Shown piece after piece: positions 1-64,000 of a stretch of 64,000 nt of DNA. The translations under genes were made by a program, and so were the position numbers. The notes beneath the pieces were generated by a model. The model worked only from the letters and a program-made list of their open reading frames with translations, did no database searches and had not been told where the DNA came from. This DNA is from Microvirga arsenatis (lineage in GTDB: Bacteria > Pseudomonadota > Alphaproteobacteria > Rhizobiales > Beijerinckiaceae), in NCBI RefSeq assembly GCF_009910705.1, contig NZ_JAAAXJ010000004.1:124001-188000 (forward strand), written 5' to 3'. Position 1 is the stretch's first letter. Every line of letters starts with the position of its first letter.

Positions 1-207
1 TCTGTTTCATGGCGTTCTCCCGCATAGGCTCCGTTGGTTCCGGTCTCGGGTGGCACATAGAGGAGGCTCATGCGAGGGCCAGAGCGGGACCCGGCAGAAC
101 GGTCGCTCCTTCAGCGATCCGGGATTATTTATCGCCACGCCTGAACATGCGGGCAGCCCCTGCATTCCCCCTGCGAGGGCTTAGCCCTCCGAACAGGGAG
201 ACGATTC
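1..207. other. Left edge, no gene recognised
   Basis: No convincing coding frame lies in this stretch. The only clear signal is the AGGGAG ribosome-binding site at 197-202 that serves the small gene starting at 208. Confidence 0.5.
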
Positions 208-465
208 ATGGGCGTGAAGAAGGAAGAGGACGATCTGGTCGATGCCGGCTCGGAATACTCCTTCCCGGCGAGCGATCCGCCATCGTACATGGGCGGTTCG
301 GCCGTTGCGGGTCCCCCACCGCAGAAGGAGCCGGCGCGCGAGCCCGTCACCCAGGCCGTGAGCGACCCTGACGAGGTGAAGCCGGCATGCGACCCGCCCC
401 AGGGCACCGATCCAGCGCAGTCCGGCGAATCGCCCAAGAAGCATTCCGGCGGCAACAATCCTTAA
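208..465 (+). CDS. Small hydrophilic hypothetical protein (85 aa)
   Basis: This 85-residue protein has no signal peptide or membrane segment. It is acidic and charged at the N-terminus and rich in Pro, Ser and Gly, so it is probably disordered. The motif SEYSFPASDPPSY near residues 15-27 resembles small conserved proteins of unknown function that I associate with Hyphomicrobiales. An AGGGAG ribosome-binding site lies 6-11 bases before the ATG, supporting translation. It is convergent with the cyanophycin operon, with an inverted repeat between the two stops. No function can be assigned. Confidence 0.65.
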   Translation: MGVKKEEDDLVDAGSEYSFPASDPPSYMGGSAVAGPPPQKEPAREPVTQAVSDPDEVKPACDPPQGTDPAQSGESPKKHSGGNNP

Positions 466-467
466 GC

Positions 468-500
468 AGCGAGCCGGTCCCTCTTAGCGGCCGGCTCGCT
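468..500. terminator. Inverted repeat between convergent genes, likely bidirectional terminator
   Basis: Perfect 10-bp arms AGCGAGCCGG (468-477) and CCGGCTCGCT (491-500) flank a 13-nt loop, directly after the stop of the small gene and before the cphB stop. There is no T-run, so intrinsic termination is plausible but not certain. Confidence 0.5.
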
Positions 501-517
501 CCCGCCACGCAGGCCCG

Positions 518-1390
518 TCAGGTCGAAACCTGCACCTCGATGCGATGGCTCTTCTGGACATCAGGCACTTCGGCGGGGCGGCGCTTGGCCAAATCGAAGG
601 CATCGCCGGAACTCAGCACGTGCATGCGGATGTCGTACATGGACAAGGAGCGCTCCGGCTCGGCCTCGGCGATGTTGGAATGGGTGACGCCCGCTCCATC
701 GACCACATAGACGCAGCCGCTGCCGATGACCTCGAAGCGCTCGTCCTCCAGAACCAGCGCGGTATCCTCGTCGATGCCGATTCCAAGCTCGCGCGGGTTG
801 TGGGCCACAGCTCCGAACAGGCGCCCGAACCGCCCTCGCTCGGCGAAATGCTGATCGATGATCACGTTGCGCACGAGGCCAAGCCCCGGCGCCATGTGCA
901 GATCTCCGATTTTGTAGGATTCCCCGCTCGTTCCTTTCACCAGCATCGTTTCGCTCATCACGGACGCGCCGGCAGAGGTGCCGGCGAGCAGCCCGCCCCG
1001 GTCATGGATCTCGCGCACCCGCTGCTCGATGGGGGTGTCGCCGATCTGGCTCGAGATCCGCAGTTGATCACCGCCTGAAAAGAACACGCCGGCAGCTCCC
1101 TCGAAGAGGCTTAGCTTGTCCGGATTGAGGGTCTCGGACCGGTCTTTGACGTAGATCTCGACGAGATCCGTCACGCCAAGGTCGGCGAAGGCCCTCTGAT
1201 AGGCTTCGAAATAGCCCTCGGGCTCGTGGGAGGCGACGGTCGCAATGACGAGCCTGCCGCCGTTCAGATGCCTGGCGACCTCTTGCAGGATGACGCGCTC
1301 GCCCTCCTTGTCCTCGCCACCGCCGATGATGATCAGGGGACCTTTCGACTTCTTCCTCGTGCGTTCCTGCATGTCCGAACGGGTCTCCAT
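518..1390 (-). CDS. cphB: Cyanophycinase
   Basis: This is a serine peptidase of family S51 that cleaves cyanophycin (multi-L-arginyl-poly-L-aspartate) to beta-Asp-Arg dipeptides in the cytoplasm. The sequence shows the N-terminal IIIGGGEDKEG strand-turn and the nucleophile motif GTSAGASVMSE, where the Ser of GTSAG is the predicted catalytic residue. The frame extends upstream to a GTG at 1432, but the conserved part begins just after the ATGs at 1390 and 1372. I chose 1390; no start has a strong ribosome-binding site. Length of about 290 aa fits the family. It lies immediately downstream of cphA on the same strand, so synthesis and degradation of the polymer are encoded together. Confidence 0.9.
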   Translation of the reverse strand: METRSDMQERTRKKSKGPLIIIGGGEDKEGERVILQEVARHLNGGRLVIATVASHEPEGYFEAYQRAFADLGVTDLVEIYVKDRSETLNPDKLSLFEGAAGVFFSGGDQLRISSQIGDTPIEQRVREIHDRGGLLAGTSAGASVMSETMLVKGTSGESYKIGDLHMAPGLGLVRNVIIDQHFAERGRFGRLFGAVAHNPRELGIGIDEDTALVLEDERFEVIGSGCVYVVDGAGVTHSNIAEAEPERSLSMYDIRMHVLSSGDAFDLAKRRPAEVPDVQKSHRIEVQVST

Positions 1391-1453
1391 TGCAGCAGCG
1401 ACCAGCCCTGGAGGACGGAGGGGGCAGGTCACTGCAAAGCTTCACGAAACGGG

Positions 1454-4333
1454 TCAGGCGCTCCTGCGCCAGACACCGGGCGTCTCTTCCCGGTCGATCT
1501 CCACATCCAGGGATGTGGAAGGAGCTGCCCGGAAGTCGAGCACCTGCTGCCACATGGCTTCCACATCGGTGGGCGTGAGCACGACGAGATCGCCCGGCCG
1601 CGCCTTGCGCAAGCACAGATCGGCAGCCTCGTCCTCCTCCAGGATGCGGCAGATCCGTTCCTCTGGATAACCCGTCGCCAGCGCGCCCTCGGCCAGCAGG
1701 CCGACGATCTCGCCGGGCCTGCGCCCGCGGCGGGCGGGATCCTCCCGGAAGATGATCTCGTCGAAATAGCGCGTCGCAAGCGCCCCCATCTCCCGCATGT
1801 CCTCGTCGCGCCGGTCGCCGGGGATGTTGATCATCCCGATGACGCGGCGGTGGCGCGGGCGCATCTTCAGGATCAGATCGCCTAAGGCCTTCAAGCCCGC
1901 CGGATTGTGGGCGTAGTCGAGGATGACCCGGAAGCCATGACCGTCGAAGACGTTGAGCCTGCCTGGGCTCTGCTCGAAGGAGGTGGTGAAGGTGGACAGG
2001 GCGTTGCGGATGACGTTGGCCGGCACACCTTGCGCATAGGCCATGGCGACGGCGCCCAGGGCATTCTGCACGTTGAACTCGGCCAGACCGTCGAGGGTTG
2101 CCGGGATCTCGGCGGCCCGCATCAGGTGGATGCTGTCGCCGTCGTCGTGAATCACGATCTCGCCGCCGTCGATAGCCCCCGGCTCGCGGACCACGGCAAA
2201 GCCGCCGTCCTCGATGTGCTCGCGCAGGAAGTCAGGCATGTCGGCTCCGCCGCGAAGCGAGAAGTAGCCGAGCCTGCCGCCGGCGCGGCGGCGCATGCCG
2301 ACGCACATGGGATCGTCCGCATTGAGGATGCTCGTTCCATAGCGGTGCACCGCCTCGACCACGACCGACTTGACCCAGGCGAGATCCTCGATGGTGTCGA
2401 TGCCCTTCAGCCCGAGATGATCCGGCTGGATGTTGGTGACGAGACCAATGTCGCATTCCATAAACCCCAAGCCCTCCCGCAGGATGCCGCCGCGGGCGGT
2501 CTCGAGCACGGCCACATCCACAGTCGGCTCCTTGAGCACCACACGTGCGCTCCACGGACCGGAGGCATCCGCATCCACCACCCGCCGGCCATTCATGTAG
2601 ATGCCCGTCGTGGAGGCCAGGCCGACGCACAGGCCCTGGGCCCGCAGGATATGGCCCACCATGCGGGAGGTGGTGGATTTGCCGTTTGTCCCAGTGATCG
2701 CAAGGATCGGGATTCGCGTCGGCGCGCCGCGCGGGAACAGCATGTCCATGACAGGCCGCGCCACGTTGCGGGCACGCCCTTCCGAAGGCTGGAGGTGCAT
2801 GCGGAACCCGGGGGCGGCGTTGACCTCGATGATACCGCCACCGGTCTCGTGAACCGAGCGCGAGATGTCCGGCGCGATGAAGTCGATCCCGGCGACGTCC
2901 AGGCCGATGGCGCGGGCGGCGCGGCGGGCGATCAATGCGTTATCGGGGTGAACGTCGTCCGTGCGGTCGATCGCCGTACCGCCGGTCGAGAGGTTTGCCG
3001 TGTCGCACAGATAGACGACCTGACCGAGTGCGGGAACGCTCTCCGGGCTCAGGCCCGACTTGGCCAGCACCGCCCGGGCATGGTCCCCGATGGAGATACG
3101 GGTCATCACGCTCTCATGGCCCTCGCCGCGACGCGGATCCTTGTTCACCTCCTCGACGAGGGCTGCGATGCTGCGCTCACCGTCACCCACCACATGGGCC
3201 GGCACGCGCTCGGCCACGGCCACCACCTCTCCGTTCACCACGAGGATGCGGTGGTCACGGCCCTTGAAGTAGTTTTCGACGATGACACGCCGGCTGTGCT
3301 GGCTCGCCTCGGCAAAGGCGTGAGCGACCTCGTCGGCGTTGGAAAGATCGATGCTGACGCCGCGTCCATGATTGCCGTCGAGGGGTTTGATCACAACGGG
3401 ATAGCCGATCCTCTCGGCTGCACGCACGGCGTCCTCGACGTTGCGCACGACATCGCCCCGCGGAACCGGCAGGCCCGCATCGGCAAGAAGCTTCTTCGTG
3501 AGATCCTTGTCGCTGGCTGCATCGGTGGCGATCGACGACGTCAAGCTCGTGATGCTGGCACGAATGCGCTTCTGATAGCGTCCGGTGCCCAGTTGCACGA
3601 GGCTCTGGTCGTCGAGGCGCAGGACAGGGATGCCGCGCCGCTCGGCCTCATGCACGAGCGACTGCGTCGTCGGCCCCAGCGCGGTGCGGCGGTGCACGTA
3701 TCGGAGCGCCTTGAGCGCTGAATCGAGATCGAAGGGACTCCGGAACGCAGGCTCGTCCTCATCCCTGTAGATGCGATCAAGCCCTTTGATGCCCTGCAGG
3801 TCGAGCGGCAGCAGGGAATCGACGAGCTGGAGCGCCAGGCGCCCGGCGACCAGGCCGACATCCGCATCACGGTATGCATACATCACGTTGTAGACGCCGT
3901 GCTCTCCCTTTACGGATCGGGTCTTGCCGCGGGTGCCCCGGGAGCCGATCAGCGTCTGAAGTTCCAGGGCAACGTGCTCGGCCACATGGCCGAGCCAGGT
4001 GCCCTCCTCCAGGCGTCGCACGAAGCCGCCCCTCTCGTGGAAGCTGCAGCCATGCTCGTGCAGGCCCGGCAGGAGGGCCAGAAGGCGCTCGGTGAACCCC
4101 GGCAGGCGATTGGACGGCCATTCCTCCAAGGCGCCAAGATCAAGCTTGATCCTGACCATGGGGGTGAGGCTGTAGAGGTGAGGCCCGCGATAGACGCCGC
4201 GTTCGATCACGCGCATGGGGCCTGCTGCCGGTTGCGTTGCAGATCCAGTGGCAGCTGTGAGGTCGTTCTTCTGATCCGGGCTAGGGTTGAAGGCTGTTCC
4301 AAAACCTGCCTGCATTTGGCGATCGTCGCCCAT
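1454..4333 (-). CDS. cphA: Cyanophycin synthetase
   Basis: This enzyme makes the nitrogen-reserve polymer cyanophycin by ATP-dependent, alternating addition of Asp and Arg. The 959-aa protein shows an N-terminal primer/recognition domain, an ATP-grasp region about 270-510 (VVIKPLDGNHGRGVSID near 313-329) and a C-terminal Mur-ligase region with the P-loop GTNGKST at 548-554. The full three-domain length points to the CphA1 type rather than the shorter CphA2 type. An AGGAG site nine bases before the ATG at 4333 supports this start, which adds about 40 residues before the conserved MRVIERGVYRGPH block; the in-frame ATG at 4216 is the alternative. It is followed by cphB and divergent from pgm. 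Confidence 0.95.
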   Translation of the reverse strand: MGDDRQMQAGFGTAFNPSPDQKNDLTAATGSATQPAAGPMRVIERGVYRGPHLYSLTPMVRIKLDLGALEEWPSNRLPGFTERLLALLPGLHEHGCSFHERGGFVRRLEEGTWLGHVAEHVALELQTLIGSRGTRGKTRSVKGEHGVYNVMYAYRDADVGLVAGRLALQLVDSLLPLDLQGIKGLDRIYRDEDEPAFRSPFDLDSALKALRYVHRRTALGPTTQSLVHEAERRGIPVLRLDDQSLVQLGTGRYQKRIRASITSLTSSIATDAASDKDLTKKLLADAGLPVPRGDVVRNVEDAVRAAERIGYPVVIKPLDGNHGRGVSIDLSNADEVAHAFAEASQHSRRVIVENYFKGRDHRILVVNGEVVAVAERVPAHVVGDGERSIAALVEEVNKDPRRGEGHESVMTRISIGDHARAVLAKSGLSPESVPALGQVVYLCDTANLSTGGTAIDRTDDVHPDNALIARRAARAIGLDVAGIDFIAPDISRSVHETGGGIIEVNAAPGFRMHLQPSEGRARNVARPVMDMLFPRGAPTRIPILAITGTNGKSTTSRMVGHILRAQGLCVGLASTTGIYMNGRRVVDADASGPWSARVVLKEPTVDVAVLETARGGILREGLGFMECDIGLVTNIQPDHLGLKGIDTIEDLAWVKSVVVEAVHRYGTSILNADDPMCVGMRRRAGGRLGYFSLRGGADMPDFLREHIEDGGFAVVREPGAIDGGEIVIHDDGDSIHLMRAAEIPATLDGLAEFNVQNALGAVAMAYAQGVPANVIRNALSTFTTSFEQSPGRLNVFDGHGFRVILDYAHNPAGLKALGDLILKMRPRHRRVIGMINIPGDRRDEDMREMGALATRYFDEIIFREDPARRGRRPGEIVGLLAEGALATGYPEERICRILEEDEAADLCLRKARPGDLVVLTPTDVEAMWQQVLDFRAAPSTSLDVEIDREETPGVWRRSA

Positions 4334-4516
4334 TCTGGGGAACTCCTGACAGCAGCAGACAGGGCAGTTCCGTCACTCTGAGGATCGTTTCGGTCCACGC
4401 CGCTGCTGATGATCAAATTGATGAAAGAGCGTGCAGAATGCACTCAAGTGCAGACCAATTCCCGCGCAGCGATCTTTGTTCCAGTTGAAGAGACCAACCG
4501 GGCAATAAATTACATG

Positions 4517-4532
4517 CTTAACATATGTTAAG
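4517..4532. promoter_or_regulatory. 16-bp perfect palindrome, candidate operator
   Basis: CTTAACATATGTTAAG is a perfect 16-bp palindrome in the AT-rich centre of the cphA/pgm intergenic region, 184 bases upstream of the cphA start and 254 bases upstream of pgm. It looks like a binding site for a dimeric regulator. The regulator is unknown. Confidence 0.5.
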
Positions 4533-4732
4533 AACAGTCGATACTTCAGAATCACTCGAAAGCTTTTAACACGCGAAGCAAAAACGTCATGTCCTAGGAC
4601 GGGATACGCTGGGCATACTGCTCATTCCGCGTCTGAAGATAGCTTACAAGGAGCGGCAGAGGAGAAACCAAGGTCCTTCATCATAGCTTCATCTCGGCAG
4701 TGGCATCTGCCTCGAACAACCCTAGAATGGTC

Positions 4733-4754
4733 GCGGGTCGCCTCCGCGACCCGC
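4733..4754 (+). other. GC-rich hairpin in the pgm leader
   Basis: Arms GCGGGTCGC (4733-4741) and GCGACCCGC (4746-4754) with a 4-nt loop lie 32 bases before the pgm ATG. The stem is perfect and has no T-run. It could stabilise or attenuate the pgm transcript, or be a palindromic repeat. Confidence 0.4.
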
Positions 4755-4777
4755 CCAGAGCCAATGCAAGGAAGTGA

Positions 4778-6418
<1,641 letters not shown>

Positions 6419-6428
6419 TCGACGGTTT

Positions 6429-6845
6429 CTAATACGTCTCCCAGAGCCCGGGCGTCGCCAGTTCCAGCAGGTGGCCGTCCGGGTCTCTGAAGTAAAGGCT
6501 CGTTCCCCCGCGGGGCCGGGTGGTCCTGCCCTCGATGGCGATGCCGCTCTCCTGAAGCCGCCGCTCCCAGGCGGGCAGGTCATCGGCCGAGATGGCAAAG
6601 CCCACGTGCAGCGGCCCCTGGCCGTCATGTCCGGGAATTGCGCCTCCAGGCGTAGTCATTGCCTCGGCCGACCCGCCGCGCAGGAACAGCAGGAGCACGT
6701 TCCTGCCACCCACATCGAAGGCGCACATGCGCTAGTTGCCGAAGAGAGGCCTCAGGCCGAGGCTGCTCTCGTAGAAGGAGCGGGCGCGGAGGAGATCGTC
6801 CACATAGAGCGCGGTCTCAATCACGGCATTCAGCTTTGGCATCAT
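6429..6845 (-). pseudogene. VOC/glyoxalase-family protein interrupted by an in-frame TAG
   Basis: The frame starting at 6845 (MMPKLNAVIETALYVDDL) reads through a typical VOC N-terminal half (RARSFYESSLGLRPLFGN), hits TAG at 6732-6734, and continues in the same frame with RMCAFDVGGRNVLLLFLRGG and the C-terminal half GTSLYFRDPDGHLLELATPG. Read across the stop, it is a complete VOC metalloenzyme-like protein of about 138 aa. A single change from CAG or GAG would explain the stop. The frame is otherwise undamaged, so this is a recent nonsense mutation, a sequencing error, or a split product restarting at the ATG at 6728. Substrate is unknown. Confidence 0.8.
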
Positions 6846-6957
6846 GAGCCGACCTTGTCCCTGGCGGCTCCACTTTGTGCCCACCGCGCCGCGTCTGTCC
6901 AGGATATCCGAAGGCCGGCCGGGGAGCGCCGAAAAATTGGGCAACGATGCTGACCTT

Positions 6958-6992
6958 TTGACCTTGAAACCCGTCCCTGCCCCGCTTAATTA
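6958..6992 (+). promoter_or_regulatory. Candidate promoter of the small RNA
   Basis: CTTGAA (6963-6968), with an overlapping TTGACC at 6958, lies 18 bases before TTAATT (6987-6992). This resembles an alphaproteobacterial sigma-70-type promoter and places a start near 7000, where the first hairpin begins. Confidence 0.4.
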
Positions 6993-6999
6993 TTGCACT

Positions 7000-7088
7000 G
7001 CAACACGGCGATTGGCGTCGCAGCGTTGCTGCCCTTCTTGGGCGTTTCCTCCCTAAACTTCGGGCCGTCGGCAACGACGGCCTTTTTT
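7000..7088 (+). ncRNA. Candidate small regulatory RNA with exposed CCUCCC
   Basis: Within 355 bases without a gene lies a compact RNA-like unit of about 89 nt. A first stem pairs GCAAC (7000-7004) with GTTGC (7025-7029) and inner GCGA with TCGC. A second small stem pairs GCCC (7031-7034) with GGGC (7040-7043). An unpaired stretch follows with CCTCCC at 7048-7053, complementary to Shine-Dalgarno sequences. It ends in a strong terminator. This architecture resembles the Hyphomicrobiales small RNAs that carry anti-Shine-Dalgarno CUCC motifs. A long 5' leader of the 126-aa gene at 7201 is the alternative, but the terminator argues against it. Confidence 0.55.
7063..7088 (+). terminator. Strong intrinsic terminator
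   Basis: Arms GGCCGTCG (7063-7070) and CGACGGCC (7075-7082) close a GCAA tetraloop and are followed by six T residues (7083-7088). No protein gene on this strand lies just upstream, which is why it is read as the 3' end of a small RNA. Confidence 0.9.
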
Positions 7089-7200
7089 CTTGCCTGCACG
7101 GGAGTTTTCCATGCCATCGCGCACCGGATCAGGCTGAGAGCCAGCTCAGGAACCTCGTGCGGCGCGAACGGTTCTCCCCGCAGAGCCCGGGAGAGTTTCC

Positions 7201-7581
7201 ATGTCCACCCGTTCAGACGATCCGAATCACGCCGACATTCCGCGCACGCACACCATCAAGCCGATGGATGAGCCGCCCATGACCAAAGGCTCGACCACGG
7301 CGCAGCTGAAAGGCGACATCAACAGCGGGCGCACCGGGGACAAGAACGAGGTGTTCGATCCGGGATTGTCCCCGCTGGGAACCGACGAGGAGGCGGGCGG
7401 ATCGCCCCTGAAGCCCGAGCAGGTCGACCTGGCACGGCGCCAGGAAAGCACCGACCGCTGGCAGAACGGCAACGACAAGGACAGCTACGCCCACCAGCAT
7501 TCCCGCAAGGCCCTCTACGGCTACGTCGGCTTCATCGGTCTCGTGCTGGTGCTGTTCGTCGGCGCCTTCTCGATGTTCTAG
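7201..7581 (+). CDS. Hypothetical protein with C-terminal membrane anchor (126 aa)
   Basis: The first hundred residues are polar and charged, probably disordered. Residues about 104-124 (ALYGYVGFIGLVLVLFVGAF) form one hydrophobic segment at the extreme C-terminus, so the protein is likely tail-anchored in the inner membrane with its body in the cytoplasm. GGGAGAG precedes the ATG. Its stop overlaps by four bases the stop of the convergent LacI-type gene. I do not recognise a family and assign no function. Confidence 0.75.
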   Translation: MSTRSDDPNHADIPRTHTIKPMDEPPMTKGSTTAQLKGDINSGRTGDKNEVFDPGLSPLGTDEEAGGSPLKPEQVDLARRQESTDRWQNGNDKDSYAHQHSRKALYGYVGFIGLVLVLFVGAFSMF

Positions 7582-8645
7582 TTCGTCCGAGGCGGCGCGA
7601 CGCTGGCCCGGACCACGAGCTCCGTCTCCAGCCGGATCCGTTTGGGTGTCGGGCGGCCCTGGAGCAGATCGATCAGAGCCGCCGCTGCCGCCTGCCCCAG
7701 CTCGCGCCGGGGCTGATGGATCGTTGTCAGCGCCGGCTCGGCCACGGCTGCGAACTCGATATCGTCGAACCCGGCGACGGATACATCCTCAGGCACCCTG
7801 AGTCCGGCCGAGAGAAGCGTCCGCATCAAGCCGATCGCCATCTCGTCGCTGGTGCAGAAAACGGCCGTGGGACGTACGGCACGAGCCACCAGGTTCTGCC
7901 CGGCGGCCATTCCCGACTCGATGGTGAAGTCGCCCGGGATCACGAGCTCCGGATCGAACGGCAGGCCGATCTTCTCCAGACCGTCCTTGAACCCCTGGAA
8001 GCGCTCGCGCTCCAGGATGTTGCCGGCAGGGCCGCTCACATAGGCGATGCGGCGGTGCCCCTGGGCGGCAAGGTGCTGCACCATGTGGGCCGCCGCCGCA
8101 CGGTTGTCGATCTCGATCTGGGGAATGTCGGCCCCGGGAATCGCCTCGCAGAGGGCGACCAGGGGAATCCCGATCCGGGCCGCAGACCCTTCCCCGTCCC
8201 GGCTCTGCCCGATGAGGTGGCCGTTCAGCAGAATGGCTCCGTCCACGCGGCCGGCGGCGGTGAAGGCGGCGAAATGCGCCTCCTTCTCCGGCGATCCGTC
8301 GAGGTCGCTGATGATCATGCCGTAGCCGGCCTCGAACAGGGTTTCCTCGATCCCGCGCAGGATCTTCGAGAAGAAGGTGTTGGCCAGATCCGGCAGCACG
8401 ACCAGAACCATGTAGGTCTTCTGCGAGCGCAGGGTGCGGGCGGCGGGATTCGGCACGTAGCCGGTCTTGGCGATGGCCTCCATGACCCGGGCTCTCGCCT
8501 CCGCCGAGACCCGCTCCGGGGTGGCGAGGACGCGGCTCACCGTGGCGGTGGAGACCTCGGCCAGCCTGGCGACATCCTGGATCCGTGCGACGCGAACCGG
8601 AGGTGTGTCCGGATCCCGTCTTTCTGCCTGTCCCGCCTCGTCCAT
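7578..8645 (-). CDS. LacI-family transcriptional regulator
   Basis: An N-terminal helix-turn-helix (ARIQDVARLAEVSTATVSRVL, residues about 19-39) is followed by a periplasmic-binding-protein-like sensor domain from about residue 75. Sequence such as VAGFDDIEFA and TTIHQPRRELG is typical of LacI/GalR proteins. The 355-aa length is normal. The gene is divergent from the sugar ABC operon, and a 16-bp palindrome with a central CG, the usual LacI-family operator form, lies between them. It most likely represses that operon and perhaps itself, with a sugar or sugar derivative as inducer; the ligand is not deducible. Confidence 0.9.
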   Translation of the reverse strand: MDEAGQAERRDPDTPPVRVARIQDVARLAEVSTATVSRVLATPERVSAEARARVMEAIAKTGYVPNPAARTLRSQKTYMVLVVLPDLANTFFSKILRGIEETLFEAGYGMIISDLDGSPEKEAHFAAFTAAGRVDGAILLNGHLIGQSRDGEGSAARIGIPLVALCEAIPGADIPQIEIDNRAAAAHMVQHLAAQGHRRIAYVSGPAGNILERERFQGFKDGLEKIGLPFDPELVIPGDFTIESGMAAGQNLVARAVRPTAVFCTSDEMAIGLMRTLLSAGLRVPEDVSVAGFDDIEFAAVAEPALTTIHQPRRELGQAAAAALIDLLQGRPTPKRIRLETELVVRASVAPPRTN

Positions 8646-8669
8646 CGGTCACCCCTGCCCTAGTTCTGT

Positions 8670-8716
8670 TTGACAGATGCCGTTCTTTCGGTAAAGTTGT
8701 ATGTAATCGATTACAT
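8670..8716 (+). promoter_or_regulatory. Promoter and LacI-type operator of the sugar ABC operon
   Basis: TTGACA (8670-8675) and TAAAGT (8692-8697), spaced 16 bases, form a sigma-70-like promoter. Immediately downstream lies the perfect 16-bp palindrome ATGTAATCGATTACAT (8701-8716) with a central CG, the hallmark of LacI-family operators. It overlaps the expected transcription start, so bound repressor would block initiation. Confidence 0.8.
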
Positions 8717-8796
8717 CAAGCGTCTGCGGAGGGGCTCGGCCTCTCTCGCCCGCAAAAGTCCCGCAAGAGGACGAATCGACAAGCAGGAGGAAGCCG

Positions 8797-8823
8797 ATGC
8801 CCGCCCGCATACCATCCAGCTGA
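8797..8823 (+). CDS. Leader mini-frame (8 aa), possible relic of a signal peptide
   Basis: An AGGAGG ribosome-binding site six bases upstream leads into an ATG whose frame reads MPARIPSS and stops at 8821-8823. Just downstream, in the frame of the ABC ATPase, the DNA encodes GLAFVFAAFASAQANAAAHP, which looks like a signal-peptide core with an Ala-x-Ala cleavage site. Together they look like the start of an exported protein broken by a frameshift, or a translated leader peptide. Both readings are inference. Confidence 0.35.
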   Translation: MPARIPSS

Positions 8824-8899
8824 TCGTTCCGGTCTTGCCTTCGTTTTCGCCGCCTTCGCCTCCGCGCAGGCGAACGCTGCCGCTCATCCGGAACAGCTC

Positions 8900-10420
8900 A
8901 TGGATTCCGTTCTTCGCGCCGAGAACATCTCCAAGTCCTTCGGGCCGATCGAGGTCCTGAGCGGCATTTCGCTCGACCTGAGACCCGGCGAGGTTCATGC
9001 GGTGATCGGCGAGAACGGGGCGGGCAAGTCCACCCTGATGCGCATCCTCTCCGGGCATCTGCCGCCCACCAAGGGCGCGCTGCATCTCGACGGGCGGCCG
9101 ATCACCTTCTCCGGTCCCGTTGACGCCGAGGCGCACGGGATCGTTCTGGTCCACCAAGAAATCCTGCTCGCGCCGGACCTCACAGTGGCGCAAAACCTCT
9201 TCCTCGGCCGCGAGATCAGGCGCTTCGGCTTCGTCGACGACAGGGCGATGCGCCGCCGGGCACGGGAGATCCTGCACGAACTCGGCACGGGGATCGATCC
9301 CGACCGACAGGTGGGCCTCCTGTCCATTGCCGACCGTCAGCTCGTGCAGATCGCGCGGGCCCTTCTCGTGCCGCACAAGATCGTCGCCTTCGACGAGCCG
9401 ACGGCCGTTCTCACGCCCATCGAGGCGGAGAGCCTCTTCGCGATCATCCGCAGGCTCCGGTCGCAGGGCGTGGCCGTGCTCTACATTTCCCACCGGCTCA
9501 ACGAGGTGAAGGCGGTCGCAGACCGGGTCACGGTGCTGCGCGACGGCCGTCATGTCGCCACCCGCGACATCGAGGGGCTTGAGCCGCTCGAGATGGCCCG
9601 CCTGATGGTGGGCCGCGACATGTCGAAGCTCTACCCCGCAAAACCCGCGACCGCCTCGGATCATGCGCTTCTGACGGTTCGCGACATGGTGGTTCCCGGC
9701 TATGTGGAGAATGCCTCCTTCACCCTTCGTCGCGGCGAGATCCTCGGCTTTGGCGGGCTGATTGGCGCCGGGCGCACGGAACTCTTCGAGGGGCTGGTCG
9801 GCCTTCGCCCGAGCCAGGGCACGGTCGTTCTGGACGGCAAGTCCGTTCACTTCCGCGATGCGCGGGAGGCGATGGCTGCAGGCATCGTCTATCTGTCGGA
9901 AGACCGCAAGGGCAAAGGCCTGCTCCTGCAGCAGAACCTTCGCATCAACCTGTCCCTCGCCGCCCTGGACAAGTTCAGCCGCGGCTCCTTCATCGACGCC
10001 GCCGCCGAGGAGAGGGCGCTCGATCAGGCGATCAAGGATTTCGACATCCGCACCCGGCGCCGCGACCTGCTGGCAGGGCAGCTCTCCGGCGGCAACCAGC
10101 AGAAGCTGCTGCTCGCCAAGATGATGCTGCTGGAGCCGCGCATCGTCATCATCGACGAGCCGACGCGCGGCGTCGACATCGGCACCAAGGAGCAGATCTA
10201 CCGCTTCATTGCCTCTCTCGCGGATGAAGGCAAAGCGGTCGTGGTCATCTCATCCGAGATGCAGGAATTGATCGGCCTGTGCCACCGGGTCACGGTGATG
10301 CGCAACGGGCGCGTCGCGGGCGAGGTGACGCAGGCCGATCTGTCGGAAGACGCAATCGTTTATCTCGCCACAGGCGTTCATGAGGAAAGGGCGGCGGAGA
10401 TCGCTGCAGGCCACGCATGA
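8900..10420 (+). CDS. Sugar ABC transporter, tandem ATP-binding protein (RbsA/MglA type)
   Basis: This is a cytoplasmic double ATPase that powers uptake of a carbohydrate. The first half has Walker A GENGAGKST and Walker B VAFDEPTAVL; the second half has the degenerate P-loop GLIGAGRTE, signature LSGGNQQKL and Walker B VIIDEPTRGVD. Such paired half-domains in about 506 aa are diagnostic for the CUT2 (ribose/galactose) subfamily. The frame is open upstream, but homology begins at the ATG at 8900 (MDSVLRAENISKSFG), with GGAA before it. The stop overlaps the permease start by four bases. Expression should be controlled by the divergent LacI protein. Confidence 0.92.
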   Translation: MDSVLRAENISKSFGPIEVLSGISLDLRPGEVHAVIGENGAGKSTLMRILSGHLPPTKGALHLDGRPITFSGPVDAEAHGIVLVHQEILLAPDLTVAQNLFLGREIRRFGFVDDRAMRRRAREILHELGTGIDPDRQVGLLSIADRQLVQIARALLVPHKIVAFDEPTAVLTPIEAESLFAIIRRLRSQGVAVLYISHRLNEVKAVADRVTVLRDGRHVATRDIEGLEPLEMARLMVGRDMSKLYPAKPATASDHALLTVRDMVVPGYVENASFTLRRGEILGFGGLIGAGRTELFEGLVGLRPSQGTVVLDGKSVHFRDAREAMAAGIVYLSEDRKGKGLLLQQNLRINLSLAALDKFSRGSFIDAAAEERALDQAIKDFDIRTRRRDLLAGQLSGGNQQKLLLAKMMLLEPRIVIIDEPTRGVDIGTKEQIYRFIASLADEGKAVVVISSEMQELIGLCHRVTVMRNGRVAGEVTQADLSEDAIVYLATGVHEERAAEIAAGHA

Positions 10421-11415
10421 CCGAAACCGTGCTTCGCACCGGCGCCGAGAAGCGCCGCTTCACTCTCGACATGCGGGCCCTGTCGCCCTTCGTTGCCTTG
10501 ATCGCGCTCGTGATCGCAGGAGCGCTGATCAATCCCGACTTTCTGACGGCCTCCAACCTGCTCAACGTGGTCACGCGCTCGGCCTTCATCGCCATCATCG
10601 CGGTAGGCGCCACCTTCGTGATCGCGGGCGGCGGCCTCGATCTTTCGGTCGGCTCCATGGCCGCGCTGACGGCCGGCGTGATGATCCTGACGCTCAACAA
10701 TCTCGGCGGCGGCGACATGGGCACGCTGGCGCTGGGCATGCTCGCTGCCATCGCCCTGAGTGCCGCCTGCGGCCTGGCGAACGGTCTCGTCGTCACCTTC
10801 GGGCGCATCGAGCCGTTCATCGTGACGCTCGGCACCATGGGCATCTTCCGCTCGCTCGTGATCTGGCTTGCTGCGGGCGGCACCATCACGATGCGCAATT
10901 TCGAGCTGCGCGAGCTCTACCGCCCGGTCTATTTCGGAAGCGTCTTCGGCATCCCAGTTCCGATCATCGCCTTCCTCGTCGTGGCTGCCATCGGGGCGCT
11001 GATCCTCTACCGCACCTCCTTCGGCCGGCATGTGGTGGCGCTGGGCTCCAACGAGGATGTGGCCCGCTATTCCGGCGTGCCGATCTGGCGCGTGCGCACC
11101 CTCACCTACATCATTCAAGGGATCTGCGTCGGTATCGCCGTGCTGGTCTATGTGCCGCGCCTGGGATCCGCCACCCCGACCACGGGCCTCCTGTGGGAGC
11201 TGCAGGCGATCACCGCGGTGGTGATCGGCGGCACGGCCCTGAAGGGCGGAATCGGCCGCATCTGGGGCACCGTCGTCGGTGCGGTGATCCTCGAACTCGT
11301 CGCCAACATCATGGTGCTGTCAAACTTCGTCTCCGAGTTCCTCGTGGGCGCGGTTCAGGGTGCCATCATCATTGTCGCCATGCTCTTGCAGCGGTCTGTC
11401 CACCGCGGGCGATGA
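10417..11415 (+). CDS. Sugar ABC transporter permease (RbsC type)
   Basis: This inner-membrane permease of the CUT2 family has 332 aa and multiple hydrophobic segments. The sequence shows the family hallmark GGGLDLSVGSMAAL near residues 70-83 and the EAA-like loop with VVIGGTALKGGIGRIWGTVVGA near 267-288. It is translationally coupled to the ATPase upstream and followed after 65 bases by the binding-protein gene, so the three form a complete importer. The substrate is presumably a pentose, hexose or cyclitol judged by the isomerase and oxidoreductase genes downstream. Confidence 0.92.
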   Translation: MTETVLRTGAEKRRFTLDMRALSPFVALIALVIAGALINPDFLTASNLLNVVTRSAFIAIIAVGATFVIAGGGLDLSVGSMAALTAGVMILTLNNLGGGDMGTLALGMLAAIALSAACGLANGLVVTFGRIEPFIVTLGTMGIFRSLVIWLAAGGTITMRNFELRELYRPVYFGSVFGIPVPIIAFLVVAAIGALILYRTSFGRHVVALGSNEDVARYSGVPIWRVRTLTYIIQGICVGIAVLVYVPRLGSATPTTGLLWELQAITAVVIGGTALKGGIGRIWGTVVGAVILELVANIMVLSNFVSEFLVGAVQGAIIIVAMLLQRSVHRGR

Positions 11416-11480
11416 AACCGGGGCAAAGCCCACCGGGCACAAGGACAAAGGGCTTGAAACCACCTCCAGGGAGGAATGAG

Positions 11481-12431
11481 ATGAAAGCAACGGTACTGAA
11501 GATCGCGATGGCGGCAGGCCTCATGGCGGGCGTTGCCACCGGCGCAATGGCCCAGCAGAAGAACGTGACGATCGGCGTGTCGATCCCGGCTGCCACCCAT
11601 GGCTGGACCGGCGGCGTCGTCTACCATGCGCAGGAAACTGCCAAGCAGCTCGAGAAGGGCTACCCGGGCCTCAAGGTCATCGTGAAGACCTCTCCCGACG
11701 GCGCCGCCCAGGCGAACGCCCTCGACGACCTCACCTCTCAGAAGATCGACGCCCTTGTGGTTCTGCCCTTCAACTCCGACGAGCTGACGAACCCCGTTCG
11801 CGAGGTCAAGAGACGGGGCACCTTCATCACCGTCGTCGACCGCGGCCTGAAGGATCCGTCGATCCAGGACATCTATGTGGCCGGCAACAACCCCGAGTTC
11901 GGCCGCGTCGCCGGCAAGTACTTCGTCGACAACCTGAAGCAGGGCAACGTCGTCGTCTTCCGCGGCATCCCGACCGTGATCGACGAGGAGCGCGTGACGA
12001 ACTTCGAGAAAGCCCTCGAGGGCTCGGGCGTGAAGGTGATCGACAAGCAATATGCCAACTGGAACCGGGACGATGCCTTCAAGGTGATGCAGGACTTCCT
12101 GTCGAAGCACCCGAAGATCGACGCGGTCTGGGCCTCCGACGACGACATGGCGCTCGGCGTCATGGAGGCGATCCGCCAGGCCAAGCGCGAGGACATCAAG
12201 TTCGTTCTCGGCGGCGCCGGCATGAAGGACATGATCAAGAAGGTGATGGACGGGGACAAGATGATCCCGGCGAACGTATCCTACCCGCCGTCGATGATCT
12301 CGACCGCCATGGGCGTCACGGCTGCGCATTTCTACACCAATGCGCCGATGCGCGGCACTTACACGCTGAACGCCCAGCTGATCACCAAGGACAACGCCAA
12401 GGAACACTACTTCCCGAACTCCCCGTTCTAA
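11481..12431 (+). CDS. Sugar ABC transporter periplasmic substrate-binding protein
   Basis: A 316-aa protein with a Sec signal peptide (MKATVLKIAMAAGLMAGVAT..., cleavage after AMA near residue 24) and a type I periplasmic binding fold: VTIGVSIPAATHGWTGGV, DALVVLPFNSDEL and FITVVDRG are typical of the ribose-binding (Peripla_BP_4) group. The open frame extends far upstream, but the ATG at 11481 preceded by GGGAGG matches the signal peptide. It should capture the substrate for the ATPase and permease encoded just upstream. A palindromic-repeat region follows and may protect this end of the transcript. Confidence 0.92.
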   Translation: MKATVLKIAMAAGLMAGVATGAMAQQKNVTIGVSIPAATHGWTGGVVYHAQETAKQLEKGYPGLKVIVKTSPDGAAQANALDDLTSQKIDALVVLPFNSDELTNPVREVKRRGTFITVVDRGLKDPSIQDIYVAGNNPEFGRVAGKYFVDNLKQGNVVVFRGIPTVIDEERVTNFEKALEGSGVKVIDKQYANWNRDDAFKVMQDFLSKHPKIDAVWASDDDMALGVMEAIRQAKREDIKFVLGGAGMKDMIKKVMDGDKMIPANVSYPPSMISTAMGVTAAHFYTNAPMRGTYTLNAQLITKDNAKEHYFPNSPF

Positions 12432-12453
12432 GCAGCGCGCCTCTTTCCTCCCC

Positions 12454-12481
12454 GCTCATCTCAGGCCTGCCTGAGATGAGC
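12454..12481. repeat. 13-bp inverted repeat after the binding-protein gene
   Basis: Arms GCTCATCTCAGGC (12454-12466) and GCCTGAGATGAGC (12469-12481) are perfect, with a 2-nt centre. There is no T-run. It sits 22 bases after the stop codon, where such hairpins often stabilise upstream mRNA or reduce read-through. Confidence 0.7.
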
Positions 12482-12516
12482 TTGACAAGACGCAGATCGG
12501 GAACACCCGATTTGCG

Positions 12517-12597
12517 GCGGGGAGGGATTCAGGGTGCGGGTGTGAGCGCCATGTTTCCGATGTGGCGCTCACACCCCCACCTCCAACTCCTCTCCGC
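12517..12597. repeat. 35-bp imperfect inverted repeat (REP/RPE-like palindromic element)
   Basis: Arms 12517-12551 and 12563-12597 match at 28 of 35 positions, with the inner 14 bp perfect (GGGTGTGAGCGCCA and its complement) around an 11-nt loop. The outer parts carry the G-rich/C-rich blocks typical of alphaproteobacterial intergenic palindromic elements. It lies between the ABC and isomerase genes and may modulate their relative expression. Confidence 0.75.
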
Positions 12598-12626
12598 AGG
12601 GGGAGGAGAGCATCGGGAGTTCACCC

Positions 12627-13688
12627 ATGAAGACCATGAAGGGCCCTGGCCTTTTCCTTGCGCAGTTCGCAGGCGACGAGGCTCCGTTCAACGCGCTCGA
12701 CTCCATCTGCCGCTGGGCGGCCTCCCTTGGCTACAAGGGCATTCAGATCCCGACCTGGGACGCCCGCCTTTTCGATCTGAAGAAGGCGGCGGAGTCGGAG
12801 GCCTATTGCGACGAGGTGCTGGGCATCGTGCGTTCGCACGGCATGACGATCACGGAGCTCTCTACCCATCTGCAGGGGCAGCTGGTGGCGGTGCATCCGG
12901 CCTTCGATGAAGCCTTCGACGGCTTCGCTGCGCCCGAGGTCAGGGGCAACCCGAAGGCCCGGCAGGAATGGGCCGTCAACCAGATGCTGATGGCGGCCAA
13001 AGCTTCCAAGCGCCTGGGCCTGAATGTCAGCGTGTCGTTCTCCGGCGCTCTGGCCTGGCCCTTCGTGTATCCGTGGCCGCAGCGCCCGGCCGGCCTCGTC
13101 GAGACTGCTTTCGAGGAATTGGGACGGCGCTGGCGGCCGATTCTCGACGCCTATGAGGATGCAGGCTGCGATGTGGCCTATGAGATCCATCCGGGCGAGG
13201 ACATTCACGACGGCGCCACCTTCGAGCGCTTCGTCGATGCGGTGGGCGGACACAGGCGCGCCTGCATCAACTACGATCCGAGCCACTTCCTGCTGCAGCA
13301 GCTCGACTATCTCGCCTTCATCGATCTCTACCACGAGCGCATCAAGGCCTTCCACGTCAAGGATGCGGAGTTCAACCCGTCCGGCCGCATCGGCGTCTAT
13401 GGCGGCTACGAGAGCTGGATCAACCGGGCCGGGCGCTTCCGCTCGCTTGGCGACGGGCAGGTGGATTTCGGCGCGATCTTTTCCAAGCTCGCCCAGTACG
13501 ACTACGATTCCTGGGCGGTGCTGGAATGGGAATGCGCCCTCAAGCATCCGGAAGACGGAGCCCGGGAAGGCGCCGAGTTCATCAAGGCGCATATCATCCG
13601 CGTCACGGAAAAAGCCTTCGACGATTTCGCCGCCGGCGGAACGGACGAGGCGGCCAACCGCCGGATGCTCGGCATCGGCGCAGCATAA
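12627..13688 (+). CDS. Sugar phosphate isomerase/epimerase family (TIM barrel)
   Basis: This 353-aa protein belongs to the xylose-isomerase-like TIM-barrel group (AP_endonuc_2 fold) whose members isomerise or epimerise sugars and inositol derivatives with a divalent metal. Visible barrel motifs include YKGIQIPTWD (strand 2), VAYEIHPGED (metal-ligand Glu), CINYDPSHF, KAFHVKDAEF and WAVLEWECAL (last Glu ligand). GGGAG precedes the ATG by seven bases. It is followed 18 bases later by an oxidoreductase and preceded by the ABC importer, so it probably acts on the imported sugar. The precise reaction cannot be stated. Confidence 0.88.
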   Translation: MKTMKGPGLFLAQFAGDEAPFNALDSICRWAASLGYKGIQIPTWDARLFDLKKAAESEAYCDEVLGIVRSHGMTITELSTHLQGQLVAVHPAFDEAFDGFAAPEVRGNPKARQEWAVNQMLMAAKASKRLGLNVSVSFSGALAWPFVYPWPQRPAGLVETAFEELGRRWRPILDAYEDAGCDVAYEIHPGEDIHDGATFERFVDAVGGHRRACINYDPSHFLLQQLDYLAFIDLYHERIKAFHVKDAEFNPSGRIGVYGGYESWINRAGRFRSLGDGQVDFGAIFSKLAQYDYDSWAVLEWECALKHPEDGAREGAEFIKAHIIRVTEKAFDDFAAGGTDEAANRRMLGIGAA

Positions 13689-13706
13689 GCTTGGAGGGGG
13701 CACAAC

Positions 13707-14882
13707 ATGACGATTGCAGGGTCTGCGGACCAGAAGCTCACTCGGCGGCTGCGGCTTGGCATGGTCGGCGGCGGTCGCGGCGCCTTCATCGGAGCGGTGC
13801 ACCGCATTGCCGCCCGAATCGACGACCGCTGGGAACTGGTGGCGGGCGCGCTCTCCTCCGATCCGGAGCGGGCGAAGGCCTCCGGCGAGGATCTTCTTCT
13901 GAAGCCCGACCGCATCTATGGCGACTTCAACGAGATGGCGCGCCGCGAGCGGCGGCTGAAGGATGGGATCGATGCGGTTGCGATCGTCACGCCCAACCAC
14001 GCCCATGCCGCCGCCGCCCGCGCCTTCCTGAAGGCCGGCATCCACGTGATCTGCGACAAGCCGCTCACCACCACGCGCCGCGAGGCCGATCAACTCGCCA
14101 AGCTCGCGCGTGACTCCGGCCTCATCTTCGCAGTCACCCATAACTATACCGGCTACCCGCTCGTGCGGCAGGCCCGCGCCATGGTGCAGGCAGGAGAACT
14201 CGGCGCAATCCGCGTCGTGCAGGTGGAATACGCGCAGGACTGGCTCGCCACCCGCGCGGAGGAGACCGGCAGCAAGCAGGCCGAATGGCGCACGGATCCG
14301 GCACGCTCAGGCCCCGCCGGCGCGGTTGGCGATATCGGCACCCATGCCTTCAACCTCGCCGAGTTCATCGTGGGCGACGAGGTGGCATCCCTCTCGGCCG
14401 AGTTGCACACCTTCGTGGAGGGCCGCCGGCTCGACGATAACGCCCATATGATGCTGCGCTTTGCGTCCGGGGCGAAGGGCATGCTCTGGTGCAGCCAGGT
14501 GGCGGCCGGCCTCGAGAACGGCCTTCGCATCCGCGTTTATGGCGAGAAGGCCGGGCTCGAATGGCACCAGGAGAACCCGAACTATCTCACCTTCTCGCCC
14601 CTCGGGGAGCCGCCCCGACTCATCCGCCGCAACGGCTATGGCGCCGACGAGGTGTCGCGCGCCGCATCCCGTATTCCGGGCGGGCATCCGGAAGGGTATC
14701 TCGAGGGCTTCGCCCAACTTTATACGGACGTTGCCGAGCAGATTGCGGCGCGGATCGAGAAGCGCGAGCCCAACCCCTTCTCGCTTCAGGTGCCGACCGT
14801 CGAGCATGGCGTTCGCGGCGTTCGCTTCATCGAGGCGGCGGTGAAATCCTCCCAACGCAAGGCAGCCTGGGTCGATCTCTGA
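13707..14882 (+). CDS. Gfo/Idh/MocA-family oxidoreductase
   Basis: This 391-aa NAD(P)-dependent dehydrogenase has an N-terminal Rossmann fold with LGMVGGGRGAFIG (residues about 18-30), the family motif CDKPLTTTRREAD (the conserved EKP replaced by DKP) and a C-terminal substrate domain with DIGTHAFNLAEFI. Proteins of this family oxidise sugars or cyclitols. The gene follows the TIM-barrel isomerase on the same strand and matches the common pairing of isomerase plus oxidoreductase in inositol or rare-sugar catabolism. GGAGGGG lies before the ATG. Substrate unknown. Confidence 0.9.
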   Translation: MTIAGSADQKLTRRLRLGMVGGGRGAFIGAVHRIAARIDDRWELVAGALSSDPERAKASGEDLLLKPDRIYGDFNEMARRERRLKDGIDAVAIVTPNHAHAAAARAFLKAGIHVICDKPLTTTRREADQLAKLARDSGLIFAVTHNYTGYPLVRQARAMVQAGELGAIRVVQVEYAQDWLATRAEETGSKQAEWRTDPARSGPAGAVGDIGTHAFNLAEFIVGDEVASLSAELHTFVEGRRLDDNAHMMLRFASGAKGMLWCSQVAAGLENGLRIRVYGEKAGLEWHQENPNYLTFSPLGEPPRLIRRNGYGADEVSRAASRIPGGHPEGYLEGFAQLYTDVAEQIAARIEKREPNPFSLQVPTVEHGVRGVRFIEAAVKSSQRKAAWVDL

Positions 14883-14895
14883 CGCGCCTGCCTTG

Positions 14896-14922
14896 AGGCC
14901 TCGCCCTACGCGGGCGGGGCCT
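14896..14922 (+). terminator. Hairpin after the sugar operon
   Basis: Arms AGGCCTCGCCC (14896-14906) and GGGCGGGGCCT (14912-14922) pair with one mismatch around a 5-nt loop, 14 bases after the oxidoreductase stop. No T-run follows, so it is a possible rather than certain terminator. Confidence 0.45.
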
Positions 14923-14998
14923 GCCATGGGCTCTCTTGAAATCGCATCTGCAATCATGACGTATAGGGGACGCAGATCAGCGGATTTTACGATTTCAC

Positions 14999-15415
14999 AT
15001 GGCGCCGTCGCATCACCATCATGGCCTCGAGGACTTGAACGACACCCAGAGGCGGGTTCACCGGATTTTATGCGCGGCCCAGAATCCCCTCTCCGCCTAT
15101 GAGGTCCTCGACAAGATGCGTGCCAAGGGCGCGGTAACGCCCCCGACCGTGTACAGGTGTCTGGACAAGCTGATCGAGAAGGGCTTGGCCCATAGGCTCG
15201 AGAGCCTCAACGCCTACGTTGCCTGCAAGCATCCCCATCATGAGCACGACATGGCGGCCTTCGCCATCTGCGAGAGCTGCGGCCTCGTGAGGGAGTTCAC
15301 GGACCCCCATATCGGCGAGCGCCTGGCCCATTGGAGCGACGACCACGCCTTCTCAGCCAAGAAGGTCACGGTGGAAATCAGGGGCCTTTGCGGCGCCTGC
15401 ACCAAGAGCGGATAA
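14999..15415 (+). CDS. zur: Fur-family zinc uptake regulator (Zur-like)
   Basis: This 138-aa regulator has the winged-helix DNA-binding part (TPPTVYRCLDKLIEKGLAHRLE, residues about 41-62) and the metal-binding C-terminal half with a His-rich KHPHHEHDM and two CxxC pairs, CESC and CGAC, which form the structural zinc site. The sequence SAYEVLDKMRAKG...PPTVYR resembles Zur more than Fur. A short HHHH stretch at residues 5-8 may add metal affinity. No clear ribosome-binding site precedes the ATG. It probably represses zinc uptake genes under zinc sufficiency; no zinc transporter is in this window. A second Fur-type gene follows. Confidence 0.82.
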   Translation: MAPSHHHHGLEDLNDTQRRVHRILCAAQNPLSAYEVLDKMRAKGAVTPPTVYRCLDKLIEKGLAHRLESLNAYVACKHPHHEHDMAAFAICESCGLVREFTDPHIGERLAHWSDDHAFSAKKVTVEIRGLCGACTKSG

Positions 15416-15608
15416 CCTGCGGAACATCTCCGGATTTGAAACGTTACTTCGTGTCGTCTGGGCTCTGGCTGCTCCGATTATGCCAATTAGCCAAATTACC
15501 TAGAGGAATATGCATAGGTGCAAGCGCATTCCGCAATGATAGCACGTTGTCAGGTCCGTAATTTCCCTATATGAATATATAGGTTTCGTAATAACAGGAG
15601 TGTGGACC
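15416..15608 (+). promoter_or_regulatory. AT-rich spacer between the two Fur-family genes
   Basis: This 193-base stretch carries no gene. It is much more AT-rich than the rest of the window from about 15470 to 15600 and includes an operator-like inverted repeat near its right end, so it probably holds the promoter of the second Fur-family gene. Confidence 0.55.
15566..15583 (+). promoter_or_regulatory. Candidate Fur/Zur-type operator
   Basis: CCTATAT (15566-15572) and ATATAGG (15577-15583) form perfect 7-bp arms around GAAT, 26 bases before the ATG at 15609. The AT-rich 7-4-7 layout and position suggest autoregulation by one of the two adjacent Fur-family proteins. Confidence 0.6.
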
Positions 15609-16061
15609 ATGAGCACCAAGGCCCTGAAGAAGGAAGAAGAAGAGAACCTTCTGCGTCGCGCCGACGACCTCTGCCGCCAAAACAACCTGAGGCTGACCCC
15701 CATCCGTGAGCGCGTCTACCGCGAGCTGGTTCAGAGCGGCGGCCCGGTCGGAGCCTACGACCTCGTCGACCGGCTCAGCAGCGAGAAGAAGCGCCTGGCA
15801 CCGGTGACCATCTACCGCGCCCTCGACTTCCTGCGGGATGCAGGTCTCGTGCACCGTCTGGCCACCCAGAACTCCTACGTCATCTCCCATGGCCAGCCGG
15901 ACATGAACGCGATGAAGATCATGTTCGTCGATTCCAAGACCGGCGAGACCGTCGAGGTCCACTCGACCGAAGTCGCGGAAGCCGTCCGCAAGGCCGCCGA
16001 GCAGGCCGGCTTCAAGTCGGTTTCCCCCTTCATGGAAGTGGAAGGCGAGATCGCGCACTGA
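15609..16061 (+). CDS. Fur-family regulator lacking the metal-ligand Cys/His set
   Basis: The N-terminal half is a clear Fur/Zur winged helix (LRLTPIRERVYRELV, GAYDLVDRL, APVTIYRALDFLRDAGLVHRL), closest in wording to Zur. The C-terminal half keeps the dimerisation length (150 aa) but has no CxxC pair and no HHxH motif, and the only Cys (residue 20) lies in the DNA-binding half. AGGAG at 15596-15600 supports the ATG at 15609 over the GTG at 15600. It may be a metal-blind repressor, respond to another ligand, or heterodimerise with the Zur-like protein encoded upstream. A perfect inverted repeat sits just before it. Confidence 0.82.
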   Translation: MSTKALKKEEEENLLRRADDLCRQNNLRLTPIRERVYRELVQSGGPVGAYDLVDRLSSEKKRLAPVTIYRALDFLRDAGLVHRLATQNSYVISHGQPDMNAMKIMFVDSKTGETVEVHSTEVAEAVRKAAEQAGFKSVSPFMEVEGEIAH

Positions 16062-16116
16062 TGCGACAGGGCAGAGGCGCGGCGCCCCTGCCCCAGATAA
16101 GTGCCCCGGAGGGCTC

Positions 16117-16151
16117 AAGGAAAAGGCCGGGTATTGCCCGGCCTTTTCCTT
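16117..16151. terminator. Strong bidirectional terminator
   Basis: Perfect 15-bp arms AAGGAAAAGGCCGGG (16117-16131) and CCCGGCCTTTTCCTT (16137-16151) enclose a 5-nt loop. The A-rich and T-rich arm ends give U-tracts in both directions, suiting the convergent Fur-family and RND genes. It overlaps the stop codon of the RND gene by two bases. Confidence 0.9.
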
Positions 16152-19100
16152 ATTCCGCCGCCAGCGCCTGGCGGTGGGGATGCTTTTCCTCCGCCCGGCC
16201 GGCCCGCACCGTCTCGCGGGCGATGAAGGTGTAGAACATCGGCACCACGAAGAGCGTGAAGATCGTGCCGATCGACATGCCCGAGGCGATGACGAGCCCC
16301 ATAGAGAAGCGTGCGGCGGCGCCGGCGCCGGAGGCATAGAGCAGCGGCGCCACACCGAGCACCATGGCAGCGGTGGTCATGAGGATCGGGCGCAGGCGGA
16401 CGCGGGCCGCCTCCTCGATGGCCTGCCGCTTGCTGACCCCGTGCTTCGCCTTCTGCTCGTTGGCGAACTCTACCATCAGGATGCCGTGCTTGGTGATCAG
16501 ACCCACGAGGGTGATCAGCCCCACCTGGGTGTAGATGTTGAGCGTCGCCAAGCCCACGTTCAGGAAGATCATGGCCCCGAAGATGGAGAGCGGCACGGAC
16601 ATCATGATGATGAACGGATCGCGGAAGCTCTCGAACTGCGCCGCCAGCACGAGATAGATCACGATGACGGCGAGCCCAAAGGCCAGCAGGATCGAGTTGC
16701 CCTCCTGGATTTCCAGGCGCGACTGACCGGCATAGTCTTCGTAAAAGCCCTGCGGCATGACCTCCCGGGCGATCGAGCGCAGGGTCGCCAGGCCTTCCGA
16801 CGTGGTCACGCCAGGAAGAGGCAGGGCCGAAAGCGTTGCCGAATTGAGCTGGTTGAACTGCTCGATGACCGCCGGCGCCGCATCGGTCTTGATGCTGATG
16901 AGAGCAGACAACGGAACCATGGAGCCGTCGGACGCGCGAACGTAGTACTCGGCAAGCCGCTCCGGGTTGAGACGATCCTCCTGCCGGACCTGGCTGACGA
17001 CGTCATAGCTCCGGTTATCCCGGTCGAACTTCGAAATCGGCGCACCGCCGACGAGGGCTCCGAGGGTGTTGCCGATCTCGGATACGGGCACGCCCAGAGC
17101 GGCGGCCCGATCACGATCGACCGTGATGCGCGCGCGCGGCGTCTCGTAGGAGATGGAGTTCTGGACGATGATGAACTTGCCCGATTTCATCGCCCGCTTG
17201 CGGATTTCATCCGCGGTTTCATAGGCCTGTGAGGAATCGCCGATGGTGCGCAATACGTACTGGATCGGCAGACCGTCACCGGCTCCGGGCAGGGACGGAG
17301 GCGCAAAGGCGAAGGCCTGGACGCCGGCATTCTCATTCAGAAGGTTCTGAATGTCCTGCTTGGTCTCTGCCCCCTTCTTCTCGCGCTCGCTCCATTCCTT
17401 CAGCTTGAAGCCGAAGAAGCCGCCGCCGCCGCCATCGATTCCGACGATCAGGAAGCTGTCATCGATCTCCTTGATCTTCTCCGCCGCGTTGGTGAACTGC
17501 TTGGAGAAGGCCTGGGTATATTCGGCAGTCGCATATTTCGGCGCGTTGAGAATGCCGAGATAGGCGCCCTGATCCTCTTCCGGCGCAAGCTCGGAGGAGG
17601 TCTTGGTGAACATGAAGGCCGTGGTGCCGAGCAGGACGGCCACGATGACCAAGGTCACGCCACGATAGTCGAGCGAGCCCTTCAGGCGCCGGGCGTACCA
17701 GTTCTCGAGCCGGGTGAAGACGCGATCGACGAAAGCGGCAAAGCGCCCTTGACCGCCGTGACCCTTCAGCAGCCTGGAGGACATCATGGGCGAAAGCGTC
17801 ACGGCGACGATGCCCGAGATGATCACGGCTCCGGCTAGGGTGAAGGCGAATTCGCGGAAGAGCGAGCCCGTCAGGCCCTGCGTGAAGCCGATCGGGGCAT
17901 AGACTGCCGCCAGGGTGATCGTCATGGAGACGATCGGCAGGAAGATCTCCTTCATGCCCACGATGGCCGCATCGACCGGCTTCAAGCCCTCCTCGATGTG
18001 GCGGTGGATGTTCTCCAGCACCACGATGGCGTCATCGACCACGAGGCCGATGGCGAGCACCATCGCCAGCAGGGTGAGCAGGTTGATCGAGTAGCCCAGC
18101 GCGTAGAGGAAGAAGCACACGCCCACGAGCGAGAGCGGGATGGTCACGATCGGGATCAGCACCGAGCGGAAGGAGCCCAGGAAGAGCAGGATCACCACCA
18201 CCACGATGAGCGCCGCCTCTCCGATGGTCTTGAACACCTCCTCGATCGAGGCCGAGATGAAGTTCGACGCATCGTAGACGATCTCGACCGTCATGCCTTT
18301 GGGCAGAGTCGAGCGAATTCCCTCGATCTCCTTCGTCACCTCTGCGGCAACGGTCAGAGGGTTGGCGGAGGGCGTGGGCGTAATGCCGATAAAGGTGCCC
18401 TGACTGCCGTTGAAGCTGACGATTGTATCGGTGCTCTCGGGCCCGAGTTCCACATCCGCCACATCGCGCAGGCGCACCACCTGATCGCCGCTCGAGCGGA
18501 TCGGCAAGGTGCCGAAGGTCTCGGGCGTCTGGAGGGTGGTCTGCATGTCGAGCCTGTAGGCCACGTACTCGCTCTGGGTCTTACCGGGTGCCGCGAGGAA
18601 GTTGTTGGTCCTGATCGCCGCCACCACATCGCCGGCCGTCACGCCGCGGGCGGCAAGGCGCACGGGATCGATCCAGACGCGCATGGAGAAGTCGCGCCCG
18701 CCGAGGATTTCGGCGTTGCCGACGCCCTCAAGCGTGGCAAAGCGCGGCTGGACCACGCGGGTGAGGAATTCGGAGACCTGCTCCGGGTTCATCTCCGTGC
18801 TGCCGAAGGTGATGTACATGAGGGCGAAGCTCTGGCCCGTGCCCTTCATGATCACCGGATCCTCAGCCTCGGAGGGAAGCTGCGCGCGGATCTGCTGCAC
18901 CTTGGAGGTGACTTCGGTGAGCGCGGCGTTCGGATCCGTGTTGAGGCGCATGCGCACGGACACCGTGCTGACGCCGAGACGGCTTTGCGTCGTCACGTAG
19001 TCGACGCCTTCGGCGCTCGACACCGATTTGGCGATGGGGGTGCTGATGAAGCCCTGAATCAGGTCGGCGCTCGCGCCCGTATAGACCGTCGTGATCGTGA

Positions 19101-19233
19101 TGGTGGTTTCCTCGACCTCGGGATACTGGCGCACCTGGAGGTTCATCAGACCCTGCGCACCGAGCAGCAGGATCAGGAGGCTGACCACCATCGATAGGAC
19201 GGGACGGCGGATGAAAAGTTCGGTGAAACTCAT
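16150..19233 (-). CDS. RND-family multidrug efflux permease (HAE1/AcrB type)
   Basis: This 1027-aa inner-membrane proton antiporter exports hydrophobic or amphiphilic compounds as part of a tripartite pump. It has TM1 at about 12-30, the second TM group with the proton-relay GLVVDDAIVVLENIHRHIEEG around residues 400-420, two large periplasmic loops and a second set of TM helices from about 855. The protein is complete. The partner membrane-fusion gene lies nine bases upstream on the same strand, but no outer-membrane factor is encoded nearby, so a shared TolC-like channel is needed. The divergent TetR gene beyond the fusion gene probably represses both. Confidence 0.94.
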   Translation of the reverse strand: MSFTELFIRRPVLSMVVSLLILLLGAQGLMNLQVRQYPEVEETTITITTVYTGASADLIQGFISTPIAKSVSSAEGVDYVTTQSRLGVSTVSVRMRLNTDPNAALTEVTSKVQQIRAQLPSEAEDPVIMKGTGQSFALMYITFGSTEMNPEQVSEFLTRVVQPRFATLEGVGNAEILGGRDFSMRVWIDPVRLAARGVTAGDVVAAIRTNNFLAAPGKTQSEYVAYRLDMQTTLQTPETFGTLPIRSSGDQVVRLRDVADVELGPESTDTIVSFNGSQGTFIGITPTPSANPLTVAAEVTKEIEGIRSTLPKGMTVEIVYDASNFISASIEEVFKTIGEAALIVVVVILLFLGSFRSVLIPIVTIPLSLVGVCFFLYALGYSINLLTLLAMVLAIGLVVDDAIVVLENIHRHIEEGLKPVDAAIVGMKEIFLPIVSMTITLAAVYAPIGFTQGLTGSLFREFAFTLAGAVIISGIVAVTLSPMMSSRLLKGHGGQGRFAAFVDRVFTRLENWYARRLKGSLDYRGVTLVIVAVLLGTTAFMFTKTSSELAPEEDQGAYLGILNAPKYATAEYTQAFSKQFTNAAEKIKEIDDSFLIVGIDGGGGGFFGFKLKEWSEREKKGAETKQDIQNLLNENAGVQAFAFAPPSLPGAGDGLPIQYVLRTIGDSSQAYETADEIRKRAMKSGKFIIVQNSISYETPRARITVDRDRAAALGVPVSEIGNTLGALVGGAPISKFDRDNRSYDVVSQVRQEDRLNPERLAEYYVRASDGSMVPLSALISIKTDAAPAVIEQFNQLNSATLSALPLPGVTTSEGLATLRSIAREVMPQGFYEDYAGQSRLEIQEGNSILLAFGLAVIVIYLVLAAQFESFRDPFIIMMSVPLSIFGAMIFLNVGLATLNIYTQVGLITLVGLITKHGILMVEFANEQKAKHGVSKRQAIEEAARVRLRPILMTTAAMVLGVAPLLYASGAGAAARFSMGLVIASGMSIGTIFTLFVVPMFYTFIARETVRAGRAEEKHPHRQALAAE

Positions 19234-19242
19234 GGCTTGAGC

Positions 19243-20376
19243 CTATTGCCCGTTCGCGAGCTTGGTCGTGTCGAGCTTGGTCACATCGATGGAGTTGTCG
19301 ATCTTGACGGTCGAACCGGCCTGCAGCTTGTTCTGCCCCGAGGCGACCACCTGCTGACCGGGATTGAGGCCGGACAGGATCTCAAGAGAGCCGCCGCGGC
19401 GACGGCCGGTCTTCACGAAAACCTGCTTGACGACCTGAACCTGCTGGCCCGCCCGCTCTTCCTGCTCGATCGTGTAGACGTAATCCCCGTAGAGGCTGGT
19501 GATAACCGCCGTCTGTGGCAGCGTCACGACGTTCGGCTGCTCAGGCAGGATCACCTCGACATGCAGGAACTGGCCCGGAAGGATGCTTCCGTCCTTGTTG
19601 TCCTCAATGAGAGCCTGAACGGAAACGAGCCGGGTCTTGGGATCGACCTTGGGATCCTTGCCGATGACGCGGCCCTTGAAGGGAAGGTCCGCCTCCGTCA
19701 CCCCGGCGCGAAGCTCCTGCCCGAGCCTGATGTCGCCCGCCCGCTGCTCAGGAACCGTGAAGTCCACCTTCATGGAGGAGAGGTCCTGGAAGCTCGCCAC
19801 CACCGTGCCGGGCTGGACATATTGCCCGATATCGATGCGCGGAATGCCGGCGACGCCGCTGAACGGCGCTTTGAGGGCCTTCTGCTCGATGACGGCCCGA
19901 ACGCGGGCCTCCTGGGCGCGAGCCGTCGCGAGGGAAGCCTCGTTCTGCTCGAAGGTCGCCTCGGCCGTGATGCCGCGCGAAGCCAGGGCGCGGGAGCGGG
20001 CGAAGTTGGCTTCGGCCAGCTTTACCTGGGCCTGAACGTTGGCAAGGTCCGCCCGGTCCACCGCGTCGTCGAGCTGGACCAGCACCTTGCCCGCGGCCAC
20101 GCGGTCATTGGGCTTGAAGTTGATCTCCTTGACGACGCCGCCGACCTGGACGGCCAGCTCGACGCCGTTGGCCGCCTTGGCCGTGCCGATGGCGCCGATG
20201 CTCGGCGTCCAGGCCATCGCCTCAACCTTGGCAGCCGAGACCGTTTGCGGCGGCGGCTGCATGGTGGCGAAGAACTGCGCGATCATTTTGTCCCGGAAAA
20301 AGTTGAACCAGATCAGGCCGCCGCACAATCCGACGGCAAGCAGGAACACGAGAGCAACTACGAGGCGCCGTTTCAT
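19243..20376 (-). CDS. RND efflux periplasmic adaptor (membrane-fusion protein)
   Basis: This 377-aa adaptor has an N-terminal membrane anchor (about 3-24), a barrel-sandwich half-motif starting ANGVELAVQVGGVVKEINF, an alpha-helical hairpin (residues about 105-165) and a C-terminal beta-barrel region. It bridges the RND permease and an outer-membrane channel. Two ATGs lie close together; GGAAG is six bases before the one at 20376, which is preferred to 20382. It is the first gene of the efflux operon and is divergent from the TetR regulator, with a palindromic operator candidate in between. Confidence 0.92.
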   Translation of the reverse strand: MKRRLVVALVFLLAVGLCGGLIWFNFFRDKMIAQFFATMQPPPQTVSAAKVEAMAWTPSIGAIGTAKAANGVELAVQVGGVVKEINFKPNDRVAAGKVLVQLDDAVDRADLANVQAQVKLAEANFARSRALASRGITAEATFEQNEASLATARAQEARVRAVIEQKALKAPFSGVAGIPRIDIGQYVQPGTVVASFQDLSSMKVDFTVPEQRAGDIRLGQELRAGVTEADLPFKGRVIGKDPKVDPKTRLVSVQALIEDNKDGSILPGQFLHVEVILPEQPNVVTLPQTAVITSLYGDYVYTIEQEERAGQQVQVVKQVFVKTGRRRGGSLEILSGLNPGQQVVASGQNKLQAGSTVKIDNSIDVTKLDTTKLANGQ

Positions 20377-20484
20377 GGGCATCTTCCGAGATTCCGAGCC
20401 TTATCAATGGGCTCGCATAAGACTAAGGAGGTGCGGCACTAACGCAGCTTTCCCTTGACGCCAATGCCGTGCAGGCATTTATGT

Positions 20485-20498
20485 ACCGTCTGGACGGT
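20485..20498. promoter_or_regulatory. TetR-type operator candidate
   Basis: ACCGTCTGGACGGT has perfect 6-bp arms around a 2-nt centre and lies between the divergent efflux and TetR genes, 108 bases before the adaptor start and 41 before the TetR start. This layout is typical of TetR/AcrR operators. Confidence 0.7.
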
Positions 20499-20538
20499 TT
20501 AGTTGCAAGTGCCGTAGCGCACAAAACAAGAGCGATAA

Positions 20539-21111
20539 ATGCTGTTTCCCTGTACCAGAGGCCGTAAGAGTTCGCGGGAAAAAATTCTCGATGCGGCCGC
20601 AGAACTCGTCGGCGAGATCGGCGCCGGGCGGCTGACCCTCGAGGCGGTCGCCGAGAAGGCGGGGCTCAGCAAGGGCGGGCTTCTCTATAACTTTCCCACC
20701 AAGGAAGCTCTGCTGCAGGGCATGATCCAGCGCATGATCGACCAGGTTGCGTCGGAGCGGGAGGCTCTGCGGGAAAGGGCCGCCCCCGGCCCCAACCTTG
20801 AGGCCCGGATCTTGACCAAGGCCCTGCTCAACATGTGCTGCGGGGGCAAGATGCAGGAGGTGGCAACCGGGCTGCTGGCCGCCACGGCCGAGAATCCGCG
20901 CCTTCTCGATCCTCTCCGTCAGGTGATCGGAGCCACCCTGGAGCAACTGAAGTCGACCTCCGAGGATCTCGACGCCGCCTTGCTGGCATGGCTGGCCACG
21001 GAAGGCTTGAGCAATCTCGAGATGCACAGCCTCAGCCCGTTCTCGGAAGAAGACCGCGATCGGATCGTGAAGGCGATCGATCGCCTCGTAACCAAGGGCA
21101 TCGCCGAGTAA
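20539..21111 (+). CDS. TetR-family transcriptional regulator
   Basis: This 190-aa protein has an N-terminal TetR helix-turn-helix (SREKILDAAAELVGEIGAG... followed by VAEKAGLSKGGLLYNFPTKEALL, residues about 11-58). The C-terminal ligand domain is of the TetR_C type and includes NMCCGGKM. It is divergent from the RND efflux operon and most likely represses it, being released by a pump substrate. Its stop lies 12 bases from the stop of the convergent CoA-transferase gene, with no terminator visible between. Confidence 0.9.
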   Translation: MLFPCTRGRKSSREKILDAAAELVGEIGAGRLTLEAVAEKAGLSKGGLLYNFPTKEALLQGMIQRMIDQVASEREALRERAAPGPNLEARILTKALLNMCCGGKMQEVATGLLAATAENPRLLDPLRQVIGATLEQLKSTSEDLDAALLAWLATEGLSNLEMHSLSPFSEEDRDRIVKAIDRLVTKGIAE

Positions 21112-21123
21112 GCCCGTTCCGCC

Positions 21124-22296
21124 TCAGGCCATCCAGGACGGATCGCTCAACACCTCGTCCGTATGCTCGCCCAGGCGCGGCGAAGGGCGCTCCGCTGCCA
21201 TGGGCTGCCCGTTCATCACGATGGGCGAGCGCACGGAGGGGATGGCTCCGCCCTTCGCCGCCTGCGAGGGAAGGTCGATCCGCATGCCGCGGGCGACGAC
21301 CTGCGGGTCGGCGAAGACGTCGGCGACCGTGTTGATGGGGCCTGCGGGAACGCCCTGCTGTTCGAGCGCCGAGAGCAGCGCCTCTCGTGTCGTCCTGAGG
21401 GTCAGCTCGGTCAGGATCGGCACGAGTTCGGCGCGACGGCCGACCCGTCCCGCATTGGTGCGGAAGCGCTCGTCCTGCGCCAGCTCGGGCCGGCCCAGCA
21501 CGGAGACGAAGCGGGCGAACTGCCCGTCGTTGCCCACCGCCACGATCACGTGGCCGTCCGACACCGGAAAGACCTGATACGGCACGATGTTGGGATGGGC
21601 ATTGCCCATGCGCCGGGGCGACCGGCCGGAGGCCAAGTAGTTCATGGCCTGATTGGCGAGCACGCTCGTCTGCACGTCGAGGAGCGCCATGTCGAGATGC
21701 GCCCCCTCCCCCGTAGCGTCGCGCCGGCGAAGGGCGGCCAGGATGCCGACGACTGAATAGACGCCGGTGAAGATGTCCACATAGGCCACGCCGATCTTCT
21801 GCGGCTCGCCGTTCGGATCGCCGGTCAGGTCCATGATCCCGCCCATGCCCTGGATCATGAAGTCGTAGCCGGCGCGGGCGGCATAGGGCCCGTTCTGGCC
21901 GAAGCCCGTGATCGAGCAATAGACGAGACGCGGATTGACCGCTTTCAGGCTCTCGTAGTCGAGGCCGTACTTCTTGAGTCCGCCGACCTTGAAGTTCTCG
22001 ATCACCACATCGGCATGGGCGGCGAGCGTTCGTACGAGCTCCTGCCCCTCGGGCGTCTCGAAATCCGCGGCGATGGAGCGCTTGCCCCGGTTGCAGGAGT
22101 GGAAGTAGGCCGCCGAGAGATCGCCGCCGTCCGCCGCCTCCACGAAGGGCGGTCCCCAGCCGCGGGTATCGTCGCCTGCACCCGGCCGTTCCACCTTGAC
22201 CACATCGGCGCCGAGATCGGCGAGCATCTGGCCGACCCAGGGACCGGCGAGAATGCGCGCGAGTTCGAGGACTTTGAGGCCTTCGAGCGGTTTCAT
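21124..22296 (-). CDS. gcdG: CaiB/BaiF class III CoA-transferase, probably glutarate CoA-transferase
   Basis: This 390-aa enzyme of the class III CoA-transferase family begins MKPLEGLKVLELARILAGPW, the standard N-terminus, and contains LGADVVKVERPGAGDDTRGWGPP and the catalytic-Asp region VHLDMALLDVQT-like sequence (HLDMALLD). The ATG at 22296 is chosen over an upstream TTG at 22305. It is the last gene of the gcdH operon. In pseudomonads and other proteobacteria a gene of this type (gcdG) beside glutaryl-CoA dehydrogenase activates glutarate to glutaryl-CoA. That role is inferred from the neighbour, not from diagnostic residues. Confidence 0.82.
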   Translation of the reverse strand: MKPLEGLKVLELARILAGPWVGQMLADLGADVVKVERPGAGDDTRGWGPPFVEAADGGDLSAAYFHSCNRGKRSIAADFETPEGQELVRTLAAHADVVIENFKVGGLKKYGLDYESLKAVNPRLVYCSITGFGQNGPYAARAGYDFMIQGMGGIMDLTGDPNGEPQKIGVAYVDIFTGVYSVVGILAALRRRDATGEGAHLDMALLDVQTSVLANQAMNYLASGRSPRRMGNAHPNIVPYQVFPVSDGHVIVAVGNDGQFARFVSVLGRPELAQDERFRTNAGRVGRRAELVPILTELTLRTTREALLSALEQQGVPAGPINTVADVFADPQVVARGMRIDLPSQAAKGGAIPSVRSPIVMNGQPMAAERPSPRLGEHTDEVLSDPSWMA

Positions 22297-22301
22297 GCGG
22301 A

Positions 22302-23108
22302 TCAATCCATGATGGTGTCGAGCCCGCGCCGCAGGCCCGTGAAGGAGCCGACCCGGCGGGCGGCCAGCAGGGTGCCGGCGACATAGGGCGCCGCCGACGA
22401 GCCGGCATCATGGCGGATCGCGAGCCGCTCGTTGTCGGCGCCGAACACCGCCTCGCAGGAGAGCACGAAGGACGGCATGCGCAGGGAATGAACCTGCACC
22501 GGCTCCTTGGCGCCGAGCGCACCGCCGCGGGTCTCGCGAATGCCGGTCAGCTCGTCCACGGGCTTCGAGGTGGCGGGCTGGCGCGCCTCGCTCAGAAGCT
22601 CGGCCAGCTCGCGGGCGGTGCCCGAGGGCGTATCGACCTTCTTGGCGGAGGCGTAATCGATGATCTCCACATCCGGCACGTAGCGGGCCGCTTCCAGCGC
22701 AAAGCGGCGCAGAAGCGTCGCCGTGATCGAGAAATTGCCGGCGGCGAGCACCCCGCGACCCGCCTTCTGCGCCTGGACATCGATCTCAGCGTAGTCCTCG
22801 GCGCTCAACCCGGATGTGCCGACGACCACGTGCCGGCCATGAGCCAGAGCCGTGAGGGCATGAGCCTTCACGGCATTGGGCTTGGTGTAGTCGATCAGCA
22901 CGTCGGAGGGCTCGCGCAGCGCCTCCTCCAGGGTTGCGCTGATCGCAATGCCCAAGTGGGGCAGCCCTGCCGCCGCACCCGCATCCTGTCCCGCCGCGCT
23001 GCGGCTGACGGCGCCTGCGAGCACGAGGTCTTCCGAGGCGGCGATCGCCGCCACGAGGGCCTTGCCGACCCAGCCGGTCGATCCCGCCAGGGTGATCCGC
23101 ACGGGCAT
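22302..23108 (-). CDS. dapB: DapB-family reductase with altered catalytic motif
   Basis: The 268-aa protein has the DapB Rossmann start (GSTGWVGKALV), VLIDYTKP, VVVGTSGLS, the NFSI segment and the substrate loop KKVDTPSGTA, so it belongs to the 4-hydroxy-tetrahydrodipicolinate reductase family. In canonical DapB the segment before that loop reads EAHHRHK, with the first His catalytic; here it is DYASAKK, so both His residues are absent while the Lys and PSGTA loop remain. It lies inside an operon for glutaryl-CoA metabolism between gcdH and a CoA-transferase. It may be a paralogue reducing a different substrate. Lysine biosynthesis is therefore not assured, and a canonical dapB probably lies elsewhere. 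Confidence 0.78.
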   Translation of the reverse strand: MPVRITLAGSTGWVGKALVAAIAASEDLVLAGAVSRSAAGQDAGAAAGLPHLGIAISATLEEALREPSDVLIDYTKPNAVKAHALTALAHGRHVVVGTSGLSAEDYAEIDVQAQKAGRGVLAAGNFSITATLLRRFALEAARYVPDVEIIDYASAKKVDTPSGTARELAELLSEARQPATSKPVDELTGIRETRGGALGAKEPVQVHSLRMPSFVLSCEAVFGADNERLAIRHDAGSSAAPYVAGTLLAARRVGSFTGLRRGLDTIMD

Positions 23109-23123
23109 GGTCTCACCCTATCC

Positions 23124-24323
23124 TTAGAAGAACGCCTGCAGGCCCGTCTGGGCGCGACCGAGAATGAGGGCGTGCACGTCATGGGTGCCCTCGTAGGTGT
23201 TCACGGTCTCCAGGTTCTGCGCATGGCGCATCACGTGGTATTCCTCCTGGATGCCGTTGCCGCCATGCATGTCGCGGGCTTGCCGAGCGATCTCCAGGGC
23301 CTTGCCGCAATTGTTGCGCTTGACGAGCGAGATCATCTCCGGCGCCATGCGGCGCTCGTCGAAGAGGCGGCCGACGCGCAACGAGGCATGGAGGCCGAGG
23401 GTGATCTCGGTCAGCATGTCGGCGAGCTTCTTCTGCACGAGCTGCGTGGCCGCGAGCGGACGGCCGAACTGCTTGCGGTCGAGGGTGTACTGGCGCGCCC
23501 GGTGCCAGCAATCCTCCGCCGCGCCCATGGCACCCCAGGAGATGCCGTAGCGGGCGCGGTTGAGGCAGCCGAAGGGCCCCTTGAGGCCCGACACGTTCGG
23601 CAGCAGCGCGTCCTCGCCCACCTCGACATTGTCCATGACGATCTCGCCCGTGATCGAGGCGCGCAGGCTGAGCTTGCCGCCGATCTTCGGCGCGGAGAGG
23701 CCCTTCATGCCCTTTTCCAGCACGAAGCCGCGGATCTGGTTGTCGTGCGCCTCGGACTTCGCCCAGACCACGAACACGTCCGCGATGGGGGAGTTGGAGA
23801 TCCACATCTTGGAGCCGATCAGGCGATAGCCGCCATCGGTCTTCACCGCGCGGGTCTTCATGCCGGCGGGATCCGATCCCGCATCCGGCTCGGTGAGGCC
23901 GAAGCAGCCCACATATTCGCCGGAGGCGAGCTTGGGCAGGTACTTCCGGCGCTGCTCCTCGGAGCCATAGGCATAGATCGGGTACATGACGAGGGAGGAC
24001 TGCACGCTCATCATGGAGCGGTAGCCGGAATCGACCCGCTCCACCTCGCGGGCCACGAGGCCATAGGCCACGTAGGAGGCGCCCGCGCAGCCGTACTCCT
24101 GGGGGATCGTCACGCCGAGAAGGCCGAGCTCGCCCATCTCGTTGAAGATGGCGCGGTCCGTCTTCTCCTCGCGATAGGCCTCGATCACCCGCGGCAGAAG
24201 CTTCTCCTGGGCGTAGGACCGGGCCGTGTCGCGGATCATCCGTTCGTCGTCGGTGAGAAGCTCGTCGAGGAGGAGCGGATCCTCCCAGGTGAATTTCGCG
24301 AGTTCCTGTTGAGCACCGGCCAT
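23124..24323 (-). CDS. gcdH: Glutaryl-CoA dehydrogenase
   Basis: This FAD enzyme of the acyl-CoA dehydrogenase family oxidises and decarboxylates glutaryl-CoA to crotonyl-CoA in lysine, tryptophan and glutarate catabolism. The 399-aa protein has [39 protein letters not shown] and the C-terminal [32 protein letters not shown] block. The Glu of TYEGT is the expected catalytic base. An AAGGA site eight bases before the ATG at 24323 fixes the start, although the frame is open to 24431. It heads an operon with a DapB-like reductase and a CoA-transferase, and is divergent from a LysR gene, an arrangement known for gcdR-gcdHG. Confidence 0.92.
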
Positions 24324-24466
24324 GACGGTCATCCTTCTCGTGCAAGAGTGCGGGCGCCGGCCTCGGGCCAGGCAAGCCCATTGAATTTGACCGGCAAAAT
24401 CGCGCTGGACAGGCGAAATGTAAATCGACATCTTCGCAGCAGGTTATTCTCAAGTGGAATGAACGT

Positions 24467-25363
24467 GTGTTCCGCCGCGGCTTCCTGCCCAATGTGGGCA
24501 ATCTCCTTGCCTTCGAGGCCACGGCCCGCCACGGCAGCGTTTCCCGCGCCGCGGAGGAGCTGAACCTCACGCAGAGCGCCGTCTCCCGGCAGATCCAGCA
24601 GCTCGAGGAATCGCTCGGCGTTTCGCTCTTCAGCCGGTCCCGCCAGCGGGTGGTGCTCACCGACGTGGGGCGCCTCTATGCCTCGCAGGTGCGCAGCACC
24701 CTGTCCGAACTCTCGGACGCCACCCACCAGGCCATTGCGCTCGCGGGCACGACCGGCGTGCTCAACCTCGCGACTCTTCCGACCTTCGGTACTCGCTGGC
24801 TCATCCCGCGGATTCCGGATTTCTTCGCCCGCCATCCGGGCGTGACCGTGAATTTCGGCGTGCGCCTCGTTCCCTTCGACTTCGCCGCCGAGCCCTTCGA
24901 CGCAGCCATCCATTTCGGCGAGCCGCACTGGCCGGGCGCGGTGTGCGAACTGCTGCGCACGGAGGAGGTCGTGCCCGTGTGCAGCCCGGCCTACCGGGAG
25001 CGCGAGAACCTGCGTTCGCCGCAGGACCTGACCTGCGCCACCCTGCTGCAGCAGAGCACGCGGCCCACCGCCTGGGCGGAATGGTTCGCCAGCGTCGGCG
25101 TGGAGGCTAGCAACCCCTTGCGCGGCCCGCGTTTCGAGCAGTTCGCCATGGTGGCCCAGGCTGCGGCCGCGGGCCTGGGCGCGGCGCTGATCCCGCATTT
25201 TCTGATCGCGGACGAGCTGGCCTCGGGGCGTCTCGATATCCTGTTCCCGGAAAGCCTCGTCAGCGGGGGCGCCTATTATCTCGTTTACCCGGAGCACAAG
25301 GCGGAAACGCCGCTCCTGCGCTCCTTCCGCGACTGGATCCTGGACCAGACCCGTCAGGGATAG
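24467..25363 (+). CDS. gcdR: LysR-family regulator (GcvA-like), probable regulator of the glutaryl-CoA operon
   Basis: A 298-aa LysR protein with N-terminal winged helix (NLLAFEATARHGSVSRAAEELNLTQSAVSRQIQQLEESLG) and a co-inducer domain from about residue 93 (GVLNLATLPTFGTRWLIPRI) of the GcvA-like group. The start is a GTG. The gene is divergent from gcdH with 143 bases between, the usual position for a LysR activator of the neighbouring operon; glutarate or a relative would be the expected inducer. Its stop overlaps the end of the convergent MFS gene by ten bases. The symbol rests on context alone. Confidence 0.82.
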   Translation: MFRRGFLPNVGNLLAFEATARHGSVSRAAEELNLTQSAVSRQIQQLEESLGVSLFSRSRQRVVLTDVGRLYASQVRSTLSELSDATHQAIALAGTTGVLNLATLPTFGTRWLIPRIPDFFARHPGVTVNFGVRLVPFDFAAEPFDAAIHFGEPHWPGAVCELLRTEEVVPVCSPAYRERENLRSPQDLTCATLLQQSTRPTAWAEWFASVGVEASNPLRGPRFEQFAMVAQAAAAGLGAALIPHFLIADELASGRLDILFPESLVSGGAYYLVYPEHKAETPLLRSFRDWILDQTRQG

Positions 25364-26541
25364 ACCCGCTTCGGCCCCATCGTACGCAAGCTCAGCGTCA
25401 GGGCGACGAGAGCGCAGAAGAAGATGGCGCTTACCATGGACAGGGACGTGCCGTTGTAGAGCGCGCTGACGAGAACGATGATCGCGGCGCCCGTGCCGAG
25501 CTGAAGCGTTCCCATCAGGGCCGAAGCCGTGCCGGCAACGGAACCATGCTCCTCCAGCGCGAGCACCGCCGTCGAGGGAATGACGAAGCCGAGGCAGCCG
25601 AAGGACACGAACAGAAGGCCCCAGAGGACGAAGGCGCTGTCGACGCCGAGCACCGTGAGCAGGAAGAGCATCGTCACCAGGGCGGCAAAGCAGGAAATCG
25701 CCGTGCGCACCACCCGCTCGGCGCCGAAGCGGCGCATGAGGGTGCTGTTGAACTGGGCGCTGCCGATGAAGGCGATGGCGTTCGACGCGAAGATCATGCT
25801 GTAGGTCGAGGGCGCCATGCCGAAATGCTCGATGAAGATGACGGAAGAGCCGGCGAGATAGGCGAAGAAGCTCGCCTGGCTGAAGCCGCCGATGAAGGCG
25901 AGGCCGAGGAAGCGCCGGTCCTTGAGCAGGTGCCCATAGGTCCTGAACGCCTCGGCGACGCCTCCCCTGTTCCGGTCCGGTTTGTGGGTCTCCGGCAGGA
26001 GGAAAAGCACGACGGCAAGGCCGCCGAGGCCGATCACGGCAATGGCCCAGAAGATGGCGCGCCAGCTGAAGAAGGCGGTCAGGGCGCTCCCGGCCAGGGG
26101 CGCCAGGATCGGGGAGACGCTGAACACCAGCATGCTGGTCGCCATCAGGCGGGCCGCCTCGTGCCCGGTATGCAGGTCGCGGATGATGGCTCTTGGAATG
26201 ACCATCGCGGCGCAGGAGCCCACGCCCTGCAGGAAGCGGAGCGCAATGAGGGTCTCGGCATTGGGCGCGAAGCTGCAACCCACTCCTGCCAGCACGAACA
26301 GACTCAGCCCCGCATAGAGGGGCGGCTTGCGCCCGAATCGGTCGGAGAGCGGTCCATAGATGCTCTGGCAGAGCGCCACCGCCAGGAAGAAGCTCATCAG
26401 GCTCATCTGCACGGCGCTGACATCGACCTGAAACTCCCTCGCCATCGCCGGGAAGGCGGGCAGGTACATGTCGATGGCAAAGGGCCCCACGGCGGAGAGC
26501 ATGCCGAGAACGAGCGCGTTGCGCATGAAGGCGGACTTCAT
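25354..26541 (-). CDS. Bcr/CflA-type multidrug MFS transporter
   Basis: This 395-aa inner-membrane protein has about 12 hydrophobic helices and the DHA1 motifs of the Bcr/CflA subfamily: GPFAIDMYLPAFPAMAREFQ in TM1, QSIYGPLSDRFGRKPPLYAG in the first loop and FLQGVGSCAAMVIPRAIIRDL. It should export small hydrophilic compounds or drugs by proton antiport. The ATG at 26541 starts the conserved protein; the frame opens further upstream to 26655 but that part has no homology-like sequence. It is convergent with and overlaps the LysR gene. Substrate unknown. Confidence 0.9.
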   Translation of the reverse strand: MKSAFMRNALVLGMLSAVGPFAIDMYLPAFPAMAREFQVDVSAVQMSLMSFFLAVALCQSIYGPLSDRFGRKPPLYAGLSLFVLAGVGCSFAPNAETLIALRFLQGVGSCAAMVIPRAIIRDLHTGHEAARLMATSMLVFSVSPILAPLAGSALTAFFSWRAIFWAIAVIGLGGLAVVLFLLPETHKPDRNRGGVAEAFRTYGHLLKDRRFLGLAFIGGFSQASFFAYLAGSSVIFIEHFGMAPSTYSMIFASNAIAFIGSAQFNSTLMRRFGAERVVRTAISCFAALVTMLFLLTVLGVDSAFVLWGLLFVSFGCLGFVIPSTAVLALEEHGSVAGTASALMGTLQLGTGAAIIVLVSALYNGTSLSMVSAIFFCALVALTLSLRTMGPKRVYP

Positions 26542-26757
26542 CGGGGACAGCTTTCTTGAGCCCGGCCACGCGCCGGCACGACGCCCGAACACCGGGATGA
26601 ACAGACGGAGAATGCAGGGAACCATCGGACGATCCCGCAGGATCGCAGGCACCAAAGCGCGCCTGGGCCGTTTGTATGCCCTCTGGCGGACGGGTCAAGA
26701 CAACCGGCCGCGCACGAGCGGATTATAGTCCGGGCAGCGGGCGCTGGTTACCCTTCG

Positions 26758-26785
26758 TTAACCATGCCTGGTCATAGATGGTTAA
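26758..26785 (+). promoter_or_regulatory. Inverted repeat upstream of bcsN
   Basis: TTAACCAT (26758-26765) and ATGGTTAA (26778-26785) form perfect 8-bp arms with a 12-nt spacer, about 100 bases before the chosen bcsN start. The AT-rich arms in a GC-rich region make a regulator site plausible. Confidence 0.45.
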
Positions 26786-26882
26786 ACATCCAGCCGAACG
26801 GGCCGATCCGCCATGGGGCGCTTTCCCACGGGCGAGGCCGTCCCTCGCCGGCCTACCTGGCCCCCAGAGCGTCACGGTCTCC

Positions 26883-27848
26883 ATGCTTGCTTCGCTGCCA
26901 CAGAACCGGATCAGCTTCGGCCGAAAGGCGACCGAAGCCTGCACCGCTTTGGGCTGGCGGCAAGGAAGCGGCCTCCGAAGAGCGCTCAATCTGGTCGCCG
27001 CAACCGTGGTTCTGATGGGCGCCTCGGCCTGCGCGGGCCCGTCGAGCCTGGACTATGCCACCCTGATGGCCGAGGTCCCGGCTACCCGGGCCATCATCGT
27101 GCCGCCTCCGGGCGGGCCGTCGGTCGTTGCCGTGCTGCAGCAGACCTACCAGAACGGGATCTCCCAGGAGATCGCCCTGTCCACGGCCTCCCTGACGACG
27201 GGGCAGAACGCCTTTTACGTGAGCCTGCTCAACAACGCCGCGAGCAACCCGGAAATCCCCGAGACCCTGTCGTTGCCCCCGCTCACCCCCGACAGGATCG
27301 AAAGGGAGATGGAGGAGCGCCTTCCCGGGGTCGAGATGCGCACCTCCCTCGTCTATGCGCAGAACAAGTTCGGCCCCTTCGGCTTTGCCACGGGACGCTC
27401 GGCGACGGGCGACCTGTGTCTCTACGCCTGGCAGCAGATCGAGCCCGGCGAACCGGCCCTGCTGGTGCCGGGCGGCGCCATCTCGGTTCGCCTGCGCCTG
27501 TGCGATGCGGATGCCACGGTCAATCAGCTGCTGCGGGTCTTCTACGGCTACACGATCGCAGCCTATTACCGCCAGGAGACCTGGAACCCCTACGGCAGGC
27601 CTCCCTCGCCGCCGCCCCAATTCGGCGAGATCGACGCGCCCATGTATCCGCTGGGCCTCGACGGCAATGGAACCGTGGTGCGCCGGCAGACCGTCATCAC
27701 GCAGCCACGCAGGGCCACTCCCTCGGAGGAGGCTCCGCGCCGTCCGATCGACAAGGATACCGTTCTGCCGGGGGTTCCGGCACCTTCGGCCCCCGAGGCT
27801 GCTCCACCCAGCGGCTATCCTACGGTGCCGGCGCCACCAACCCAGTAA
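26883..27848 (+). CDS. bcsN: Cellulose biosynthesis protein BcsN
   Basis: BcsN-family proteins accompany bcs operons of Hyphomicrobiales and are thought to act in the periplasm or envelope; their exact role is unknown. This 321-aa protein has a hydrophobic N-terminal segment ending LMGASACAGPSS (about residues 22-33), a lipobox-like site, so it is likely a lipoprotein. It continues with VPATRAIIVPPPGGPSVVAVLQQTYQNG and a Pro-rich tail. The in-frame ATG at 26778 would add 35 residues unlike a signal peptide, so 26883 was chosen. It precedes bcsA by 164 bases on the same strand. Confidence 0.8.
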   Translation: MLASLPQNRISFGRKATEACTALGWRQGSGLRRALNLVAATVVLMGASACAGPSSLDYATLMAEVPATRAIIVPPPGGPSVVAVLQQTYQNGISQEIALSTASLTTGQNAFYVSLLNNAASNPEIPETLSLPPLTPDRIEREMEERLPGVEMRTSLVYAQNKFGPFGFATGRSATGDLCLYAWQQIEPGEPALLVPGGAISVRLRLCDADATVNQLLRVFYGYTIAAYYRQETWNPYGRPPSPPPQFGEIDAPMYPLGLDGNGTVVRRQTVITQPRRATPSEEAPRRPIDKDTVLPGVPAPSAPEAAPPSGYPTVPAPPTQ

Positions 27849-27899
27849 TGGCCAAGTTTAAGCCCATTTCTGTTACTTAGTTTCATAGCATTGCATTTA

Positions 27900-27920
27900 C
27901 TAATGTGACATTAGGCCTAA
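27900..27920 (+). promoter_or_regulatory. Overlapping palindromes in the bcsA promoter region
   Basis: CTAATGT-G-ACATTAG (27900-27914) is a perfect 7-1-7 palindrome and overlaps the 10-bp palindrome TTAGGCCTAA (27911-27920). They lie in an AT-rich 164-base spacer about 100 bases before bcsA, suggesting a separate regulated promoter for bcsA. Confidence 0.5.
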
Positions 27921-28012
27921 GCAACACTATCGATATATTAATAGACCTCGGCTAACCCTTGCACTAAAGCGGGCCGTATTCCGCAAAACCTTGAAGCCGA
28001 GAGCCAGGACAG

Positions 28013-30208
28013 ATGCGAGCAGGTCTTATCGTGGCCTTTTGGGCTGTGGCGGCGATCCTGATCGTCTCGCTGGTCGCTCTGCCCATCAGCCTCCAGGCTC
28101 ACCTCGTGGCAGGCCTCACCGTCGTGGCCTGCATGATCATCCTCAAGTTCTTCCGCGCCCGGGGCGTCTGGCGGCTGATCGCCCTGGCGCTCGGCACCGC
28201 CATCGTCCTGCGCTACGTCTTCTGGCGAACCACCAGCACCATCCCGCCGATCACCGAGGTCGCCAACTTCATCCCGGGCTTTCTGCTGTACCTCGCCGAG
28301 ATGTACAGCGTCATGATGCTGTTCCTGAGCCTGTTCGTGGTGTCGAGCCCCCTGGGCTCGCGGAAGGCGCCCCAGGTGGACCCGCACAACCTACCGACCG
28401 TCGACGTCTTCGTGCCGAGCTACAACGAGAGCGCCGAGCTCCTGGCCACCACGCTGGCAGCCGCGAAGGCCATGACCTATCCGGCGGACAGGCTGACGGT
28501 CTGGCTTCTGGACGACGGCGGCACGGACGAGAAGTGCAACTCCCTCAACCCCATCACGGCCCAGCAGGCGCGCGAACGGCGCGCGGAGTTGCAGGCGCTG
28601 TGCGCCTCCCTCGAGGTCCGCTACCTGACCCGCGCCCGCAACCTTCACGCCAAGGCGGGCAACCTGAACAACGGCCTCGAGCATTCGACCGGCGACCTCG
28701 TCGCCGTCTTCGACGCGGATCACGCGCCGGCCCGGAACTTCCTCGCCGAGACGGTCGGGTACTTCATCACGGACAAGAACCTGTTTCTGGTCCAGACGCC
28801 TCACTTCTTCATCAACCCCGATCCCCTCGAGCGCAATCTCGGCACGTTCCACACCATGCCGTCGGAGAACGAGATGTTCTACGGCGTCATCCAGCGCGGC
28901 CTCGACAAGTGGAACGCAGCCTTCTTCTGCGGCTCGGCGGCCGTGCTCCGGCGCGAAGCCCTGCAGGAAACCAACGGCTTCAGCGGCATCAGCATCACCG
29001 AGGACTGCGAAACCGCCCTGGAGCTGCATTCGCGCGGCTGGACGAGCGTCTACGTGGACAAGCCCCTGATCGCCGGTCTGCAGCCCGACAGCTTTGCCAG
29101 CTTCATCGGCCAGCGCTCCCGCTGGGCGCAAGGAATGATGCAGATCCTGCGCTACAAGTTTCCGCCCCTGAAGCGGGGCCTGAAGCTGTCGCAGCGCCTG
29201 TGCTACATGTCCAGCACCCTGTTCTGGCTGTTCCCGTTCTCGCGGTTCTGCTTCCTCGTTTCGCCGCTGTGCTACCTGTTCTTCTCGCTGGAAATCTTCA
29301 CTGCATCGGGAGGCGAGTTCCTCGCCTATACCTTCACCTACATGATGGTGAACTTCATGATGCAGAACTACCTGTTCGGCCGCTACCGCTGGCCGTGGAT
29401 CTCGGATCTCTACGAGTACATCCAGACCCTCTACCTGCTGCCCGCGATCCTGTCCGTGATCGCCAACCCGAGCAAGCCGACCTTCAGGGTCACGTCGAAG
29501 AACGAGACGATGGACCAGAGCCGGGTCTCGGAACTCGGCAAGCCTTACTTCATCATCTTCGGCATCCTGGTCCTCGGCGTCATCGCCACGGGCGTGCGCG
29601 TGTGGGCGGAGCCCTACAAGGCCGATCTCACCCTGGTCACCGGCGCCTGGAACATCCTCAACCTCATCATCGCGGGCTGCGCCCTGGGCGTGGTGTCCGA
29701 GCGCGCCACGCGGCGCCAGAGCCACCGGGTCCGCGTCGAGCGCCCCTGCCAGTTCCGTGTCGGCGACGAGGTCGTCGAAGCGGTGCTCAGGGACGTGTCG
29801 GTGGGCGGCGCAAGGCTGCACGTGCCGCCCTCGGCCGAACCGGGTCTGAAGAAGGGGGCTGCGGGCACCCTTTCCTTCCAGCCTTTCGCGAACCTTCCCA
29901 TCCAGCACCTGCCGGTGGAGATCCGGAAGGTGGGCATGGACGACGAGGGCCTGCTGCTCGGCTGCCGCTTCATGATCGAGAATCCCGAGCACCGGAAGAT
30001 GATCGCGGATCTGGTCTTCGCCAATGCGGACCAGTGGAGCGAATTCCAGAGGAACCGCCACTACGATATCGGCGTCCTGCGCGGGACGATCTGGTTCTTC
30101 ATGGTCGCCTTCTACCAGACCGGACGCGGGCTCTCCTACTTCTTCGGGCTGCAGCGGATCGGCAGTTCCCTGTCCCCGGCGCCCCCCGCCGCCGCGTCCG
30201 TCAAGTAG
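28013..30208 (+). CDS. bcsA: Cellulose synthase catalytic subunit (UDP-forming) with PilZ domain
   Basis: This inner-membrane family 2 glycosyltransferase polymerises UDP-glucose into beta-1,4-glucan and secretes it. The 731-aa protein has N-terminal TM helices, the GT domain with DDGG (167-170), DAD (235-237), TED (329-331) and QRSRW (367-371), further TM helices about 395-560, and a C-terminal PilZ domain starting RRQSHRVRVERP with DVSVGGARLHV, which binds cyclic di-GMP and relieves autoinhibition. All catalytic motifs are intact. It begins the core bcsA-bcsB-bcsZ operon. c-di-GMP dependence links it to whatever controls diguanylate cyclases, possibly the adjacent chemosensory operon. Confidence 0.96.
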   Translation: MRAGLIVAFWAVAAILIVSLVALPISLQAHLVAGLTVVACMIILKFFRARGVWRLIALALGTAIVLRYVFWRTTSTIPPITEVANFIPGFLLYLAEMYSVMMLFLSLFVVSSPLGSRKAPQVDPHNLPTVDVFVPSYNESAELLATTLAAAKAMTYPADRLTVWLLDDGGTDEKCNSLNPITAQQARERRAELQALCASLEVRYLTRARNLHAKAGNLNNGLEHSTGDLVAVFDADHAPARNFLAETVGYFITDKNLFLVQTPHFFINPDPLERNLGTFHTMPSENEMFYGVIQRGLDKWNAAFFCGSAAVLRREALQETNGFSGISITEDCETALELHSRGWTSVYVDKPLIAGLQPDSFASFIGQRSRWAQGMMQILRYKFPPLKRGLKLSQRLCYMSSTLFWLFPFSRFCFLVSPLCYLFFSLEIFTASGGEFLAYTFTYMMVNFMMQNYLFGRYRWPWISDLYEYIQTLYLLPAILSVIANPSKPTFRVTSKNETMDQSRVSELGKPYFIIFGILVLGVIATGVRVWAEPYKADLTLVTGAWNILNLIIAGCALGVVSERATRRQSHRVRVERPCQFRVGDEVVEAVLRDVSVGGARLHVPPSAEPGLKKGAAGTLSFQPFANLPIQHLPVEIRKVGMDDEGLLLGCRFMIENPEHRKMIADLVFANADQWSEFQRNRHYDIGVLRGTIWFFMVAFYQTGRGLSYFFGLQRIGSSLSPAPPAAASVK

Positions 30209-30217
30209 AGGTGCATC

Positions 30218-32776
30218 GTGCGTCGGGCTTCGATCCCCCTGCTGCTCGCCCTTGGCGCCCTGCATGCCCAGAGCGCCTTCGCCCAGGTCGCTCCCTTCAG
30301 CATGTCCCCGAGCGGGACGAGTGCGCCGACGACGCGAGCCTCGCCGACGACGGAGCCGCCGAAGCCGCCTTCGGCTCCGGCCGCGCCCCTCGATCTGCGT
30401 CAGCCCGGCACAGCACCTTCCCCCTCCGGCGCACCGCAATCCGCAGCACCGGGCGGCCCCTCCATGCCCTTCAGCATGGGCGCCCCGAAGCCGACTTCGG
30501 CCGCGCCCGCGGCTCCGTCGGGAGCCCCGGCATCGGCCAAGCCCTCAGGACCGGCCACGGCCGCGGCCGTGCGGAGCAATGTTCGGATCGAACGCCCGAT
30601 CCTGCCTTTCGAGTCGGTCCGGCTGGAGGGCGAGACGGATGCGCGGTCCTGGACCTTCCACCTCACACAGGACGAGGCCTCGAGCGGCGCCACCCTGTCG
30701 GTCGGTTACAAGAACGCGGTGGTGGTCATGCCCGAGGGCTCGCGCCTGAGGATCGCCATCAACGGCGAATCCATCATCGACACGCCCATCTCCTCGCCCG
30801 GCGACATCAAGCGCGTGACGGCCTCTGTACGCCCCGGCCTCCTGCGTCCCGGGCAGAACATCATCCGCATGGAAGCCTTCCAGCGCCATCGGACCGACTG
30901 CACGATCAACGCCACCTACGAGCTCTGGACCGATGTGGATTCGGCCTCCACGAGGCTCACCTTCGCCGAGGGAGCGACCAAGACCCTGCGCAGCCTGGAC
31001 GATCTCCCGGCGGTGGGCATCGACCATGCGGGCATGACCACGATCCGCGTGGTGGCGCCCAAGATCTACCGCCCCGAGATCCGTGACCGCCTGCTGCGCC
31101 TCGTCCAGCTCGTCGCCCTGCGCGGGCGCTACGCGCATCCGGTGATCCAGGTGATGGAGTCCGATCCCGGCCCCTCCCCCGTCGGGACGATCAAGGTGGC
31201 GATGGGGCTGACCGGAGAGTTGCGCGGCCTGGTGCCGGGCGTGCCCGATGCGGCGTCACAGCAGCCCCTGACCATGATGATGCAGGAGCCGGGCTCGACC
31301 CTGCTGGTGACCGGACCGACCTGGCAGGACCTCGACACGGCCATCGGCATCGTGGGGGCCCATGCCGTCAACTCCCTCAACGTCGAGCGCGGGCTCATCG
31401 ACACCGCTTCCTGGCATTGGCCGGAGGTTCCGACCGCCTTCGGGCGCCAGTCGTTCCGTCTGGCCGACCTCGGCGTCGCAACGCAGGAGTTCTCCGGGCG
31501 CCGCCTGAAGGCCGGTTTCGCCATCAACCTCCCACCGGACTTCTATGCCACGGAATACGGCGAGGCGGTTCTTCACCTCGATGCGGCCTATACCGCCGCC
31601 GTCCGGCCGGGCAGCCATGTCAACGTCTTCGTCAACGGCATGATCAGCACGCGGATGACGATCACCGCCCAGGGCGACATCGTGCGCCGGCATACGATCA
31701 GGGTGCCGCTCAAGAACTTCAAGGCAGGGATCAACCGCATCACCCTTGAGGCTGCGCTGCTCACGGATGCGGATGAGCGCTGCGCGCCCGGCGAGACCCT
31801 CTCGGAGGCGAACCGCTTTGTGCTGTTCGACACCAGCACCCTCGAGTTCCCCGCCTACGGGCGGATCGGCCGCCTGCCGGATCTGGCCGTGCTCAGCGCC
31901 GGGCGCTTCCCCGACGACGAGATCCCGACGACCTTCGTCGTCGCGCGGCCCGACTCCCTGAACTACTCCGCCGCGGGCACGCTTCTCGCCCGCATGGCGC
32001 GCACCGCCGGCACCCCCGTGCGGGCGCAGTTCGCCAACGCGGCCTCCGCGAACGACGAGTCCGTTCTCTTCATCGGCGCGGTCGACCAGATCCCCGCGGG
32101 GATGCTCAACCGGGTGAGGGTGTCCGAGCACCTGCGCATGATCTGGCCCTCGACACCCGTCGCGGGGGACAAGGGCGCGCAGCAGGTCGCCAACGCCGCC
32201 TTCAGCCTTCCCTTGGCCCAGGCGGCTCCGGATCGGATGGCCGCCGCCTCGACCGACGAGGTGCGCAAGCGCTGGGCCGACACGTTCCAGCGGCAGGGGC
32301 TTCTGCAGCAGATCGCGGGGGCCGTGCAGGATTGGATGGAAAAAACCTTCAGCCTCTCGCTGTCATCCCTGTCGCTGGAGGAGCGTGTCGACGCGCCGTA
32401 CGAGCCGCCGCAGCGCTCCTCCCTGCTCATGGCGCAGAGCCGGACGGAGACCTCCGGCGCCTGGACTCTGGTGACGGCCCGCACGGACCGGGCTCTTGCC
32501 GAAGAGATGGCCCGCCTCGCCGATCCGCTCCTGTGGTCCCAGGTGGCCGGACGCGCCATCGCGCTCGATCCGCGCGAGACGAAGCTGCAGATCGAGCCGA
32601 TCAACGACTACCGCTTCGTCCAGACCCAGCCTTTCTCCCTGGGCAACTGGCGCCTGGTGGCCGCCAACTGGATGTCGGCCAACATCCTGCAATATGCCCT
32701 TGTGATGCTCGCGTGCTGCGCGTTCCTCGGCGTGGCGACCTATCTTCTCCTGAGCCGGCTGGGACGCCGGTCATGA
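30218..32776 (+). CDS. bcsB: Cellulose synthase periplasmic subunit BcsB
   Basis: BcsB guides the growing glucan across the periplasm and is anchored beside BcsA. This 852-aa protein starts at a GTG with AGAGG six bases before it, has a signal peptide (ASIPLLLALGALHAQSAFAQ), a Pro/Ser/Ala-rich linker of about 80 residues, paired carbohydrate-binding-like and flavodoxin-like domains (FHLTQDEASSGATLSVGY, IRMEAFQRHRTDCT) and a C-terminal TM helix (ILQYALVMLACCAFLGVATYLLL) that packs on BcsA. The linker after the signal peptide is longer than I expect for the family. The stop overlaps the bcsZ start (ATGA). Confidence 0.94.
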   Translation: MRRASIPLLLALGALHAQSAFAQVAPFSMSPSGTSAPTTRASPTTEPPKPPSAPAAPLDLRQPGTAPSPSGAPQSAAPGGPSMPFSMGAPKPTSAAPAAPSGAPASAKPSGPATAAAVRSNVRIERPILPFESVRLEGETDARSWTFHLTQDEASSGATLSVGYKNAVVVMPEGSRLRIAINGESIIDTPISSPGDIKRVTASVRPGLLRPGQNIIRMEAFQRHRTDCTINATYELWTDVDSASTRLTFAEGATKTLRSLDDLPAVGIDHAGMTTIRVVAPKIYRPEIRDRLLRLVQLVALRGRYAHPVIQVMESDPGPSPVGTIKVAMGLTGELRGLVPGVPDAASQQPLTMMMQEPGSTLLVTGPTWQDLDTAIGIVGAHAVNSLNVERGLIDTASWHWPEVPTAFGRQSFRLADLGVATQEFSGRRLKAGFAINLPPDFYATEYGEAVLHLDAAYTAAVRPGSHVNVFVNGMISTRMTITAQGDIVRRHTIRVPLKNFKAGINRITLEAALLTDADERCAPGETLSEANRFVLFDTSTLEFPAYGRIGRLPDLAVLSAGRFPDDEIPTTFVVARPDSLNYSAAGTLLARMARTAGTPVRAQFANAASANDESVLFIGAVDQIPAGMLNRVRVSEHLRMIWPSTPVAGDKGAQQVANAAFSLPLAQAAPDRMAAASTDEVRKRWADTFQRQGLLQQIAGAVQDWMEKTFSLSLSSLSLEERVDAPYEPPQRSSLLMAQSRTETSGAWTLVTARTDRALAEEMARLADPLLWSQVAGRAIALDPRETKLQIEPINDYRFVQTQPFSLGNWRLVAANWMSANILQYALVMLACCAFLGVATYLLLSRLGRRS

Positions 32777-33870
32777 GGGCCCGCCTGCCGCAATCCGCAC
32801 GGTTCCTGCCATGGCTCGTCTCGGCCCTCCTGCTGTGGACCGGATCGATGGCGGCATCCCAAACCCTCTCGGTGCAGCCGCTCAGAGTCATCGGGAGCCT
32901 CCCCGCGACCGATTGGGAAGCCTATCGCTTCCGCTTCGTGGAGGACAACGGGCGGGTGGTCGACACGGCCAACGGCCAGATCAGCCACAGCGAGGGGCAG
33001 GGCTACGGACTGCTTCTCGCCCTCGCCGCGGCGGACCGGCGCTCCTTCGAGCAGATCTGGAACTTCACCTTCACCGAGCTTCTCATCCGCGACGATGGTC
33101 TTGCCGCATGGAAATGGGATCCGAACGGCAAGCCGCGGGTCACCGACCGCAACAACGCCACCGACGGCGACATCCTGATCGCCTATGCCCTGGCAAAGGC
33201 GGGCAGCGCCTGGCAGGAACCGCGCTACACGAAAGCCGCACAGAACCTCGCCCGGGCGATCGGGAAGAGCACCTTCGCCCGCAGCGGACGCTCCCTCGTC
33301 CTGCTGCCGGGCGCGCAGGGCTTCGGCTCCGGCGAACGCCCGGACGGCCCGGTCGTCAACCTGTCCTACTGGGTTTTCGAAGCCTTCCCCGTGCTCGCGG
33401 CTCTCGCGCCCGAGTACGAATGGGACCGGGTCTGGCGCGACGGCGTGCTGCTGCTCCAGCAGGCCACCTCGGGCCGCATCCGCCTTCCGGCCGATTGGAT
33501 CTCCCTCGAGAACGGGCTGCAGCCCAAGCCAGCCGACGGCTTCCCTCCGGAGTTCGGTTACAACTCCTTAAGGATACCTCTTTACCTGTTGAGGGCAGGA
33601 ATGACGGATCTGGAGTGGCTGAGAGCCCTCAAGCAGCGCTGGTCTGCCGAAAGCGAAGGGGTAGCCGTGGTCAACGTGGTCACCGGACAGGTTCGGGAGC
33701 GGCTGAACGACCGAGGCTACGGCATCCTGCCTGCGGCCCTGGCCTGTGCCCTCGAGGGAACGCCGGTTCCCGCGCCGCTGAGGGCCTTCGAGCCTGGCCA
33801 CTACTATCCGTCCACGCTGCATCTCCTGGCGAAATCCTTGTTGGGTGAAAAATATCCGCAATGCGTCTAG
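32773..33870 (+). CDS. bcsZ: Periplasmic endo-beta-1,4-glucanase (cellulase, GH8)
   Basis: BcsZ is a glycoside hydrolase family 8 endoglucanase that trims cellulose during secretion. The 365-aa protein has a signal peptide (about 1-29, ending MAASQT) and the GH8 motifs GQISHSEGQGYGLLLAL (general acid Glu), WNFTFTELLIRDDGLAAWKW and NNATDGDILIAYALAKAG (base Asp region). The upstream frame is open inside bcsB, but the ATG at 32773 overlapping the bcsB stop is the evident start by coupling and signal peptide. It is followed by the TPR gene with a 10-base overlap. Confidence 0.94.
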   Translation: MRARLPQSARFLPWLVSALLLWTGSMAASQTLSVQPLRVIGSLPATDWEAYRFRFVEDNGRVVDTANGQISHSEGQGYGLLLALAAADRRSFEQIWNFTFTELLIRDDGLAAWKWDPNGKPRVTDRNNATDGDILIAYALAKAGSAWQEPRYTKAAQNLARAIGKSTFARSGRSLVLLPGAQGFGSGERPDGPVVNLSYWVFEAFPVLAALAPEYEWDRVWRDGVLLLQQATSGRIRLPADWISLENGLQPKPADGFPPEFGYNSLRIPLYLLRAGMTDLEWLRALKQRWSAESEGVAVVNVVTGQVRERLNDRGYGILPAALACALEGTPVPAPLRAFEPGHYYPSTLHLLAKSLLGEKYPQCV

Positions 33871-35981
33871 TCGGCAGCGCCATCACGATTGCAGTCCTGA
33901 TCCTGGGCTTTGCGGCGATTGCGCAGCAGACCGGCCCGGGAGGCACCCGGACGCCTGCCGAAACCCCGCCTCCGCCGACTCCCGGCTCGCCGCCGGCCGC
34001 TGGATCCCAACCTCAGGTCGATGAATCGGCCCTGCGCTATTTCGCATCCCAAGGCGACACCCGCCGCGTGAATGCCGAGATCGCGCGCCTGCGAGCGCTC
34101 TACCCGAACTGGACCCCTCCCAGCGACCTTTCCCAGCTCTCCGCCGGTGCAGCCGCGGCTCCCGACCCGATCGTCGAGCGGCTCTGGAACCTCTACCGGG
34201 AGGACCGGATCGCCGAGGTGCGGGCCGCCATCGCCGAGCGCCAGGCCTCCGACCCGAACTGGAAGCCGCCGGAGGAACTGGTGACGGCGCTTGAGACGGT
34301 CGAGGCCCGCCGCCGGCTGATCAACGCCTCCGACACCGGCCAGTGGCGGACGGTGCTCTCCGTGGCGACGGAATCCCCCAACCTCCTCACCTGCATGAAC
34401 GTGGACGTGCTCTGGCGCGTCGCGGAAGCCTTCGCGCGCACGGACCAGCCGACCCGCACCCGGGACGTCTACACCTACATCCTGACGAACTGCTCCAACC
34501 CGGGCGAGCGGCTGGCGACCCTGCAGAAGGCCCTCACCCTCCTGCCGGAGCCGCAGGTGGCGGACCTGCTCCAGTTCGAGCGCAAGACCGGCGAGACGCC
34601 GGACGATTTCGGCTCGATCCGGGACGAGCTCGCCCGCCGCCGCGTCGAGCGCGCCTCCCTCGACAGCAAGACCATCGCTTCGGCCGAGGACCTCGCCGTG
34701 GTCGAGCGGCTGATCCGGAACACGAACGAGGCCGGCCCCGTCCTGATCCTCGGCTGGTACAACTTCCATCACGGGAACCCGGCCCGCGCCCTCGAGCTGT
34801 TCAAGACCGCCATCGACCGCAATGGCGGAACGAAGGCTGCGGAAGGCTACGCCATGTCCCTGCGGGCCCTGAACCGGCTCGCAGAGGCCGAGGCTTTCGC
34901 CTATGAGTGGCGCGAGCGTGCCCCCGAGAACATGAAGATCTATCTCGACGTGGCAACGGCCCTGCTGAGCCAGGATCCGCCGCCGCGCCTCGAGCCCCAG
35001 GTGGTGGCGCGAATCGTTCCGGTCGTGATGGCGCAGCGCTTCTCCGACGGGGCGCAGGCGCTCGGCTGGTACGCCTACAACACGGAGCAGATCCGCACCG
35101 CCCGGGACTGGTTCAGAACCGCCCTTACATGGAAGGCCGACGACGAGCCCTCCGCCTACGGCCTCGCCCTTTCCACGCAGCGCCTCAACGAGCGGGCCGC
35201 CTTCAACGCCGTCGTGGCCCAATGGCGCAACCGTTCGCAGCGCATTGCAGATTTGGCGGATGGGGTCGTCCCTGCCACCGCGAGGCAGCCCCTTGCGCCG
35301 CGCACCCTGGCGAGCACACCGGTCGAGACGGCCCCGACCCTGGTGCAGCCCCGCTCCACGCCCCGGCCGATGGCCGTCGAGCGCGTGGAGGTGGAGCAGC
35401 CCCTGCCCCGCACCGAACAGGCCGTGCGACGCCGGCAATCCGAGGCCCGCTCCGCTCTGGGGCGCAGCTGCGCCATGACGCAGAATCCGAACCGTCTGTC
35501 GGGTGACAGCGCCCTGACCCGCGGCTGGTGCCTCATGGAGATCAACCGTCCCTTGGAAGCCGTCGCCGCCTTCGACCAGGCGATGGCCACGGGCAGCAGC
35601 CGCGTCCGCGAGGAGGCGGCCTATGGCAAGTCCCTGGCCTATCTGCGCAAGAACCTGACGTCCCAGGCCGCCATTGCGGCGGCCGAAGCGCCGCAGACCC
35701 GTGCGCGCCAGGTGGAGCTGGGCGCCTCGATCCTGACCCAGCGGGCGCTGGCGGCCTATCGCGACAAACGCTACGTCGAGACCCTGCTCGCCTTGAGCGA
35801 ACGGGCCCGCCTCGTTCCCGAGCAGAACGACCTGCTCCTGATCCGGGGCTGGTCCTACTACAATCTCGGCCAGTATGCCGACGCGGAGAAGGTCTTCCGC
35901 GCCGTTCAGCGGACGGGCTATTCCGAGGAGGCCAGCGCCGGGCTGAACGCCATCCGCGAGGCCGTCAGCCCGGTGAACTGA
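33861..35981 (+). CDS. bcsK: TPR protein of the cellulose operon (BcsK-like)
   Basis: This 706-aa protein has an N-terminal signal or anchor (AITIAVLILGFAAIA), a Pro-rich linker, and a body of helical repeats consistent with tetratricopeptide repeats, for example FHHGNPARALELFKTAIDR and YYNLGQYADAEKVFRAVQ. It has no C-terminal beta-barrel-like end, so it is not a full BcsC export pore. In the type III bcs operons of rhizobia a TPR protein called BcsK takes this place after bcsZ. The ten-base overlap with bcsZ shows tight coupling. Assignment to BcsK is by position and repeat content. Confidence 0.75.
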   Translation: MRLVGSAITIAVLILGFAAIAQQTGPGGTRTPAETPPPPTPGSPPAAGSQPQVDESALRYFASQGDTRRVNAEIARLRALYPNWTPPSDLSQLSAGAAAAPDPIVERLWNLYREDRIAEVRAAIAERQASDPNWKPPEELVTALETVEARRRLINASDTGQWRTVLSVATESPNLLTCMNVDVLWRVAEAFARTDQPTRTRDVYTYILTNCSNPGERLATLQKALTLLPEPQVADLLQFERKTGETPDDFGSIRDELARRRVERASLDSKTIASAEDLAVVERLIRNTNEAGPVLILGWYNFHHGNPARALELFKTAIDRNGGTKAAEGYAMSLRALNRLAEAEAFAYEWRERAPENMKIYLDVATALLSQDPPPRLEPQVVARIVPVVMAQRFSDGAQALGWYAYNTEQIRTARDWFRTALTWKADDEPSAYGLALSTQRLNERAAFNAVVAQWRNRSQRIADLADGVVPATARQPLAPRTLASTPVETAPTLVQPRSTPRPMAVERVEVEQPLPRTEQAVRRRQSEARSALGRSCAMTQNPNRLSGDSALTRGWCLMEINRPLEAVAAFDQAMATGSSRVREEAAYGKSLAYLRKNLTSQAAIAAAEAPQTRARQVELGASILTQRALAAYRDKRYVETLLALSERARLVPEQNDLLLIRGWSYYNLGQYADAEKVFRAVQRTGYSEEASAGLNAIREAVSPVN

Positions 35982-36037
35982 TGGGCCGTTCGCGTCCGGC
36001 CGTTGCCGGATCGTCCCCATCTCCTATTTAAGTCCGG

Positions 36038-36589
36038 ATGGGCGTCAGCCCCCTTCCCTCGTCCCCTCCCGCGACCGACGCCATGGCAAGCCTCGAGATC
36101 ATCGTGTTCGACGTGTGCGGCATCGCCTGTGCCCTGCACCGGAGCGCCGTGCGCGAACTCCTGCCCCTGCCCCGGCTCTGGCGCCCCCCTGGCCTGCCGC
36201 GTCCCGTGGCGGGATTCCTCAATCTCGGGGGACAGGCGGTTCCGGTTCTCAGCCTCGCCGTTCTCTTCGGCCTCGAGGAGCGGCCGAGCGCAGGCGAGGC
36301 CGATCTCTACCGCCACCTGGTCGTCCTGCAGGGCCGGGCAGCGCCGGGGGTGCATGCCCTGCTGGTGGACCGGGTGCTGGACGTGACGGCGGTGGACGCC
36401 TCCCGGCTCTCCGCCGTCGCGCAGGCGGAAACCCTGAACGGCTGCGTCGAAGCCGAGGCCGCATGGGGCGGACGCCTCGTGCATCTGCTCTCGGCCGAGC
36501 GGATCCTGATGGCCGAGGAGCAGCAGGCTCTCGCCGAACTCGGGCGGCACGCCCAGAGCCGCCTCGGCGAGTGGGCGGTTCCGGCTTGA
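36038..36589 (+). CDS. CheW-like coupling protein (WspB-like)
   Basis: A 183-aa protein with a single CheW domain: IIVFDVCGIACALHRSAVREL, VAGFLNLGGQAVPVLSLAVLFGL and VDRVLDVTAV are the usual strands. Such proteins bridge chemoreceptor and CheA. It starts the eight-gene chemosensory operon 56 bases after the cellulose genes; the in-frame ATG at 36083 is an alternative start, and neither has a clear ribosome-binding site. The first of two CheW proteins here, it corresponds by order to WspB. Its stop overlaps the next start by one base (TGATG). Confidence 0.85.
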   Translation: MGVSPLPSSPPATDAMASLEIIVFDVCGIACALHRSAVRELLPLPRLWRPPGLPRPVAGFLNLGGQAVPVLSLAVLFGLEERPSAGEADLYRHLVVLQGRAAPGVHALLVDRVLDVTAVDASRLSAVAQAETLNGCVEAEAAWGGRLVHLLSAERILMAEEQQALAELGRHAQSRLGEWAVPA

Positions 36590-38028
36590 TGGCCGCAGCC
36601 CCTCGGCCGGTTCCGTTGCTCGATGCAGGCTTTCCCCAGCTGAAAAGCCGCATCATCGAGCGCACGGGCCATTTCTACTACCAGGACAAGGACGACCTCC
36701 TGTGGGAGCGCGTGCGCAAGCGCCTGCGTGCCACGGGCCTGTCGGATTCCGGCGCGTATCTGAGCCGCCTGGAGGATCCGATCTCGGGCCCGGCGGAATG
36801 GAGCAGGCTGGAAGCCGAAATCACCATCGGCGAGACCTTCTTCTTCCGCTATGCCGAGCAGTTCTCGGCGCTGCGCGAGACGATCCTGCCCGAGATCATC
36901 GAAAGAAAGAGCGCGGTGCGGCGGCTGCGCATCTGGAGCGCCGGCTGCTCCACGGGCGCGGAGCCCTACTCGCTGGCCATCCTTGTAAGGGAACTGCTCG
37001 GCGAGAGCCTCGACGGCTGGCGCGTGAGCATTCTCGGCACCGACATCAACGACGGCTTTCTCAAGGCCGCCCGGCAGGCGCGCTTCGGGCCATGGGCGCT
37101 CCGGTCGATGCCGGACGCGGAGCGGCAGCGCTACTTCCTCGAGGCGGGCAAGGAGCAGTGGCAGGTGCGGCCGGAGTTTCGGGGACTGGTGCGCTTCGAG
37201 CGGCACAACCTGCTGAGCCTGCTCGATGGATCCTCGCCTCTCGAGCTCACCGAGTTCGATCTCATCCTGTGCCGCAACGTGCTGATCTACTTCCATCCCG
37301 ACACGGTGGTGCAGATCGTGGGCGCCCTGCGCGACCGCCTCGTGCAGGACGGCTGGCTGCTCCTGGGCCATGCGGAGCCGAACCCGACCTTCTCGGCCAT
37401 GATGCAGACGCTGAGCCTGCCCGGCACGGTGGCCTACCGCCGTGGGGACGCCGGCGCTGCCGCGGCTTCACCGGCGGCGGAGCCGCACCCTGCCGGGAGC
37501 GAGTGGAAGCCGCTGCTGCCCCCGGCCCGCCCGGAGCGGCCGGCGCGGAATCCGGCGCCACCGCGCTCCGCCAGGGCTGCACCGAAACCGCCGGCCCTTC
37601 CCGCTGCCCGGGAGCCGGGGGATTGGGTGGATGCGATCAGGCAACGGGCCAATGCGGGCGACTACGCCGCCGCTGCCGATCTCTGCCGGCGAGCATTGGC
37701 GGGCAACGCCCTGAACGCCGCCCTTCACTTCTACCACGGGCTCGTCCTGCAGGGCCTCGGGCAGATGGAGGAGGCTGAGAGGAGCTTTCTCAAGAGCATC
37801 TACCTCGATAAAAGCTTCGCCATGGCTCATTACCACCTTGGACTTCTGCTGCTCGCCGAGGGGCGATCCGGTCCCGGGCGGCGCGCGCTCACCAACGCGG
37901 CACAGATCGCCGCGGCCATGCCCGAGGAGCATGTTCTCGAGGAGGGCGACGGCGCCACGGCAGGGGACCTGCGCCGGCTCGTCCGCCTCCATCTCGAAAC
38001 CGCGGCAAGATCCGGACGTGGAGGATGA
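36589..38028 (+). CDS. cheR: CheR-type MCP methyltransferase with C-terminal TPR (WspC-like)
   Basis: This 479-aa enzyme methylates receptor glutamates using S-adenosylmethionine. The N-terminal half is CheR with the SAM-binding WSAGCSTGAEPYSLAI, ILGTDINDGFL and FDLILCRNVLIYF. A Pro/Ala-rich linker at about 285-340 leads to TPR repeats (ADLCRRALAGNALNAALHFYHGLVL, YLDKSFAMAHYHLGLLLL). CheR-TPR fusions are typical of WspC and related alternative-function systems rather than flagellar chemotaxis. The long upstream frame is a reading of cheW in another frame; the ATG at 36589 coupled to the CheW stop is right. Confidence 0.92.
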   Translation: MAAAPRPVPLLDAGFPQLKSRIIERTGHFYYQDKDDLLWERVRKRLRATGLSDSGAYLSRLEDPISGPAEWSRLEAEITIGETFFFRYAEQFSALRETILPEIIERKSAVRRLRIWSAGCSTGAEPYSLAILVRELLGESLDGWRVSILGTDINDGFLKAARQARFGPWALRSMPDAERQRYFLEAGKEQWQVRPEFRGLVRFERHNLLSLLDGSSPLELTEFDLILCRNVLIYFHPDTVVQIVGALRDRLVQDGWLLLGHAEPNPTFSAMMQTLSLPGTVAYRRGDAGAAAASPAAEPHPAGSEWKPLLPPARPERPARNPAPPRSARAAPKPPALPAAREPGDWVDAIRQRANAGDYAAAADLCRRALAGNALNAALHFYHGLVLQGLGQMEEAERSFLKSIYLDKSFAMAHYHLGLLLLAEGRSGPGRRALTNAAQIAAAMPEEHVLEEGDGATAGDLRRLVRLHLETAARSGRGG

Positions 38029-38624
38029 TCGTGACGAGGTCGACGCGCCGCAGGCTGAGGCAGATCGAGCAGATCAAGGTCCGTTCCGCCGAGGAGCGGA
38101 TCCGGAGCATCCTCGACGAGCGAACGGAGCGCCTCGCGGCGCGGCAGAACGAGGCGGAACAGGCCGTCTCCCTGCCGCGGGCTCTGATCTGCGGCGCCGG
38201 CCACGAGCGCTTCGGCCTGCCGGTCGAGGCCGTCGCCGAGGTTCTGCCGGCCCAGAAATGCATGCCCGTGCCCGACGGGCCGCCGGCGCTGGTCGGCCTG
38301 TTCGGCCGCAAGGGACGACTGGTGAGCGTGATCGACCTCGCCCACGCCCTGGGCCTCGAGGCTGCGGCGGAGGACGAGAGCCAGCATTTCGTTCTGCTGC
38401 GGCGCGACCGACCGCAGGTGGCGCTGCGCGTCGAGCGCGCCCATGCCGTGGCCGACATCCTGCTCCTGACGAGCGGGGAGACGTCGGGCTTCCGATCCGA
38501 TGCGGTGACTGGCTATGCCAGGACGCGGACCGGCAGCCCCGACGGGGAGCAAACCCTGTCCCTTCTCGATCTCGAGCGCCTCCTGCACCCTCTCCTGACT
38601 TCTTCCTCTGTTCCCGGAGTCTGA
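38025..38624 (+). CDS. CheW-like coupling protein (WspD-like)
   Basis: This 199-aa protein has an N-terminal charged helical stretch of about 50 residues (RRRLRQIEQIKVRSAEERIRSI) before a CheW domain (LICGAGHERFGLPVEAVAEVLP, LVGLFGRKGRLVSVIDLAHALGL). The N-terminal extension before a CheW domain is similar to WspD. It overlaps the CheR stop by ATGA and is followed two bases later by the receptor gene. Two different CheW proteins in one operon suggest distinct docking on receptor and kinase. Confidence 0.85.
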   Translation: MIVTRSTRRRLRQIEQIKVRSAEERIRSILDERTERLAARQNEAEQAVSLPRALICGAGHERFGLPVEAVAEVLPAQKCMPVPDGPPALVGLFGRKGRLVSVIDLAHALGLEAAAEDESQHFVLLRRDRPQVALRVERAHAVADILLLTSGETSGFRSDAVTGYARTRTGSPDGEQTLSLLDLERLLHPLLTSSSVPGV

Positions 38625-38625
38625 C

Positions 38626-40299
38626 GTGACGATCTCGATCGCCAACCGCATTCTTCTCGGCTTCGCCCTCATGGTCGCGCTGATGGTGGCGCTGGGCGCC
38701 TATTCGATCAAGAAGCTCGACGAGGTCCGCCAGACCACGGAGCGCATCGTTTCGCGCGACATCGCCCTCATGCGCCAGCTCGAGTCGATCAACGATCAGC
38801 AGGCCGGCATGCGCAGCCTGCGCGAGGAGATCATGGCCCGCTACCTGCTGCGAAACCTGGGCCAGCAGGTCTCGTTCGACGAGCTGGTGCGGGAATGGAG
38901 CAGGCAATCCCTCGCCACCGAATCCTCCATCACCCAGACCGCAGCGATGGCCAGCGGCTTCGCGGCAAACTCGATCTCTCCGGAGCGGGCGGAGGCTTGG
39001 CGCCGGATTGCCGAACTGTTGAACCAAGCCAACGATGGCCTGCGCCAGTTGAGAGCGGCGAGCGAGCGGCAGTTCTCCGAATTGCAATCCGCCGATCTCG
39101 CGACTGCGCTCAGGACGCAGAGCGCTTTGAGCGCCAGCCGGGCCGAATGGGTGCGAACCCTGAACGAGGCGCGCAACACCTTGGCGAGCGCCAATGCCAC
39201 CGGGCAGCGCCAGGCCACGGAGATTTACGAGGAGAGCCGCACCTCCATCATCGTGGCCCTTGCAGGAGCGGCCCTGCTCAGCCTCATCATCAGCTATCTC
39301 CTGCGCTCCTCCATCGTCACGCCGCTGAACGCCTTCATGGGCTTCGTCGCGCGCGTCGGGCGCGGCGAGCTGGGGAGCCAGATGACCGTCACGAGCAAGG
39401 ATGAGATCGGGCAGCTCGGCACCACGCTCAACTCCATGGTGGAGGGCCTGCGGCAGCTCGCCCGGCAGAGCCGCGAGGCCACGGAGAACCTGAACGCCGC
39501 GGCGGCCGAAATCCGCGCTTCGACCCAGGAGCAGGCGGCCTCCGTGGAGGAGCAGCTCGCCGCCGTGCAGGAAACCGCCGCCACCGTCGACGAGATCACC
39601 CATTCCGGCACGCAGATCGGCAAGCGGGCCCAGGAGGTCATCGCCTCGGCCCAGGCGGCCGCCCAGACCAGCATGGCCGGCCTGCAGGCGGTCGACGACA
39701 CGGCCCAGGCGATGGACGCCATCCGCGAGCAGGCCGAGGCGGTGGCCGAGAACATCGTGGCGCTCAGCGAAAAGACCCAGGCCGTGGGCGAGATCATCGC
39801 ATCGGTCAACGACATCTCAGAGCGCACGCATCTGCTCGCCCTGAACGCCGCCATCGAGGCGGCGGCGGCCGGCGAGAACGGCCGCAGCTTCGCGGTGGTG
39901 GCCTCGGAGATGAAGACTCTCGCCGACCAGGCGAAGGATGCCACCATGCAGGTACGCTCGATCCTCGGCGACATCCAGCGCGGCATCAACGCCTCCGTGA
40001 TGCTCACGGAGGAGGCGGTGAAGCGCGTGGCCGCCGGCAAGGAGCGCACGGACATCACCCAGCAGACGATCACCGGCATCTCGAGCCAGATCCAGGAGAG
40101 CGTGCAGACCTTCCAGCAGATCGTGGCTTCCACGAACCAGCAGCAGCTCGGCATCGAACAGGTGATGGGCGCGCTTCAGAACATCCGGCAGGCGAGCCAG
40201 CAGACCGCCGCCGGCACCCGTCAGCTCGATACGGCGGCGGCCAACCTGTCCTCCCTGGCGCAGCAGCTTCTCGGCCTCGCCGAGCGCTATCGCCTGTAA
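38626..40299 (+). CDS. Methyl-accepting chemotaxis protein (WspA-like receptor)
   Basis: A 557-aa transmembrane receptor starting at a GTG with GGAG six bases upstream. TM1 is at about 8-24, a helical sensor region of about 170 residues (four-helix-bundle type) lies in the periplasm, TM2 is at about 208-226 (IIVALAGAALLSLIISYLL), then HAMP and a cytoplasmic signalling hairpin with DISERTHLLALNAAIEAAAAGENGRSFAVVASEM near 393-426. There is no C-terminal NWETF-type CheR-docking peptide; the TPR on CheR may substitute. By neighbours this is the input of the operon; no ligand domain hints at a specific signal, fitting a mechanical or envelope cue. Confidence 0.92.
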   Translation: MTISIANRILLGFALMVALMVALGAYSIKKLDEVRQTTERIVSRDIALMRQLESINDQQAGMRSLREEIMARYLLRNLGQQVSFDELVREWSRQSLATESSITQTAAMASGFAANSISPERAEAWRRIAELLNQANDGLRQLRAASERQFSELQSADLATALRTQSALSASRAEWVRTLNEARNTLASANATGQRQATEIYEESRTSIIVALAGAALLSLIISYLLRSSIVTPLNAFMGFVARVGRGELGSQMTVTSKDEIGQLGTTLNSMVEGLRQLARQSREATENLNAAAAEIRASTQEQAASVEEQLAAVQETAATVDEITHSGTQIGKRAQEVIASAQAAAQTSMAGLQAVDDTAQAMDAIREQAEAVAENIVALSEKTQAVGEIIASVNDISERTHLLALNAAIEAAAAGENGRSFAVVASEMKTLADQAKDATMQVRSILGDIQRGINASVMLTEEAVKRVAAGKERTDITQQTITGISSQIQESVQTFQQIVASTNQQQLGIEQVMGALQNIRQASQQTAAGTRQLDTAAANLSSLAQQLLGLAERYRL

Positions 40300-40322
40300 G
40301 CCGAGGACGGGACGCGCCCATC

Positions 40323-42518
40323 GTGACGGATATCCGCAAACAGCTGCTGGCGGCCTTCGAGGCGGAGCACCGGGAGCATCTCGATGCGATCCGGGCAGCA
40401 CTGGATCATGCCGACCGGGGCGGGATCGACCTGACGGATGTCTTCCGCCGCGCCCACAGCCTCAAGGGGGCGGCGCGCGCCGTCGACCTGCCGGCGGTGG
40501 AGGAGGTTGCCCACCACCTCGAGGCGCTCTTCTCCCAGATCCTCGAGGGGAGGCAATCCCTGGACGGGCCCACGGCCGCAAGGGTGCGCCGGGACCTCGA
40601 CGCCATCGAAGATCTCGTGGCCGAGGTTCTGAGACCGGCGGCAGCCCCGGCCCAGCCCTCCTCGTCCCCGGCGCAGGCGCCGCGCGAGCCGGAAGCGGAG
40701 GCTCCTCCTCCCCCACCGGCTGCCGAGACCGGCGCCTATCTGCGGGTGGCGGCCGACCAGATGGAAAATCTCTCCGCCTCCATGCACCAGCTTCTGGCGG
40801 AGCTTCAGGCCTCCGGCGGCATCGACGAGGTCCTCCGGCAGATCGAGGTGGAGATCCGCAGCCTGAGGCGGAGCTGGGACGGGCTTCATGCGCAGGTGAA
40901 TGCAGGCGCCCTGGCCGTGCGGCCCGGTTCGTCATCCCGTACCGCGTCTTTCGCTTCCCGCCTACGTGCCTTCGACCAGGACCTGAAGGCGCTGTTTCGC
41001 AGGCTGTCCGCCCTATCCCGCGACCGCCGGCAGTCAAGCTGGTCCATCGAGCAGGCCGCGCGCCAGCTTCGCGACAACATCGACCGGGTTTCCCTCGTCT
41101 CCGCGGAGACCGTGTTCGGCGGCTTCGGCCACATGGTGCGCGAGATCGCCCGCAACGCAGGCCGGGACGTGCAGGTGCGCAGCATCGGCCTCGACATCCA
41201 GGTGGACCGGCAGGTGCTCCAGGCGCTCAAGGACCCCGTGATGCATCTCCTGCGCAATGCGGTGAGCCACGGCGCCGAGCCGCCCGAGGAGCGCGCCGCC
41301 CAGGGCAAGCCGGAACGGGCCGAGGTGGTTCTGGAGCTCGCCTCCCGCGGCGGGCGCCTCATCATCAGCATCCGCGACGACGGGCGCGGCCCGGATCTCG
41401 CCCGCATCGAGCAGGTCGCCGTGGAGCGCGGCCTGATTCAGCCGCGGGGCGCCGGCCATCCGGCGCCGATGATGGACCAGCTTCTCTCCCTGGTCTTCAT
41501 GCCGGGCTTCTCGACGGCGGGCGAGGTCGACCGGCTGGCGGGCCGCGGCATAGGGCTGTCCGTCGTGGCGGAGGCCGTCCGCAGGCTTCAGGGCTCGGTG
41601 CTGCTGCGGCCGCGCTATCCCCACGGCACGGAGGTTCTGCTGAACGTGCCCTTCACGGCAGCCCGCCAGCCGCTGCTGCTGGTGGAGGCGGAGGGCCGCA
41701 TGTTCGGACTGCCCTCGCATGCGGTGGACCGCCTCCTCCGGCTGCACACGGATTCCCTGGAAAGCGTGGAGGGCCGCCCGGCCGCGCGGATCGCAATCGG
41801 GGGTCAGGACGTTGTCGTCCCGGTCGTTCCCCTCGCCGCCCTGACAGGATCCCCGAATGCCCCCCTCCCGACCGAGGCCGGACACGTGAAGGCCGCTCTC
41901 GTCCGCCACGGTTCCCGCACCTGCGCGCTCGCCGTCGACGCGTTCCACGACGTGCGGACGATGCTCGTCAGCGACGTGCAGGCGATCGGCCTGAGCGAGC
42001 CCGTCTCCGGCACCGTCCTTCTCGAGGACGAGATGCCGGCCCTCGTGCTCAGCCCCGACAAGCTGATCGATCACTGGGTCAGGAACGAGGGCCGGCTGGC
42101 GGCCGGAGGGCTGGGCCTGGCTCAACAGGCGCCGGAGCAGGAACGGCAGGCCAGGACCATCCTCGTGGTGGACGACTCCATCACCACCCGGACCCTCGAG
42201 AAGAGCATCCTCGAGGCGCAGGGCTACCAGGTGCTGCTCAGCGTCGACGGGATCGATGCCCTCAACGTCCTGCGCGCGGGCGAGGCCATCGTCGATCTCG
42301 TGATCGCCGACGTGGAGATGCCGCGCATGGACGGCTTCGGCCTGTTGCAGGCGATCAAGAACGACCCGCGGCTCTCCGCCCTTCCCGTGATCCTGATGAC
42401 CTCGCGTGCGGATCCCGAGGATGTGCGCAAGGGTCTCGATCTCGGCGCGAGCGCCTATATCACCAAGCAGAAGTTCGATCAGCGCGAGCTGCTCGCCACG
42501 ATCGGACAGGTATTGTGA
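40323..42518 (+). CDS. cheA: CheA-type hybrid histidine kinase with C-terminal receiver (WspE-like)
   Basis: The 731-aa kinase starts at GTG and has an N-terminal HPt domain with phosphoacceptor His45 (RAHSLKGAARAV), a Pro-rich linker, a HATPase core (LLRNAVSHGAEPPEER, ISIRDDGRGPD, GRGIGLSVV), a CheW-like regulatory domain and a C-terminal receiver (TILVVDDSITTR, phosphoacceptor Asp663 in LVIADVEMPRMDG). The CheA-CheW-REC layout equals WspE and type IV pilus ChpA ends rather than flagellar CheA. It is central to the operon and should phosphorylate CheB and one or more receivers of the two kinases downstream. Confidence 0.93.
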   Translation: MTDIRKQLLAAFEAEHREHLDAIRAALDHADRGGIDLTDVFRRAHSLKGAARAVDLPAVEEVAHHLEALFSQILEGRQSLDGPTAARVRRDLDAIEDLVAEVLRPAAAPAQPSSSPAQAPREPEAEAPPPPPAAETGAYLRVAADQMENLSASMHQLLAELQASGGIDEVLRQIEVEIRSLRRSWDGLHAQVNAGALAVRPGSSSRTASFASRLRAFDQDLKALFRRLSALSRDRRQSSWSIEQAARQLRDNIDRVSLVSAETVFGGFGHMVREIARNAGRDVQVRSIGLDIQVDRQVLQALKDPVMHLLRNAVSHGAEPPEERAAQGKPERAEVVLELASRGGRLIISIRDDGRGPDLARIEQVAVERGLIQPRGAGHPAPMMDQLLSLVFMPGFSTAGEVDRLAGRGIGLSVVAEAVRRLQGSVLLRPRYPHGTEVLLNVPFTAARQPLLLVEAEGRMFGLPSHAVDRLLRLHTDSLESVEGRPAARIAIGGQDVVVPVVPLAALTGSPNAPLPTEAGHVKAALVRHGSRTCALAVDAFHDVRTMLVSDVQAIGLSEPVSGTVLLEDEMPALVLSPDKLIDHWVRNEGRLAAGGLGLAQQAPEQERQARTILVVDDSITTRTLEKSILEAQGYQVLLSVDGIDALNVLRAGEAIVDLVIADVEMPRMDGFGLLQAIKNDPRLSALPVILMTSRADPEDVRKGLDLGASAYITKQKFDQRELLATIGQVL

Positions 42519-42528
42519 GCAGCGCGGG

Positions 42529-43605
42529 ATGAGTATGGCGCCTCAGTCGCGGGTCCGTGTCATGGTCGTCGAGGATTCCCTCGTCGTCCGGCAGCTGCTC
42601 GTCCATATCATCTCCGGCGACCCCCGGCTCATGGTGGCCGCCGCCGTCGGTTCGGCCGAGGAGGCGCTCCAGGAGATCGGCCGCGTGCGGCCGGACGTGG
42701 TCTCCATGGACATCAGGCTCCCCGGGATGGACGGGCTTGAGGCGACGCGGCGGATCATGGCCGAGCATCCGACCCCGATCGTCGTCATCGCCAGCAGCAT
42801 CGAGGATACCTCCCTCAACATTTCCATGAACGCCCTCAAGGCCGGCGCGCTCACCGTGGTGGAGAAGCCCGTCGGCCTCTCCAGCGACGGCTACGCGGGC
42901 ATCGCCAGCACCATCTGCACCCAGCTCTACATCATGAGCCAGGTGCCGGTCGTCCGGCAGCGCTCGTTCGCCCCCTGGCGCGAGGGCCGCATGCCCGCGT
43001 CGCCCAGGCGCGAGCCGGAGCAGGGCTCCGCGCATCCGAGCATCATGGGCATCGCCGCATCGACGGGAGGGCCGCCGGCGCTGGCGAAGGTTCTGGGAGC
43101 CCTGCCCCGGGATTTTCCGCTGCCGATCCTGCTTGTGCAGCATATGGGCGCCCCCTTCATGGAGGGTTTCGCCTCCTGGCTGGACGGGCTCGTGCCCCTC
43201 GAGGTGCGCCTCGCCCAGGACCAGGAGATCCCGACCCCGGGGCGGGTCTATGTCGCCCCTGGGGACCGGCACCTGCTTCTCTCCGGTGCGGGCACCCTGA
43301 AGCTGAGCGCCGAACCGCCCCTGGGCAACCAGCGGCCCTCCGCGACCCTGCTGTTCCGGTCGATGGCCCAGGTGGCCGGCCGCAGGAGCCTCGGGGTCAT
43401 CCTCACCGGCATGGGCGAGGACGGGGCGCAGGGCCTCGTCGAGCTGCGGCAAGCCGGGGGGTTCACGATGGCGGAGGACGAGAGCACGGCCGTCGTCTAT
43501 GGCATGCCGGCCGCGGCCGCCCGGCTCGGGGGCGTGAATGTCAGCCTGCCCCTCGATCTCATCGCCCCGCGTCTCCTGCGGCTCGCCCGGGGAGAAGGCG
43601 CATGA
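42529..43605 (+). CDS. cheB: CheB-type methylesterase (WspF-like)
   Basis: This 358-aa enzyme demethylates receptor glutamates when phosphorylated by CheA. The receiver holds Asp61 (VVSMDIRLPGMDG) and the effector domain shows the Ser-His-Asp set in IGIAASTGGPPALAKVL, LLVQHMGAPFMEGF and ILTGMGEDGAQGL. The chosen ATG at 42529 is followed by another at 42535; upstream frame lies within cheA. Its final bases overlap the next gene (ATGA). By order it equals WspF, whose loss in Pseudomonas locks the Wsp system on. Confidence 0.93.
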   Translation: MSMAPQSRVRVMVVEDSLVVRQLLVHIISGDPRLMVAAAVGSAEEALQEIGRVRPDVVSMDIRLPGMDGLEATRRIMAEHPTPIVVIASSIEDTSLNISMNALKAGALTVVEKPVGLSSDGYAGIASTICTQLYIMSQVPVVRQRSFAPWREGRMPASPRREPEQGSAHPSIMGIAASTGGPPALAKVLGALPRDFPLPILLVQHMGAPFMEGFASWLDGLVPLEVRLAQDQEIPTPGRVYVAPGDRHLLLSGAGTLKLSAEPPLGNQRPSATLLFRSMAQVAGRRSLGVILTGMGEDGAQGLVELRQAGGFTMAEDESTAVVYGMPAAAARLGGVNVSLPLDLIAPRLLRLARGEGA

Positions 43606-45326
43606 GCGCCGGCTCCATGTCCCAGGGGGCGGAGATCCTCCTGGTCGAGGATTCCGAGACCCAGGCGCTGCAGCTGCGGCACATGCTGGAGACGAACGGC
43701 TTTCAGGTCTCCTGGCGCGGGACGGCCGAAGCCGCCCTCGACAGCCTCAACGCAAAGCTGCCGGACCTCGTCATCGCCGACTTTCATCTCCCCGGCATGA
43801 ACGGGGACGAGCTGACGCGGCAGATGCGCCTGAACGTGCGCACCCGCGCCATCCCGGTCATCATGCTGACGGAAGCCCGGGAGCGAGCCGTCGAGCGGCA
43901 GGGACTGGAGAGCGGCGCTGATGCCTATATCTCGAAATCCGCCGAGCAGGAGCTCGTCATCCTGCGCATCAAGGCCCTGCTGCGCCGGCGCTCGTCCCCT
44001 CTGGGCAACCTGCGGGAGGAGCGGCAATCGCCCAGCTTCGGCACCTTCCGGCGGGCGTGCATCCTGATCGTGGACGACAGCCCCACCCGGCGCACCTATC
44101 TCCAGAACATGCTGGCTCACGAGGGCTACGAGGTCACCCCCTCCGCCGGCCCCGACGAGGCCCTGCGGCTGGTGCGCTCGCCGGAGGTCACCTGGGATTG
44201 CGTGCTGGTCAACCTGCTCAGTCCGAGCTTCGACGGCATCGAGCTGTGCCGGCGCCTGAATCTCTATCGCGGCCTCGCGCCTCTGCCGGGCACGGATGCC
44301 CCGAGCTTCGCCATCGTGGGCCTGAGCAACGAGGAGGGCGGGGACCTGCTCGCCCGGGCCTTCGCCGCCGGCGTGGACGACATCGTGCCCTCCACGATCG
44401 AGGCCGACGTGCTGCGGGTGCGCATCCGTGCCCTCGTCCGGCGCAAGCTCATGCAGGACGAGAACTGGCGCATTGAGGCAGAGCTGCGCGAGCGGGAGCT
44501 GGCCCTGGCCCGCGCCAGGGCGGAGGCGGCCTCCGCCGAGGCGCTTGCCAGGGCGAACCGCGAGCTGGAGGAGGCGAACGCCCTTCTCAAGGGCACCCAG
44601 GCCCAGCTCGTCCAGGCAGCCAAGATGGCCTCCCTCGGCGAGTTGGTGGCCGGCATCGCACACGAGATCAACAATCCCCTCGCCTTCATTCAGGCCCATC
44701 AGGGAACCGTCGAGCGGCTTCTCGGCGAGATCGCCGCCAAGCTGCCCCCGGAGACGGGGCTGGAGCGACAGGTTCAGAAATCCCGCGACCGCGTTGCCGC
44801 CATGAAGCTCGGGCTCGGCCGGATCCAGGAGCTCGTTCTGAACCTCCGGCGCTTCTCGCGCCTGGACGAAGGCGACTTCCAGACCGTCAACGTGCCCGAA
44901 TCCATCGAAACCGTCCTGGCCCTTCTGGGGCACAAGCTCGGCACCCGCATCGACGTGCGCCGCCGCTACGACGCGGTTCCGGACCTCTACTGCTCGCCGG
45001 CGCTTCTCAACCAGGTGGTCATGAACATCGTCGGCAACGCCGCCGACGCCATCAAGGGAACAGGCGGCATAGACATTGAAACCGAGAGCGACGAGACAAC
45101 CTATAGGATCAGGATCAGCGACACGGGACCCGGCATCCCACCGGAACTGCGGGAGCGCATCTTCGAGCCTTTCTTCACGACCAAGCCCGTCGGGTCCGGA
45201 ACTGGACTTGGCCTGGCCATCGCTTATAGCGTCGTCCAGGCCCACAAGGGATCGATCGCGGTGGATTCGGGCAGCCTCGGAGGTGCCCGCTTCACCATCA
45301 CGATCCCGAGGCAGATTGTTTCATGA
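43602..45326 (+). CDS. Histidine kinase with receiver, pseudo-receiver and coiled coil
   Basis: This 574-aa soluble kinase has REC1 (about 10-128, phosphoacceptor Asp60 in [13 protein letters not shown]), REC2 (about 151-280), a coiled coil about 288-340, a HisKA dimerisation domain with His354 ([15 protein letters not shown]) and a HATPase ([50 protein letters not shown]). REC2 has Asn204 where the phosphoacceptor Asp should be ([12 protein letters not shown]) and lacks the usual late Lys, so it is probably a pseudo-receiver. No membrane segment is present. It is coupled to cheB and the next kinase by ATGA overlaps, and may be the output that CheA phosphorylates. Confidence 0.9.
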
Positions 45327-47224
45327 CCTTGACCAGCGAGATGACTTCCAACCCTGGCACGATCCTGGTCGTCGATGACGAGCCGGACATCCTGATTGCG
45401 CTCGAGGACCTGTTCGAGAACGACTACCGGGTGATCACGGCCACATCCCCGACCCAGGCCCTCGACATCCTCCAGCATGAGCCGGAGATCGCCATCATCA
45501 TCTCGGACCAGCGCATGCCCGAGATGCAGGGCGACGAGTTCCTGGCGAAGGCGAGAAACGTCACGGACGCGGAGGCGATTCTCCTCACCGGCTATGCCGA
45601 CCTCAAGGCCGTCATCGGAGCCGTCAACAAGGGCCGGATCATGGCCTATGTGCCCAAGCCCTGGGATCCAGCTGCCCTTACGAACATGGTGGCCGCCGCC
45701 TACCAGCGCCGCATGCTGGCCCGGGAGCTCGACACCGAACGCGCCCTCCTGCACGGCCTCATGGAGAGCACAGGCGACCTGATCTCGTTCAAGGATTTGG
45801 AAGGCCGCTTCGTGCGCCTGAACGCCGGCAAGGCGCAAAGCCTCGGATGCGCCGCCGGCGACTGCCTGGGCCATCGGGAAAGGGACTTTCTCTCCCCGGA
45901 ACGCGCCGCGATGATCGAGGAGGCCGAGCGGCGGGCCATCGCGGCCCGTCAGCCGGCCGAGATCATCGAGGAGCGGACCTCTCCCAACGGAACGACCCAG
46001 TGGTTCCTCGTCAACCACATCCCGATCCTCGACGAGTCCGGAGCCGTCACGAACCTCGCCACCATCGAGCGCGACATCACGGAACGCAAGCTGATGGAGA
46101 TGCGCCTGCGCCAGGCCGACAAGATGCAGGCGCTCGGCACCCTCGCCGGCGGCGTGGCCCACGACTTCAACAACCTGCTCATGGCGGTGCTCGGCAGCCT
46201 GGATCTCGCCTCCCGCCGGGCTCCCGACGACCCGCGGCTCACGCGCCTGCTGCAGAACGCCACTTACGCGGCGGAGCGGGGTGCCTCCCTGACCCAGAGG
46301 CTCCTGAGCTTCAGCCGCCAGCGGGACCTGCGGCTGCAGGCGGTGGACGTCAACGAGGTCATCCTCGGCATGAGCGACCTGCTGACGCGCACCCTCGGCG
46401 GCGTCATCCGGATCGAGCGGCAGCTCTCCGACGGCCTCTGGACCGCCATGGTCGATCCCGACCAGCTGGAGCTCGCCATCCTCAATCTGTGCATCAACGC
46501 CCGCGATGCCATGGCCGAGAGCGGAACCCTGACCCTCTCCACCCGCAACGAGGCGGTGACGGAGGGCCGGATCACGGACCTGAATGCCGGGGAATACGTG
46601 GTGATTTCCGTTGCGGATACGGGCACGGGCATCCCGCCGGAAGTGCTCTCGCGCGTGCTGGAGCCCTTCTTCACCACCAAGGAGGTGGGCAAGGGCACTG
46701 GCCTCGGCCTGCCGATGGTCTATGGCCTCGCCCAGCAGTCCGGCGGAACCGTCACGATCCACAGCACCGTCGGCGTCGGAACGAGGGTCGAGCTCTACCT
46801 CTCCCGGGCGGCAGCCGAGAAGGTGGACGGCGCCCGCGAGGAGGAGGTGGTGGCTCCCGACGCACCCAAGGTCCGCGTTCTTCTCGTGGACGACGATGCG
46901 GAAGTCAGGACGGTGACGGCCGCCTACCTGACCGAGATGGGGCACCGGGTGGTGGAGGCGGCGGATGGAGCCTCGGCCCTCGACATCCTGAAGGCCGACG
47001 ATCAGCTCGACATCCTGATCGCCGACTTCGCCATGCCGGGCATGACGGGCACGGACCTGGCCGACAGGGCGCGGGAGATCCGGCCCGCGCTCGGGGTCAT
47101 GCTCGTGACGGGATATGCCGACCCGAAGCGGATGCCGGACGGCTACCTGATGCTGCACAAGCCCTTCACCCGAGCCGACCTGGCGGCGAAGGTCACCGAG
47201 GCCGCTCGCCGCCCGCAGGAGTGA
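45323..47224 (+). CDS. Hybrid histidine kinase REC-PAS-HisKA-HATPase-REC
   Basis: A 633-aa soluble hybrid kinase. An N-terminal receiver (TILVVDDEPDILIALEDLF, Asp62 in IIISDQRMPEMQG) of the type seen in RpfG/HupR proteins is followed by a PAS domain (about 143-255, ending TNLATIERDITERK), HisKA with His280 (LAGGVAHDFNNLLMAV), HATPase (NLCINARDAMAESG, ADTGTGIPPEVLSRVLEPFFTT) and a C-terminal receiver with Asp568 (ILIADFAMPGMTG). It has two phospho-inputs and no DNA-binding or GGDEF output. It closes the operon, so the terminal effector must be elsewhere in the genome. Confidence 0.92.
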   Translation: MTLTSEMTSNPGTILVVDDEPDILIALEDLFENDYRVITATSPTQALDILQHEPEIAIIISDQRMPEMQGDEFLAKARNVTDAEAILLTGYADLKAVIGAVNKGRIMAYVPKPWDPAALTNMVAAAYQRRMLARELDTERALLHGLMESTGDLISFKDLEGRFVRLNAGKAQSLGCAAGDCLGHRERDFLSPERAAMIEEAERRAIAARQPAEIIEERTSPNGTTQWFLVNHIPILDESGAVTNLATIERDITERKLMEMRLRQADKMQALGTLAGGVAHDFNNLLMAVLGSLDLASRRAPDDPRLTRLLQNATYAAERGASLTQRLLSFSRQRDLRLQAVDVNEVILGMSDLLTRTLGGVIRIERQLSDGLWTAMVDPDQLELAILNLCINARDAMAESGTLTLSTRNEAVTEGRITDLNAGEYVVISVADTGTGIPPEVLSRVLEPFFTTKEVGKGTGLGLPMVYGLAQQSGGTVTIHSTVGVGTRVELYLSRAAAEKVDGAREEEVVAPDAPKVRVLLVDDDAEVRTVTAAYLTEMGHRVVEAADGASALDILKADDQLDILIADFAMPGMTGTDLADRAREIRPALGVMLVTGYADPKRMPDGYLMLHKPFTRADLAAKVTEAARRPQE

Positions 47225-47250
47225 TCCCTGCCGCCTGCCGGATCGCGCAG

Positions 47251-47268
47251 GTTCCTGCGGGCAGGAAC
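47251..47268 (+). repeat. Tight 18-bp inverted repeat after the chemosensory operon
   Basis: GTTCCTGC (47251-47258) and GCAGGAAC (47261-47268) are perfect arms with a GG centre, 27 bases after the last kinase stop. No T-run follows. It may be a terminator-like hairpin or an operator for the dpp promoter further on. Confidence 0.4.
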
Positions 47269-47401
47269 ACTCCTCGCGTCATCGTTGCGGGATCGGGCGG
47301 GAATCGCGGAAATTTGACCCGGAAAGGAACCGATTCAGGCTGCCGCAGGGGCAGAAAATGGTAAATTTCCTTCAAAAGTTATCCATTGTTGCATGGACAG
47401 A

Positions 47402-47430
47402 TTGACAATATCGGGGCTTCGCACCTTAAC
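47402..47430 (+). promoter_or_regulatory. Likely promoter of the peptide ABC operon
   Basis: TTGACA (47402-47407) is spaced 17 bases from CTTAAC (47425-47430), giving a start about 40 bases before the dppA ATG. The surrounding 47290-47420 stretch is AT-richer than its neighbours. Confidence 0.5.
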
Positions 47431-47478
47431 TCCGTCACGGAACGGCCACACGTAGAGCCGTCTCAGAGGACCAAGGTA

Positions 47479-49080
47479 ATGAAAAAATCAGCCCTTTTCG
47501 CAGCCATCTGCGTTCCGGCCTTCCTGGCCGCCGCTCCGCTGGCCGCTAAGACCCTCGTCTACTGCTCCGAGGGCAGCCCGGAGAACTTCTATCCCGGCGT
47601 GAACACCACCGGCACCTCCTTCGACGCCAGCGAGCAGATCTACAACCGCTTGGTCGAGTTCGAGCGCGGCGGCACCAAGGTCGTTCCCAGCCTGGCAGAG
47701 AAGTGGGAGGTCTCCGCTGACGGCACGGTGTACACCTTCACCCTGCGCAAGGGCGTGAAGTGGCACTCCAACAAGAATTTCAAGCCGACCCGCGACATGA
47801 ACGCCGACGACATCGTGTTCATGTTCGAGCGGCAGTGGAAGGAGGACAATCCCTTCTTCAAGGTGACGAGCCCGAACCACTCCTACTTCAACGACATGGG
47901 CATGCCCAAGCTGCTGAAGTCGGTGGAGAAGGTGAACGACAGCACGGTTCGCATCACGCTCAACCAGCCCGAGGCTCCCTTCCTCGCCAACCTCGCCATG
48001 ATGTGGTCGAGCGTGCAGTCGAAGGAATATGCCGATGCCATGCTGAAGGCCGGCACGCCCGAGAAGATCGACCAAGAGCCGATCGGCACCGGCCCGTTCT
48101 ATCTGGTGCAGTACCAGAAGGACGCCATCATCCGCTACAAGGCCTTCCCCGAGTACTGGGCCGGCAAGGCGAAGATCGACGACCTCGTCTTCTCGATCAC
48201 CCCGGACGCTTCCGTGCGCTGGGCGAAGCTCCAGAAGGGCGAATGCCACGTCATGCCGTATCCGAACCCGGCTGACCTCGAGGCCATGAAGAAGGATCCG
48301 AACGTCCAGATCCTCGAACAGGCCGGCCTGAACGTGGGCTATCTCGCCTATCAGACCACGAAGAAGCCCTTCGACGACGTGCGCGTCCGCAAGGCCTTCA
48401 ACATGGCCATGAACAAGAAGGCGATCGTCGACGCCGTGTTCCTCGGCTCGGGCATTCCGGCCAAGAACCCGATCCCGCCGTCTATGTGGTCGTACAACGA
48501 CTCCGTCAAGGACGACGAGTACAACCCCGAAGCGGCCAAGAAGCTGCTCGCGGAGGCTGGCTACCCGAACGGTCTCGAGACCGATCTCTGGGCCATGCCG
48601 GTGCAGCGTCCGTACAACCCGAACGCCCGCCGCATCGCCGAGCTCATGCAGGCCGACCTCGCCAAGATCGGCGTGAAGGCCGAGATCAAGAGCTTCGAGT
48701 GGGGCGAGTACCGCAAGCGGGCCCAGGCCGGCGAGCACCAGATGGCCCAGCTCGGCTGGACGGGCGACAACGGCGACCCGGACAACTTCCTGCACACCCT
48801 GCTCGGCTGCGCCTCGGCGCAGAGCGCTTCCGGCTCGAACATCGCCAAGTGGTGCCACAAGCCCTTCGACGATCTCGTGACGAAGGCGAAGGTCACCACG
48901 AACCAGGCCGAGCGCACCAAGCTCTACGAGGAAGCTCAGAAGATCTTCAAGGAGCAGGCTCCCTGGTTCACGGTGGCCCACGCCGTGCAGCTGAAGCCGG
49001 TCCGCAAGGAAGTGGTTGACTTCAAGCTCTCGCCGTTCGGTCGCCACACCTTCTACGGCGTGGACATCAACAGCAAGTAA
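47479..49080 (+). CDS. dppA: Peptide ABC transporter substrate-binding protein (DppA-like)
   Basis: This 533-aa family 5 extracellular solute-binding protein has a signal peptide (MKKSALFAAICVPAFLAAAP, cleaved near LAAK), the motifs FDASEQIYNRLVEFERGGTKVVPSLAEKW and TYTFTLR-like (VYTFTLRKGVKWH), and the DppA-like LGWTGDNGDPDNFLHTLL. It captures di- or oligopeptides in the periplasm. The ATG at 47479 with AAGGT upstream fits the signal peptide. Permeases and ATPases follow after a terminator-like hairpin, which would make the binding protein more abundant than the membrane parts. Confidence 0.9.
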   Translation: MKKSALFAAICVPAFLAAAPLAAKTLVYCSEGSPENFYPGVNTTGTSFDASEQIYNRLVEFERGGTKVVPSLAEKWEVSADGTVYTFTLRKGVKWHSNKNFKPTRDMNADDIVFMFERQWKEDNPFFKVTSPNHSYFNDMGMPKLLKSVEKVNDSTVRITLNQPEAPFLANLAMMWSSVQSKEYADAMLKAGTPEKIDQEPIGTGPFYLVQYQKDAIIRYKAFPEYWAGKAKIDDLVFSITPDASVRWAKLQKGECHVMPYPNPADLEAMKKDPNVQILEQAGLNVGYLAYQTTKKPFDDVRVRKAFNMAMNKKAIVDAVFLGSGIPAKNPIPPSMWSYNDSVKDDEYNPEAAKKLLAEAGYPNGLETDLWAMPVQRPYNPNARRIAELMQADLAKIGVKAEIKSFEWGEYRKRAQAGEHQMAQLGWTGDNGDPDNFLHTLLGCASAQSASGSNIAKWCHKPFDDLVTKAKVTTNQAERTKLYEEAQKIFKEQAPWFTVAHAVQLKPVRKEVVDFKLSPFGRHTFYGVDINSK

Positions 49081-49101
49081 GCTTACGTCCCTTCAACCCA
49101 C

Positions 49102-49135
49102 GGCGGAGCGGCTTCTATGGCCGCTCCGCCTTTTT
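49102..49135 (+). terminator. Intrinsic terminator between dppA and dppB
   Basis: Arms GGCGGAGCGGC (49102-49112) and GCCGCTCCGCC (49120-49130) with a 7-nt loop are followed by five T residues (49131-49135). It should reduce read-through after dppA. It also shows that an upstream dppB start at 49117 would lie inside the hairpin, favouring 49147. Confidence 0.85.
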
Positions 49136-49146
49136 ACGTTCAGCCG

Positions 49147-50157
49147 ATGCTCCGCTTCATCCTCACCCGCGTCAGCCTGATCATCCCGACATTCCTGGGG
49201 ATCACGTTGCTGGCCTTCTTCCTGATCCGCCTCGTGCCAGGCGATCCGATCGAAACACTTGCCGGCGAACGCGGGATCGACCCCGCGCGCCATGAGCAGC
49301 TCCGCAAGGAATACGGCTTCGACCAGCCGATCCTCGTCCAGTACGGGATCTATCTGTCCCGCGTCCTGCAGGGCGATCTCGGCAAGTCGATGATCACCCA
49401 GGAGCCCGTGATCACCGAGTTCGCGGCCCTGTTCCCGGCGACCATCGAGCTGGCGCTGTGCGCCATTCTCTTCGCTCTCATCCTCGGCCTTCCGGCCGGC
49501 ATCATCGCCGCGATCAAGCGGAACTCGATCTTCGATCATGGCGTGATGGGCATCTCGCTTGCCGGCTATTCCATGCCGATCTTCTGGTGGGGCCTCATCC
49601 TCATCCTGCTGTTCTCGGTGCAGTTCGATCTGACGCCCGTCTCCGGCCGCATCGACGTGCTGTACTACATCGAGCCGATCACCGGCTTCCTGCTGATCGA
49701 CACGCTCCTGTCCGACGAGCCGGAAGCCTTCTGGTCGGCAGTGAGACACCTGATCCTGCCCACCATCGTGCTCGGCACCGTGCCGCTGGCGGTGATCGCC
49801 CGCATGACGCGCTCGGCGATGCTGGAGGTTCTCGGCGAGGATTACATCCGCACCGCCAAGGCCAAGGGCCTCTCCCGGTTCCGGATCGTCGCCCTGCACG
49901 CCCTTCGCAACGCGCTCATTCCCGTCGTGACGGTGATCGGCCTGCAGATCGGCGTGCTGTTCACGGGCGCGATCCTGACCGAGACGATCTTCTCCTGGCC
50001 GGGCGTCGGCAAGTGGCTCATCGACGCCATCTTCCGCCGCGACTATCCCGTCCTGCAGGGCGGCGCGCTGCTGCTCGGCGTGGTGGTCATGAGCGTGAAC
50101 CTTCTCGTCGACCTCGCCTACGGCCTCATCAATCCCCGCATCAGGCATACGCGATGA
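49147..50157 (+). CDS. dppB: Peptide ABC transporter permease (DppB-like)
   Basis: This 336-aa inner-membrane permease begins MLRFILTRVSLIIPTFLGIT, the standard DppB start, with RLVPGDPIETLAGERG near residue 35 and the EAA loop (DYIRTAKAKGLSRFRIVALHALRNALIPVVT). Six TM helices are apparent. The start at 49147 was chosen because the ATG at 49117 lies within the terminator hairpin and adds residues that do not fit the family. It overlaps the next gene by four bases. The transporter probably imports dipeptides. Confidence 0.92.
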   Translation: MLRFILTRVSLIIPTFLGITLLAFFLIRLVPGDPIETLAGERGIDPARHEQLRKEYGFDQPILVQYGIYLSRVLQGDLGKSMITQEPVITEFAALFPATIELALCAILFALILGLPAGIIAAIKRNSIFDHGVMGISLAGYSMPIFWWGLILILLFSVQFDLTPVSGRIDVLYYIEPITGFLLIDTLLSDEPEAFWSAVRHLILPTIVLGTVPLAVIARMTRSAMLEVLGEDYIRTAKAKGLSRFRIVALHALRNALIPVVTVIGLQIGVLFTGAILTETIFSWPGVGKWLIDAIFRRDYPVLQGGALLLGVVVMSVNLLVDLAYGLINPRIRHTR

Positions 50158-51065
50158 CCACAGAAACCATGGAAGCTCCGGCTGTCGCGGCGCCGACGGC
50201 CACCCCTCCTCATCCCCTGCGCGAGTTCTGGGGCTATTTCAGCGCCAATCACGGCGCCGTCGCCGGCCTCGTGATCATCGTCGCCGTCGTGCTGGTCGCG
50301 CTGCTGGCCGACGTGATCGCTCCCCATGATCCGAACGCTACCGACACGGCGCTCGCCCTGAAGCCGCCGTTCTGGCAGGAGGGCGGCTCCATCGCCTATC
50401 CGCTCGGCACGGATCCCATCGGCCGCGATATCCTGTCCCGCCTCATCCACGGCGCGCGGCTTTCGCTGCTCATCGGCATCGCGGTCGTGGCGCTCTCCAT
50501 CATCATCGGCACGGTTCTCGGCCTCGTGGCGGGTTTCTTCCGCGGCCTGACCGAGATCTTCATCATGCGCCTGATGGACATCATCCTCACGCTGCCGAGC
50601 CTCCTGCTCGCCATCGTGATTGTGGCGGTGCTGGGTCCGGGCCTCATGAACGCCATGCTGGCGGTCGCCCTCGTGATCCTGCCGCATTACGTGCGCCTCG
50701 CCCGCGCGGCGGTGATCACCGAAACCTCCAAGGACTACGTGACGGCGGCCCGCGTCAGCGGCGCCGGCACGACGCGCCTGATGTTCAGGGAGGTGCTGCC
50801 CAACTGCACCGCTCCTCTGATCGTGCAGGCCTCGCTCGGCATCTCGACCGCGATCCTGGACGCTGCGGCCCTGGGCTTCCTCGGGCTCGGCGCGCAGCCC
50901 CCCTCTCCCGAATGGGGCACCATGCTGGCCGATGCCCGCGAGTTCGTGCTCCGCGCCTGGTGGGTGGTGACCTTCCCCGGTCTTGCCATCCTCATCACGG
51001 TGCTTGCTTTCAATCTTCTGGGCGACGGATTGCGTGACGCCCTCGATCCCAAACTGAAGCGCTGA
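50154..51065 (+). CDS. dppC: Peptide ABC transporter permease (DppC-like)
   Basis: This 303-aa partner permease has an N-terminal cytoplasmic Pro-rich stretch, then about six TM helices. Family motifs seen are [20 protein letters not shown]-like [24 protein letters not shown] and the EAA loop [24 protein letters not shown]. It starts at the ATG overlapping the DppB stop and forms a heterodimer with DppB. A two-base gap leads to dppD. Confidence 0.92.
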
Positions 51066-51067
51066 CC

Positions 51068-53061
<1,994 letters not shown>

Positions 53062-53065
53062 CGGA

Positions 53066-55075
53066 TCATGCGGGCAGCGGCAGCCGCTTGGCCGCCGCTG
53101 CTTCCCCGGAGGCCGATGACTTGGCAGGCTCCGGCAGCGCCTCCTCTCCCGTGGCCACCTTCAGGCACTGCACCACCGCATCGCGCAGGGACGAGACGTA
53201 GTAGTCGGCGCCCAGGGTGGCGCGCATGGTCTCGCTTTTGAGCACGGCATCCTCCGCAGGCCAGAGGCCGACCAGGGCCGGCACCTTCGCCTTCTGCTTG
53301 AGGCGGCGCAGCAGATAGCGCAGATGCGCCGGCGTGCCGCTGATCTCCAGATAGCTGATGCACACCATCTGCACGCCGGTCATGTCCAGGCTCAGGATCT
53401 GCCGCCGTGAGGCGGCCTCGTGCGGCACCACGCGGGTGCCGATCCCATGCTTGTTCAGGAGCTGGGAGAGCATCTCGGAGGCGGCCTCGTCGAGCGGCCC
53501 GCGGCCCGCGATGCACAGCACCGCACCGGGCGCTCTCCAAGCTTCGGGGACGCTGCTTTCCTCCGGCATGGGAGCAGGCACCGCCGGCTCCTTGTTGGCA
53601 GGCTTCTCGCTTGCGGGCGCCGCCACCGGTTCGTCCTTGGTCTCCTGGGGCTTCGGCTCCACGTCCTCATGCACGCCCAGGTCCTGGACGAGGGCGCGGA
53701 TCACCTCTTTCACCTGATCGAGCTGGCGATAGGTGAGGACGCCGCGCGTCGCATCGTTGGCGGCGAGCTGAAGCCCTTTCAGCGCCACCTCGTCATAATA
53801 GGAGGTGAGCGAGCGCTCCTTCAGAAGAAGTTCCGCCGATTCCAGCGCCTCGTCGGGATCGCCCGCGAGCATGCGCTGGTAGAGATTTTCTGCAGGCGTC
53901 AGGGCGGGCCTGTCGCCGAGGATCACATCGAGAAATTCCAGACGCTCCACATGCCGCCCGAGCACCACGAGGCAGAGGGTCAGGGGCGTTGCGATGAGCA
54001 AGCCCACCGGGCCCCAGATCCAGGTCCAGAAGATGGCGGAGATCACGACCGCGAAAGGCGAAAGCCCGGTGCTCTGCCCGTAGACGATGGGCTCGATCAC
54101 ATGGCCCATCATGGGCTCGCCGATGGCATAGAGCGCCAGCGTCATGAGGGCCATGGACCAGCCGGGATCGACGGCGGCGGCGAGCAGGATCGGCGGCAGC
54201 GCCGCCAGGAACGAGCCGATATAGGGCACGAAGCGCATGAGCGCCGCGAAGACGCCCCACAGGATGGGGCTCGGCACGCCGATCAGCCACAGGCCGACGG
54301 CCGCCACGACGCCGAAGGAAGCGTTGAGCGCCAGCTGGGTGAGGAAGTACCGGCTGAGGCGCCGCGCGGCGTCGTCCATGGCTGCGGTGGTGCGATGGAG
54401 GTCGCTCGACCCGAACAGGCGGATCATGCGATCGCGCAGGTCCTCGCGCTGCATCAGGATGAAGACCAGCACCACGAACACGATGCCCATGGTGGCGAGC
54501 GGCTCGAGCAGGGGGAGCAGCACGTTCCTGGCCACCTGGATCGGCGTGGGATCCGGCTCGTGCACCTCCACGGGCAGGGGATTCGGCTCCTCCGGCGCCG
54601 GAGGAGCCGCCGGGTTCGAGGAGGCGGGGGCCTGCTCCGGCGGTGGCTCGGCCACGGCCTTGTCGAACTGGCGGCCAAAATCCTTCAGGAGCTGCGGCAG
54701 CTTGCCGAGCGCCCCTTCCCGCAGGTGGCCGAGCTTGGTCTCGATGGTGCTCTGGTAGCGCGGCAGGTCGGAGGCGAGGCCCGCCACCTGGAAGCCGATG
54801 ACGGTTGCCAGGGACACGATGATCCCGAGGGCGACGAGCACGGCAATGATGACGGAGGGCACCCGGCCCAGGCGCCACCGGCGCAGCCACTCGACGAAAG
54901 GGGCGAGGACGAAGGCGAGGAGGATGGCGAGAACGACGGGGAGGAACACTTCGCGCCCGACATAGAGCGCCGCCAGCACCACGACCCCCACGGCGAGGGT
55001 CAGCAGGCCCGAGAGGCCTGGGACGCCGGGAGGCTCGATTTCCGTCTCCGGAGGGGGCACGGGGGCGGGGCGCAT
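53066..55075 (-). CDS. AI-2E family (PerM-like) transporter with C-terminal Rossmann-like domain
   Basis: The 669-aa protein has an AI-2E/PerM core with TM pairs at about 23-62 and 70-100, a periplasmic region containing a long Pro-rich insert (EPPPEQAPASSNPAAPPAPEE), and four further TM helices about 195-390. A cytoplasmic tail of about 280 residues follows, including a segment VLCIAGRGPLDEAASEMLSQ...MTGVQMVCISYLEISG...VPALVGLWP that reads like an alternating alpha/beta domain of the B12-binding type without the cobalamin His motif. The ATG at 55075 was chosen; the frame is open to a TTG at 55216. Transported substrate is unknown. Confidence 0.82.
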   Translation of the reverse strand: MRPAPVPPPETEIEPPGVPGLSGLLTLAVGVVVLAALYVGREVFLPVVLAILLAFVLAPFVEWLRRWRLGRVPSVIIAVLVALGIIVSLATVIGFQVAGLASDLPRYQSTIETKLGHLREGALGKLPQLLKDFGRQFDKAVAEPPPEQAPASSNPAAPPAPEEPNPLPVEVHEPDPTPIQVARNVLLPLLEPLATMGIVFVVLVFILMQREDLRDRMIRLFGSSDLHRTTAAMDDAARRLSRYFLTQLALNASFGVVAAVGLWLIGVPSPILWGVFAALMRFVPYIGSFLAALPPILLAAAVDPGWSMALMTLALYAIGEPMMGHVIEPIVYGQSTGLSPFAVVISAIFWTWIWGPVGLLIATPLTLCLVVLGRHVERLEFLDVILGDRPALTPAENLYQRMLAGDPDEALESAELLLKERSLTSYYDEVALKGLQLAANDATRGVLTYRQLDQVKEVIRALVQDLGVHEDVEPKPQETKDEPVAAPASEKPANKEPAVPAPMPEESSVPEAWRAPGAVLCIAGRGPLDEAASEMLSQLLNKHGIGTRVVPHEAASRRQILSLDMTGVQMVCISYLEISGTPAHLRYLLRRLKQKAKVPALVGLWPAEDAVLKSETMRATLGADYYVSSLRDAVVQCLKVATGEEALPEPAKSSASGEAAAAKRLPLPA

Positions 55076-55258
55076 GCGGTCGATCTCTAAGAAGCCGCGA
55101 GACGATCCCGCCGGCCTTCGAAACAACGTGCTCAAGCCTGAAACGATCCTTGAGCGTGGCCGAAAGCTTGTCCTTAAGCAAAGGATGGGACCTTTTGCCG
55201 TCTGGTGACGCGACAATCCCCACCCATCTCAAGGATATCCAATGTCCCCCAGGCCCTC

Positions 55259-56050
55259 ATGTCGATCACCAGACGCAACCTCCTGATCGGGGCGGCCCTC
55301 GCCGCCTCCCCCACCGCCCACGCCCAGCAGAACACATCCGCCCTCATGCCCGTCACCGCACACCGCAACAGCTTCAAGAGCGGCGGCAAGTCCATTGCCG
55401 TCGAGACCTTTCACAGCCCCGGCGCCTCCCCCCGCCCCGCGATCCTCATGCTGCACGGCGCGGACGGGCTGGGCGGCAACGCCCAGTATCGCCAAGGCGC
55501 CCGCGCGGTCGCCGCGGCGGGCTTCCAGGTGCATCTCGTCCATTATCTCGACCGCACCGGTGAGAGGCGGGCTTCCTTCAGCACCCTCTTCCAGAACTTC
55601 ATGCCCTGGATGAGCACGGTTCAGGATGCGCTCGCCTTCGCAGCGGCCCATCCGGGCGCCGATGGGAGCCGCATCGGCATCGTCGGCATCTCGCTCGGCG
55701 CGGCCCTGGGGCTCGCCGTCGCCAGCACGGACCCGCGGGTGAAGGCCCTGGTGAACTATTTCGGTCCTCTGCCCCAGGGGGCCGTCGCCACCACCTCGCG
55801 CCTGCCCCCTACCCTGGTGCTGCACGGATCGGCAGATCCCATCGTGCCGGTGGCGAACGCCTACGCGGTCGAGGCGCTGCTGCGCCAGCAGAACGTGCCG
55901 CACGAGGTCAAGGTCTATCCCGGCCAGGGCCACGGATTCCGGGGCGCAGCGGAAGAGGATGCGACGCGCCGGTCCCTGGCCTTCCTGCAGCGCCATCTTG
56001 CCGGCTCGCATGCCGCGACGGGCTCGGGCCCTCTTCCCGTCGACGGCTGA
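55259..56050 (+). CDS. Dienelactone hydrolase-family alpha/beta hydrolase, Tat-exported
   Basis: A 263-aa protein with a twin-arginine signal (SITRRNLLIGAALAASPTAHAQ) and an alpha/beta hydrolase fold: ILMLHGADGLGG (oxyanion region), nucleophile elbow GISLGAALG (Ser), acid LVLHGSADPIVP and His in YPGQGHGFRG. Dienelactone hydrolase-family proteins often use Cys as nucleophile; here it is Ser, so carboxylesterase activity is likelier. The ATG at 55259 starts the Tat signal; the open frame extends to 55205. It precedes the M3 peptidase by 41 bases and may be co-transcribed. Substrate unknown. Confidence 0.85.
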   Translation: MSITRRNLLIGAALAASPTAHAQQNTSALMPVTAHRNSFKSGGKSIAVETFHSPGASPRPAILMLHGADGLGGNAQYRQGARAVAAAGFQVHLVHYLDRTGERRASFSTLFQNFMPWMSTVQDALAFAAAHPGADGSRIGIVGISLGAALGLAVASTDPRVKALVNYFGPLPQGAVATTSRLPPTLVLHGSADPIVPVANAYAVEALLRQQNVPHEVKVYPGQGHGFRGAAEEDATRRSLAFLQRHLAGSHAATGSGPLPVDG

Positions 56051-56091
56051 CCTCTTTAAGACTGTCCTTCTTCCGATCAGCAGGAGCGATC

Positions 56092-58158
56092 ATGACGGCT
56101 TCAGACGCGGCTCTCGCAGGCAATCCCCTTCTCACGCCATGGACCACCCCGTTCGGTCTGCCGCCCTTCGAGAGCATCGCGCCGGACCATTTCAGGCCCG
56201 CCTTCCACCAGGCCCTGGCCGAGCAGCAGGCGCAGATCGCCGCCATTGCGGAGAGCGCCGAGGAACCCACCTTCGCCAACACCATCGAGGCGCTGGAGAG
56301 GAGCGGCCAGGCGCTCAAGAGGGTGGGCGGCGTGTTCTTCAACCTTGCAGGCTCGCACACCAACGATGCGATCCAGGCGGTGGAGCGCGAGATGGCGCCG
56401 ATCCTCGCCAAGCACCGCAACAGCATCTTCATGAACGAGGCGCTCTACCGGCGCGTGGCGGCGCTCCACGAGAGGCGCGAGAGCCTGGGCCTCACCCCCG
56501 AGCAGATGCGCGTTCTCGACCGCTACCACACCATCTTCGTGCGGGCCGGCGCGAAGCTCGGACCGGAGGAGAAGAAGCGGCTCGCCGCCATCACCGAGCG
56601 GCTCGCGAGTCTCGGCACGCAGTTCTCGCAGAACGTGCTGGCGGACGAGAAATCCTACCAGCTCGTGCTCGACGGGGAAGCGGATCTCGAAGGTCTGCCG
56701 TCCTTCCTGCGCGAAGCCGCGGCGCAGGCGGCGGAGGAGCGTGGGCTCAAGGGCAAATACGTCATCACCCTCTCCCGCTCCAGCATCGAGCCCTTCCTGC
56801 AATTCTCCAAGCGCCGCGACCTGCGCGAGCAGGCCTTCAGGGCCTGGGCCGCGCGCGGCGACAACGGCAATGCCACCGACAACAAGGCGATCATCGCCGA
56901 GACCGCAGCCCTGCGGGCCGAGCGGGCGAAGCTCTTGGGCTACGAGACCTTCGCCGACTTCAAGCTCGCCGATACGATGGCGAAGAATCCGGACAACGTG
57001 ATGAAGCTCCTCAACGACGTCTGGGCGCCCGCCCGCACCCGGGCGGAGGAGGAGCGCGACGATCTGCAGGCCCAGGCGCAGGCTCTCGGCGACAACATCG
57101 TCATCGAGCCGTGGGACTGGCGCTACTATGCCGATCAGGTTCGCATGGCGCGGCACGATCTCGATGAGGCCGTCATCAAGCCTTACTTCCAGCTCGACCG
57201 CATCATCGAAGCCTCCTTCGAGACGGCGCACCGGCTCTTCGGCCTGAGCTTCCAGGAGCTGAAGGACTTTCCGCGCTATCATCCCGACATCCGGGCCTGG
57301 CAGGTCGTGGATGCGGATGGCCAGCATGTGGGCACCTTCATCGGCGACTACTTTGCGCGCCCGTCGAAGCGCAGCGGCGCGTGGATGAGCGCTTTCCGCT
57401 CGCAGGAAAAGCTCACCGGCGACGTCCGGCCGATCATCGTCAACGTGATGAACTTCGCGAAGGGCGGCGCGGGGGAGCCGTCGCTCCTGAGCTTCGACGA
57501 TGCCCGCACCCTGTTCCATGAATTCGGCCATGCCCTGCACGGCCTTCTCTCGAACGTCACCTATCCTTTGCTGGCAGGCACGTCCGTGTCGACGGATTTC
57601 GTGGAGCTGCCCTCGCAGCTCTACGAGCACTGGCTCTCGCAGCCGGAGATCCTGCGCCGCTACGCAACCCATTACAGGACCGGCGAGCCGATCCCGGAGG
57701 AGCTGCTCGAACGCCTCATGGCGGCACGCAACTTCAATCAGGGCTTTGCCACGGTCGAGTACCTGGCATCGGCCTTCGTGGATCTCGAGCTCCACCGCCG
57801 CAGGGACCTGAGCGATCTCGACGTTTCGCTCTTCGAGAAGGAGACCCTGGAGAAGATCGGCATGCCGCGCGAGATCATCATGCGCCACCGCACGCCGCAC
57901 TTCACCCATGTGTTTTCCGGCGACGGCTACTCCTCGGGCTATTACAGCTATCTCTGGTCGGAGGTGCTGGACGCGGATGCCTTCATGGCCTTCGAGGAGA
58001 CGGGCAACGTCTTCGATCCTGAGACGGCGGAGAGGCTCAAGCGCTTCATCTACGCCGCGGGCAACCTGCGCGATCCGGCCGAGGCCTACACCGCCTTCCG
58101 CGGGCGCCTGCCGACCGCAGACGCGCTTCTGGCCAAACGGGGTCTCCTGGCTGCTTGA
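56092..58158 (+). CDS. M3-family metallopeptidase (oligopeptidase A / peptidyl-dipeptidase Dcp type)
   Basis: A 688-aa cytoplasmic zinc peptidase without a signal peptide. The catalytic motif FHEFGHALHGL (residues about 479-489) is intact, followed by STDFVELPSQLYEHWL and, later, the substrate-binding FSGDGYSSGYYSYLWSEVLDADAF, both diagnostic of family M3A. Sequence around the active site resembles Dcp more than OpdA. AGCAGGAGC precedes the ATG. It would degrade short peptides, fitting the peptide importer encoded just upstream, though they are separated by oppositely oriented genes. Confidence 0.92.
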   Translation: MTASDAALAGNPLLTPWTTPFGLPPFESIAPDHFRPAFHQALAEQQAQIAAIAESAEEPTFANTIEALERSGQALKRVGGVFFNLAGSHTNDAIQAVEREMAPILAKHRNSIFMNEALYRRVAALHERRESLGLTPEQMRVLDRYHTIFVRAGAKLGPEEKKRLAAITERLASLGTQFSQNVLADEKSYQLVLDGEADLEGLPSFLREAAAQAAEERGLKGKYVITLSRSSIEPFLQFSKRRDLREQAFRAWAARGDNGNATDNKAIIAETAALRAERAKLLGYETFADFKLADTMAKNPDNVMKLLNDVWAPARTRAEEERDDLQAQAQALGDNIVIEPWDWRYYADQVRMARHDLDEAVIKPYFQLDRIIEASFETAHRLFGLSFQELKDFPRYHPDIRAWQVVDADGQHVGTFIGDYFARPSKRSGAWMSAFRSQEKLTGDVRPIIVNVMNFAKGGAGEPSLLSFDDARTLFHEFGHALHGLLSNVTYPLLAGTSVSTDFVELPSQLYEHWLSQPEILRRYATHYRTGEPIPEELLERLMAARNFNQGFATVEYLASAFVDLELHRRRDLSDLDVSLFEKETLEKIGMPREIIMRHRTPHFTHVFSGDGYSSGYYSYLWSEVLDADAFMAFEETGNVFDPETAERLKRFIYAAGNLRDPAEAYTAFRGRLPTADALLAKRGLLAA

Positions 58159-58194
58159 AGATCGTATTCTAAGGGCGGACCCGGGTCGGGCCCG

Positions 58195-58371
58195 TCACAC
58201 GGTGCCGGCAGCGAGTTCTCGCGTCCGCCGCGGAATGTGAAAACGGATGCGGACAATTCGGGGGCACTCCTTTGGAGGTACCTCCGATGAACAGGTCTGA
58301 CGCAGAACGCTCTTGAGGAAAGCCGCTCCCTTGGGATCGATCTCCAGGGCTTTCACGTCGAGCACCGGCAT
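58195..58371 (-). CDS. Small hypothetical protein (58 aa), uncertain
   Basis: The frame from the ATG at 58371 encodes MPVLDVKALEIDPKG followed by AAFLKSVLRQTCSS and a basic C-terminus. An AAGGGA site about nine bases upstream supports it, and the first half reads like a folded amphipathic segment. It lies in the 299-base gap between the M3 peptidase and aldose epimerase genes, transcribed with the epimerase. I do not recognise a family and it may not be expressed. Confidence 0.4.
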   Translation of the reverse strand: MPVLDVKALEIDPKGAAFLKSVLRQTCSSEVPPKECPRIVRIRFHIPRRTRELAAGTV

Positions 58372-58457
58372 GGGCGCTTGTCCCTTCTGGTTCGTGTTTG
58401 TTCGGAAACGCAACGCCTGCAAGGGAGAACGGCCACGCTCGCGCAAAGTTCCTTCGG

Positions 58458-59471
58458 TCAGCGCGAGAACCGCAGCTCGCTGACTTGGCGAGAGACCTGC
58501 CCCGGCACCAGGATAGACGACGGGAAATGGGCTTTATTGGGGCTGTCGGGAAAGCGCTGCGGCTCCAGGCATAAGCCCCCGTGCCGGCCGTACTTCGCTC
58601 CTTCCAGGCCTTGAACCGGCATGGTGAGCAGATGCCCGTCATAGAACTGGATTCCCGGCTCCGTCGTCCAAAGCTCCATGGACACCCCGCTCTTGAGCGA
58701 GGCCAGGGTCGCCGCGTGGCGCAGCTCTCCGTAAGGTCCGTGCAGGACATAGTTGATGTCGTAGAGGATGCGCTCCTGCATGAATTCGGCCGCACCGATG
58801 GGCCGCAGCGTGGTGAAGTCGTAGCCGGTATTCGCCACGCGCCGGATCTCGCCGGTCGGGATGAGGTCGGGACGGGTGGGCGTGGTGTAGTCGGCCGCAA
58901 TCATCAGGTGATGCGCGAGAATATCCGGGCTGCCGTCGAGATTGAAATAGCCGTGGGTGGTGAGGTTGACCGGCGTGGGCCGGTCGCAGGTGGCCTCGAG
59001 CACGATCCGCAGGCTGCAGGACGGCAGGAGCGTGTAGGTGCAGGTGGCCACGAGCCGGCCCGGATAGCCCATGTCGCCATCCTCCGACACGAGGCTCAAG
59101 GTGGCGCTGGAGGCGGTGTGATCGACAAGGCTCCAGAGCCGCGTGCCGAAACCCATCGAGCCGCCATGAAGCTGGTTGCGCCCCTCGTTGGCGTCGAGAC
59201 GGAAGGTCTCCCCGTTCAGGGTGAAGCACGCGCCTCCGATGCGGTTGGCATGGCGCCCGACGATGGCGCCGAAATACGGGGAATGGGCGACGTAGTCCTC
59301 GATGGAGTTGAGCCCGAGCACCACACGCTGGGAACCTGCAGCGGAGGGCACGACGAGGTCGCGCACCACCGCGCCCCAGGTCAGGACCTTCATCTCCATG
59401 CCGTCGGGACCCTGCAGCGAGACCTGCAGCACATCCTGCCCGTTGAGGGAGCCGAAGCGTTCGATGGTCAT
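58458..59471 (-). CDS. galM: Aldose 1-epimerase (mutarotase)
   Basis: This 337-aa enzyme interconverts alpha and beta anomers of aldoses. Visible motifs are YFGAIVGRHANRIGGACFTLNG (sugar-binding Arg/Asn loop), NQLHGGSMGFGTRLW (catalytic His in LHGG), NLTTHGYFNLDG (second His) and TTEPGIQFYDGHLL with the catalytic Glu. AAGGG lies before the ATG. It sits four bases downstream of the SMP-30 lactonase gene on the same strand, so both act on sugars or sugar lactones. Confidence 0.93.
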   Translation of the reverse strand: MTIERFGSLNGQDVLQVSLQGPDGMEMKVLTWGAVVRDLVVPSAAGSQRVVLGLNSIEDYVAHSPYFGAIVGRHANRIGGACFTLNGETFRLDANEGRNQLHGGSMGFGTRLWSLVDHTASSATLSLVSEDGDMGYPGRLVATCTYTLLPSCSLRIVLEATCDRPTPVNLTTHGYFNLDGSPDILAHHLMIAADYTTPTRPDLIPTGEIRRVANTGYDFTTLRPIGAAEFMQERILYDINYVLHGPYGELRHAATLASLKSGVSMELWTTEPGIQFYDGHLLTMPVQGLEGAKYGRHGGLCLEPQRFPDSPNKAHFPSSILVPGQVSRQVSELRFSR

Positions 59472-59475
59472 GGCG

Positions 59476-60357
59476 CTACCCTTCGAAGATGTTGGTCTTC
59501 AGGCCACGGATGCCGCCGGTCTCGACCTTGAAGAGGTGGCCCGCCATCACGTCGATCTGCGGATCGCGGCCGATGGCGGCGGTGGTGATGTAGAGGGTGG
59601 TCAGATCGGGGCCGCCGAAGGCGCATTTCGTCACCTGTGCGGTGGGAACCGACACAGTGCGCTCCACCGTGCCGTCGGGGGCAAAGCGGGTGATCCGCGA
59701 GCCGCCCCAGTGGCAGACCCATACATGGCCCTCCGCGTCCACCGCCATGCCATCCGGATAACCCCAGCCTTCCTCGAAGCGGGCGAAGGGCCGCGGCCCG
59801 CCGATGGCGCCGCCGCCGGCATCGAGAGCGAAGATCGTCCGCCCCATGGTATCGGTCGCGTAGATCCTTTGCCCGTCATGGCTGAAGGCCGGGCCGTTGG
59901 TGACCACGATGCCGGAATGGAGCTGCGTCAGCTCCTTGCCGTCCCAGCGCCAGAAGGCGCCGGAGGGATTTGCCTCCTCGTCGTCCATGGTGCCGAAATA
60001 GATCGCCCCGTCCGGGCCCACATGGCCGTCGTTGATGCGGTTGCTCGGCCTGTCCTTGTCGGGGGAGACGATGGGCTGCACCGCCCCCGTCCTGAGGTTG
60101 AAGCGGGCAAGCCCTGACTTGAACCCGGCGATGACCTCGTCCTCATCCGGGGTCAGGGCGATGAAGCCCACCCGCTCCGGCGCATCTATCCGGAAATGCT
60201 CCTTCGTCTGCGCACGATAGCGCCACACCCCCGGATTCTTGATGTCCACCCAGAACAGGGTGTTCGAGCGGTGGTCCCACACCGGCCCCTCCCCCAGCAC
60301 GCAGGCGCTGGCCACCGCCACGTGAGGCGTTTCCGGGTGAACGGCTGGATGTGTCAT
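59476..60357 (-). CDS. SMP-30/gluconolactonase/LRE-family protein
   Basis: A 293-aa six-bladed beta-propeller lactonase, probably hydrolysing a sugar lactone with a bound divalent metal. Motifs include LGEGPVWDHRSNTLFWVDIKNPGVWRY (metal Glu), SNRINDGHVGPDGAIYFGTMD (Asn ligand), VVTNGPAFSHDG and GYPDGMAVDAEGHVWVCHWGG (Asp ligand). GAGGGGAG precedes the ATG at 60357, which is preferred over an upstream start at 60429. Forms an operon with galM; typical partners act in galactose, arabinose or gluconate pathways. Confidence 0.92.
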   Translation of the reverse strand: MTHPAVHPETPHVAVASACVLGEGPVWDHRSNTLFWVDIKNPGVWRYRAQTKEHFRIDAPERVGFIALTPDEDEVIAGFKSGLARFNLRTGAVQPIVSPDKDRPSNRINDGHVGPDGAIYFGTMDDEEANPSGAFWRWDGKELTQLHSGIVVTNGPAFSHDGQRIYATDTMGRTIFALDAGGGAIGGPRPFARFEEGWGYPDGMAVDAEGHVWVCHWGGSRITRFAPDGTVERTVSVPTAQVTKCAFGGPDLTTLYITTAAIGRDPQIDVMAGHLFKVETGGIRGLKTNIFEG

Positions 60358-60435
60358 GGCTCCCCTCTGTAGCTGATGGTTTGCTCGTTGCTCTGCCGGT
60401 AACTCCGGGCGCGGGCGATGGGTCCGCACGATGCG

Positions 60436-61665
60436 CTAGGCGCTCTCCGCGATCCGGCGCGCCAGTGTCACGAGGCTCAGGTCGGATCCGGCCGGTCCCA
60501 TGAGCGACAGGCCCAGCGGCGCGCCGGAGCGGGAGGCGAGCGGGATCGAGACCTGCGGCAGGCCGGACAGCACCGACAGGCAGAGCAGGTTCAAGGCGTT
60601 GTTGCGGTAGTCGTTCAGGGCCTCGTCGCTCTCCGAGAGGAGCGGCGCGATGTCGGGCATGGTGGGCAGGATCAGCACGGCGCCGTCGAGAAGGGCGCCG
60701 AAGCGCTTGCGGAACGCGGCCCGAATCACCCGCGCCTCCGCCACCTGGGCATCGGTCACCGCCTTCGAGAAGGCGAAGCGGTCGGCGACGCCGGGGCCGA
60801 GGGGCAGGCGGTAGCGCTCGATCAGCGGCCCGTCCACGGTCCAGGCCTCCCGGCTCTGGATGTAGCGCATGGCCCAGTAGAGGGTGGTGAAGCCCTCCGT
60901 CGCCACCTCGACCTCCCGGGCCTCGCCCAGCACGGCCTGGGTCCGGCGCAGGGCCGGTGCGAGCGCCTCGCGCACCTCCGCCTGCAGCAGACCGAACGCA
61001 TCCCGCGCGAGCAGCACGCGAGGAGCCTGCGGCAGGGGCGTCGCGTCGTCGCCCAGGAGCACCCTGCCCACCCGCTCGAAGGTGGCGCCGTCGCGGGTGA
61101 AGTAGCCGCAGGTGTCGAAGGACGGGGCAAGGTCATGGCAGAGTTCGAGGCTGACCCGGCCGTGGGTCGGCCGGATGCCGAAGAGGCCGCAATGGTTGGC
61201 GGGCGCACGCACCGACCCGCCCGTATCGGTGCCGAGGGCGAAATCGCACAGGCCGTTCGAGACGGCGGCAGCCGAGCCCGAGGACGAGCCGCCGGGAATG
61301 CGGTCCGGCGCGCCGCCGTTCACCGGCGTGCCGAAATGGGCATTCTTGCCGCTCATGGAGAAGGCGAGTTCGTCCGTGATCGTCTTGCCCACGAGACGCG
61401 CGCCGGCATCGAGCAGCCTCTGGACGGTGGGCGCCGTCCGGGTCTTGATGCCCGACAGGGCGAGCAGGTGGGGCGATCCCGCGCTGGTCGGATAGCCCGC
61501 CACGTCGAACAGGTCCTTGGCGGCAAAGGTCAGGCCGGACAGGGGGCCTGTCGGCGCATGGGGAACCGGAACGGCCGGATAGGGCATGAAGGCATAGGCG
61601 GGGTCGTGGTCGAGAAGCATGGCTCTGCTGCGCTTGAGGGAACGGAGGGCAGGCGAATGTGTCAT
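60436..61665 (-). CDS. Amidase-signature family hydrolase
   Basis: The 409-aa enzyme has the amidase-signature catalytic Ser-cisSer-Lys set: LTFAAKDLFDVAG (Lys), GGSSSGSAAAVSNG (bridging Ser) and FALGTDTGGSVRAPANHCGLFGIRPTHG (nucleophile Ser in GGSVR). It is shorter at the C-terminus than glutamyl-tRNA amidotransferase GatA and lacks its partners nearby, so it is a stand-alone amidase. It is divergent from the branched-chain-type ABC binding-protein gene and may process a nitrogen compound taken up by it. The substrate is not deducible. Confidence 0.88.
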   Translation of the reverse strand: MTHSPALRSLKRSRAMLLDHDPAYAFMPYPAVPVPHAPTGPLSGLTFAAKDLFDVAGYPTSAGSPHLLALSGIKTRTAPTVQRLLDAGARLVGKTITDELAFSMSGKNAHFGTPVNGGAPDRIPGGSSSGSAAAVSNGLCDFALGTDTGGSVRAPANHCGLFGIRPTHGRVSLELCHDLAPSFDTCGYFTRDGATFERVGRVLLGDDATPLPQAPRVLLARDAFGLLQAEVREALAPALRRTQAVLGEAREVEVATEGFTTLYWAMRYIQSREAWTVDGPLIERYRLPLGPGVADRFAFSKAVTDAQVAEARVIRAAFRKRFGALLDGAVLILPTMPDIAPLLSESDEALNDYRNNALNLLCLSVLSGLPQVSIPLASRSGAPLGLSLMGPAGSDLSLVTLARRIAESA

Positions 61666-61703
61666 CCTCTCCCGGGCGGGAGCAAGGCAGGATTTCGCGA
61701 ACC

Positions 61704-61732
61704 TTGACAGTTTGTGCCTTTCTTCTCGACCC
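61704..61732 (+). promoter_or_regulatory. Possible promoter of the branched-chain-type ABC operon
   Basis: TTGACA (61704-61709) is well conserved, but the -10 region about 61727-61732 is weak. It lies 70 bases before the binding-protein ATG in the divergent spacer shared with the amidase gene. Confidence 0.35.
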
Positions 61733-61778
61733 GATTGGCCCTAAATCCTCGCACATTCTCGACTGAAGGGATGCCGCA

Positions 61779-62984
61779 ATGGCGAAACTATCGACGCTCC
61801 GCTGGCTGGCTCTTGGAGGGGCGCTCGCCCTCGCAGCCCCGGCGGCTCAGGCGCAGCAGCCTCCGATCAAGCTCGGCGAGCTGAACTCCTATGCCCAGTG
61901 GGCGGCCTTCACCGTGCCCTACCGCAACGGCTGGCAGATGGCCCTCGAGGAGATCAATGCCAAGGGCGGGGTGCTCGGCCGGAAGATCGAGATCGTCTCC
62001 CGCGACGACGGGGCGACCACCGGCAGCGCCACCCGCGTGGCGGACGAGCTCGTGAGCCGCGAAGGCGTCTCGCTGCTCTTCGGCTCCTTCCTGTCGAATG
62101 TCGGCGTCGCCATGGCCGACTTCGCCAACCAGAAGAAGATCGTCTACATCGCCGCCGAGCCGCTCACCGACGCCGTCACCATGGCGCAGGGCAACCGCTA
62201 TACCTTCCGCATCCGGCCCAACAACTTCATGCAGGTCAGCATGCTGGTGGACCAGGCCAAGGTCTCGGGCGCCAAGCGCTGGGCCATCGTGGCGCCGAAC
62301 TACGAATACGGCCAGTCGGCCGCCGCCGTGTTCAAGCGCCTGATCCAGGAGCGGGTGCCGGGCGCCCAGATCGTCGCCGAGCAGTACCCGGCGCTCGGCA
62401 AGATCGAGGCGGGGCCCACCGCGTCGGCCATCGAGCAGGCCAAGCCCGACGGCATCTTCAACGTGCTCTTCGGCCCCGATCTGACCCAGTTCGTGCGCGA
62501 GGGCAACACCCGCGGCCTCTTCGAGGGCGCGACGGTTCTCTCCCTGCTGACCGGCGAGCCCGAATGGCTCCTGCCGCTCAAGGACGAGGTGCCCGAGGGC
62601 TGGACCGTGACCGGCTATCCCTGGGACGAGATCAAGGAGCCGAAGCACAAGGCCTTCATCGATGCCTACCGCGCCAAGTACAACGAGACGCCGCGCCTCG
62701 GCTCGCTTCTCGGCTACATGGTGGTCACCATGATCCGCGACGCCATCGAGCGCGCCGGCTCCACCGAGACGGAAGCCGTCATCAAGGCGCTGGAGGATGC
62801 CAAGTTCGACACGGTCATCGGCCCCGTCACCATGCGCGGCATCGACAATCAGTCCACGATGGGCGCCTGGGTCGGCAAGCTCGTGCTGAAGGGAGCAACC
62901 GGGGGCATGACGGACTGGACCTACAAGGACGGCGCCTCGTTCATGCCCACCGAGGCCGAGGTGAAGGCGGTTCGGAAGGATTGA
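61779..62984 (+). CDS. Branched-chain amino-acid-type ABC transporter substrate-binding protein
   Basis: A 401-aa periplasmic protein with a signal peptide (LRWLALGGALALAAPAAQAQ) and the LivJ-type Peripla_BP_6 fold: KLGELNSYAQWAAFTVPYRNGWQMALEEINAKGGVLGRKIEIV and SLLFGSFLSNVGVAMADFANQKK. It should bind an amino acid, amide, short carboxylate or urea-like solute. A LivH-type permease gene follows, but only after an inserted DUF559 gene in its repeat pair. AAGGG precedes the ATG. The adjacent amidase hints at an amide ligand, which is inference. Confidence 0.9.
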   Translation: MAKLSTLRWLALGGALALAAPAAQAQQPPIKLGELNSYAQWAAFTVPYRNGWQMALEEINAKGGVLGRKIEIVSRDDGATTGSATRVADELVSREGVSLLFGSFLSNVGVAMADFANQKKIVYIAAEPLTDAVTMAQGNRYTFRIRPNNFMQVSMLVDQAKVSGAKRWAIVAPNYEYGQSAAAVFKRLIQERVPGAQIVAEQYPALGKIEAGPTASAIEQAKPDGIFNVLFGPDLTQFVREGNTRGLFEGATVLSLLTGEPEWLLPLKDEVPEGWTVTGYPWDEIKEPKHKAFIDAYRAKYNETPRLGSLLGYMVVTMIRDAIERAGSTETEAVIKALEDAKFDTVIGPVTMRGIDNQSTMGAWVGKLVLKGATGGMTDWTYKDGASFMPTEAEVKAVRKD

Positions 62985-62994
62985 CGTGCTTTCA

Positions 62995-63043
62995 CCCTCC
63001 CCTTGAGGGGGAGGGTCGGCGCGCAAGCGCCGGGGTGGGGTGG
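62995..63043. repeat. Left inverted repeat flanking the DUF559 gene
   Basis: This 49-bp element starts with the palindrome CCCTCCCCTTGAGGGGGAGG and contains a second hairpin (GGCGC-GCAA-GCGCC) before a G-rich end. Its reverse complement matches the element at 63444-63490 at every position apart from the middle loop. Confidence 0.92.
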
Positions 63044-63064
63044 CACCGCAACAGAAAACCGGTC

Positions 63065-63493
63065 ATGTCGAACATCAACCGCTTCAGACGTGAGAGAGCA
63101 GGACAGCTTCGCTCGAGCGCTACCGAGCCGGAGCAGGTTCTCTGGCGCGCCCTGAAGCGCATCCCCGTCTATGGCAGCCACTTCCGCCGCCAGGTTCCCA
63201 CCGGCCCTTACATCGCGGACTTCGCCTGCCTGAAGGCCCGCCTTCTCATCGAGCTCGATGGCGGCCACCATTCCCAGCAGAACATTGCCATCAAGGACGA
63301 AGCCCGGACCCGCTGGCTCGAAAGCGAGGGCTATCGGGTCGTCCGCTTCTGGAACACCGAGCTGACCGGGAATATGCCAGGCGTCCTCGACACCATTTAC
63401 GCGGCCTTGTATGGCTCGCCTCAATCGGAGGCGCTTGCGCTTCCCACCCCACCCCGGCCTGATGGCCGACCCTCCCCCTCAAGGGGAGGGTAA
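63065..63493 (+). CDS. DUF559 domain protein (Vsr/restriction endonuclease-like fold)
   Basis: A 142-aa protein with the DUF559 pattern: LRSSATEPEQVLWRALK, HFRRQVPTGPYIADFACLKARLLIELDGGHH and GYRVVRFWNTEL. The acidic residues in ADFAC and ELDGGHH match the PD-(D/E)xK nuclease core of Vsr-like enzymes. The last 19 codons lie in the right-hand repeat, giving a low-complexity Pro/Arg tail. The ATG at 63065 lies 22 bases after the left repeat. It interrupts an ABC operon between binding protein and permease, so it looks like an insertion. Nuclease activity is predicted, not shown. Confidence 0.85.
   Translation: MSNINRFRRERAGQLRSSATEPEQVLWRALKRIPVYGSHFRRQVPTGPYIADFACLKARLLIELDGGHHSQQNIAIKDEARTRWLESEGYRVVRFWNTELTGNMPGVLDTIYAALYGSPQSEALALPTPPRPDGRPSPSRGG
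63444..63490. repeat. Right inverted repeat flanking the DUF559 gene
   Basis: This 47-bp element is the inverted partner of 62995-63043. It ends in the palindrome CCCTCCCCCTCAAGGGGAGGG and has GGCC-TGAT-GGCC as the middle hairpin, the only part that differs. It ends seven bases before the permease start and contains the last codons of the DUF559 gene. Confidence 0.92.
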
Positions 63494-63496
63494 ATC

Positions 63497-64000
63497 GTGG
63501 ACCCCGCCTTCCTCGCCGTTCAAGCCCTCAGCGGCCTGTCCAGCGCCTCATCGCTCTTCATCACCGCCTGCGGCCTCACGATCGTTTTCGGCGTCACGCG
63601 GATCGTGAACTTCGCGCACGGTTCGCTCTACATGATCGGCGCCTACACGGCCGCGACCCTGATCCCGCGCCTGCTCGAACTCTCCTTCGGCCCCGTCACC
63701 TTCTGGGCCGGCATTCTCGCATCGGCCCTTGTGGTCGGGGTGATCGGCGTCATCATCGAGGTCCTGCTCCTGCGCCGCATCTACGGCGCGCCGGAGCTGT
63801 TCCAGCTGCTGGCCACCTTCGGCGTCGTGCTGGTGGTGCAGGACCTCGTCGTCCAGGTCTTCGGCCCCGAGGACATCTTAGGTCCCCGCGCGCCGGGCCT
63901 GCGCGCGCCAGTCGAGATCCTGGGGCGGCGCTTTCCCTCCTACGAGCTCGTGCTGATCGCCGCCGGGCCCATCGTGCTGGCCCTCGTCTGGCTTCTCCTG
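63497..64000 (+). CDS. Branched-chain amino-acid-type ABC transporter permease (LivH-like), truncated by the window
   Basis: The frame from the GTG at 63497 runs off the right edge after 168 codons. It shows the LivH-type start: LSGLSSASSLFITACGLTIVFGVTRIVNFAHGSLYMIGAYTA, then several TM helices and VLLLRRIYGAPELFQLLATFGVVLVVQD. This places it as the first permease of the operon whose binding protein is at 61779. Its start lies seven bases after the right DUF559 repeat, which now supplies the sequence before it, so its ribosome-binding site is partly repeat-derived (GGGGAGGG). Confidence 0.9.
   Translation, partial: MDPAFLAVQALSGLSSASSLFITACGLTIVFGVTRIVNFAHGSLYMIGAYTAATLIPRLLELSFGPVTFWAGILASALVVGVIGVIIEVLLLRRIYGAPELFQLLATFGVVLVVQDLVVQVFGPEDILGPRAPGLRAPVEILGRRFPSYELVLIAAGPIVLALVWLLL

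Follow-up and report, generated by a model that had tools for sequence, protein, structure and literature searches.

A DUF559 nuclease gene framed by triplex-type palindromes in Microvirga as a probable mobile unit

A DUF559 gene of Microvirga arsenatis, together with the inverted palindromes that bound it, probably constitutes a compact mobile unit in which nuclease and repeat are partners much as in REPIN-RAYT systems, but with an unrelated enzyme. The unit lies in a stretch of 64,000 nucleotides, here called the window. Comparison across genomes shows that nuclease and palindrome co-occur, that the two correspond in type and vary together along the nuclease tree, and that their copy numbers are linked; at one and the same intergenic position, related species differ by gain and loss of units and of gene-less pairs of repeats. 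From these patterns we infer that the nuclease itself may move the repeats and may read the triplex. The original prediction had suggested either that the unit is compact and mobile or that palindromes scattered through the genome originate from it; the comparisons support this, while the role of mover can be given to the nuclease only conditionally.

The unit occupies the gap between two open reading frames on the plus strand, a livJ-type periplasmic binding protein gene that ends at 62984 (61779..62984) and a livH-type permease gene that begins at 63497 and runs off the window (63497..64000). The nuclease gene itself (63065..63493, plus strand) encodes 142 amino acids and a stop codon, and is bounded by terminal inverted repeats, as in a classical insertion sequence. 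On both sides, the order from the outside toward the gene is a ACCCTCCCC-loop-GGGGAGGGT palindrome, a short hairpin and a GGGGTGGGG segment. The left outer palindrome, ACCCTCCCC-TTGAG-GGGGAGGGT (62994..63016, plus), consists of a pyrimidine arm followed by a purine arm; it is followed by an inner hairpin, GGCGC-GCAA-GCGCC (63018..63031, plus), at which other copies differ, and by the third strand GGGGTGGGG (63032..63040, plus), the predicted purine-motif reverse-Hoogsteen partner of the purine arm, which faces the gene. The right element is on the minus strand, with the third strand GGGGTGGGGT (63446..63455) again facing the gene, the variable hairpin GGCC-TGAT-GGCC (63456..63467) and an inverted copy of the left outer palindrome (63469..63491), which codes for the nuclease C terminus, RPSPSRGG. 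The inverted arms at 62991-63020 and 63465-63494 are 97% complementary over 30 nt, and those at 63029-63043 and 63444-63458 are 100% complementary over 15 nt. The 49-nt and 47-nt elements match except in the central hairpin, which is self-complementary in both despite its different sequence. No target-site duplication was found in the window, nor any exact match of 4 to 10 nt in 100 gene-containing units. The picture drawn in the original prediction is thus borne out by the arms and by the match to PF04480: a DUF559 gene framed by matching inverted palindromes between livJ and livH, two elements alike except in the central hairpin loop, a right repeat that encodes the C terminus, and no target-site duplication. 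In its strict form the palindrome is present in 8 copies in the host genome, versus 0 for a reversed-pattern control; among 48 Microvirga genomes the pattern reaches 10 copies per genome, with a control count of 0 in each. The nuclease stop codon is made of the last T of the repeat and the first two bases of the flank (T|AA, T|AG or T|GA) in 13 distinct liv-site units (63491-63493 in the window).

The window protein matches the DUF559 family (PF04480) with an E value of 2.1e-33 and 114.9 bits, against a cutoff of 20.6, which rules out a Y1 transposase as its enzyme; a PADLOC search gave weak matches only. E23, D52, E63, D65 and H69 are among the residues invariant in 29 aligned sequences. An AlphaFold2 model of the protein (mean pLDDT 77.5) was compared with solved structures by VIA-align, giving Z scores of 13.9 to N. 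gonorrhoeae 3hrl, 12.3 to the homing endonuclease I-Bth0305I and 10.1 to Vsr. Judged from this model, the DUF559 protein is a single-domain Vsr-like/homing-nuclease fold, and its fold makes nicking or cutting activity likely. The fold shares its conserved acidic and histidine residues with the Vsr-type and DUF559 proteins E. coli YcjD, Caulobacter VsrA and N. gonorrhoeae NGO0050 and with I-Bth0305I. The differences lie elsewhere: I-Bth0305I is a homing endonuclease, and the role proposed for VsrA is mismatch repair, with no flanking triplex repeats mentioned in the portion of the VsrA literature drawn on here (the string "palindrom" occurs 0 times). The fold also resembles Toxoplasma and Tetrahymena mitoribosomal proteins, with Z scores of about 9 (9i05, 9g6k and 6z1p in Foldseek and VIA).

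The flanking palindromes are, by sequence, class II intrastrand-triplex motifs of the BoxC/PIT/TM kind. Near DUF559 genes, a purine third strand follows the palindrome in 89% of 426 elements, versus 6% when flanks are shuffled, the rule being antiparallel pairing in which G of the third strand lies on G of the purine arm and A or T lies on A. This third strand covaries with the arm, matching its own arm at 0.990 versus 0.694 for an arm of another type (371 elements), and it faces the gene in 243 of the 369 elements that could be oriented. This succession, pyrimidine arm first, then purine arm, then antiparallel purine third strand, is that of class II motifs as described in the passages of the survey by Holder et al. 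(2015; PMC4666352) considered here. The window elements show the third strand by sequence, with a second loop (the inner hairpin) longer than the 1 to 6 nt of that survey's search. Palindrome types near DUF559 genes include CCCTCTCCC, CCTTCTCCC, CCTTCCCCC, ATCTCCCCC and ACCCTCCCC, and one family carries CCCCTCTTTGCTAAAGAGGGG; the outer ends read ACCC...GGGT, CCCT, CCTT and similar. Two Deinococcus loci (L367 and L369) have third strands directed outward, and there the inverted repeat extends outside the palindromes into flanking DNA, as though a hairpin had been the point of entry.

Association between gene and palindrome was measured in several samples. Across 51 loci with 10-kb flanks on both sides, element density is 6.4 per kb at distances of up to 100 bp from the gene and falls to 0.02 to 0.07 per kb in bins lying 1 to 10 kb away, a local enrichment of more than 100-fold. 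The original prediction had tied the mobile-unit idea to repeats being commoner near DUF559 genes than elsewhere, and this density agrees with it. A pyrimidine-armed palindrome lies within 300 bp in 196 of 212 distinct DUF559 loci, a set obtained from 228 domains by removing identical domain-plus-flank rows. Of these loci, 84 were chosen for their resemblance to the window protein, 38 came from the family of the host, 89 from a sample of the phylum and 1 from E. coli; the family and phylum sets, like the loci of the G200 family below, were drawn from best-scoring matches, and weak DUF559 relatives are under-sampled. In 14 of the other 16 loci a hairpin is present whose arms pair with no more than one mismatch, 2 of these hairpins being doubtful (L194 and L222); the last 2 loci have none (L004 and L082). 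One of these two, L004, is a divergent DUF559 gene (34 bits) of the window's own genome, near which no such palindrome was found; it may belong to another subfamily. Within the phylum-wide set, hairpins whose arms are at least 8 long lie within 200 bp at 81 of 89 loci.

The element closest to a gene on its left and the one closest on its right are alike, with a similarity of 0.924 versus a mean of 0.770 and a maximum of 0.806 in 1,000 shuffles (108 loci). The gene is not always within the pair, however, since at 55 loci both near palindromes are on one side. By a crude count based on open reading frames, both neighbors run in the direction of the gene at 132 of 197 loci with a readable frame on each side. 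In the family of genome G200, presumably the Pasteurellaceae, C/G-rich palindromes were found by reading within 300 bp at 21 of 28 loci, and 3 of the other 7 are on short contig ends. The association is present in three phyla, Pseudomonadota, Cyanobacteriota and Deinococcota: on plasmids of Synechocystis, Picosynechococcus, Pseudanabaena and Deinococcus, all 9 DUF559 loci examined, among 10 listed matches, have palindromes that overlap the gene or come within 250 bp of it, the examples at L361 and L363 being weak. In E. coli MG1655, imperfect triplex-type motifs lie at and beyond the 3' end of the DUF559 gene ycjD.

Repeat type follows the nuclease, as the original prediction had proposed to check. 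On a tree of 114 nuclease domains with the palindrome-encoded tails left out, seven repeat types require 29 changes (101 typed rows; the 13 without an assigned type are uncounted), versus a mean of 52.6 in free shuffles. The result is retained when shuffling is confined within host families, where the mean is 41.4 and the minimum 33, and 0 of 2,000 shuffles are as low as the observed value. Since the alignment is short, with few columns, and many forks are open, we claim clustering alone from this tree. Repeats are alike in 71 to 94% of pairs with more than 60% protein identity, versus 12 to 20% of pairs below 50%, and over all pairs repeat similarity correlates modestly with protein similarity (Mantel r 0.20, against at most 0.14 in permutations). 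Two DUF559 genes in one genome have alike repeats in 8 of 16 pairs, 7 of these 8 being less than 60% identical; because of these pairs and the modest Mantel r, host effects may contribute to repeat likeness.

Copy number is linked to the presence of the gene. We counted the pattern TCTCCC-N3-9-GGGAGA in 396 genomes of the phylum and found a median of 37.5 copies in the 120 genomes with a strong DUF559 match (E of at most 1e-20), 1 in the 45 with a weak match and 0 in the 231 without a match, with reversed-pattern control means of 0.97 in the strong group and 1.07 in the no-match group. At least 10 copies are present in 94 of the 120 strong genomes versus 16 of the 231 without a match, a contrast that excludes the 45 weak genomes (median 1.0; 8 of 45 with at least 10 copies). 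There are exceptions on both sides: the 16 repeat-rich genomes without a match reach up to 136 copies, and 12 of the 120 strong genomes have fewer than 5, 3 of these 12 belonging to a family with another repeat type. Within 15 mixed families selected by hand (183 genomes), the mean difference is 10.6-fold, above all 5,000 within-family permutations (p<0.0002).

The link is also seen with other repeat types. The type of the G200 family, first noticed within the family itself, at L195 and L255, has a median of 10 copies in 44 genomes with strong DUF559 versus 0 in 48 without (p=5e-8), and at least 5 copies in 30 of the 44 versus 8 of the 48. For most repeat-rich genomes of this family without the gene, genomes of the same genus with the gene exist, which suggests recent gene loss. 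Several of the family's DUF559 genes are shortened or interrupted by stops, which suggests repeated gain and decay. Among the 48 Microvirga genomes, the window's repeat type occurs in 17 of 18 with that nuclease lineage versus 7 of 30 without. All these counts include the gene's own flanking repeats, roughly two for each gene; this has weight in Microvirga, where counts are low, and to some degree in the G200 family. After removal of two copies per gene, 15 of the 18 nuclease-bearing Microvirga genomes keep copies.

The liv site shows the unit present in some relatives and absent from others. livJ-livH DNA is present in 48 of 48 Microvirga genomes, weakly in three, and the site could be placed on a tree of its livJ/livH flanks for 44, leaving out three with a short livJ match (L191 to L193) and one at a contig end (G153), whose unit is counted among the 13 distinct liv-site units. 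The site is empty in 27 of the 44, holds a DUF559 unit in 12 and a gene-less pair in 4, and is mixed in 1; these states require at least 12 changes on the flank tree. The original prediction had made the mobile-unit idea depend on empty orthologous sites, and they form the majority here. The intergenic gap measures 13 to 59 bp when empty, 508 to 526 bp with a DUF559 unit, 173 to 179 bp with a gene-less pair, whose repeat type differs from that of the unit, and 271 bp with a single repeat plus a pair. Nine empty alleles of 13 bp (L144 to L152) contain no palindrome. Part of this mosaic could come from homologous recombination between strains.

Related units, with up to 89% protein identity to that of the window, occupy a second Microvirga site, whose flanks we take from their protein sequences to be glyQ and glyS. 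The flanks of the two sites are unlike, and homology ends at the outer palindromes, the left one (62994..63016) forming the outer limit. Gene-less pairs are dispersed as well: inverted pairs of the window type, spanning 130 to 166 bp, were found at 9 of 20 gene-less Microvirga loci, and one such locus (L341) carries the exact right end of a gene-bearing unit. In other Microvirga genomes, residues 117-142 have short matches that were considered as gene remnants and rejected; they are not counted as such because they read as the right-end repeat in frame. In Deinococcus, DUF559 genes lie at three different junctions of the hpa operon in three species and in the paa operon of a fourth. In E. coli, the ycjD region is covered at 80% or more in 3,364 of 5,426 genomes, and strains without ycjD have short repeat matches elsewhere in the genome. 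A clean empty ycjD site was not obtained, as the two ycjD-less strains inspected carry another operon by fabI; in these strains (L336 and L337, 3141-3619) a TetR/RND efflux operon next to fabI replaces ycjD-sapF.

The closest known parallel is REPIN-RAYT. Both systems have short palindromes, often in inverted pairs, dispersed between genes, and in both these palindromes also flank the gene of a nuclease. The enzymes differ, since RAYTs are Y1-type (HUH, PF01797) single-strand transposases and the window encodes a Vsr-like PD-(D/E)XK nuclease. The repeats differ as well: the window element is of the triplex kind and includes a third strand of the GGGGTGGGG type. The GTAG or CGTC tag of most REPs, as named in PMC3733652, is absent from the outer ends of the DUF559 palindromes. 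With its PF04480 match, Vsr-like fold and dispersed gene-less pairs, the arrangement supports the earlier likening of the window to a RAYT/REP system with a Vsr-like nuclease.

BoxC/PIT/TM motifs, in contrast, share the repeat. In the passages of the survey by Holder et al. (2015; PMC4666352) drawn on here, such motifs are reported from more than 260 genomes, triplex formation in vitro was shown for an E. coli motif, and five cases of two motifs in an inverted pair are given among 23 E. coli BoxC/PIT motifs. The same passages state that no mobility activities were found near the motifs, call mechanism and origin unanswered, and mention neither ycjD nor an endonuclease. A search of open-licence PMC papers found no link between DUF559 and triplex repeats.

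How such a unit might work can be outlined. The gene-bearing unit would be the autonomous form and the gene-less inverted pairs of about 130 to 165 bp its non-autonomous counterparts. The nuclease would recognize its own palindrome, probably as a hairpin or triplex in single-stranded DNA, for example on the lagging strand, and might nick at the foot of the palindrome; host repair would then join the freed or copied strand to another intergenic position, leaving no duplicated target. Because units are mostly co-oriented with the flanking operon genes, those inside operons could be expressed by read-through. We put forward more tentatively, and as somewhat short of an even chance, that DUF559 units form a separate class of transposable element, with a Vsr-like PD-(D/E)XK protein as sole enzyme and triplex palindromes as ends, and that they have non-autonomous derivatives, recognized in triplex form, namely the BoxC/PIT/TM repeats found in Pseudomonadota, Cyanobacteriota and Deinococcota.

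The main rival reading, conceivable though unlikely, is that DUF559 is instead a free-standing homing endonuclease that invades palindromes spread by other means and is copied into the cut sites at repair. I-Bth0305I is among the closest solved folds, cutting specificity would likewise make repeat type follow the protein tree, and the units are polymorphic at a fixed site, liv. However, genomes without DUF559 are mostly free of repeats (median 0; at least 10 copies in 16 of 231), so the repeats seem not to spread without the gene; moreover, the nine 13-bp empty liv alleles have no palindrome, and entry into an existing repeat is not needed there. A Vsr-like fold would also suit a host repair or regulatory nuclease, acting in VSP-type mismatch repair or in triplex removal, with the palindromes as operator or processing sites. 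This we consider quite improbable, as it leaves unexplained the tens to hundreds of copies per genome, the matching of repeat type and the presence or absence of the unit at one site.

Many of the palindromes are at gene ends, where ordinary terminators might be expected, and the host genome has one partial Y1_Tnp match that could point to repeats moved by a RAYT/IS200-type Y1 enzyme, with DUF559 nearby by chance. The local enrichment of more than 100-fold, the matching sides and the third strand lead us to reject chance or terminators as the origin of the association, and the Y1_Tnp locus has, in the 3.2 kb examined, a hairpin of another kind only and no pyrimidine-armed palindrome. Both forms of this explanation are thus very improbable, and a mobile partnership of nuclease and triplex repeat is the reading that we prefer.

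Known since the 1990s, BoxC/PIT/TM repeats abound in many bacteria, and the survey of them, in the passages considered, assigned neither an enzyme nor an origin (PMC4666352). DUF559 is a candidate for that enzyme, and a family described as a "protein of unknown function" would thereby gain one. The presence of DUF559 in E. coli K-12 (ycjD) and in Caulobacter (vsrA) makes the question testable in laboratory strains, and the finding would suggest another reading of VsrA-dependent DNA damage. It would also add an unrelated enzyme class to the principle of a repeat with a dedicated nuclease known from REPIN-RAYT; should the enzyme be shown to move the repeats, the units would be a class of their own, sharing that principle with an enzyme and a repeat that are both unrelated.

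Several DUF559 genes have other neighbors. In the genome of the window, a second DUF559 gene (L001, 1350-1860) lies between pheS and pheT, overlapping the start of pheT (ATGA), with a pair of palindromes upstream. DUF559 adjoins pheS also in other genera (L016, L018 and L021), and beside pheS, in at least four genomes, it looks long retained. On cyanobacterial plasmids (L365, 1379-5312; L362, 1674-5081; L361, 1822-4346), DUF559 is embedded in, or lies between fragments of, genes of DNA methyltransferase type (Eco57I/PglX type, DUF1156), and on one such plasmid it lies in frame within an open reading frame of at least 1,311 amino acids.
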